Assembly (NCBI GenBank): GCA_005791465.1
Contig: SXWI01000124.1
Coordinates: 1-42,129 of the forward strand
Length of the DNA stretch: 42,129 bases
Source of the DNA: Bacteroidota bacterium
Lineage (GTDB): Bacteria; Bacteroidota; Bacteroidia; Chitinophagales; Chitinophagaceae
Reading direction: 5' to 3'
The notes beneath the pieces were generated by a model. The model did no database searches. It was not told the DNA's origin and saw only the letters and a program-made list of their open reading frames with translations. Both the position numbers and the translations under genes were made by a program. Every line of letters begins with the position of its first letter. Positions within the stretch are counted from its first letter, which is position 1. Shown one piece after another: positions 1-42,129 of the stretch.

Positions 1-102
1 ATTGACCTTTTACAGGAGCGTTTAGCCGAAAAATTCCCTACCTTTGCCGTCCTCAAAACAAGCGTTTCCACCAATCCGGTCAACTACCTATGGCACAAGT
101 AA
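1..102 (+). CDS. Nif3-like dinuclear metal center protein, 3' end only (partial)
   Basis: Frame +1 reads IDLLQERLAEKFPTFAVLKTSVSTNPVNYLWHK* ending at 102. The C-terminal TNPVNY-type tail is typical of Bacteroidota Nif3-family proteins. It overlaps the next ATG at 90 and is truncated by the window start. Confidence 0.6.
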   Translation: MDLLQERLAEKFPTFAVLKTSVSTNPVNYLWHK

Positions 103-842
103 AAGATTACTCGATTCAGGAAAAGCTGGTCTCCCTGGTGACCCTTCAGCAGATCGACAGCAAATTGGATGAAATCAAGATCCTGAAAGGGGAGCTTCCT
201 ATGGAGGTAGCTGATCTGGAGGATGAGATCTCAGGACTCAATGCGCGTAAAACGCGTATTGAAGAAGAGATTAACGGCGTTACTGAGTTCATTGAGCAGC
301 GTAAAATTGCTATCAAGGAATCCGAAGCCCAGATCAAGAAGTACGAGAAGCAAAGTGAGGACGTAAAGAACAATCGCGAATACGAAGCCATTAACAAGGA
401 AATTGAAATGGCTCAGCTGGATATTAAACTGGCAGAAAAGCATATCAAAGATGCTACTGATGAGATTGCAGAGAAGGCAGTTTTGCTGGATAAAGCCAAG
501 AAAAATATTAGCTCCAAAGAGGGTGTTCTGACTAGCAAAAAAGAGGAGCTTGAAAAAATCATTGCTGCTAACGAAAAAGAAGAAAAGCAATACAATAAAA
601 TGGCCGGAGAAGCAAAGGGAAAGGTTGACCCCCGCTTGTTAGCCAGCTATGAAAAAATTCGCAGCAATTATAGAAATGGATTGGCTGTTGTTCCAGTTGA
701 ACGTGATGCCTGTGGAGGTTGCTTTAATGCCATCCCCCCTCAGAAGCAAAGCGAAATTCGCCAGCATAAAAAAATCATGATTTGTGAAAACTGCGGACGA
801 ATTCTGGTGGACGAAGAACTTAAAAATTCAGTGCAATTTTAA
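90..842 (+). CDS. Zinc ribbon domain-containing coiled-coil protein (DUF164/CT398-like)
   Basis: 250 aa ORF with a long coiled coil and a C-terminal CGGCFNAIPPQ...CENCGRILV C4 zinc ribbon. Confidence 0.88.
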   Translation: MAQVKDYSIQEKLVSLVTLQQIDSKLDEIKILKGELPMEVADLEDEISGLNARKTRIEEEINGVTEFIEQRKIAIKESEAQIKKYEKQSEDVKNNREYEAINKEIEMAQLDIKLAEKHIKDATDEIAEKAVLLDKAKKNISSKEGVLTSKKEELEKIIAANEKEEKQYNKMAGEAKGKVDPRLLASYEKIRSNYRNGLAVVPVERDACGGCFNAIPPQKQSEIRQHKKIMICENCGRILVDEELKNSVQF

Positions 843-862
843 TATTGCGTTATAAATAACCG

Positions 863-894
863 AATCCCGTTCAATTTCGAACGGGATTTTTTTT
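863..894 (+). terminator. Rho-independent terminator after the zinc-ribbon gene
   Basis: AATCCCGTTC-aatttc-GAACGGGATT perfect stem followed by a T run. Confidence 0.9.
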
Positions 895-960
895 GGTTTA
901 ATGGGATTATACTGTGAGGGAACACTTTGAGACTCTACTAATTCGTACTAATTTGTGCAC

Positions 961-2622
961 ATGCTCCAGCGCCTTTTTATACAGAACTATGCAATCATTG
1001 AGGAGATTGAGATTGAATTCACAACGGGATTAGTTGTAATTACAGGCGAAACGGGTGCAGGTAAGTCGATTCTCATGGGGGCTTTAGGATTGATTTTGGG
1101 AGAACGTGCTGAGACGGGAGTCCTGGTCAATAAGGAAAAAAAGTTGATCGTTGAAGGTGCTTTTGATTGCACGAATAATAAGTGGGTCGCCTCTTTTCTT
1201 AAAGAACTCGAACTGGAAGAAACTGATATCTTGCTGGTCAGACGAGAGATCAGTCCACAAGGGAAGTCTCGTGCATTTGTCAATGACTCACCCGTAAATC
1301 TTTCTCAACTGCAGGAGTTGTCGGCTCAGTTAGTAGACCTACACCAACAATTTGATACCCTTTCATTGGGGCAAACTAGTTTTCAACGGGAGGTATTAGA
1401 TGCCTTGGCTCATCAGCTGGGTAAGGTTGAGGAGTATAAATTAATTTATAACGAATGGGTACAAGCAAAAGCCGAATTAGCCGATTTGCTTAGTAAGCAG
1501 TCTCGTGCAGAGGCGGAAGCATCCTATATACAGTTTCAATATCAGGAGTTAGAGGAAGCCAGTTTTCGTGAAAATGAAATAGAAGAGCTGGAGCAAGAAG
1601 TCAAATTATTGTCTAATGCAGAAAGTGTGCAACAATTTTTAGCACGCACAACTGACGCTCTTTCCTTGGGAGAAGAGCCCCTGGTCAACCGCTTAAAGAC
1701 ATTATTGAACGAATGGAATTCCTTTTCTTCCTTTCATGCTGATTTTCCTGCGCTTGCGGAAAGACTTCGTGCTGCCTATGTTGAACTTCAGGAATTATCA
1801 AGAGATATAGAGAGGGTTGCAGATCAGGTGCAATTGGATCCTCAGCGTTTGGAAGTAGTAAATACACGGATATCCTTGGGGTATAAACTTTATAAAAAAC
1901 ACCAAGTAAATACAACTGCAGGATTGCTTACTATTCAATCAAACTTGGCAACGCAATTAAGTGGAATAGAACAGGTAGGTCAATCAATTCAGTCAAAGCA
2001 AAAGCTGGTCGAGGAGTTGGAACAAAAAGCAATTTCATTGGCTGCTCTATTATCCAAAGGCAGAAAAAAACAAGTTTCATACTTGGAGTCTAATGTGCAA
2101 CAATTACTACATCGGGTGGGCATGCCCGCTGCTCAATTAAAAGTAAACCTATTGCCTGGCTCACTCGGTCCAGAGGGAGTGGATCAAATTGAGTTTTTAT
2201 TTGATGCGAATCGCAGTGGTCAATTTAATCCTTTACGTAAGGTAGCGAGTGGGGGAGAACTGAGTCGGTTAATGCTTTGTATCAAATCCTTGGTTGCAGA
2301 GTCCATACAACTTCCCACTTTGATTTTTGATGAAATTGATACGGGTATTGCTGGAGAAGCAGCGCGGCAAGTGGGACTTTTATTAAAGGAACTGGCACAG
2401 CACCGACAGGTGGTATGTATCACACACCAACCACAGATTGCCGGCAAGGCCCATACTCATTTTTTTGTTTACAAGCAAGCTGGACTGTCTAATACTACTG
2501 CTGTTCAAACTGGATTACGCTTACTCAGCCCAGAAGAGCGGGTAGAGATTATCGCCCAAATGATTGGAGGGGAACATCCAACGCCTGCCGCTTTGGCCAA
2601 TGCTCGGGAGCTTTTAAGCTAA
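961..2622 (+). CDS. recN: DNA repair protein RecN
   Basis: SMC-like ATPase: Walker A GETGAGKSI, LSGGE-type ASGGELSRLMLCIK, IFDEIDTGIAGEAA. The ORF track starts at GTG 955; ATG 961 is the more likely start. Confidence 0.95.
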   Translation: MLQRLFIQNYAIIEEIEIEFTTGLVVITGETGAGKSILMGALGLILGERAETGVLVNKEKKLIVEGAFDCTNNKWVASFLKELELEETDILLVRREISPQGKSRAFVNDSPVNLSQLQELSAQLVDLHQQFDTLSLGQTSFQREVLDALAHQLGKVEEYKLIYNEWVQAKAELADLLSKQSRAEAEASYIQFQYQELEEASFRENEIEELEQEVKLLSNAESVQQFLARTTDALSLGEEPLVNRLKTLLNEWNSFSSFHADFPALAERLRAAYVELQELSRDIERVADQVQLDPQRLEVVNTRISLGYKLYKKHQVNTTAGLLTIQSNLATQLSGIEQVGQSIQSKQKLVEELEQKAISLAALLSKGRKKQVSYLESNVQQLLHRVGMPAAQLKVNLLPGSLGPEGVDQIEFLFDANRSGQFNPLRKVASGGELSRLMLCIKSLVAESIQLPTLIFDEIDTGIAGEAARQVGLLLKELAQHRQVVCITHQPQIAGKAHTHFFVYKQAGLSNTTAVQTGLRLLSPEERVEIIAQMIGGEHPTPAALANARELLS

Positions 2623-2623
2623 T

Positions 2624-2632
2624 TGTGGATAA
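2624..2632 (-). promoter_or_regulatory. Perfect DnaA box (TTATCCACA on the minus strand) upstream of dnaB
   Basis: Plus strand reads TGTGGATAA immediately after the recN stop, in the recN-dnaB intergenic region. Confidence 0.55.
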
Positions 2633-2741
2633 CCTTCAATTTTCCGTGCAGAATTCGTGAAGAAAGAAAAATTTTTTCCATTTTCTTTTTGGGGCTTATT
2701 TCGTTGTCCAACTTTGAATCTATTCGATAAAATCATCCGCA

Positions 2742-4307
2742 ATGGAACTACCTAATTTGAACAAAGACAGACAACGCAAACGCAAATCTGCGGTTGAACT
2801 CGGAAATATGGTCTATGGAAAAGTCCCTCCGCAAGCCAAGGATTTGGAAGAAGCTGTTTTGGGTGCCATGATGCTGGAGCGAGGTGCTTTTGATATTGTG
2901 GTTGAAATTTTAAAGCCAAATTGTTTTTATGTTGAAGCGCACCAGCGAATTTTTGGTGCTATGCAGTCCCTGGCCAATAAAAGTCAGCCAATAGATATTT
3001 TGACTGTTGTGGAGGAATTACGTACCAAGGAAGAGTTGGATCTGGTGGGCGGGCCTTACTACTTAACTCGCCTTACCAATGCCGTTGTCTCGGCTGCAAA
3101 TATTGAGGCGCATGCACGAATCATTCTTCAAAAATTTATTCAACGGGAACTGATTCGTGTAAGTGGCGAAATTATCAATGATGCTTTTGAAGATGCTACT
3201 GATGTGTTTGATCTTTTGGATGATGCAGAAACCAAGTTATTTGAAATCACTAATAATAACCTCCGCAAGAATTTTGAATCCATCGATTCGGTACTGGTCA
3301 ATACCATCAAGCGAATTGAGGATCTACGAAATAAAAATGAAGATTTGACAGGTGTAGCCACTGGATTTCCTTCTTTGGATCGTGTTACCTATGGATGGCA
3401 GCGTACCGACTTGATTATTCTGGCTGCACGTCCTGCGGTGGGTAAAACGGCATTTGCATTAAATCTTGCACGCAATGCCGCGATGCAAGCTGGGAAGCCT
3501 ACCCCTGTTGCATTTTTCTCACTAGAAATGAGTGCCAGTCAGTTGGTACAACGTATCCTCTCAGCGGAAAGTGAAATATGGTTAGAAAAAATTAGTCGTG
3601 GTAAAATGGAAGAGCATGAGATGAAGCAGTTGTATGCTCGAGGTGTTCAGCGATTGGCGCAGGCTCCCTTGTTCATTGATGATACACCCGCACTAAACAT
3701 TTTTGAATTGCGAGCCAAATGCCGTCGATTAAAAAATAAACATGACATTGGCCTAATTATCGTTGACTATTTACAATTAATGAGTGGAACAGGGGACGGG
3801 CGAAACAGTAACCGTGAGCAAGAGATCAGTAATATTTCAAGAAATTTAAAAGCGCTAGCAAAGGAATTAAGTATACCAATCATTGCACTCTCTCAGTTAA
3901 GTCGTGCGGTTGAAACTCGCGGTGCTGGTAAGGATGGCACCAAAATGCCTCAGTTAAGTGACTTACGTGAATCGGGTGCAATAGAACAAGATGCCGATAT
4001 GGTTATGTTTCTCTACCGCCCCGAGTATTATGATATTACGGCCAATGAAATGGGGGAGAATAATCGTGGCGATACATTTGTACGAATTGCGAAGCACCGT
4101 AACGGATCCTTGGAAACAATCAAGTTGCGTGCTTTGCTAAATATTCAAAAGTTTGTCGAAGACGGCGGCGGCATGGGCGTTACTGGAATTCCTGGAAATT
4201 GGAAACCAGTTCGTGATGAAGATGGAAGTGGCAGTGCCCGCGTATTTGTGCAAACCGGAAGTCGGATGAACGAATTGGATGCAGATATTGATGATCTTCC
4301 GATATAG
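2742..4307 (+). CDS. dnaB: Replicative DNA helicase DnaB
   Basis: 521 aa; PPQAKDLEEAVLGAMMLE N-terminus, Walker A ARPAVGKTAFALN, FSLEMS, IIVDYLQLM, LSQLSRAVE motifs. No intein. Confidence 0.97.
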   Translation: MELPNLNKDRQRKRKSAVELGNMVYGKVPPQAKDLEEAVLGAMMLERGAFDIVVEILKPNCFYVEAHQRIFGAMQSLANKSQPIDILTVVEELRTKEELDLVGGPYYLTRLTNAVVSAANIEAHARIILQKFIQRELIRVSGEIINDAFEDATDVFDLLDDAETKLFEITNNNLRKNFESIDSVLVNTIKRIEDLRNKNEDLTGVATGFPSLDRVTYGWQRTDLIILAARPAVGKTAFALNLARNAAMQAGKPTPVAFFSLEMSASQLVQRILSAESEIWLEKISRGKMEEHEMKQLYARGVQRLAQAPLFIDDTPALNIFELRAKCRRLKNKHDIGLIIVDYLQLMSGTGDGRNSNREQEISNISRNLKALAKELSIPIIALSQLSRAVETRGAGKDGTKMPQLSDLRESGAIEQDADMVMFLYRPEYYDITANEMGENNRGDTFVRIAKHRNGSLETIKLRALLNIQKFVEDGGGMGVTGIPGNWKPVRDEDGSGSARVFVQTGSRMNELDADIDDLPI

Positions 4308-4309
4308 AT

Positions 4310-5017
4310 ATGTCCGCTCCTTTATTTTACAGTGCCACACTTGGCCAGCCTGGTTCGATACTTGTATTAGATGAAGATAATAGCCGTCATGCTATTCAGG
4401 TACTACGATTATCGCAGGGTAGTTCACTTTCTATTACGGATGGAAAAGGAAATTGGGCTGAAGCAATTATTTCCAAGGCGGATCGTAAACACTGTGGAAT
4501 ACAGTTGCAATCTGTTCAACAAATACAGCCTCCAAAGCGGTCTATCGTAATGGCTATTTCGTTGTTAAAAAATAGGAATCGTTTTGAGTGGTTATTGGAA
4601 AAAGTTACCGAGTTGGGGGTCACTACAATCATACCCTTGCGTTGTGAGCGTACCGAAAAGGAAACCGTGCGTATGGATCGATTGGAAACTATTTTAATCA
4701 GCGCACTCTTACAAAGCAGACAGGCTTGGTTGCCTACTTTATTATCTCCTCAGCCGTTTGCTGATTTGCAAGAATGGAAGTTGAAGCAGGGCGTTAATTT
4801 AATTGCACATTGTGAAAATTTATCGCGTAATGTTCTATCTGTTTTGTCTTCTTCACTACCTGATCAAATACTGATAGCGATTGGTCCGGAAGGTGATTTC
4901 ACTTCCGACGAAATTGAGCAAGCATTAGCAGCTGATTTTATTCCCGTTCAATTAGGGGGTACTCGATTAAGAACTGAAACAGCTGGTGTTGCAGCCGTTG
5001 CTTTGTTGGCTTGTTAA
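4310..5017 (+). CDS. rsmE: 16S rRNA (uracil1498-N3)-methyltransferase RsmE
   Basis: 235 aa; KVTELGVTTIIPLRCERTE, IGPEGDFTSDEIEQA, LGGTRLRTETAGVAAVALL motifs. Confidence 0.93.
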   Translation: MSAPLFYSATLGQPGSILVLDEDNSRHAIQVLRLSQGSSLSITDGKGNWAEAIISKADRKHCGIQLQSVQQIQPPKRSIVMAISLLKNRNRFEWLLEKVTELGVTTIIPLRCERTEKETVRMDRLETILISALLQSRQAWLPTLLSPQPFADLQEWKLKQGVNLIAHCENLSRNVLSVLSSSLPDQILIAIGPEGDFTSDEIEQALAADFIPVQLGGTRLRTETAGVAAVALLAC

Positions 5018-5026
5018 CAGCCACCA

Positions 5027-6076
5027 TTAAATTGTTCCTTCAGAAATATTCTTTGCAATTGCAGGTCCTTCATAAACAAATCCAGTCCAAACCTGAACGA
5101 GTGAAGCGCCAGCTTTGAATTTTTCAGCAGCATCTGATGCCGTAAAAATCCCTCCGGATGCAATCAAGGGTATTTTCCCATTTGTTTTTTGATGAATGTA
5201 TTGAAGCAGCGTTGTATTCCTTTCCTTGAGTGGTGCTCCACTGAGTCCACCTGCGCCCATTCGGCTTACGACATTGGGTGCTGTTAGTAATGAATCTCTA
5301 CGTATCGTGGTATTACTAACCAACAACCCATCCAGTCCAATGGCCAATACAAGTTCAATGACTTCATCTACCTGTGACCATTCCAGATCAGGAGCAATTT
5401 TTAGAAAAATTGGTTTAGGATTCTTCATTTCTTGATTCCTCTTTTGCAAACCAGTTAGAATTTTTTCTAGAAAGCTTCGGTCTTGTAATGCACGTAGACC
5501 TGGCGTGTTCGGAGAGCTGACGTTCACCACAAAATAATCTACCCAAGGATGCAATCTTTCAAAGCAAAATTCATAATCCCTCCAAGCCTCCTCGTTCGAC
5601 GTGCTTTTATTCTTTCCGATATTCCCGCCAATAATCAGTGGTTTTTGCAAATCAACAAATGGTTGCACTTCTTCTCTCCAATGTTTTAAACGCTTGGCGA
5701 TGGTGACTACTCCATCGTTATTGAAACCCATCCGATTAATTAGTGCATGATCTAAGGGTAAGCGAAATAAACGCGGTCTTTCATTTCCACGCTGTGGTTG
5801 TGGTGTTACAGTGCCGATTTCAACATGTCCAAATCCCAAACAACTTAACTCCCGGAGATGTAAGGCGTTTTTGTCAAATCCTGCTGCCAGTCCTACCCGG
5901 TTACGAAAGTGAAGGCCTGCTATTTCAATTGGTGAAACTTTAGCAGGTTCAAAAAAATTACGAAGGATCTTTCTGGTCAGAGGAGTACTACAAATCAATT
6001 GCAGTAAAAAAAGGGAAAGCTGGTGGGCCTCCTCAGGAGGAAGTAAAAACAAAATTTTTCGGATCAGCTTATACAT
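5027..6076 (-). CDS. pyrD: Dihydroorotate dehydrogenase (quinone), class 2
   Basis: VGLAAGFDKNA, FGHVEIGTVTPQPQRGNERPRLFRL, NVSSPNTPGLR, SGGIFTASDAAEK motifs. The track ORF starts at 6190, but MYKLIRKILFLLPPEEAH at 6076 is the likely start. Confidence 0.94.
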   Translation of the reverse strand: MYKLIRKILFLLPPEEAHQLSLFLLQLICSTPLTRKILRNFFEPAKVSPIEIAGLHFRNRVGLAAGFDKNALHLRELSCLGFGHVEIGTVTPQPQRGNERPRLFRLPLDHALINRMGFNNDGVVTIAKRLKHWREEVQPFVDLQKPLIIGGNIGKNKSTSNEEAWRDYEFCFERLHPWVDYFVVNVSSPNTPGLRALQDRSFLEKILTGLQKRNQEMKNPKPIFLKIAPDLEWSQVDEVIELVLAIGLDGLLVSNTTIRRDSLLTAPNVVSRMGAGGLSGAPLKERNTTLLQYIHQKTNGKIPLIASGGIFTASDAAEKFKAGASLVQVWTGFVYEGPAIAKNISEGTI

Positions 6077-6084
6077 GGGACGGG

Positions 6085-6092
6085 CAAATATA
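6085..6092 (-). promoter_or_regulatory. TAnnTTTG (-7) promoter element of pyrD
   Basis: Minus strand TATATTTG lies 8 nt upstream of ATG 6076. A TTG on the minus strand at 6116-6114 gives TTG-N21-TATATTTG, consistent with the Bacteroidota promoter consensus. Confidence 0.5.
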
Positions 6093-6184
6093 TTGCAAGA
6101 ATACGCCCCTCGCCAAGTTTGGCAAGAAGCTTTTCGGGTGTAAATTTGGAATAGAAGGTTGCATAAACAACTAAATAATTCCTC

Positions 6185-7360
6185 ATGCAAGAAGCATATA
6201 TCGTAGCGGGGTTTCGTACAGCTGTTACAAAGGCAAAAAAAGGAGGGTTTCGTTTTACAAGACCTGACGATTTAGCTATTGATGTAATCAAAGGTCTGAT
6301 GGCTTCTCTGCCAGCGTTGAAACCAAACCAGGTAGATGATGTGATAGTAGGTAATGCCGTTCCTGAGGCAGAACAAGGATTACAGGTGGGTCGTATTATT
6401 GCTGCACGTGCATTGGGTATTGAAGTCCCTGGAATTACCATTAATCGATATTGCGCTTCCGGGCTAGAGTCAATTGCTATCGCCACGGCCAAAATTCGTG
6501 CAGGGCTGGCTTCTTGCATTGTTGCGGGGGGTGTGGAAAGTATGAGTATGGTTCCTACGGCGGGATGGAAAACAGCTCCTGCTTATTCTATTTCTAGTGA
6601 CCAACCCGACTATTATTTGAACATGGGATTAACCGCAGAGGCGGTTGCAAAAGAGTATGGAGTTGCTCGTGAAGAGCAAGACGAGTTCTCTCTTCAATCA
6701 CACCAGAAAGCTTTAGCTGCAATCGAAAAAGGATATTTTAAGAATGGAATTTTACCTATCACGGTCGAGGAGATCTATCTGGATCAAAAACGAAAAAGAC
6801 AAAAGAGAAGTTTTGTGGTGGATACAGATGAAGGTCCCCGTACGGATACTTCATTAGAGGCTTTATCAAAGTTGAAGCCTGCTTTTGCTGCTAAAGGAGT
6901 TGTTACCGCTGGTAATTCATCGCAGACTTCAGATGGAGCTGCATTTGTTGTAGTCATGAGCGAATCAATGGTAAAAGAACTTGATCTAACACCCATTGGA
7001 CGTTTGGTATCCTGCGCAGCAGCAGGAGTTCATCCCAGAATCATGGGAATTGGACCCGTCGTTGCAATCCCAAAGGCGCTGCAACAAGCAGGCATGAGTA
7101 TGTCTCAAATTGATCTTATTGAATTGAATGAGGCTTTTGCAGCCCAAGCGCTAGCTGTAATAAGGGAAGCAGAACTGGATTCATCAAAAGTTAATATCAA
7201 TGGCGGAGCAATCGCCTTGGGTCACCCGTTAGGGTGCACGGGATGCAAGCTCACGATTCAAAATCTCCATGATCTTCAACGACTTAATAAGAAATATGGA
7301 ATGATCACGGCCTGTGTGGGAGGGGGACAGGGTATAGCAGGAATTATTGAGAGACTGTAA
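6185..7360 (+). CDS. fadA: Acetyl-CoA C-acyltransferase (thiolase)
   Basis: 391 aa; [36 protein letters not shown]-type motif, [21 protein letters not shown]. Confidence 0.93.
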
Positions 7361-7431
7361 TTCTTAGTGATTTCTCTTAATTATTTTCAGAATTTACACA
7401 GAGTTTTTGAGTTTTTCTATATCTTTTCAAT

Positions 7432-9102
7432 ATGGACCGCCGTGGTTTTTTTAGTGAATTAACAGCTGGTGCAAAAAACGCCCAACCCGTAATTGCAACT
7501 GGACGTACGCAGTCAGGTTTGAATCCATACACTGGTACCTGGGGCGAGGAAGAAGTTTTGCATTTACTCCGTCGTGTACAGTTTGGCGCCAAGCGTAGTG
7601 ATGTGGCTTATTTTAGAGGCCGAACAATGAATCAGACAATTGATGAATTGTTAAATCCAACAGCTCCTGATCCTGCTTTCCCAATCAAAGAATATGTTAC
7701 TCCCACTACGGTTGGAGTGGTTCCTGATCCAACTGTAATGCAGGGAACCACCTGGATTAATAATGTAAACAACGACGGAGCTATCCAGGGTTTGCGTAGA
7801 GCCTCCTATAAAAAGTGGTTAACTGGAAATATGATCAATCAGGATCGTAGCATCCGTGAAAAGATGATATTGTTCTGGACCGATCATTTTGGCAATGAAT
7901 CAACCGATGTTGGTAATGCTAACTTAATGTTTAAGCAGCATGCTTTGATTCGGCAATATGCGTTAGGAAATTTCAAAAGCATGGTGCGTGATATCACCAT
8001 TGATCCTGCCATGCTACGCTATTTAAATGGGTATTTGAACCTCGCTTCTGCTCCTGATGAGAATTATGCCCGTGAGTTAATGGAGCTGTTTACATTGGGT
8101 ATAGGACCAGATTCGAATTATACAGAGACCGATGTAAAGGAAGCAGCTAAAGTGTTGACTGGATGGACTATCAATTACAATACTTATCAACCCAGCTTTG
8201 TCACGACCCGTCATAGCACGGTCAATAAAACATTCTCCTCTTTTTTCAATAATACAGTAGTTACAGGACGAACAGGAACTAGCGCAGGACAACTTGAGAT
8301 TGATGATTTGCTAAATATGATTTTTGCGCAACCAGAAGTTGCTAAGTTTATCGCGCGTCGTTTTTATCGCTGGTTTGTATATTATCAAATTGATGCAGAC
8401 GCAGAGCGAAATGTAATCACACCACTTGCTGATATTTTCCGCAGTTCAGGTTATGAAATCAAGCCCATGCTTTCCGCCTTATTAAAGAGTGAACATTTCT
8501 TTGATAAGATGAACCGTGGCTGTTATATCAAATCACCTGCGGATCATGTAATTGGTTCACTTCGTGAAATGGATGCAACTTTTGCGCCATCTACTGATTG
8601 GGATACTAACTATGGTTTGTGGAATACATTCTATTCCTGGATGGTTAATATGGGACTTAATTTACATGATCCTCCTAATGTAGCTGGCTTCCCAGCTTAT
8701 TATCAAGAGCCCTCTTATCACGAACTATGGATTACTTCCGATAGCCTTCCCAAAAGAAATCAGTACACGGATATCATGATCAGTACGGGTTACTTACGTA
8801 ATAATGTTCGTATACAATTTAATTGTGTACAATGGGCTCGTAGTTTACGTAATCCGGGAAATCCAAATGATCTTTTAAATGAGGCATTAGCCTTTTTGTA
8901 TCAAAACGCGTTGAGTCAGGTTTCTAAGGATCAGATTAAAATGCAGATTTTACTGACTGGACAGCAATGGGATTATTATTGGACCAATGCCTGGATGGCG
9001 TATGAGTCGAATCCGACCACCGCTAATTTTAATATAGTCAACAACCGACTGAAATCACTTTTTCAATATTTGTTTAACCTTTCCGAATACCAGTTGATCT
9101 GA
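7432..9102 (+). CDS. DUF1800 domain-containing protein
   Basis: 556 aa; LLRRVQFGA, KMILFWTDHFG, ENYARELMELFTLGIG..YTETDVKEAAKVLTGWTI; followed directly by a DUF1501 gene, the usual pairing. Confidence 0.92.
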   Translation: MDRRGFFSELTAGAKNAQPVIATGRTQSGLNPYTGTWGEEEVLHLLRRVQFGAKRSDVAYFRGRTMNQTIDELLNPTAPDPAFPIKEYVTPTTVGVVPDPTVMQGTTWINNVNNDGAIQGLRRASYKKWLTGNMINQDRSIREKMILFWTDHFGNESTDVGNANLMFKQHALIRQYALGNFKSMVRDITIDPAMLRYLNGYLNLASAPDENYARELMELFTLGIGPDSNYTETDVKEAAKVLTGWTINYNTYQPSFVTTRHSTVNKTFSSFFNNTVVTGRTGTSAGQLEIDDLLNMIFAQPEVAKFIARRFYRWFVYYQIDADAERNVITPLADIFRSSGYEIKPMLSALLKSEHFFDKMNRGCYIKSPADHVIGSLREMDATFAPSTDWDTNYGLWNTFYSWMVNMGLNLHDPPNVAGFPAYYQEPSYHELWITSDSLPKRNQYTDIMISTGYLRNNVRIQFNCVQWARSLRNPGNPNDLLNEALAFLYQNALSQVSKDQIKMQILLTGQQWDYYWTNAWMAYESNPTTANFNIVNNRLKSLFQYLFNLSEYQLI

Positions 9103-9104
9103 GT

Positions 9105-10703
9105 ATGCAACGTAGAGATTTCTTATCAGGGGCCTTACCCATGGCTGCACTCCTGCCGGAGCTGATCAATGGCTACTCCGTGAAGGCATTCAATATGAAT
9201 TCGCCACTCGTGCAAGCCTTGCTACGTGGTAATACGCTCACTGATCATGTTTTGGTGATTGTACAATTATCCGGAGGTAATGATGGATTGAACATGGTGA
9301 TTCCCGTTGCTGATTACTCTAAGTATTATAATGCTCGCACCAATATTGCAATTCCTGAAAATGCAGTGCTTCCAATAGCCGGTGTTGCAGGAACAGGGCT
9401 GCACCCCGCCATGACCGGACTACAAAGTCTTTTTGCAGAGGGCAAGGCAAATGTGGTGCAGGCTGTTGGATATCCTCAACCGAACTTTTCACACTTCCGT
9501 GCAACGGATATATGGATGAGTGCATCCAATAGTCGTCAGGAAGTTTTTAGTGGCTGGGCAGGTCGTTATCTGGATTATGAATATCCCAATTATCCAATTG
9601 GATATCCTAATTCTGACATGCCCGATCCATTAGCTATACAGATTGGTGGATTAACTTCTTTGACTTTGCAGGGCCCCACGCGAAACATGGGAATGAGTAT
9701 TACCAACCCTACTTCATTTTATAATTTAATTTCTGGTACCAACGATTATGCACCCAATACCCGTGCAGGAAAAGAACTGACCTATGTTCGTAATATAAAT
9801 CGTCAAACACAGGGTTATGCTACTGTGATTCGTAGTGCTGCTAATGCTGTAACTGTTCAGTCTCCTTATCCAACTGGAAATTCACTTGCTGATCAATTGA
9901 AGATTGTGGCACGTTTGATTAAGGGTGGACTTAAGACTCGTGTTTACATGGTAAGTTTTGGCGGCTTTGATACACACTCTGTTCAGGTGAACACTGATAA
10001 GGTTACCGGATCACATGCTACCTTATTGGGTCGAGTTTCTGCTGCGATTAAGGCTTTCCAAGATGATATTAAATTCTTAGGTGTTGAAAATCGTGTACTA
10101 GGTATGACTTTTAGTGAGTTTGGTCGCCGTATTAAATCTAACTCTAGTACGGGTACTGATCACGGGGCTGCTGCGCCACTCTTTTTGTTCGGTAATCAGG
10201 TTGAGGCTGGAATGCTGGGTGTAAATCCAACTATCCCTACTAATGCGTTGGTCAATGACAACGTGCCGATGCAATATGACTTCAGAAGTATCTATGCTAC
10301 CATCTTGGAGAAGTGGTTCTGCCTTGATAAATCGGTGGTGCAATCCTTGTTCCCGCCTGATATCAATACACAGCTTCAAGTTCTTCCCTTATTAAAGCCG
10401 GGAGCTTGTAATGGTGTTGCTCCGCCACCTCCCCCAGTGACTAACACTGATTTATTGGTTACGAATTTCCCCAATCCTTTCACCAGCCGAACTACCGTTC
10501 AATTTACTACGGCTGGGGGCCATACTTTATTACAAGTATTTGATACGTTAGGCCGATTAATTACTGTGTTGACTAATCAGGAATACACTGCTGGAACGTA
10601 TCGGATTGACTTTGATAGTGAAGGGTTGCCTGCTGGATTATATTATGCACGCTTCCAAAATGGAATTACACAGCAAGTGCGGGCTATGATGAAAGTTCGT
10701 TAG
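9105..10703 (+). CDS. DUF1501 domain-containing protein with C-terminal T9SS (type A) sorting domain
   Basis: MQRRDFLSGALP N-terminus; VQLSGGNDGLNMVIP, FGGFDTHSVQ, FSEFGRRIKSN..GTDHGAAAPLFLFG; C-terminal NFPNPFTSRTTVQF...GLPAGLYYARFQNGITQQVRAMMKVR after a PPPPP hinge. Confidence 0.93.
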   Translation: MQRRDFLSGALPMAALLPELINGYSVKAFNMNSPLVQALLRGNTLTDHVLVIVQLSGGNDGLNMVIPVADYSKYYNARTNIAIPENAVLPIAGVAGTGLHPAMTGLQSLFAEGKANVVQAVGYPQPNFSHFRATDIWMSASNSRQEVFSGWAGRYLDYEYPNYPIGYPNSDMPDPLAIQIGGLTSLTLQGPTRNMGMSITNPTSFYNLISGTNDYAPNTRAGKELTYVRNINRQTQGYATVIRSAANAVTVQSPYPTGNSLADQLKIVARLIKGGLKTRVYMVSFGGFDTHSVQVNTDKVTGSHATLLGRVSAAIKAFQDDIKFLGVENRVLGMTFSEFGRRIKSNSSTGTDHGAAAPLFLFGNQVEAGMLGVNPTIPTNALVNDNVPMQYDFRSIYATILEKWFCLDKSVVQSLFPPDINTQLQVLPLLKPGACNGVAPPPPPVTNTDLLVTNFPNPFTSRTTVQFTTAGGHTLLQVFDTLGRLITVLTNQEYTAGTYRIDFDSEGLPAGLYYARFQNGITQQVRAMMKVR

Positions 10704-10711
10704 AAAATTTA

Positions 10712-11296
10712 TTAGTCTGTAAGTCGGTGTCCGGCGTTTACCCAATCTGTAATTTTTTGTTTATCCAAGCTGGTCAGTTGACCGTTTTGAGGCATGAAGG
10801 TAGGCAGCCCATTTACACAACGTAAGCGGATCCTATCCCAACTTGCAACTATACTGGAGTCTGAATCAAGATTTTTTCCTCCGCTCGAGCCCCCGTTTAA
10901 ATGGCAGGGGCCACAATAGCCCAGCATTAACTGACGAACCGCAGCATACTTGGGGCCATAAGCCGAGATCAAAACGTGCAGCGTATCTGAACAGCCTTTT
11001 TGATTGATCACTTTTACGATATTGTTGCCAGCTGTAAGCCCCGTCAGATAAGGACTTTGTTGTGGCGTGCCATTATTGACCGCGTATTTTAGAGTATCTC
11101 CCCGAGGAGTCAACACTGTTATACTGCCATTGTTAACGCCTCCTATTGCTGCGGTCTTTACAATTTGAATATCGTAGGAGGTTCCTGCACAAGGATCAGG
11201 GCCCTTATCTTTATTACATCCCAAGATAATAGCCCCCATAATTAGCAGGGCAGTTGTTAGGTAGCTTGACTTGAGAAAAGTGAATTGAGATAGCAT
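10712..11296 (-). CDS. Lipoprotein with SprB-repeat-like domain and C-terminal c-type heme motif
   Basis: 194 aa; lipobox-like MGAIILGCNKD; GGVNNGSITV...GTPQQSPYLTGLTAGNNIVKVINQKGCSDTL; CGPCH heme site and downstream FMPQNG. Confidence 0.75.
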   Translation of the reverse strand: MLSQFTFLKSSYLTTALLIMGAIILGCNKDKGPDPCAGTSYDIQIVKTAAIGGVNNGSITVLTPRGDTLKYAVNNGTPQQSPYLTGLTAGNNIVKVINQKGCSDTLHVLISAYGPKYAAVRQLMLGYCGPCHLNGGSSGGKNLDSDSSIVASWDRIRLRCVNGLPTFMPQNGQLTSLDKQKITDWVNAGHRLTD

Positions 11297-11320
11297 ATTC
11301 GAATATAAAATATTTTTTTT

Positions 11321-11359
11321 TGTAACATTGTTGCATTTTATATTTGCAACATTGTTACA
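11321..11359. promoter_or_regulatory. Paired palindromic operator overlapping the TonB receptor promoter
   Basis: TGTAACATTGTTGCA (11321-11335), ttttatatt spacer, TGCAACATTGTTACA (11345-11359). The two arms are inverted copies with one central mismatch, and each is itself an imperfect palindrome. Confidence 0.7.
11339..11346 (+). promoter_or_regulatory. TAnnTTTG (-7) promoter element of the TonB receptor
   Basis: TATATTTG, with TTTG at 11319-11322 as a possible -33 element (16 nt spacing). It sits in the centre of the palindromic operator pair. Confidence 0.55.
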
Positions 11360-11371
11360 AAATTTAAAGCC

Positions 11372-13795
11372 ATGCGTAGAAAAACTATTATTTTATTTTT
11401 TGTTTTCTTTTCCGCTCTAACAATTAGTTTGAAATCTTTTGGCCAGGGTCAAAATGGTCTACAGCTAAAGGGAACGGTTATTCATGCAACCACTAAGGAG
11501 CCATTGGCGGGTGCTACGTTGACTATATCTGATCTTCGTAGAAGTATACAAACCAACGAAAAAGGATTCTATTCAATCAGTGGAATTGGTGCAGGTCATC
11601 ATGTAATTGAAGTGACCTATACGGGATACGCAACCCAGGTAATTCACATTGAAATGCTTCAGTCGCAGGATAAAAATTTTTTATTACTTCCCGTTTTTCT
11701 AGAGAATCAAGGTGTTGTTGTTACAGGAACAGCAGCGCCCACCAGTTTGAGGAAAACGCCTGTGCCTGTAACTATTTTTCGCCAGGCAGATTTAATGCGA
11801 ACCGCTTCCTCAAATATTGTTGATGCATTAAGTCAATTGCCGGGTATTTCTCAGGCTACCACAGGGCCTGCTATTTCTAAGCCACTGATTCGGGGTTTGG
11901 GGAGTAATCGGGTAGTAGTGGTGAACGACGGGATAAGGCAAGAGGGCCAGCAATGGGGTGATGAACATGGATTGGAAATCGATGAACTTAGTATCCAAAA
12001 AGTTGAAGTGGTAAAAGGACCCGCTTCACTTTTATATGGTAGCGATGCCCTAGCCGGAGTAATCCATTTTCAGTCGGCTCCTCCGGTTGAGGAAGGCTCC
12101 ATCAAAGGTCGATTTTTATCGAACTACCAAACTAATGGTGGATTGATCTCTTCTCATGTTAGGTTGGCAGGGAATAATAATGGATTTAATTGGAGTGGTT
12201 ATGGCAGTTCAAAATCATCAGGAGACTATAAAAATAAAATGGACGGGCGAGTGCTCAATTCAAGATTTCAAGAGAATAACTGGGGTGGACAGGTTGGCAT
12301 CAATAAAAAATGGGGTTATTCGCAATTAGTTTTTTCAAATTTTGATCAGCGACTGGGAGTGGTTGAAGGGGAGCGTGATGCTAGTGCTGGTCAGTTTATT
12401 GTAAATGGCGGCACTCCGCTGGAGAGAATTGCAACAGAACAAGATTTGAAGGGCCGTGAAGTTTTAGTACCTAACCAATGGGTGGAGCATGCAAAATTAG
12501 TATCCGATAATGCTGTGCAGGTTGGTCAAAGTAGACTCAAATTAACGATAGGAGCACAGCAAAATAAAAGACGGGAGTATGGAGAGGCAGAAGCGCCTGA
12601 GGAAGAAGAATTATTCTTTGACTTAAAAACATTGAACTACAATTTTCAATGGCAACTTCCCGAGCGAAAGGAGTGGCATACAACGATAGGGGTAAATGGA
12701 ATGCGTCAGGCCAATAAAAATAAAGGAGAGGAAGTTTTGATACCAGCATATCAATTATTTGATGCAGGGGTCTTTTTGTACACCCAGCGTTTTATGAACT
12801 CAGTAACCTGGAGTGGTGGGTTACGACTCGATAGCAGATCCATACGTGGAGAGTCCTATGAAGAAGGAGGTCAGCTGAAGTTTTCTGAATTTAAAAAACG
12901 ATTTTCAAATTGGTCCGGAAGCTTTGGATTTAGTTACGAACCCTCCAATGATGTGGTTTTAAAAGTTAATCTTGCTAGAGGATTCAGAGCTCCGTCCTTG
13001 CCGGAATTAGCAAGCAATGGAACTCATGAAGGAACTAATCGTTATGAATATGGAACATTAGATCTTCAATCTGAAACAAGTTGGCAAGGGGATGCGGGTT
13101 TGGATTTGGAGTACGAACATTTTGGTCTTTCTGCCAGTGTTTTTTATAATCATATCAATGATTTTATTTTTTATAGAAAAATGAGTGCTGTTGCTGGAGG
13201 TGATTCATTGGTGCAAGTAGGAGGGGAAGAATTAACTGCATTTGTTTTTCAGCAGCAGAACGCAAGCTTGGCAGGATTAGAGTTTACGTTGGATATTCAT
13301 CCACACCCAGTACATTGGTTGCATATTGAAAATACTTTCTCCTTGGTGCGTGGCCGTTTTGCACAGCCAATTGATAATAATACACCGGGGAGTGAAAATT
13401 TACCCCTTATACCTGCCCCTCGGTGGAATTCAGAAATCAGGGGTGATTTTGAAAAGGGATTTGGTCCATTCCGGCAAGCCTATTTCCGGTTTGCTGCGCA
13501 GCAGGTTTTTACGCAAGATCGATTTTTCAGTGGCTACGATACAGAAACTGAAACGCCAAGCTATCTTTTGATGGACTTTGGGGTAGGAGCCAATTGGGTT
13601 GATCGTAAAAAAAATACAATGGCATCAATTCATTTGATCATCACAAATCTGGGTGATGTCGCTTGGCAATCTCACACAAGTCGGTTAAAGTACACCGCTG
13701 AAAATCCTGTAAATGGGCAGATGGGAGTATTTAACAGAGGACGTAATATTTCATTGCGTTTATTGGTGCCCTTTATGTGGAAGAAAAAAAACTAA
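11372..13795 (+). CDS. TonB-dependent receptor with carboxypeptidase-like regulatory domain (possible metal receptor)
   Basis: 807 aa; signal peptide, LKGTVIHATTKEPLAGATLTI CarboxypepD_reg-like domain, plug PLIRGLGSNRVVVVNDGIRQEGQQWGDEHG, VEVVKGPASLLYGSDALAGVI, and a C-terminal beta-barrel. Confidence 0.93.
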   Translation: MRRKTIILFFVFFSALTISLKSFGQGQNGLQLKGTVIHATTKEPLAGATLTISDLRRSIQTNEKGFYSISGIGAGHHVIEVTYTGYATQVIHIEMLQSQDKNFLLLPVFLENQGVVVTGTAAPTSLRKTPVPVTIFRQADLMRTASSNIVDALSQLPGISQATTGPAISKPLIRGLGSNRVVVVNDGIRQEGQQWGDEHGLEIDELSIQKVEVVKGPASLLYGSDALAGVIHFQSAPPVEEGSIKGRFLSNYQTNGGLISSHVRLAGNNNGFNWSGYGSSKSSGDYKNKMDGRVLNSRFQENNWGGQVGINKKWGYSQLVFSNFDQRLGVVEGERDASAGQFIVNGGTPLERIATEQDLKGREVLVPNQWVEHAKLVSDNAVQVGQSRLKLTIGAQQNKRREYGEAEAPEEEELFFDLKTLNYNFQWQLPERKEWHTTIGVNGMRQANKNKGEEVLIPAYQLFDAGVFLYTQRFMNSVTWSGGLRLDSRSIRGESYEEGGQLKFSEFKKRFSNWSGSFGFSYEPSNDVVLKVNLARGFRAPSLPELASNGTHEGTNRYEYGTLDLQSETSWQGDAGLDLEYEHFGLSASVFYNHINDFIFYRKMSAVAGGDSLVQVGGEELTAFVFQQQNASLAGLEFTLDIHPHPVHWLHIENTFSLVRGRFAQPIDNNTPGSENLPLIPAPRWNSEIRGDFEKGFGPFRQAYFRFAAQQVFTQDRFFSGYDTETETPSYLLMDFGVGANWVDRKKNTMASIHLIITNLGDVAWQSHTSRLKYTAENPVNGQMGVFNRGRNISLRLLVPFMWKKKN

Positions 13796-15585
13796 GCAGA
13801 AGGCAAGGGTTGTTTACGCTCTCCAATCTGCTGGCGCCACATAGCATAGTAAAGTCCTTTTTGTGCAAGCAATTCTTCGTGTTTGCCTGTTTCTACAATT
13901 TCCCCTTTCTCTAGCACGTAAATTCTTTCGGCGTGCATGATGGTGGACAGACGGTGTGCAATCAGGATGGTGATTTGTGTACCTGCTTTTGAAACTTCAC
14001 GAATAGTACTCGTGATTTCTTCCTCTGTCAATGAATCCAGCGCCGAAGTAGCTTCATCAAATAAAAGGAGTTTTGGCTTTCGAAGTAGTGCTCTTGCAAT
14101 GGAGAGGCGTTGTTTTTCACCCCCAGATAATTTAAGACCGCCCTCTCCAATCATGGTATCCAAGCCATTTTCAGCACGGGTGAGTAAGTTTTGACAGGAT
14201 GCTTTATGTAAAACCTCTAGCAACATGGCTTCGGTAGCTTGTGGGTTTACAAAAAAGAGATTTTCTCGAATGGTGCCAGAGAATAATTGTGTATCCTGTG
14301 TAACAAATCCAATTTGATTTCGCAGATCTTCAAAATGAATACTGTTCTCGTCTATTCCGTTATACAAAATCTGACCACTGTCAGGGCGATACAGCCCCAC
14401 CAGTAGTTTCATCATGGTCGTTTTACCCGAGCCGGAGGGTCCTACAAATGCAATGGTTTCTCCTGCGCTGACTTTAAAGCTGATGCCATTGAGTGCTTTT
14501 TGAAGTGCGGTTGGGTGTTGAAATCCCACCCCTTCAAATGCCAATGTTTCAATTTCTCCGAGTGGTGATGGATTGGCGGGAACAGCTTCAGGTGCTTTCT
14601 CCATCAATTGATTAAAATTCTCTAAAGAGGTTTGCGCCTCTCGATATGTGAGAATGATGTTTCCAATCTCTTGGAGCGGACCAAAGACAAAGAAGGAGAA
14701 TATTTGCATGGTAACCAGTTCTCCTGCATTCATTTCGTCTTTAAATACCAGAAACAGTAGCATAAATAGTATGATCTGGCGTAGGGTGTTCACAAAAGTT
14801 CCTTGTAGAAAACTGATGCTTCTGATTTTTTTGACTTTGGTCAGTTCCAGTCCTAAAATTTTAAAAGTATTACGGTTAAGTCGTGCCACTTCCTGTTCAG
14901 TTAGCCCCAAGCTTTTTACCAATTCAATATTGCGGAGTGATTCTGTAGTGGCTCCTGCTAGTGCTGTGGTTTGTGCCACAATTTTTTTCTGAATTACTTT
15001 GACTTTCTGGCTGAACTTATTTGAAAAATAGACTAACAGGAAAATTCCTCCAAAGTAGAAAATAGGTAGTCGCCAATCAATGGCAGTTGCATAGACCGCC
15101 ACAAATACAATTCCTATGATTACCGGAAATAAAACGTTAATAAATGAGGATACTAAACGTTCTGTATCCACTCTAACTTTTTGCAGGATACTTAGTGTTT
15201 CTCCACTACGGGCATCTTCAAATTCCCGGAATGGGAGTTTCATGGCATGTTGTAGTCCTTCCGTGAAAACCGAGGCACCAAACTTTTGTGTTATTAGATT
15301 GAGCGTGTAATCCTGAAAAGCTTTTGCAATTCTACTTACCATAGCTACTGACACGGATGCCAGCAATAAAGCCAGTACGCCATAATGCGGGGTAGCGGAG
15401 AATGAAAAAAAGAATTTTTCATTTGTATATTGATCACGGTGTTGGGCAAAATGATTAGCAAGGTTGACCAGCTTTCCGAATATAATAGGATCAACTAACG
15501 AAAAACCAATATTGATTGCGGATAAAATAAGCACCAGACTCATTAACCAGCGGTGCGGTTTTACGTATCGAAATAAAATTTTCAT
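13792..15585 (-). CDS. ABC transporter, fused permease/ATP-binding protein (MsbA/exporter type)
   Basis: 597 aa; N-terminal transmembrane domain, Walker A GPSGSGKTTMMKLL, signature LSGGEKQRLSIARALL, LLLFDEATSALDS. Confidence 0.95.
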   Translation of the reverse strand: MKILFRYVKPHRWLMSLVLILSAINIGFSLVDPIIFGKLVNLANHFAQHRDQYTNEKFFFSFSATPHYGVLALLLASVSVAMVSRIAKAFQDYTLNLITQKFGASVFTEGLQHAMKLPFREFEDARSGETLSILQKVRVDTERLVSSFINVLFPVIIGIVFVAVYATAIDWRLPIFYFGGIFLLVYFSNKFSQKVKVIQKKIVAQTTALAGATTESLRNIELVKSLGLTEQEVARLNRNTFKILGLELTKVKKIRSISFLQGTFVNTLRQIILFMLLFLVFKDEMNAGELVTMQIFSFFVFGPLQEIGNIILTYREAQTSLENFNQLMEKAPEAVPANPSPLGEIETLAFEGVGFQHPTALQKALNGISFKVSAGETIAFVGPSGSGKTTMMKLLVGLYRPDSGQILYNGIDENSIHFEDLRNQIGFVTQDTQLFSGTIRENLFFVNPQATEAMLLEVLHKASCQNLLTRAENGLDTMIGEGGLKLSGGEKQRLSIARALLRKPKLLLFDEATSALDSLTEEEITSTIREVSKAGTQITILIAHRLSTIMHAERIYVLEKGEIVETGKHEELLAQKGLYYAMWRQQIGERKQPLPSA

Positions 15586-15653
15586 ACCAGCGATTCTCTT
15601 TTTGCAAAAGTCGTTTAAAATGATGAGAGTCCATTCCTGAATCTTGACAGTAC

Positions 15654-17186
15654 TTAAATAATATTTCTAAATTGAATGGCCTCTGCAAAATGACTGGCTT
15701 GAATATTGACTTGTTCTTCAAGGTCGGCAATAGTTCTTGCCACCTTAATCAGTCTGTCCAGCACGCGTGCTGAATATCCAAATTTAGTAGCGGCCTTTTC
15801 TAGTATAAGCAATCCCTGTTTGTCTATTCTTGAGTTTTCTCGTATTAATTTTCCAGTTACCTGAGCGTTACAAAAGTGGTGTGGTAGATTTTCCCATCTT
15901 TTTTCCTGTATTCTTCTTGCATTTTTTATCCGATGTTGGGAAGCCTGCAATGAACTATTCGCTTTTGAAGAAGTCTGAATCAATTGAGTGGCTAATAGGG
16001 GTTTGACTTCTACATGCAAATCAATTCGGTCTAACAAGGGACCCGAAATCCGATGTTTGTAGCGTTGTATCATTCCAGGAGTACAGGTACAATTGATGGC
16101 CGGATGACCATCATAGCCACAGGGGCAGGGGTTCATGGCGGCTACCAGCAAAAATGAACAAGGGAATCTACATGTCTGTCCTGCTCTGGATAGCATGATG
16201 CATCTTTCCTCCAGGGGTTGCCGAAGGGCTTCTAGCACATTTCGTTTAAATTCAGGAAACTCGTCCAGAAATAATACACCATGATGTGCCAGGGAGATTT
16301 CGCCGGGTTGTAAGGTTCGACCTCCGCCGATCAAACCTGCATCAGAGATTGAGTGATGTGGATCACGAAAGGGTCTTTTACCCAGCAGCAGCATCTGATT
16401 GATTCCTTGTCCAGCTACTGAGTGTATTAAACTTGTTTCAATAGCTTCCGGATACGATAGCGATGGTAATAGTTGCGACAATCGACGTGCTAGTAATGTT
16501 TTTCCAGCACCTGGTGCACCATAGAGAAGCAAATGGTGTCCTCCGGCTGCTGCGATTTCCAATGCTCTCTTTGCCAATTCTTGTCCGATAACGGTCTCAT
16601 TAGATTCAGGTTGTTCAATATTTTTTTTGAAGGGGGGTAGTATATTTTTTTTATGTATTTCTTTTTTTTCAAATGATTCATTAAAAAGACTAATCACTTC
16701 ATTGATAGTTGTGGCTCCTACGATTTGAATCCCCTGGATTAAAGACGCTTCAGCTGCATTTTCATCTGGCAGGATAACACCTGTAAAGCCATCCTGTTTT
16801 GCTTGGAGTGCAATGGGGAGCGCACCTCTGATTGATCGAATGCTCCCGTCAAGTGCTAGCTCACCCATCAGTAGGTATTTCCGTAATAGGTTAACTTCTT
16901 TTAACTGCCCAGATGCTGCCAGAATACCAATCGCAATTGGCAAGTCAAAGGCAGTGCCACTTTTCCGGATATCCGCTGGAGCGAGATTGATTACCAATTT
17001 TGTACGCGGAAACTTATAGCCGTTTGTTTTGAAAACACTTTCAATTCTTTCCAAACTTTCTCGAATGGCACTATCTGGTAAACCAACCAGGCTAGATGAT
17101 TTTCCCGTTAGTAACCAATTGACTTCAACATGAATTTTTTTTGCCTCAATACCAATCAGCGCACTTCCATAGGTAGTCACAAACAT
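15654..17186 (-). CDS. YifB family Mg chelatase-like AAA ATPase
   Basis: 510 aa; VEVNWLLTGKSSSLVGLPDSAIRES, Walker A YGAPGAGKTLLAR, FRDPHHSISDAGLIGGG, AMNPCPCGYDGH. Confidence 0.95.
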   Translation of the reverse strand: MFVTTYGSALIGIEAKKIHVEVNWLLTGKSSSLVGLPDSAIRESLERIESVFKTNGYKFPRTKLVINLAPADIRKSGTAFDLPIAIGILAASGQLKEVNLLRKYLLMGELALDGSIRSIRGALPIALQAKQDGFTGVILPDENAAEASLIQGIQIVGATTINEVISLFNESFEKKEIHKKNILPPFKKNIEQPESNETVIGQELAKRALEIAAAGGHHLLLYGAPGAGKTLLARRLSQLLPSLSYPEAIETSLIHSVAGQGINQMLLLGKRPFRDPHHSISDAGLIGGGRTLQPGEISLAHHGVLFLDEFPEFKRNVLEALRQPLEERCIMLSRAGQTCRFPCSFLLVAAMNPCPCGYDGHPAINCTCTPGMIQRYKHRISGPLLDRIDLHVEVKPLLATQLIQTSSKANSSLQASQHRIKNARRIQEKRWENLPHHFCNAQVTGKLIRENSRIDKQGLLILEKAATKFGYSARVLDRLIKVARTIADLEEQVNIQASHFAEAIQFRNII

Positions 17187-17301
17187 ACCCGAGTATACGA
17201 GGTAACTCTACTAGTGTCAAGAAGAATAAATACGAATGAAAAGAAGAAATTCTATGGAAAAATTTTAACCTCTTTTATATGCATTGAGGAAGTGCTATTC
17301 A

Positions 17302-18045
17302 TCAACCCTCAAGATGAATGGAGAATATAATCATGCGGCTTTGGATTCTGTCGATCACGTTTGAAAAGCGAAGATCTTGATCGCGAGCATGTATATTTCG
17401 AATACCATTACTGATTTTAATTTCGGGAGAAAAAATAAAAGTGGGGAAGAAAAAATTGAACCCTATTCCAAATTCAGGACCCCAGTCATTTTTTTCGATC
17501 TTCACCAATTGCTCAGCACGCTTTGCTCTCGCGTTGCTGGCCATATCAATATCTCCTTTGATCCCTGCGAGGGTGTATACCCTAAAATTACCGATTCGGT
17601 CACTTTGAAACTTAACATGAACAGGGAAGGACATGGTAACTGATTCTACTTTTTTTGTCACTTCAGTTTCGTTGAATGAGGCGGGATCAGGATAGCCTAA
17701 CACATATCGAATGCTTCGGTCTACAAAAAATAATTGGGGATTGAAGCGAAACTGAAAGCGATTAGAAAGGCGAACAGTTGCGGACAATCCGAGCGAAGCA
17801 CCTCCTGTATTGTTTGGTTCTGCAACCAATACGCTATCGGATTGTAAAAAAGTGGGATGAAAGCTGGTGTGAAAGCGGGAGCTGTTTCCTCCTATGGTAA
17901 TGCCAAAATAATAAGGCTTGCTATCATGCTCGGCCAAGTTAATTTCTACACGGCTATTGTAACGTTGTGCCATTACTGTTTGTGTAGACAGTAATACAAT
18001 ACTCAGGGTTATAATTTTTATTTGCTGGCGGTGTAGATACAACAT
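17302..18045 (-). CDS. porT: PorT family outer-membrane beta-barrel protein (type IX secretion)
   Basis: 247 aa; signal peptide, YYFGITIGGNSSRFHTSFHPTF, GFNFFFPTFIFSPEIKIS; directly downstream of ubiE, a common Bacteroidota arrangement. Confidence 0.85.
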   Translation of the reverse strand: MLYLHRQQIKIITLSIVLLSTQTVMAQRYNSRVEINLAEHDSKPYYFGITIGGNSSRFHTSFHPTFLQSDSVLVAEPNNTGGASLGLSATVRLSNRFQFRFNPQLFFVDRSIRYVLGYPDPASFNETEVTKKVESVTMSFPVHVKFQSDRIGNFRVYTLAGIKGDIDMASNARAKRAEQLVKIEKNDWGPEFGIGFNFFFPTFIFSPEIKISNGIRNIHARDQDLRFSNVIDRIQSRMIIFSIHLEG

Positions 18046-18758
18046 ATCCCAAATGTCAAAGGTTGGAAAGAGGGAGCCGCATAGCCGGCTTCTTTCAATA
18101 AAACGATGAATTTTTCCCTATCTGGAAAGGCATTGGTGGAGCGATTGAGATAGGTGTAAGCCTGATGGTCCGTTCCAAATAACCGGGCCAGTGCTGGGGC
18201 TATACCTCTCATATACGTGTTATAGAGAAAACGAATCAATGGGTTACGGGGGGTTGAGAATTCAAGAATCAGTATTTGTCCATTCGGTTTCAGTACGCGA
18301 TGCATTTCGCGAAGTCCTGCCAGTAAATTTTCAAAATTTCTGACACCAAATGCCACCGTTACTGCATCAAACGTATCACTAGGTGCATTTATTGTTTCGG
18401 CGTCACCCACGTGCAGCTCAATAGTGGCCTCTAGCCCTCGGGCTTTGATTTTTCTTTTCCCTCCATCCAGCATGCCCGCTGATATATCGATGCCTGTAAT
18501 GTGCACAGGAGTAAGCATATCATATGCCATTAATGCAAAGTCCGCAGTTCCGGTAGCTACATCCAATATATGTTTTGGTTGCTTTGTCCTTAGCTGACGT
18601 AAAGCAATTTTTCTCCATTGTCGATCTATACGACCAGAGAGAATTCGGTTCATAAAGTCGTAACGGCCGGCAATGCGGTCAAACATGTCTGCTACCTGTA
18701 TTTTTTTAGACAGCGAGGAGTGCTGTTGTGGTTTAATAGGGTCGTGCGGTAGCTGCAT
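18018..18758 (-). CDS. ubiE: Demethylmenaquinone methyltransferase UbiE/MenG
   Basis: VADMFDRIAGRYDFMNRILS, DVATGTADFAL, VTVAFGVRNFENL. Start at ATG 18758 (MQLPHDPIKPQ) is preferred over track start 18809. Confidence 0.93.
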   Translation of the reverse strand: MQLPHDPIKPQQHSSLSKKIQVADMFDRIAGRYDFMNRILSGRIDRQWRKIALRQLRTKQPKHILDVATGTADFALMAYDMLTPVHITGIDISAGMLDGGKRKIKARGLEATIELHVGDAETINAPSDTFDAVTVAFGVRNFENLLAGLREMHRVLKPNGQILILEFSTPRNPLIRFLYNTYMRGIAPALARLFGTDHQAYTYLNRSTNAFPDREKFIVLLKEAGYAAPSFQPLTFGICCIYTASK

Positions 18759-18762
18759 TTCG

Positions 18763-18770
18763 CAAATGTA
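18763..18770 (-). promoter_or_regulatory. TAnnTTTG (-7) element of ubiE, 4 nt from the start codon
   Basis: Minus strand TACATTTG-CGAA-ATG. Confidence 0.5.
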
Positions 18771-18835
18771 CGAGTAGCCGGGCAGAACTTGCTTGCTTGT
18801 TGATTGCAATGAAAATGGTTACTTCGCGTATATAA

Positions 18836-19465
18836 ATGAAAGAGCCTACTTTACAAGCCAAGTATCTAATTAGCAGTGAAACCCATAAACAGTGCCCTCC
18901 TGCCGATAAACCAGAGTATGCTTTTATAGGTCGTAGTAATGTTGGCAAATCTTCATTGATCAATTTATTGACGGGTTCCGCCAAACTCGCTAAAACTTCT
19001 GCTACACCGGGTAAAACCCGATTGATCAACCATTTTGAGGTGATCGATACAGATAAAACAAAATGGTATTTAGTTGATTTGCCTGGGTATGGTTATGCGG
19101 CAACGGTTTCTCAAAAAGCACGCCGTAATTGGGGAAATATGATAGAATCTTACATTCGAAAAAGAGAGAACCTGCAAAACTTATTTGTATTGATCGACAG
19201 TCGTCATACACCGCAGCCTATTGATCTGGAATTTATTCATCAGCTCGGTGAATGGCAGGTCCCTTTTAGTATAGTCTTTACCAAAACTGACAAGAACAAA
19301 CCAGGAGCTACAAAAAGAAACGTAGAGTTATTTTCCAGTCGCCTGCTGGAGGAGTGGGAAGTCCTTCCTCCCATTTTTTTAACTTCTGCTGTTGCAAAGG
19401 AAGGCCGGATTGAGTTGCTACGCTACGTACGTAGTTTACACCAAACAGAAAGTAAAAGACGTTAG
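18836..19465 (+). CDS. ysxC: Ribosome biogenesis GTP-binding protein YsxC/EngB
   Basis: 209 aa; FIGRSNVGKSSLINLLTG, TPGKTRLINHF, LVDLPGYGYA, TKTDK. Confidence 0.96.
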   Translation: MKEPTLQAKYLISSETHKQCPPADKPEYAFIGRSNVGKSSLINLLTGSAKLAKTSATPGKTRLINHFEVIDTDKTKWYLVDLPGYGYAATVSQKARRNWGNMIESYIRKRENLQNLFVLIDSRHTPQPIDLEFIHQLGEWQVPFSIVFTKTDKNKPGATKRNVELFSSRLLEEWEVLPPIFLTSAVAKEGRIELLRYVRSLHQTESKRR

Positions 19466-19935
19466 TTTACCATTTTATTCGCACAGCTGGTGCTGGCAAA
19501 TGCCTCTGGTTTAGCCTTGAAGGCAAAGCCCATACCCAGGATATAGCCCATTGCTTCACGTAACGCATCATTACTTTTAAATTGAGGATTAGTGTTAATG
19601 TCTGCATGCACTTCCATATCTACATCATATTGTGTAAAGAGCGAACATAATTCGTAAGCTACTTCAATGCTTTTAGATACTTCCATCAGCATGCGCTCTT
19701 TGATGGTGAAGGGCTGACGCGTTTTTTCATTGTGTATAAACATAAAACCACCCTGGCCTTCTCGCAAAAAAACAATCACTGTCGCAAACTCAGTTTCTTT
19801 TCCTTTTACTTGCGAGTCTGTACCAATACAAACTTTTAATCGGTACCCTTGTTGGGTTTCACGAATAATAGCAGCTTCCACCGCGTGTAAAATGGGAAGC
19901 TCCACCGGGTCTCCGTTGAATTTTCTCCATTGCAT
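19462..19935 (-). CDS. RNase H-like YkuK family protein (DUF458)
   Basis: 157 aa; KVCIGTDSQVKGKETEFATVIVF, EVHADINTNPQFKSN, GMGFAFKAKPEAFASTSCANKM. Confidence 0.8.
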   Translation of the reverse strand: MQWRKFNGDPVELPILHAVEAAIIRETQQGYRLKVCIGTDSQVKGKETEFATVIVFLREGQGGFMFIHNEKTRQPFTIKERMLMEVSKSIEVAYELCSLFTQYDVDMEVHADINTNPQFKSNDALREAMGYILGMGFAFKAKPEAFASTSCANKMVN

Positions 19936-20044
19936 ATTTTTTCTGTTTCCCCAATTTACTATCTAATTCAATTTTCATTGATTAAGGAATCATTAAGATA
20001 TGCACAGAATGTGCAGGACGGTGTGTATGTGGATCCTGATCAAT

Positions 20045-20413
20045 TCAATATTGACCAGTTCTCAGCAGAACCAGTGTGCAGGCCTCTAGGGTATTGATTC
20101 CGGCCTGCTCTGCTAGTGTTAGGAGTTCGTCATTTTCAGCTCCGGGGTTGAAAATGATTCTTTTAGGATTAAGCTCCAAGATGTATTGGTAATAAGGCTT
20201 TTGTCTTTCGGGGGAAAGATAAAGGGTAACTGTATCGAGTTCAGCTATATAAACACAGGAAGTTTCAATTGGGATATTCCCAACCAACCCTTTTCGGGCT
20301 CCGATGGCAAAAACAGGGTGTTGGCATTGTTGGAGGTCTTTGATAGCTCGATTGCTATATCGCTCTTGGTTTTCTGATGCTCCCAACACGAGGGTAGGTT
20401 TTATTGGTCCCAT
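20045..20413 (-). CDS. CoA-binding domain protein (Rossmann fold, CoA_binding_2-like)
   Basis: 122 aa; TLVLGASENQERYSNRAIKDLQ, PVFAIG, LNPKRIIFNPGAENDEL. Confidence 0.8.
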   Translation of the reverse strand: MGPIKPTLVLGASENQERYSNRAIKDLQQCQHPVFAIGARKGLVGNIPIETSCVYIAELDTVTLYLSPERQKPYYQYILELNPKRIIFNPGAENDELLTLAEQAGINTLEACTLVLLRTGQY

Positions 20414-20479
20414 TTTGTAAAGCTACATGAATTCAAAAATGAAAGGAAGCGTCGAAGGAATCTTTAGTATTTTCCCATT

Positions 20480-22327
20480 ATGAAATTTAACACACTTGCC
20501 CTGGTGCTGCTTTCCCCTTTCCTGGTTAGTAGTCAACAAGGTTCTTTTCGTTTCGCGTTTGTCACGGATACGCATATTGGGTCACCCAATGGAGCTGCAG
20601 AGGAAGATTTAAGACGAACAGTACAGGACATCAATGAGCAAAAGGATTTGGCATTTGTACTTTTGACGGGCGATATTACTGAGCTAGGTACCCAAGAGGA
20701 ACTCTTCCTCGCTAAAAAAATATTAGATAGTTTAAAAATTCCATGGTACATCATTCCCGGTAATCACGATACGGGGTGGAGTGAGAGTGGTGGGCTAGGT
20801 TTTACACAGGTTTTTGGAATGGATCGGTTTAATTTTTTATATGCTGGTATACAATTTATCGGTTGCGCATCTGGTCCTTATGTCCGGATGAGTGATGGAC
20901 ATGTTCCTCGTGATGCAGTCAATTGGTTAGATAGTACACTGACTACCTTGTCGGATAGTATTCCCTTGATCATGGTCAATCATTACCCGCTGGATAATTC
21001 TTTGGATAACTGGTATGATCTGACTGATCGAATTCGAAGGAAAAATATTTCTCTAGCAATTTGTGGACACGGGCATGCAAATAAAAAAATGGACTTTGAA
21101 GATATTCCAGGAGTCATGGGCCGTTCTAATCTTCGAGCTAAGGCAGAGGTGGGCGGTTACAATATCGTAGAGGTTAAGGCGGACAGTGTATATTTTGCGG
21201 AGAGAAGACCTGGAAGAAGGACACTTCCTGTCTGGAATACGGTATCGCTTTATCGAAAGAAAGAGGAGGTAATCAAAAATTATCCCCGGCCATCCTATGC
21301 AATCAATTCAACATATAAGCAGGTGAATCGTGTTTGGGAAATTGCTGATCAAGCTAATATCATATCTACACCCGCCTGGTCAAAAAAATGGGTGGTTGTG
21401 GGCAATCAGGCAGGAGTTATTAAAGGATATTCAGCAAAAACCGGAGAACAAAAATGGCAATATGTTACACAAGGGCCTATATATTCTTCACCGGCTATTC
21501 ATGATGACAATGTTGTAGTTGGATCTGCCGATGGTGGAGTTTATTGCCTGCAATTACAAACAGGACAATTGCGTTGGAAATGGCAAGCAAATGCTGCTGT
21601 ATTGGGGTCACCGGTTTTAGCAGGGGACACGCTTTATATTGGCACCAGCGATCATCGTATTGTTGCACTACATGTCCAATCTGGAAAATTGATCTGGCAA
21701 TTTGAAGGACTGGAAGGTCCCGTGGTTAGCACGCCACTTCTTGTTGATGGCAAGTTGATAATTGGAGCCTGGGATCGTCATCTTTATGCAATTGAAACTT
21801 CAACTGGAAAACTGGTTTGGAGATGGAACAATGGTAGTATGGTGAGAAATTTTTCTCCAGCTTCCTGTATTCCTGTTGCATCAAATGGAACAGTATTTAT
21901 AATGGCTCCTGATCGATTTACAACTGCCATTGATTTAGCTACTGGTCAAACTCGTTGGCGCGTAAAGGATGGCGGCGTGCGTGAGTCTATTGGAATGTCT
22001 ACTGATGGTCAGTGGGTATTTGGTAAATCCATGCAAGATACTTTGGTAGCTTATCAAGCTCTTCCAACTCCACAGGTTGCTTCGTGGAAAATGCATGTTG
22101 GTTTTGGATATGAACATGTGCCTTCCATGATCATTGAACAGGACGGACTATTGTTATTTGGCACTCGAAATGGAGTGGTGTATGCTGTTGACCCAACGCT
22201 GAAAAAAATTAATTGGGCCCATAAACTGGATAACTCCATGGTCAATACAGTAAGACCTATAGGAAAAAAGAAAGTATTGATTTCAACAATGGATGGCAAG
22301 TTAGCCTTGCTGCAATACAAAAACTAA
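20480..22327 (+). CDS. Secreted metallophosphoesterase fused to a PQQ-binding-like beta-propeller
   Basis: 615 aa; signal peptide; FVTDTHIG, LTGDITELG, IPGNHD, ICGHGHAN phosphoesterase motifs; then repeated GxLxWxW / YAIETSTGKLVWRW propeller blades. Confidence 0.9.
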   Translation: MKFNTLALVLLSPFLVSSQQGSFRFAFVTDTHIGSPNGAAEEDLRRTVQDINEQKDLAFVLLTGDITELGTQEELFLAKKILDSLKIPWYIIPGNHDTGWSESGGLGFTQVFGMDRFNFLYAGIQFIGCASGPYVRMSDGHVPRDAVNWLDSTLTTLSDSIPLIMVNHYPLDNSLDNWYDLTDRIRRKNISLAICGHGHANKKMDFEDIPGVMGRSNLRAKAEVGGYNIVEVKADSVYFAERRPGRRTLPVWNTVSLYRKKEEVIKNYPRPSYAINSTYKQVNRVWEIADQANIISTPAWSKKWVVVGNQAGVIKGYSAKTGEQKWQYVTQGPIYSSPAIHDDNVVVGSADGGVYCLQLQTGQLRWKWQANAAVLGSPVLAGDTLYIGTSDHRIVALHVQSGKLIWQFEGLEGPVVSTPLLVDGKLIIGAWDRHLYAIETSTGKLVWRWNNGSMVRNFSPASCIPVASNGTVFIMAPDRFTTAIDLATGQTRWRVKDGGVRESIGMSTDGQWVFGKSMQDTLVAYQALPTPQVASWKMHVGFGYEHVPSMIIEQDGLLLFGTRNGVVYAVDPTLKKINWAHKLDNSMVNTVRPIGKKKVLISTMDGKLALLQYKN

Positions 22328-23970
22328 AGAAAGAGTTGGATAGGGTTCTCCAAAAACTTCTTAACGGCTTGTAGAAAGGCCGCGCCGGATGCACCATCAA
22401 CACTACGATGATCGCAACTCAATGTTACTTTCATCACTTGTGTAGCTGCAAATCCATTTTCCTTACGGATAATTTTTTCGCTGATACGACCAACAGCTAG
22501 GATACAACTATCTGGTGGGTTGATGATAGCTGTAAATTCATCAATATCCATCATCCCTAAATTAGAAATAGTGAAAGTATTTCCCGTGAATTCGTTGGGT
22601 TGTAGTTTTTTGTTCTTGGCTTTGCCTGCTAACTCCTTTGCCTCCGCAGCAATTTGAGGAAGCGTTTTGTTATCAGCAAATCGTACTACAGGAACAATTA
22701 ATCCATCCTCGATTGCCACAGCAACACCAACGTGAACATGATGATAACGTCTGATCTTATCTCCGAGCCAAGAGGCATTTACAGCGGGATGTTGGCGAAG
22801 TGCCAGCGCTACCGCTTTGATCACAAAATCATTGAAGCTAACCTTGACTGGACTGACTTCATTCAATTGTGTTCTGGCTGCAATAGCTTGATCCATATTT
22901 ATCTCCATTTTGAGATAAAAGTGAGGAGCAGAAAACTTGCTTTCAGCCAATCTGCGGGCTATAATGCCACGCATTTGTGAGTTGGGTATATCTGTGAATC
23001 CTTCCGTAGTGTGTCCTGTATAAACGGGCGCTGCACTGACCGATGCCGTTGGTTTTGCTCCGGTTGGGAGTTGATCCAAATCAGCTTTAATGATCCTGCC
23101 TCCATCACCACTTCCCCGAAGTGAGGATAAGTCTACACCTTTTTCCTGCGCTATTTTTTTGGCCAGGGGAGATGCTTTAATTCTTCCATTGGCCATCGAT
23201 GCTACAACTTCCGTTGTAGTAGATGTTGAGGTAATGGCGGGTGCAGGAGTAGCGGGTGTTGAAGTTGTTGGGGCTGTCGCTGTGTTTGCTTGGGTAGGTG
23301 AGGAGGTACTCACTTTAGCAGCGGCAATAATGGCGTCAACATCCACTCTTCCTTTTTCTCCAATCACGCAAAGAAGACCATTAACCGGAATTTTCTCTCC
23401 CTTTTCTGCGCCGATGTAAAGCAAAGTTCCATTCTTGTAACTCTCTAATTCCATGGTTGCTTTATCGGTTTCAATATCTGCTAGTACATCACCTTTTTTT
23501 ACGGTGTCTCCTACCTGCTTATGCCAACCTGCAATTACACCTACTTCCATGGTATCACTTAGACGGGGCATTAGCACCACTTCATCCATTTTGGACAAAT
23601 CCAAGGTTGTGGTTGAGGCAGTTGAAACGATTGTTTCCGTGGCAGGCGAACTGGATGGGGTAGAAGATGGAGAAGGAGTAACAGGCGTTGCCGCGGCTGC
23701 GGGTTTGCTCAGTAAGGATGAAATGTCCTCGCCTTCATTGCCAATAATGGCTAACAGGTCATTCACCTGGATTTTTGATCCTTTTTCGCCTCCTAAATGT
23801 AAAAGCACACCATCCTTGTAGCTCTCTAGCTCCATGGTTGCTTTATCAGTTTCTACTTCTGCAAGCAGATCACCTTTCTTAACTTGATCACCAACCTTTT
23901 TATGCCAGGCAGCGATAACACCTTCGGTCATCGTATCGCTAAGTCTCGGCATGAGGATCGCTTCTGCCAT
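22324..23970 (-). CDS. Pyruvate dehydrogenase complex dihydrolipoamide acetyltransferase (E2), two lipoyl domains
   Basis: Two tandem lipoyl domains (ETDKATMELESYK twice), E3-binding domain (ASPLAKKIAQEKGVDLSSLRGSGDGGRIIKADL), catalytic DHRSVDGASGA. Start ATG 23970 (MAEAILMPRL) rather than TTG 23976. Confidence 0.95.
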   Translation of the reverse strand: MAEAILMPRLSDTMTEGVIAAWHKKVGDQVKKGDLLAEVETDKATMELESYKDGVLLHLGGEKGSKIQVNDLLAIIGNEGEDISSLLSKPAAAATPVTPSPSSTPSSSPATETIVSTASTTTLDLSKMDEVVLMPRLSDTMEVGVIAGWHKQVGDTVKKGDVLADIETDKATMELESYKNGTLLYIGAEKGEKIPVNGLLCVIGEKGRVDVDAIIAAAKVSTSSPTQANTATAPTTSTPATPAPAITSTSTTTEVVASMANGRIKASPLAKKIAQEKGVDLSSLRGSGDGGRIIKADLDQLPTGAKPTASVSAAPVYTGHTTEGFTDIPNSQMRGIIARRLAESKFSAPHFYLKMEINMDQAIAARTQLNEVSPVKVSFNDFVIKAVALALRQHPAVNASWLGDKIRRYHHVHVGVAVAIEDGLIVPVVRFADNKTLPQIAAEAKELAGKAKNKKLQPNEFTGNTFTISNLGMMDIDEFTAIINPPDSCILAVGRISEKIIRKENGFAATQVMKVTLSCDHRSVDGASGAAFLQAVKKFLENPIQLFL

Positions 23971-24012
23971 TCCCAAATGAATTTGGGGCCGAAATTACGA
24001 TAAAATAAGGGA

Positions 24013-25779
24013 TTAGTAATCCAGATCAAGCTTCAATCGTTCTTTCAATTCCTGGATAAGGGGGTAACGCTTGACCATTTCCTGGTAGCGTTCTTTGGAG
24101 CTAAGTATTTCCTCTGTTGAAAGAGCGATCCCTTTTTGTTCATCTGTGACCACACTGAACTGAAGACTTTTATTAAACAGCCGCTCCTGGAGAAATGCAT
24201 ACAATTTGTTCCGTTCCTGCTCAATAAAACGTTGTTCAATATTGTTGGCGGTGACCACCTCAAAGGTGCAGGAATCTATAATCCGTAAACTGGCTGAGTC
24301 AAAGGGTTGCGCGGCAGGGTTTTTCGATTCTTTGAGTTGTAATGTGTATTGTTTCCAGGCCTCCTGCAAGGAAGATTCTCCCAAAGCTTTTTCTTGTACG
24401 GAATCGTTTCCATTTGTTTGTTTAAACTGCTCTCTGATTTTTGATAGCGCACTCAGTTTTGGTGTCTGTTTTGTTTCGACAGGCTCTTTTAATGATGGAA
24501 TATGTTTTTCAATGGGTGTTTCTATGATCAGTTTAGCGCTAACCGGGGAAACTGAAGGTTCGGTAGGGGCAATGTATTTTGTACTTGTTTGACCATAAGG
24601 CCGAATGGAAGAGACCCTAAATCCGATACCAACTTCAGTTATTTTTTTTTTTGAAAGACCTGCATCTCCGTTTGTAATTCGCAGCGCCTGTTCCAGGTAA
24701 CAGATCTTAATTAGCACTAGTTCTACAAATAATCTTTTATTGCGGGCAGCTTTGTAGTTTAATTCTGCTTCATTTAAAATACTCAGCAGGCTAACCAAAC
24801 TTGCAGTTGGAATTACTTTTGCAGTCTCTTTGTATTTGTCTTTAAAGGACTCTACTACATCTAGTAAAATCACTGCTTTTGCATCTTGGCATACCAGTAG
24901 ATTTCTGGTAAATTCTGCTAATCCATTTAAGAAGATATCGCCGTCAAATCCTTTGCTATTGATTTGGTCATATAAAAGTAATGCCGCTGCAAGATCCTGG
25001 GATTGCATACACTGGATGAAGCGAAAAAAATAATCCTCATCCAAAATGTTTAAGTGTTCAAGCGTTTGCGTGTATTCGACCGATCCGTTAGTAAAACTTA
25101 CAATTTTATCTAATAGGCTGAGGGCGTCTCGCATGCACCCTTCACTTTTTTGAGCAATCACCTGCAAGGCGGGTTTATCTGCTTTGATTTTTTCTTTTTT
25201 GCAAATAGCCTCTAGATGTGCCACTGTATCTGCCGTTGTGATTCTCTTAAAATCAAAAATTTGGCAGCGACTTAAAATAGTAGGAAGAATTTTATGTTTT
25301 TCAGTAGTGGCCAGAATAAATATGGCGTAGGGCGGAGGCTCCTCTAATGTTTTTAGAAAAGCATTAAAAGCAGCCGTGGAAAGCATGTGTACCTCGTCTA
25401 TCACATAAACTTTATAGCGGCCGCCCTGCGGAGCAAATCGTACTTGTTCTGTCAGCGTTCGGATATCATCCACGGAATTATTCGAAGCGGCATCCAGTTC
25501 AAAATAATTGATTGAGCCGCCTTCTCTGAATGAAACACAACTGGTGCATTGATCACAGGCTTCACCCTCTTTGGTGGGTTTTTCGCAATTAATTGTTTTA
25601 GCAAGTATGCGTGCACAGGTAGTTTTACCAACTCCTCTGGGCCCACAGAATAAAAAAGCGTGGGCCAGTTGCTGATTTCGAATTGCGTTTTTAAGGGTTG
25701 TAGTAATATGTTCCTGCCCCACAACGGAGTCAAAGAGCTGGGGTCTGTATTTTCGAGCAGAAACAATAAAACGGTCCAT
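24013..25779 (-). CDS. dnaX: DNA polymerase III subunit gamma/tau
   Basis: 588 aa; SARKYRPQLFDSVVGQEHITTTLKNA, Walker A GPRGVGKTTCAR, four-Cys zinc module CEKPTKEGEACDQCTSC, DEVHMLSTAAFNAFLKTLEEPP. Confidence 0.96.
   Translation of the reverse strand: MDRFIVSARKYRPQLFDSVVGQEHITTTLKNAIRNQQLAHAFLFCGPRGVGKTTCARILAKTINCEKPTKEGEACDQCTSCVSFREGGSINYFELDAASNNSVDDIRTLTEQVRFAPQGGRYKVYVIDEVHMLSTAAFNAFLKTLEEPPPYAIFILATTEKHKILPTILSRCQIFDFKRITTADTVAHLEAICKKEKIKADKPALQVIAQKSEGCMRDALSLLDKIVSFTNGSVEYTQTLEHLNILDEDYFFRFIQCMQSQDLAAALLLYDQINSKGFDGDIFLNGLAEFTRNLLVCQDAKAVILLDVVESFKDKYKETAKVIPTASLVSLLSILNEAELNYKAARNKRLFVELVLIKICYLEQALRITNGDAGLSKKKITEVGIGFRVSSIRPYGQTSTKYIAPTEPSVSPVSAKLIIETPIEKHIPSLKEPVETKQTPKLSALSKIREQFKQTNGNDSVQEKALGESSLQEAWKQYTLQLKESKNPAAQPFDSASLRIIDSCTFEVVTANNIEQRFIEQERNKLYAFLQERLFNKSLQFSVVTDEQKGIALSTEEILSSKERYQEMVKRYPLIQELKERLKLDLDY
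24642..24652 (-). other. A11 homopolymer in dnaX mRNA: candidate slippage/frameshift site
   Basis: Minus strand ...GGTCTTTCAAAAAAAAAAATAACTGAAG...; A10 reads SKKK-stop(TAA) and A12 reads SKKKNN-stop(TGA). Confidence 0.6.
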
Positions 25780-25816
25780 AGTCGCAAGATAAGAAACTCA
25801 ACATTCAAATACGTGC

Positions 25817-26980
25817 CTATAAAATTGGATGTCTTTCAAACGGAAGTGTTCGATCAAATTGGTAACGCCAGGTAATTAATTGTCGGGTCATGTAGGTATC
25901 TCCCAACCCTTCGGCTACATTGATCATTTTTGGATTAAAGTCCCCGATCCACTGGAGTTCGTAATAGTTGTATCGATTTAATGCCTGTACCACAAACTTG
26001 GCTTCATTGATCATAAAAGCATCGATCCCTTTTCCTTGAAACTCAGGTACCACTCCAAAAATAATTCCAGTAAATCTTTTGTTGGGTCTGGTTTTTTTGA
26101 TCCATAATAATTTCAACTTATGGAAAAGATCAAACTTGCCATTCAAGTATTTGAACCATTGATTCAGGTCGGGGATATTGATAAAAATTCCAATCGGCTG
26201 GTCATGGTAATAAGCAAACCAAACAATTTTCTCGTCCATCACCGGTTTCATTTTATTGAACATGGAAATGGCCAGATCCTGGCTAATTTCTTTGAGTCCT
26301 CCATGTCCTGCCCAAGCTTTGTTGTACACAATTGAAAAATCTACAGCAAACTTTTCCAACTCTTTTTTTGTGGCGCATACTGCTCTAAAACCTGGATCTT
26401 TTTTGACTTCTGCATGTCGATCTAGTAATTTTTGGCTAATCTCTCGGGTGGGGTCTAATCCATAACAGTATTGGTGAAAAAAGGGTTGAAATCCATACTG
26501 CTCAAATAAATTTCGATAATAGGGTTTACTGTAGCTCATACAATACAAGGGAGGTTGAAATCCCTCCACAATCAGCCCCCACCAACGGTCCCTTTCCCCA
26601 AAATTGATGGGGCCGTCCATGGCACCCATGCCCTTAGCATTCAGCCAATCGCGTGCTGTGTCAAATAGGAAGTTAGCGGCTTGCTGGTTTTCAATGCAAT
26701 CAAAAAATCCTACACCGCCCACTGGAAACCGATCCCCTTTTGTTCTGTATTTTTTATTGACAAAAGCAGCAATTCGTCCTATTAATGTACCGTTTTGGTC
26801 CTCTAGGATCCAACGGATAGCTTCCCCAAACCGAAATGCTTTGTTCTTGTTGGGATCAAATACCTCCTCCACGTCCTTGTCAAGGGGTTGAATATAGTTT
26901 GGATCCCCTTTGAAAAGGGTCACGTTAACTTTTAAAAAATCCCTTTGATCCTTTAGGCTTTTTACCTCCCGAATTCGCAT
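25817..26980 (-). CDS. Large GNAT-like N-acyltransferase family protein
   Basis: 387 aa; IREVKSLKDQRDFLKVNVTLFKGDPNYIQPL N-terminus, GRIAAFVN, C-terminal GIIFGVVPEFQGKGIDAFMINEA acyl-CoA-binding-like motif. Confidence 0.65.
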   Translation of the reverse strand: MRIREVKSLKDQRDFLKVNVTLFKGDPNYIQPLDKDVEEVFDPNKNKAFRFGEAIRWILEDQNGTLIGRIAAFVNKKYRTKGDRFPVGGVGFFDCIENQQAANFLFDTARDWLNAKGMGAMDGPINFGERDRWWGLIVEGFQPPLYCMSYSKPYYRNLFEQYGFQPFFHQYCYGLDPTREISQKLLDRHAEVKKDPGFRAVCATKKELEKFAVDFSIVYNKAWAGHGGLKEISQDLAISMFNKMKPVMDEKIVWFAYYHDQPIGIFINIPDLNQWFKYLNGKFDLFHKLKLLWIKKTRPNKRFTGIIFGVVPEFQGKGIDAFMINEAKFVVQALNRYNYYELQWIGDFNPKMINVAEGLGDTYMTRQLITWRYQFDRTLPFERHPIL

Positions 26981-26984
26981 GTCG

Positions 26985-26992
26985 CAAATGTA
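26985..26992 (-). promoter_or_regulatory. TAnnTTTG (-7) element of the GNAT-like gene, 4 nt from the start codon
   Basis: Minus strand TACATTTG-CGAC-ATG. Confidence 0.5.
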
Positions 26993-27071
26993 GGAAAGCC
27001 AGTTGGCCTCTCGTGTTTTACACCCGGTTCATTCTTTCAATTTTTCTTTTCATTTTTTCCTACTCCGCCCC

Positions 27072-27079
27072 TACCTTTG
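27072..27079 (+). promoter_or_regulatory. TAnnTTTG (-7) promoter element of atpDC
   Basis: TACCTTTG, 48 nt upstream of the atpD ATG. Confidence 0.5.
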
Positions 27080-27124
27080 CGGCCTGAAAACGTGGGGTCG
27101 ACCGGATCCCTCAAAAAACCTTAA

Positions 27125-28627
<1,503 letters not shown>

Positions 28628-28638
28628 ATGTAACGGAC

Positions 28639-28893
28639 ATGACTGTTGAGATTCTGACACCTGAAAAAAAATTATTTAGTGGCGATGCCTATGGTGTGCA
28701 AATGCCAGGCCTCACTGGATCATTTGAAGTGTTAGAAAAGCATGCTCCATTGATCAGCGCACTGCAGGCTGGTACAATCAAGGTGTTACGCGACAAACAG
28801 AATGATTTGGCTCGTTTCTCCATTCAAGGTGGTTTTGTTGAGGTATTAAACAACCGTGTGACCGTGTTGGTGGAGGGTGGCTCAGCCTTGTAG
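28639..28893 (+). CDS. atpC: F0F1 ATP synthase subunit epsilon (N-terminal beta-sandwich domain)
   Basis: 84 aa directly downstream of atpD; MTVEILTPEKKLFSGDAYGVQMPGLTGSFEVLEKHAPLISAL. Short form without the C-terminal helical domain. Confidence 0.92.
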   Translation: MTVEILTPEKKLFSGDAYGVQMPGLTGSFEVLEKHAPLISALQAGTIKVLRDKQNDLARFSIQGGFVEVLNNRVTVLVEGGSAL

Positions 28894-28914
28894 ATCTTAT
28901 ATATAACTTCTTCT

Positions 28915-28946
28915 AAAACCCCTGCCAATTAGCAGGGGTTTTTTTT
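28915..28946 (+). terminator. Rho-independent terminator of atpDC
   Basis: AAAACCCCTGC-caatta-GCAGGGGTTTT stem followed by a T run. Confidence 0.93.
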
Positions 28947-29017
28947 AGCGTTAAAAAAATGTGAATGCGCCCATTTAATTCCAGTGACTGCTCTAAGAGG
29001 TTGTATTTTTATCCCTT

Positions 29018-30364
29018 GTGAAAAAGGTTTTTGCTCCCATTACACTGCTGATTAGTCTTTCCTTAATCGGTATTATACTTATTCAGGTATCCTGGATTAA
29101 GAATATGGTACTATTGAGAGAGGAGCAGATTAAACACCGCGTTGGCGAAACGGCCAAGTTGGTGGCGGAACAGCTTGTAGAGAGTACAAGCTCGTATGCT
29201 CCCAGATCCTCTATGAAAAAAAGAGGATTGATAGAAGGGTTTGGCTTGGATTTCTTCACCGTACCCACTGTGGCGAGCCGTCATACAACAGTAGAAATTC
29301 AAAGACGCTTTGTAAAGGCATTTCAGCAAAATGATTTGAAAGAAGTATCCTTCGAATTTGGAATTGCCACTATTGGGCCGTTGGGGAATAATATTTTTGA
29401 AAAAACATCGTCCCATTTTTTTCAGGTGTTTGAAGACACGACTAATAATTATTTCACGATACGCGGTTTACGTGATCCTGCCTCAGTTGGTTTTATGGGA
29501 GAGGGCATGGGGGTTAATGAATTATTGTTTGTGGCAGTTCCGGGGATTAAAGAAATCGTACTTCGCTCACTACGCTGGAATATTGTGGCTTCCATTCTTT
29601 TTACCATAGCTATTCTGGCTGCTTTTTATTTTACTATCCGTACCATGATTCAACAGAAAAAAATAGGTGAGATGAAAACGGATTTTATCAATAATATGAC
29701 GCACGAGTTCAAAACGCCATTGGCTACTATTTCACTGGCGGTAGATGCCATGCGGAATCAAAAAGTAATTCAAGACCAGGAGAAGATGCATTATTTCAGT
29801 GGTATTATCAAGGAGGAAAATCTGCGGATGAACAGACAGGTGGAAACTATTTTAAAGGCATCTCAATTTGATAAAGGTGAAGTACAGCTCAATTTAAAAC
29901 CAATTTCTGTTCATGCTATCGTTGAAAAAGTAGTTGATAATTTTACGCTGCAATTAGAACACGCGGGTGGGCATATCACACTATTTCTTCGGGCGAGTGT
30001 TGATACGGTAGAAGCGGATGAGGTTCATCTCTCCAATTTGCTAACTAATTTGATAGATAATGCTATTAAGTACGCAAGAGAGCAAGTAGCTCCGCAAATT
30101 CAAATTGATACACGCTGTACGGATCAATTCATTCATTTGAGGGTGGAGGATAATGGATTAGGGATGAACCGCGATACCCTTAACCGAATTTTTGAAAAGT
30201 TTTATAGAGCCCATACGGGAAACAAGCATAACGTGAAAGGGTTCGGGTTGGGATTGAGCTATGTAAAAAGTGTTACAGAAGCCATGGGCGGAACAATAAA
30301 AGCGGAAAGTACTTATGGTAAAGGAAGTGTATTTATTCTTGAACTTCCCTTGCAGCATTCCTAA
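29018..30364 (+). CDS. Sensor histidine kinase (GTG start)
   Basis: 448 aa; two TM segments, DFINNMTHEFKTPLATISLAVDAM H-box, NLLTNLIDNAIKYA N-box, VEDNGLGM, FGLGLSYVKSVTEAMGG. Confidence 0.95.
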   Translation: MKKVFAPITLLISLSLIGIILIQVSWIKNMVLLREEQIKHRVGETAKLVAEQLVESTSSYAPRSSMKKRGLIEGFGLDFFTVPTVASRHTTVEIQRRFVKAFQQNDLKEVSFEFGIATIGPLGNNIFEKTSSHFFQVFEDTTNNYFTIRGLRDPASVGFMGEGMGVNELLFVAVPGIKEIVLRSLRWNIVASILFTIAILAAFYFTIRTMIQQKKIGEMKTDFINNMTHEFKTPLATISLAVDAMRNQKVIQDQEKMHYFSGIIKEENLRMNRQVETILKASQFDKGEVQLNLKPISVHAIVEKVVDNFTLQLEHAGGHITLFLRASVDTVEADEVHLSNLLTNLIDNAIKYAREQVAPQIQIDTRCTDQFIHLRVEDNGLGMNRDTLNRIFEKFYRAHTGNKHNVKGFGLGLSYVKSVTEAMGGTIKAESTYGKGSVFILELPLQHS

Positions 30365-31590
30365 TCATCCCCCTCTTTTTTCCAGAGTAAACTACTGTCT
30401 CCATAGCTGAGGAAGCGATAATTATTCTCTAACGCATGGGCATATATTTTTTTCCAGTCCTCGCCAACTAGCGCTGCAATCAGCAGTAACAAGGTAGAGC
30501 GGGGTTGATGAAAGTTTGTCAGTAATGCGCAAATTGTTTTAATGGAATAACCAGGTGCAATCAATAGAGCCGTTTGTGTTAAAACCCTGTCTAATTCTCT
30601 TTTTTCCATCCAGTTAATCAGACTTATTAAAGATTCCTCCAGTGTACATGCCTTTACTGCTAGCTGATAAGGCTCCCATTGCTGCAGGGTGGGCATAGTA
30701 GAAGGATTTTCCAGCTTTATTTTTAGGCCTAACCAATAGAGCGATTCCAGGGTTCTTAGTGTAGTAGTTCCTACTCCTATCAAGGGCTGATTAATTCGGT
30801 CTAACCATGTTTTCAAAAAAGTAAGCGATGCATCAATCCACTCTTGGTGCATCTCATGATCCAGTATGGTGGAGGCTTTTACAGGTTTGAATGTCCCAGC
30901 ACCTACATGCAGCACTACATGAGCGGTAGAAATGTTGCGCTCTTCTAATTGTTGAAGCACTTTTGTTGTAAAATGTAGTCCTGCGGTGGGAGCTGCTACA
31001 GAGCCCTCCTTTTTTGCATATACAGTTTGATAACGACTCGAATCACTTCCTGTTGCTTTTCTTTTGAGATAGGGCGGCAAGGGTGTTTGTCCAAACACAT
31101 CCAAAATGGTAGCTAATGTTTCATTAGCAGGTAACCAGGAAAAATCCAGCACAAAGGAATCTTGCACTTTTTCGCGTAATTGTGCTTCTAGCTTGATGCC
31201 ATTTTTTTCTTGTATTAATACAGTTCCTTTCTTCCATTTGGATGCACCCCCTACCAGACAATGCAGTGAAACTTCTTTTGTACTACTTAATGCTTTGTGC
31301 ATGTCTCCAATGGATTCTATTGGTTCCAAACAGAAAACTTCAATTTGACCGCCTGTTGGTTTTTCAAAAATAATTCGAGCGGGTATTACTTTAGTTTGAT
31401 TAAATACAAGCCAGGCATCAGCCGGTAATTGTGCTGGGAGATCGTAAAAAAAATGATCGGAGATCACTTTGTTCTTGTACTGTAATAGTCGCGACTGGTC
31501 TCGCTCTTCAAGTGGGTAAACTGCTATTTTCTCTACGGGAAGCTCGTAGTCAAAATCTGCTATCTGCAGATTATGTGGTTTTGTGATCAT
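30361..31590 (-). CDS. queA: S-adenosylmethionine:tRNA ribosyltransferase-isomerase
   Basis: 409 aa; DFDYELPVEKIAVYPLEERDQSRLL, VFNQTKVIPARI, APTAGLHFT, HVVLHVGAGTFKPV, LLTNFHQPRSTLLLLIAAL. Confidence 0.93.
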   Translation of the reverse strand: MITKPHNLQIADFDYELPVEKIAVYPLEERDQSRLLQYKNKVISDHFFYDLPAQLPADAWLVFNQTKVIPARIIFEKPTGGQIEVFCLEPIESIGDMHKALSSTKEVSLHCLVGGASKWKKGTVLIQEKNGIKLEAQLREKVQDSFVLDFSWLPANETLATILDVFGQTPLPPYLKRKATGSDSSRYQTVYAKKEGSVAAPTAGLHFTTKVLQQLEERNISTAHVVLHVGAGTFKPVKASTILDHEMHQEWIDASLTFLKTWLDRINQPLIGVGTTTLRTLESLYWLGLKIKLENPSTMPTLQQWEPYQLAVKACTLEESLISLINWMEKRELDRVLTQTALLIAPGYSIKTICALLTNFHQPRSTLLLLIAALVGEDWKKIYAHALENNYRFLSYGDSSLLWKKEGDD

Positions 31591-31652
31591 ACAACTAACT
31601 GTTGTGGTCCGTAAAGGTCGTAAAAAGACTTGTTTTTTGGGTCATTCACTGG

Positions 31653-31671
31653 TTATCCACAGCTATCCACA
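31653..31671 (+). promoter_or_regulatory. Tandem DnaA boxes in the queA-mraZ intergenic region
   Basis: TTATCCACA (31653-31661, perfect) and CTATCCACA (31663-31671, one mismatch), start-to-start spacing 10 bp. Confidence 0.55.
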
Positions 31672-31848
31672 GGTAATTAACATCAAAAAATGGGTAGGCA
31701 TATTCCCACCTCATACAATCATTGCTGGATAAGGATTTCAGCCTATTGTAATGTGGGGATAAATATAGAATGACAAAATTTGTAATCAAGGTGGGAAAAA
31801 GTGTTATTTTGTGTCAATAAGAAGAAAAAACTCTTCAAATAACTGATA

Positions 31849-32307
31849 ATGACTGGTTTTCTAGGAGAATTTGAGTCTACACTGGATGCAAAGGGGCGTT
31901 TTCTGCTTCCTGCTGGCTTTAAAAGGCAGGTAGCTGAGGAAGAATTAAACCGCTTTGTCATTAACCGTGGTTTTGAAAAGTGTCTGGCTATTTATACCCT
32001 GAAGGAGTGGGAACCCCTGTTTGAAAAAATTAAGGGGTTGAATGAATTCAATCCGCAGCAGCGGGAATTCAGAAGAGCATTTTTAAATGGTGCCACGTTT
32101 GTGGAACCAGACACGGCAGGAAGAATTCTGCTTCCGCCAAATCTTAAGGCATATGCAGAACTGGAGAAAGACATTGTTATTGCATCTGCCGGCAACAAAA
32201 TGGAAATCTGGGATAGTAATAAGTACAAAAAGTTCTTTGACTCCTTTTCTTCTGATGCTTTCAGTGATTTGGGAAGGGATGTTATGGGGGGTGGAAACTT
32301 GAATTGA
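31849..32307 (+). CDS. mraZ: Division/cell wall cluster transcriptional regulator MraZ
   Basis: 152 aa; FLGEFESTLDAKGRFLLPAGFKRQ and second AbrB-like repeat EPDTAGRILLPPNLKAYA. Confidence 0.96.
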   Translation: MTGFLGEFESTLDAKGRFLLPAGFKRQVAEEELNRFVINRGFEKCLAIYTLKEWEPLFEKIKGLNEFNPQQREFRRAFLNGATFVEPDTAGRILLPPNLKAYAELEKDIVIASAGNKMEIWDSNKYKKFFDSFSSDAFSDLGRDVMGGGNLN

Positions 32308-32316
32308 TAGAAAGCG

Positions 32317-33222
32317 GTGCAGTCAGCGTATCATATACCCGTTCTGCTCCGCGAAGTAATTGATGCACTCAACATTCGTCCGGATGGTGTTTATGTGGAT
32401 TGTACGTTTGGAGGTGGTGGACATTCAAATGCCATTCTTGAAAAGTTAGGTCCTACTGGTCGGTTGATTGCTTTTGACCAGGATGAGGATGCTCGCAAGA
32501 ATCTTCCCCATGATAATCGGTTATTGTTTGTGCCGGAGAATTTTCGACATGTGCAGCGTTTTCTTCGATTACACAAAATCCAGGAGGTAGATGGATTACT
32601 GGCTGATTTGGGTGTCAGTAGTCATCAACTTGATTGCGGTGAGCGGGGATTTTCCACCCGTTATGATGCAGCCTTGGACATGCGCATGGATCGTCGTGCC
32701 TCCCTTACAGCTTGGCAAATTGTAGAAACGTACAGTGAACAGGCCTTGCATAAACTATTCGAGCAATTTGGCGAAGTGACCAATGCAAAAACACTAGCGC
32801 GTACCATAGTGCAGGTTAGGCAATCACAATCCTTGCGAACTATTGAAGGGTTCAAACAATCCGTTCACGAAGCAGTAAAAGGAAATCCAAATAAATACTT
32901 TGCCCAGGTATTTCAGGCTTTACGCATGGTAGTCAATGATGAGATGGGATCGCTTCGTGAGTTGTTGACGCAATTACCTGCCTTTATCAAACCGGGCGGA
33001 CGTGTAGTAATCATCACCTTTCATTCAGGAGAAGATCGAGTTGTTAAACAATTTTTTAAAAGTGGTTCATTGGAGGAGCTGCCTGACAATCCATTTATCT
33101 CTGTTCCTGTTCAGCAACATTGGAAATGGGTATTTAAAAAGCCGTTGATGGCGAGTCAAGAGGAGCAACAGCAAAATCCACGATCCCGTAGTGCAAAACT
33201 GCGCGTTGCAGAAAAATGTTAA
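32317..33222 (+). CDS. rsmH: 16S rRNA (cytosine1402-N4)-methyltransferase RsmH (GTG start)
   Basis: 301 aa; HIPVLLREVIDAL, VDCTFGGGGHSNAIL, DLGVSSHQLD, RGFSTRYDAALDMRMD, FHSGEDRVVKQFF. Confidence 0.96.
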   Translation: MQSAYHIPVLLREVIDALNIRPDGVYVDCTFGGGGHSNAILEKLGPTGRLIAFDQDEDARKNLPHDNRLLFVPENFRHVQRFLRLHKIQEVDGLLADLGVSSHQLDCGERGFSTRYDAALDMRMDRRASLTAWQIVETYSEQALHKLFEQFGEVTNAKTLARTIVQVRQSQSLRTIEGFKQSVHEAVKGNPNKYFAQVFQALRMVVNDEMGSLRELLTQLPAFIKPGGRVVIITFHSGEDRVVKQFFKSGSLEELPDNPFISVPVQQHWKWVFKKPLMASQEEQQQNPRSRSAKLRVAEKC

Positions 33223-33241
33223 GTATAGTCACTAAAGCAAC

Positions 33242-33580
33242 ATGGCAACAGAAAAAAAAATAGATAGAAACAAACAAGATTGGAAGCGCTGGCTGAATTA
33301 TCATTCCATTGTGCAGCAGGTTCCTTTTATGCTGTTTCTCGCATTTTTGGCTGTTTGTTATATCTATAATGGTCACCATGCCAATAAAACTATTCGAGAT
33401 ATCAATCGTTCAGAACGTGCCGTCAAGGAGTTAAGCTATGAGTATAAAACAATAAAGGGCGAACTGATAGCAAGCAGCAAGCAGAGTGAATTAATAAAGG
33501 CAGTCGAACCGTTGGGCTTGAAAGAACTAGTAGCGTCTCCGGTTGTGTTGGTGGATAGTGGTCAAACTAAAGCAGAATAA
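33242..33580 (+). CDS. ftsL: FtsL-like cell division protein
   Basis: 112 aa; one TM segment followed by a coiled coil; position between rsmH and ftsI. Confidence 0.82.
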   Translation: MATEKKIDRNKQDWKRWLNYHSIVQQVPFMLFLAFLAVCYIYNGHHANKTIRDINRSERAVKELSYEYKTIKGELIASSKQSELIKAVEPLGLKELVASPVVLVDSGQTKAE

Positions 33581-33585
33581 ACGAA

Positions 33586-35718
33586 GTGGAAGTAAAACGC
33601 GACATATTGTGGAGAGTCTATCTCTCATTTATCGGACTAGCATTGCTCGGGGTGCTCGTGATGGGAAGGGCTTTTTACATTCAACGCATTGAGGGTGCTT
33701 ATTGGCGCAACATGAGTGACAGTCTTCATCAGCGCTTTGTAACACTTGATGCACAGCGAGGCACTATTTATAGTGAAGATGGACAATTTCTCAGCACTTC
33801 AGTTCCCACTTTCGATATCTATCTGGATCTATGTGCAGATGGTTTGCGCGAAAAAAAGGGAAAGCGATTTAGAGAAAATATTGATTCATTCACCATTGCT
33901 TTAGCTGGATTGTTTCAGGATAGAACCCCGGCTGCTTACAAAGAAGATATCGTAAAGGCATGGGAAAAGAAGTCTAGATACCATCCGCTCAAGAAGAAAT
34001 TAAGTTTTGCGCAGTATAAGTTATTCAGGGAATTACCCTTGGTTCGCTTGGGCCCCAACCGAAGTGGGGTAATTGTGGAGACTAGCAGTAAACGCTTGGT
34101 TCCTTTTGGTCTTTTAGCGGGACGGACTATTGGACTTTCCAGAGAACATATTGCCAGCGATGGTAAAGTGAAAAAACAAAACGTAGGAATTGAAAAAAGT
34201 TTTGATACAGTGCTCAGTGGGAGAGAGGGGCAGAAGTTAGTTCGTTTTGTTGCTGGTGGTGCTGCCATTCCCATTGCAGGGTATGAAACAGAACCTGAGC
34301 ATGGAAAAGATGTATATACTACTCTTGATTTACGCATGCAGGATATTACCGAAACGGCACTAATGCGAATGATGTTGCAAAGTGAATCCTTGTATGGTAC
34401 GGCAATTGTGATGGAAACGGCAACAGGTAAAATCAAAGCTATTGCCAATTTAGGCCGTCGTCCGGATGGAAGCTATTGGGAAGATGATAACTATGCCTTG
34501 CGAACCACGGAGCCCGGATCAACTATCAAATTAGCCACTTTGCTAGCTGTATTAGAGAAAGGAACAAGTAAAATTTCAGATCAAGTCGAAATTGGGAGTG
34601 CAGGAAAAGGGATGGTGGGTCCCAAACTTGTTTATGATGCAGAGCGCTCTCCCAAGCCATTTTTAAGTGTGCAGGAATGTTTTTCGCATAGCTCCAATAT
34701 TGGAATGAGCAAGTTGGCTTTGAAGGCATTTGGAAAGAAACCAACGGAGTTAAAAGATTATTTGCACCGGTTTCAGATGGATACGCGCTCTCCCATTGAC
34801 TTAAATAATGTGCCCCGTCCACGCATGGCGCCACTAAATGAAAAAGGAAGTTCATTGGGGAATATGCTGTGGATGAGTTTTGGTTATGCACTGCAAGTGA
34901 GTCCCCTTCATACGCTCACATTGTATAATGCAGTGGCCAATGAAGGGAAAATGATGAAGCCTTATTTGGTAAGCCGTATTCAACAAGGAGGAATCATATT
35001 TAGAGAATATACGCCTGCTGTATTAGAAAGTCAACTTTGTCGTCCTGATGTGATTGCTGCAGCCAGAGCTTCTATGGAGTCTGTGGTTACCGAGGGAACT
35101 GCAAGACGTGCTTTTGAGGGAATGCCTTTTGCCGTTGCTGGTAAAACTGGTACGGCCTTAGTTGCAGATGGTCCAATTAAGTATGGCGATCGAGTTTATC
35201 AAGCCTCTTTTGTTGGTTATTTCCCTGCAGAACGTCCTCAATACTCTTGTATCGTAGTTGTTCGTACTAAACCTTTTGCTGCTTCTCACTTTGGCGGCAC
35301 TGTTGCTGCACCTGTGTTTCGTGAAATTGCTTTAAAAACCTATGCGCTTTACGTAGAACGCAAGGATGCTTCTGCGTTTGTTGCAAAGCGGGATAGTTCC
35401 GTGTATTACTATGCAGGGTATGCGCCTGATATTCAAAAAATTTATCGTGCGCTTTCAATGGGATTTGCTGATTCTATGCAACATCAAGATTGGGGAAGGG
35501 CCTATGCAGAGAATGGAAAGTCTGTATTAAAAGCACAACCAATACGGAGTAAGGTGATGCCAAACGTGAAAGGCATGGCCTTGCGAGACGCTTTGTTTTT
35601 ACTGGAGAATATGGGAGTGCGTGTAGCAGTTAAAGGAAAAGGAAGAATAATAACGCAGTCAATACCGCCGGGGACCGCATTAGACAGGCCTTTGCAGGTA
35701 GTGCTGGAGTTAAGTTGA
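33586..35718 (+). CDS. ftsI: Penicillin-binding protein FtsI / PBP3-type transpeptidase with C-terminal PASTA domain (GTG start)
   Basis: 710 aa; RGTIYSEDG, EPGSTIKLATL (SxxK), SHSSNIGM (SxN), GKTGTA (KTG), and PASTA-like MPNVKGMALRDALFLLENMGVRV. Confidence 0.95.
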   Translation: MEVKRDILWRVYLSFIGLALLGVLVMGRAFYIQRIEGAYWRNMSDSLHQRFVTLDAQRGTIYSEDGQFLSTSVPTFDIYLDLCADGLREKKGKRFRENIDSFTIALAGLFQDRTPAAYKEDIVKAWEKKSRYHPLKKKLSFAQYKLFRELPLVRLGPNRSGVIVETSSKRLVPFGLLAGRTIGLSREHIASDGKVKKQNVGIEKSFDTVLSGREGQKLVRFVAGGAAIPIAGYETEPEHGKDVYTTLDLRMQDITETALMRMMLQSESLYGTAIVMETATGKIKAIANLGRRPDGSYWEDDNYALRTTEPGSTIKLATLLAVLEKGTSKISDQVEIGSAGKGMVGPKLVYDAERSPKPFLSVQECFSHSSNIGMSKLALKAFGKKPTELKDYLHRFQMDTRSPIDLNNVPRPRMAPLNEKGSSLGNMLWMSFGYALQVSPLHTLTLYNAVANEGKMMKPYLVSRIQQGGIIFREYTPAVLESQLCRPDVIAAARASMESVVTEGTARRAFEGMPFAVAGKTGTALVADGPIKYGDRVYQASFVGYFPAERPQYSCIVVVRTKPFAASHFGGTVAAPVFREIALKTYALYVERKDASAFVAKRDSSVYYYAGYAPDIQKIYRALSMGFADSMQHQDWGRAYAENGKSVLKAQPIRSKVMPNVKGMALRDALFLLENMGVRVAVKGKGRIITQSIPPGTALDRPLQVVLELS

Positions 35719-35731
35719 AAGAAAAATTGAA

Positions 35732-37192
35732 ATGAAGCTGAGTGAATTGTTGCAGGGAATCGGCACTATAGCAGTGCAAGGGTCGGTGGATATAACTATC
35801 CAGTCGATTACTACCGATTCGCGGCAAGTGAAAGAGGGGACATTGTTCATTGCAGTGCGAGGGACACGGCAAGATGGACATACGTTCATTGAAAAAGCAG
35901 TGCAGGCGGGTGCAATAGCAATACTGTGTGAAGAGAAACCCACTCATGTAGCCAAGGTGGCTTGGGTGCAGGTTGAAAACACCACAGTGCTTGCTGGAAA
36001 GTTAGCCGCCCGTTTTTTCGGAGATCCCAGCTCTCTCATGAAAGTGATAGGAGTAACGGGTACCAATGGAAAAACAACGATAGCAACCTTGCTATACAAG
36101 CTCTTTACAAGTCGGGGATATACCTGTGGTTTGATCAGCACAGTTGAGAATAGGATTGGTGAAATTAGTAGGCCTTCTACGCACACCACTCCTGATCCAA
36201 TTGCCTTGCAGTCATTGCTAAGTCAAATGAAACAAGCGGGGTGTACACATGTATTCATGGAAGTTAGCTCTCATGCCATTCATCAGCAGCGTATTGCTGG
36301 TTTGGAGTTTGCAGGAGGAGTATTTAGCAATATCACCCATGATCATTTGGATTACCACCAGACGTTTGAGGCCTACTTGGAAGTCAAGAAGTCTTTTTTT
36401 GATCAGCTAGGCGCTCATGCTTTTGCAGTGAGTAACGCAGATGATAAGCGGGGTAAGGTGATGCTTCAAAATACAGCGGCCAGAAAAATCTATTATGCGC
36501 TCAAAACAATGGCCGACCACAAGGGCAAGATACTGGAGAATACATTAACCGGTTTGCAGTTGGATATAGATGATGTGCAAGTGCATTTTCGGTTAATCGG
36601 CAGTTTCAATGCTTATAATTTATTGGCTGTTTATGCTGCAGCACGTGCACTTGGCTTGGATAAAACAACTGCATTAACTGCGCTGAGTGAATTGACAGGT
36701 GCGCCAGGACGGTTTGAGTGTATTGTTTCACCTCATGAAAATGTAATGGTGATTGTAGATTATGCACATACGCCGGATGCCTTACTGAATGTGTTAAGTA
36801 CAATCAAGCAATTCAGAAAACCGAGTCAGCAAATCACTACCGTTACGGGTTGCGGAGGAGATCGAGATAAAACTAAGCGTCCATTAATGGCAGCGGTAGT
36901 ATGTGCGCACAGTGATCGTGTGATTTTTACAAGCGATAATCCACGCAGTGAGGATCCTGCTGCCATTGTGTTGGATATGGAGCAGGGAATTCCTGCAGCA
37001 GATCGAAAAAAGTATATCCCCATTTTGAATAGAGAAGAAGCGATCAAAACTGCTTTGGTTCTATCGCAAGCCCAGGATATTATTCTGGTTGCGGGAAAAG
37101 GGCATGAGACGTATCAAGAGGTAAAGGGGATCAGAGAACATTTTGATGATCGGGAAACTGTTCGAAACTGGATTAATAAACTGAGTAAGTAA
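35732..37192 (+). CDS. murE: UDP-N-acetylmuramoyl-L-alanyl-D-glutamate--2,6-diaminopimelate ligase
   Basis: 486 aa; [55 protein letters not shown]. The DNPRxEDP-type motif indicates meso-DAP specificity. Confidence 0.96.
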
Positions 37193-37203
37193 AAGAAGCA
37201 AAA

Positions 37204-38481
37204 ATGCTATACCATTTGTTTGATTGGCTGAATGAAGAAGGAATACGGTTTCCCGGAAGTCGTGTCTTCGACTTCATCACTTTTCGAACCGCACTAGCCA
37301 TTTTGCTTTCCCTTTTTATTACGCTTGTCTATGGAAAGAAGTTGATCCTTTTTTTACAAAAACACCAAATTGGAGAAAGTATTCGCGAGGAAGGATTAGC
37401 GGGTCAAGCTAGTAAGAAGGGCACTCCCACGATGGGCGGTATTATTATCATTCTGGCTATTTTAATCCCCACTCTTCTCTTAGCTGATTTAACCAAAGTG
37501 TATGTGCAATTAATGATTGTCAGTACAATCTGGATGGGTATTATAGGATTTATTGACGATTATTTAAAACTGCGAAGTAAGCGTCTTGCACTCGAAAAGG
37601 GAGAAGATTATAAAAAGTCGAATGCCGATGGTTTAGCAGGATGGTTTAAGATTCTTGGTCAAGTTGGTTTAGGATTGACAGTAGGAGCTACCCTGTATTT
37701 TAATACGGAAACCGTTATATGGAGAGAGTATCGTGGTAAAAATCCAGCGGCGGATTCCACTGTATTTGCAAAGACATTCAATGGAAAGACACATTATTAT
37801 GTTGAAACAAAAACTCCAATTACTACCATTCCTTTTGTAAAGAATCATGAGTTTAATTATGCTAAACTCTTACCTGCTTCCTGGAGAGCGTATACCTGGT
37901 TACTCTATATTTTGATTGTAATTTTTATAATCACTGCTGTTTCCAATGGCGCCAACCTTACGGATGGATTAGATGGTCTTGCAACCGGTACAGCTGCGCT
38001 TATTGGTGTCTTGCTGGGAATCTTTGCTTATGCCAGTGGCAACCTGGTATTTGCTGATTACCTGAACATCATGTATATCCCGAACCTTGGTGAGCTTTCG
38101 GTCTATATCGCTGCCATGATTGGGGCTTGTGTCGGGTTTTTATGGTACAATTCATTTCCTGCACAATTGTTTATGGGCGACACGGGAAGCTTGATGCTGG
38201 GGGGAGTCATTGCATCTCTATCAATTATTGTTCACAAGGAGTTATTGATTCCAATTTTTTGTGGCGTATTTCTGGTAGAGTCATTGAGCGTTATTCTGCA
38301 GGTAGGTTATTTCAAGTATACCAAACGCAAATACGGAGAAGGAAAACGCATTTTTCTTAAAGCGCCGCTACATCACCATTATCAGGTACAGGGTTTTCAT
38401 GAAGTGAAAATTGTAACTCGATTTTGGATTGTCACTGTATTGCTAGTGGTATTGAGTATAGTAACATTAAAGTTGCGATGA
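37204..38481 (+). CDS. mraY: Phospho-N-acetylmuramoyl-pentapeptide-transferase
   Basis: 425 aa; [52 protein letters not shown]. Confidence 0.96.
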
Positions 38482-39812
38482 AACTGGTCATAGTAGGTGG
38501 AGGAGAAAGTGGGGTCGGTGCGGCCTTGTTGGCAAAGAGAGAGGGATATGAAGTGTTTTTGTCGGACGGAAGTTCTTTGAAGGAAAACTATCGTAAGGAA
38601 CTCAAGGAAGCGGAAATTCCTTTTGAAGAGGGAGCGCATACGCTGGATAGAATTTTAACTGCGGATGAAGTAGTTAAAAGTCCTGGTATACCAGAGAAAG
38701 CAGCGGTGATGAAAGCAATCCGTGCAAAAGGAATTCCTGTGATCAGTGAAGTGGAGCTTGCCTATCGGCATAAAGGGGAGAGTCGCATTGTGGCTATCAC
38801 CGGTAGCAATGGAAAAACTACAACTACTTCATTGGTCTACCAATTGTGTAAGCATGGCGGTCTTGACGTGGCATTGGTTGGGAACATTGGTTACTCTTTT
38901 GCCAGACAAGTTGCTGTAGACCCGCGTCCGCTCTATGTGTTGGAGGTAAGTAGCTTTCAGTTGGATGATGTACAAACATTCAGACCCAACATTGCCATAC
39001 TGACCAATATCACGGAAGATCACCTGGATCGTTACGAATATGTTTTTCTCAATTATATAAAAAGCAAGTTTCGGATAACAAGCAATCAGAAGCCCGAGGA
39101 TTATTTTATCTATTGTGCAGATGATGCAGTTACCGAGCAGCATATTAAAAATTTTTCAATTCAATCAACACAACTGCCCATTAGCATGAAAAGAGAAGTA
39201 CCAAACGGAGGGTTTATTAAGGATGGAGACATGTACGTGCGTACAGGTAATGAAGTGATGTCAATGAGTGTCTTTGATTTTGCACTGAAGGGCAAGCATA
39301 ATCAGTACAACACGATGGCAGCATGTGTAGCGGCCGCTACATTAACCATTCGGAAAGACAAGATCCGTGATGCCGTTCAAAATTTTGAGCAACTCGAGCA
39401 TCGAATGGAGTATGTGGCAACAGTGCGTGGTGTTGAATTTATCAATGATAGCAAAGCCACTAATATCAATTCAACTTGGTATGCATTGGAGAGTATGACA
39501 CGCCCTACGGTTTTGATTTTAGGAGGAGTTGATAAAGGAAATGATTATTCATTATTGCTGGAGGGGGTAAAGGAAAAAGTGAAAGCTATTATTTGTCTGG
39601 GTATGGACACTCAAAAGATTCATGAGGCATTTGAAGGTATTGTGCCTACTGTAGTAAACACACAGGATGCAACAGAGGCAGTACAACTGGCATTTCGGTT
39701 GGCTACAAAAGGAGATACGGTCTTGTTGAGTCCTGCGTGTGCCAGTTTTGATTTGTTCAAAAATTATGAGGATCGTGGTCAACAATTTAAAAATGCTGTA
39801 CGCGATTTATAA
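38478..39812 (+). CDS. murD: UDP-N-acetylmuramoyl-L-alanine--D-glutamate ligase
   Basis: [84 protein letters not shown] 38478 overlaps the mraY stop (ATGA). Confidence 0.96.
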
Positions 39813-39814
39813 GA

Positions 39815-41095
39815 ATGGAAACGACTAAAGACATACGATTTGGCGAATTAAGAAACAGTTTCACAACCGACCGTTTATTACAAAAAACGCGGGGAGATAA
39901 AGTGATCTGGGCGCTGGTTGTTGTACTAACACTGGTTTCTCTTTTGGCTGTTTATAGTGCAACGGGATCACTAGCCTATAAATTTTACAAAGGGAATACG
40001 GAGGTGTATCTGTTCAAGCAAGTTGCTTTTATTCTGGGCGGTTTACTTGTTATATATTTTGCGCACCTGGTCAATTATACATTTTATTCCAAGGCAGCTC
40101 GAATTGTATTTCTACTTTCCATCCCGCTCTTAATCTATACTTTATTTTTTGGCGTGAAGATGAATGAGGGAAGTCGGTGGATTCGGTTGCCGTTGATCAA
40201 TATGACGGTACAAACATCTGATTTTGCCAAACTAGCACTTTTTATGTATCTGGCTCGTCTGTTGAGTAAGCGACAGGAAATGATCAAGGATTTTCGGCAA
40301 GGCTATCTCATGGTTATTTGGCCCGTTGCAGTAACCTGTTTATTAATTGCACCTGCTAATTTGTCTACGGCCTTATTGTTAGGTGCTAGTTGTTTGTTAC
40401 TATTATTCATTGGAAGAGCTAATACAAAGCATCTTTTGTTGACCATCGGTTTGGCAATGATACCCATCCTGATGCTGATTGGAGCGGCTGTCTATCAACA
40501 TCAGCAGAGTGAGCCGGAGGAGATTGTGACACCAGTTAAAAAAGAGGAAGGTGCTTTAACCCGAAGAGTGGATACCTGGATTAACCGTGTAGAGAGTTTT
40601 ATATATGGAAGTGATGATATTAATACAGACGCTTACCAGGTCAATCAGGCAAAAATTGCAGTTTCCAAGGGGGGCTTATTGGGGGTAGGGCCTGGAAATA
40701 GTACTACAAGAGATTTTTTGCCACAAGCTTATAATGACTTTATATATGCAATTATCATTGAAGAGTATGGTTTAGTAGGTGGGGCATTTATGGTATTTAT
40801 TTATTTAGTGTTTTTATACCGTTGTATTCGCATTTTCAAGCGATGTCCTTTTGCGTTCGGCGCTTTTCTAGCACTTGGTTTAAGTTTTACATTGGTTATT
40901 CAAGCGCTTGCTAATATGGCAGTAACGGTCAATCTTTTCCCCGTTACTGGTGTAACACTTCCATTGGTGAGTATGGGGGGCAGTAGTTTCATTTTTACCT
41001 GTTTGGCAATTGGCATCATATTAAGTGTAGCACGAAATGTGGAGCAGTTAGAAGGAAAAAACAAAGAGGAGCAAACTAATATAGCTGTTGAATGA
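39815..41095 (+). CDS. ftsW: Cell division lipid II polymerase/flippase-family SEDS protein FtsW
   Basis: 426 aa multi-TM; DFAKLALFMYLARLL, GGLLGVGPGNSTTRDFLPQAYNDFIYAIIIEEYG, LPLVSMGGSSF. Confidence 0.95.
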   Translation: METTKDIRFGELRNSFTTDRLLQKTRGDKVIWALVVVLTLVSLLAVYSATGSLAYKFYKGNTEVYLFKQVAFILGGLLVIYFAHLVNYTFYSKAARIVFLLSIPLLIYTLFFGVKMNEGSRWIRLPLINMTVQTSDFAKLALFMYLARLLSKRQEMIKDFRQGYLMVIWPVAVTCLLIAPANLSTALLLGASCLLLLFIGRANTKHLLLTIGLAMIPILMLIGAAVYQHQQSEPEEIVTPVKKEEGALTRRVDTWINRVESFIYGSDDINTDAYQVNQAKIAVSKGGLLGVGPGNSTTRDFLPQAYNDFIYAIIIEEYGLVGGAFMVFIYLVFLYRCIRIFKRCPFAFGAFLALGLSFTLVIQALANMAVTVNLFPVTGVTLPLVSMGGSSFIFTCLAIGIILSVARNVEQLEGKNKEEQTNIAVE

Positions 41096-42129
41096 GTAGA
41101 AGAATGATCATAGCAGGAGGAGGAACCGGGGGACATATTTTCCCGGCATTGGCTATTGCTGGTGCCCTAAATCGTGCGGATGAAACACTCGAGTTGCTCT
41201 TTGTGGGGGCTAAAGGAAAAATGGAAATGGAAAAAGTTCCTCAGGCAGGGTATACTATTGTTGGATTAGATATAGCAGGTTTTAACAGAAGCTCTTTGAT
41301 AAAAAATATTGGATTGCCTTGGAAATTATTAAAGAGTTTTTGGCAAGTCCGGCAAGTGTTTAAGCAATTTCGTCCGCATGCTGTTTTAGGAGTAGGAGGG
41401 TACTCCAGTTTTCCGGTGGTGCGTTATGCGCAGGCCCTTGGTATTCCTAATTTTTTACATGAGGCAAACTCTTATGCTGGTCGATCTAATCAGCTTTTGG
41501 CAAAAAAAGCTACCCAAGTTTTTGCTGGTGTAAGAGGCTTAGAGAAATTTTTCCCTTCAGCCAATTTGTGTTTTACTGGTAATCCAGTTCGTACTTCCAT
41601 CGTTCATGCTGCAGTAACTGCGGAAGCCGGTCGTTCACATTTTGGATTGAATCCTCATAGTACAACCTTGTTGATTATGGGAGGAAGCTTAGGTGCACGT
41701 TCAATCAATAAGGCAGTTGAATCGGGAATTAGTCAATTGGTGGAGGCTGGAATTCAAGTCATATGGCAAACTGGAAAGAATGAGGAAGGGCGTTTGTTGC
41801 AATTGATGAAGCGCTATAAGGGAGTTTGGGTTGGACCTTTTATCCAACAAATGGAGTTTGCATATGCCGCTGCTGATTTAGTAGTAGCCAGAGCAGGGGC
41901 ACTAACTGTTGCAGAGCTAGCTGTTGTTGCAAAACCCGTGGTCTTTGTTCCTTTTCCATTGGCTGCAGAAGATCATCAAACTGCAAACGCAAAGCAATTG
42001 GTTAACCAACAAGCTGCTCTATTGGTACCTGATTCTGAGGCACAACAAAAATTAATACCAGTTGTGCTTGACTTAATTAAGGATTCAGCTCAGTTGCAGC
42101 ATATGCACGAACAATTGAAACCACTTGGA
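41092..42129 (+). CDS. murG: UDP-N-acetylglucosamine transferase MurG (3' end truncated by the window)
   Basis: ATG 41092 overlaps the ftsW stop (ATGA). Translation MSRRMIIAGGGTGGHIFPALAIAGAL...; GVGGYSSFPVV, HEANSYAGRSNQLL, ADLVVARAGALTVAEL. Confidence 0.95.
   Translation, partial: MSRRMIIAGGGTGGHIFPALAIAGALNRADETLELLFVGAKGKMEMEKVPQAGYTIVGLDIAGFNRSSLIKNIGLPWKLLKSFWQVRQVFKQFRPHAVLGVGGYSSFPVVRYAQALGIPNFLHEANSYAGRSNQLLAKKATQVFAGVRGLEKFFPSANLCFTGNPVRTSIVHAAVTAEAGRSHFGLNPHSTTLLIMGGSLGARSINKAVESGISQLVEAGIQVIWQTGKNEEGRLLQLMKRYKGVWVGPFIQQMEFAYAAADLVVARAGALTVAELAVVAKPVVFVPFPLAAEDHQTANAKQLVNQQAALLVPDSEAQQKLIPVVLDLIKDSAQLQHMHEQLKPLG

Follow-up and report, generated by a model that had tools for sequence, protein, structure and literature searches.

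Known tandem operators and the receptor promoter

In Proteobacteria, TonB-dependent receptors are among the genes regulated by Zur, e.g. ZnuD of Neisseria and receptors of Caulobacter. Tandem operators of the Fur family are likewise of a known kind, as znuA of S. coelicolor and yciC of B. subtilis each carry two Zur boxes over the -35 and -10 elements (PMC6103462). The window analysed here (the whole stretch of 42,129 nucleotides) contains a pair of palindromes directly upstream of a TonB-dependent receptor gene, and the features of this region are as follows.

10712-11296, - strand: lipoprotein-like protein with one CxxCH motif, neighbour of the boxes
11319-11322, + strand: TTTG, possible -33 element as read from the sequence
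11321-11335, no strand: box 1, TGTAACATTGTTGCA, predicted 7-1-7 palindrome of the Fur/Zur type, covering the -33 region
11339-11346, + strand: -7 element, TATATTTG, which fits TAnnTTTG and runs from the spacer into box 2
11345-11359, no strand: box 2, TGCAACATTGTTACA, which repeats box 1 in inverted orientation and overlaps the probable transcription start as well as the last bases of the -7 element
11372-13795, + strand: TonB-dependent receptor of 807 aa with a CarboxypepD_reg-like domain, plug and beta-barrel, the putative regulated gene

Both boxes are 15 bp long and show the 7-1-7 form of a Fur-family operator, TGNAAC-N3-GTTNCA; this is the invariant part of the box motif, while its third position and centre are variable. 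The spacer ttttatatt (11336-11344) separates the boxes, giving a centre-to-centre distance of 24 bp. In box 1 the outer half-site is weak (TGTAAC) and the inner half-site is strong (GTTGCA). The -7 promoter consensus of Bacteroidota is TAnnTTTG. The final two bases of the -7 element are the first two bases of box 2, and TTTG overlaps box 1 by two bases, so that both core promoter elements are overlapped in the manner of a Fur-family operator, at a gene with an inferred role in metal uptake. The gap from TTTG to the -7 element is 16 bp, a slightly short spacer, and the receptor ATG at 11372 lies 12 bp downstream of box 2. A generic sigma-70 promoter scan was uninformative.

The two inverted palindromes, the -7 element, TTTG and the distance to the start codon had all been reported in a preliminary description of this DNA and are found where it placed them. 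Two of its supporting arguments are not borne out: the appeal to a "single-operator logic" is off because the operator has two boxes, and the acidic loop of the receptor (EAPEEEE), taken there as a hint of metal, is not conserved in receptor orthologues.

As in znuA and yciC, two 7-1-7 Fur-family palindromes lie over both core promoter elements of a putative metal-uptake gene (PMC6103462). The locus differs in its letters (TGCAAC/GTTGCA), its Bacteroidota-type promoter and its target, a TonB-dependent receptor. It resembles the Zur-regulated receptors of Proteobacteria in that derepression of an outer-membrane receptor gene by a zinc sensor is predicted. Unlike Neisseria ZnuD, the receptor here has a CarboxypepD_reg-like domain preceding the plug, and it scored 102.8 bits against the NCBIfam ZnuD model, for which the cut-off is 950.

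Conservation upstream of receptor orthologues

Conservation was examined in a genus sample of 42 genomes and a set of 53 receptor orthologues. The box was found within one mismatch and 700 bp upstream in 34 of the 53, and the same count on shuffled upstream regions had a mean of 0.5 and a maximum of 5; the other 19 had none within these limits. TAnnTTTG abuts a box in 22 of the 34 orthologues having a site. Box pairs at exactly 24-bp spacing occur in nine other orthologues of the genus (L185-L193), two of which (L185 and L186, with protein identities of 88 and 83%) share the box pair of the window. All ten sequences with this spacing have GTTGCA and TGCAAC as inner half-sites, flanked on the outside by TGTAAC/TGAAAC and GTTACA/GTTTCA. 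Further pairs have spacings of 25 bp (L204), 26 bp (L012, a member of another genus) and 29 bp (L197).

In many other orthologues there is just one box, some 450-600 bp ahead of the receptor. There, the box usually precedes a small His/Cys-rich ORF, often ending in RGPP, or a MerC protein (L030), which sits between the box and the receptor. The small protein, of about 90-125 aa, was seen in L013, L018, L029, L195, L200, L211 and others; it had no match in curated Pfam and is missing in the organism of the window. The most distant named receptor homologues (Prevotella and Flavobacterium) are mostly without a box, and the box is thus not universal. One genome without a close orthologue (G156) encodes a distant receptor, 28% identical, with a near-perfect box, TGCAATATTGTTGCA, 53 bp upstream (L213), which suggests that the box may move between receptors.

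The preliminary description had extended control, as a possibility, to the divergent lipoprotein. In genomes where the lipoprotein gene lies at a distance of 145-190 bp, has the opposite orientation or is lacking, the boxes still accompany the receptor, and for this reason the lipoprotein is probably outside the regulated unit. Its CxxCH motif reads GYCGPCH, and a family search with the protein gave no match. Across the genus, the CxxCH lipoprotein is kept near DUF1800, DUF1501 and receptor genes in varying orientation.

The same box at Fur-family genes

A Fur-family match was found in 40 of the 42 genus genomes, 38 of them above the Pfam cut-off. At 28 of 30 inspected Fur loci of the genus, the box (T/A)GCAACNNNGTTGC(A/T) lies between the divergent merC and sco-fur genes; Pfam confirmed FUR, SCO1-SenC and MerC in the nearest relative (G159). 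A box at the regulator's own gene, the layout of autoregulation, is therefore seen in relatives but not in the assembly of the window.

A scan of 150 family genomes with TGCAACNNNGTTGCA gave sites in 86, while a reversed-pattern control was nearly empty. A Fur-family gene lies no more than 1.5 kb from 22 of the 30 exact family sites inspected, with the order merC - box - sco - fur in 19. One further site lies by merC and sco alone and four precede a TonB-dependent receptor, so that 27 of the 30 adjoin a merC/sco-fur locus or precede a receptor; the remaining three have no Fur gene, merC-sco or receptor nearby. Boxes close to fur and receptor genes were found in Dyadobacter tibetensis (L090), Algoriphagus oliviformis (L095), a Bacteroidales MAG (L107) and Chitinophaga solisilvae (L055). 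The preliminary description had named recurrence of the motif before transport genes, a link to a Fur-family gene and conservation upstream of orthologous receptors as checks of its reading; run in relatives, all three favour a putative operator of a dimeric Fur-family (Zur-like) repressor over the receptor core promoter.

A weight matrix was trained exclusively on 28 Fur-locus sites in genomes of the genus other than that of the window. With this matrix, the two boxes were the top-scoring matches of the window, at 22.7 and 22.3 bits and thus above the training-site minimum of 21.9 bits, and the next-best match scored 10.2 bits. The maxima in 20 shuffled windows were 6.8-20.8 bits. In the whole assembly (1.48 Mb in 169 contigs, 86% complete), the only exact matches to TGYAACAWTGTTRCA are boxes 1 and 2. 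The two boxes are not a product of chance. A single one-mismatch site (C138:5060) was rejected as a further operator because it lies within a coding gene. Taken with the anatomy of the promoter, the pair is very probably a tandem, Zur-type, metal-dependent operator, as predicted from these comparisons.

Regulator and metal signal

The Fur-family proteins of the relatives (n = 82) were aligned with E. coli Zur, whose zinc-site ligands are assigned in PMC4219657. The equivalents of the site-B ligands are kept in 80 (His77), 76 (the diagnostic Cys88) and 81 (His96) of the 82 proteins; within the Zur subfamily, no other site-B residue is as conserved as Cys88 (PMC4219657). The fourth, Glu111, falls in an alignment gap, so that three of the four ligands of site B are seen to be retained. 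The site-A cysteines, comprising both structural CxxC pairs, are kept in 81-82 of the 82. Compared with E. coli Zur (PDB 4mtd), the regulator aligns and keeps these residues, but identity is low, an additional His/Cys-rich stretch is present and the DNA motif differs. Its best NCBIfam match is Zur, under the cut-off, and its PDB matches rank PerR first, Fur second and Zur third. Zinc is therefore the most likely, though not a proven, signal.

The strongest competing explanation keeps the same anatomy but has the repressor sense iron, copper or manganese and the receptor import that metal or its chelate. The box is shared with MerC and with SCO1/SenC, a copper chaperone family, and neither SCO nor MerC is a specific pointer to zinc. 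In addition, the best weak NCBIfam matches of the receptor are haem receptors, far under the cut-off, and PerR leads the PDB matches of the regulator. Set against this, the site-B equivalents His77, Cys88 and His96 occur in 76-81 of the 82 regulators and the best, though sub-threshold, NCBIfam match is Zur, and we consider another metal unlikely, while giving it real weight.

The regulator in the organism of the window

Neither the Pfam model nor a protein search detected a Fur-family gene in the 86% complete assembly of the window, and nothing matched merC above the cut-off. The 8.1-kb fur contig of the nearest relative (G159) had no DNA match in this assembly, although a DNA search should have seen it because the receptor regions of the two genomes are 84% identical over 5.4 kb. 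The best match to the UvrD-type helicase of that contig was 30%. Since the whole 8-kb fur neighbourhood is also absent, a gap in the assembly is the likelier explanation, ahead of a specific loss of the regulator.

The operator could alternatively be a relic with decaying boxes in a reduced-genome lineage that has lost its regulator, as the 1.48-Mb genome without a Fur match might imply. However, the scores of both boxes fall among those of functional sites, the closest small-genome relatives (G159, G184 and G153) retain the regulator, and it is the entire fur neighbourhood that is missing from the assembly; a relic is improbable. More doubtful still is that the boxes bind a regulator of the TetR, MarR or LysR type and resemble the Fur-locus boxes by coincidence. 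Palindromes are used by many regulators and the Fur regulator is absent from the assembly, but the motif learned from Fur loci picks out precisely these two boxes and recurs beside Fur genes across the family and the genus, which makes such a coincidence very hard to credit. An RNA hairpin (terminator or attenuator) or riboswitch in place of an operator was rejected as very improbable: the fold is stable (-20.2 kcal/mol, z -4.4), but the promoter sits in the loop and the stem would consequently not be transcribed from it, a U-run follows the pair on neither strand, pairing across the arms is broken at the centre and, in 6 of 10 sequences, at column 3/37, whereas the half-sites are fixed, many orthologues have a single box alone, and an Rfam search of the element gave no match.

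Proposed mechanism

For the tandem Zur-type operator, we infer that a repressor binds and blocks the promoter, that zinc is its signal, that the receptor carries the metal or its complex, and that this organism has kept the regulator. If the metal, most likely zinc, is in good supply, a repressor dimer would sit on each box, covering the -33 region at box 1 and the -7 element and start site at box 2. With both dimers bound, the promoter would be unusable by RNA polymerase, resulting in tight metal-dependent repression of the receptor. Upon metal scarcity the dimers would be released and the receptor made, and more of the metal, or of a complex of it, would be taken up through the outer membrane. 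The receptor is probably made only when the metal is scarce because the putative repressor boxes sit over its promoter. As a speculation, having the strong half-sites inside and the weak ones outside may promote contact between the dimers. In the relatives, the same repressor would control its own sco-fur operon and the divergent merC through one symmetric box.

On a wider scale, we tentatively propose, with somewhat more doubt than conviction, a Zur-like regulon across much of Bacteroidota with its own box, TGCAAC-N3-GTTGCA, that connects the regulator and a TonB-dependent receptor with a membrane protein of the MerC type, an SCO-type protein and a small protein rich in His and Cys. One genus would then have evolved a double operator of fixed spacing, whose half-sites suggest cooperative, graded repression. 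In the literature searched, which did not cover regulon databases such as RegPrecise, we found nothing relevant on a TGCAAC-type box or a Zur regulon in Bacteroidota, nor this motif together with a merC/sco/fur/receptor regulon.

The proposed operator would tie an orphan TonB-dependent receptor to a metal sensor. The box provides a searchable motif for a metal regulon of Bacteroidota, such regulons being little described in that literature, and the receptor, MerC, SCO and the small His/Cys-rich protein become candidates for uptake of zinc or another metal. The conserved 24-bp double box offers a clean test system for why some promoters have two Fur-family boxes.

Other proteins near the Fur loci

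In other Bacteroidota, clusters of fur and receptor genes (L095, L101 and L107) include His-rich lipoproteins (FHEHxDI, HNFDHH), and an FtsX-type ABC permease adjoins a protein with a CFFCG motif in L152 and L095. The lipoproteins, permease and CFFCG protein are possibly further parts of metal uptake. In a few genomes (L214 of G180, L121 of G032 and L122 of G128), a second, more canonical Fur-family protein accompanies the Zur-like one, with much higher Pfam scores of 90-97 bits.
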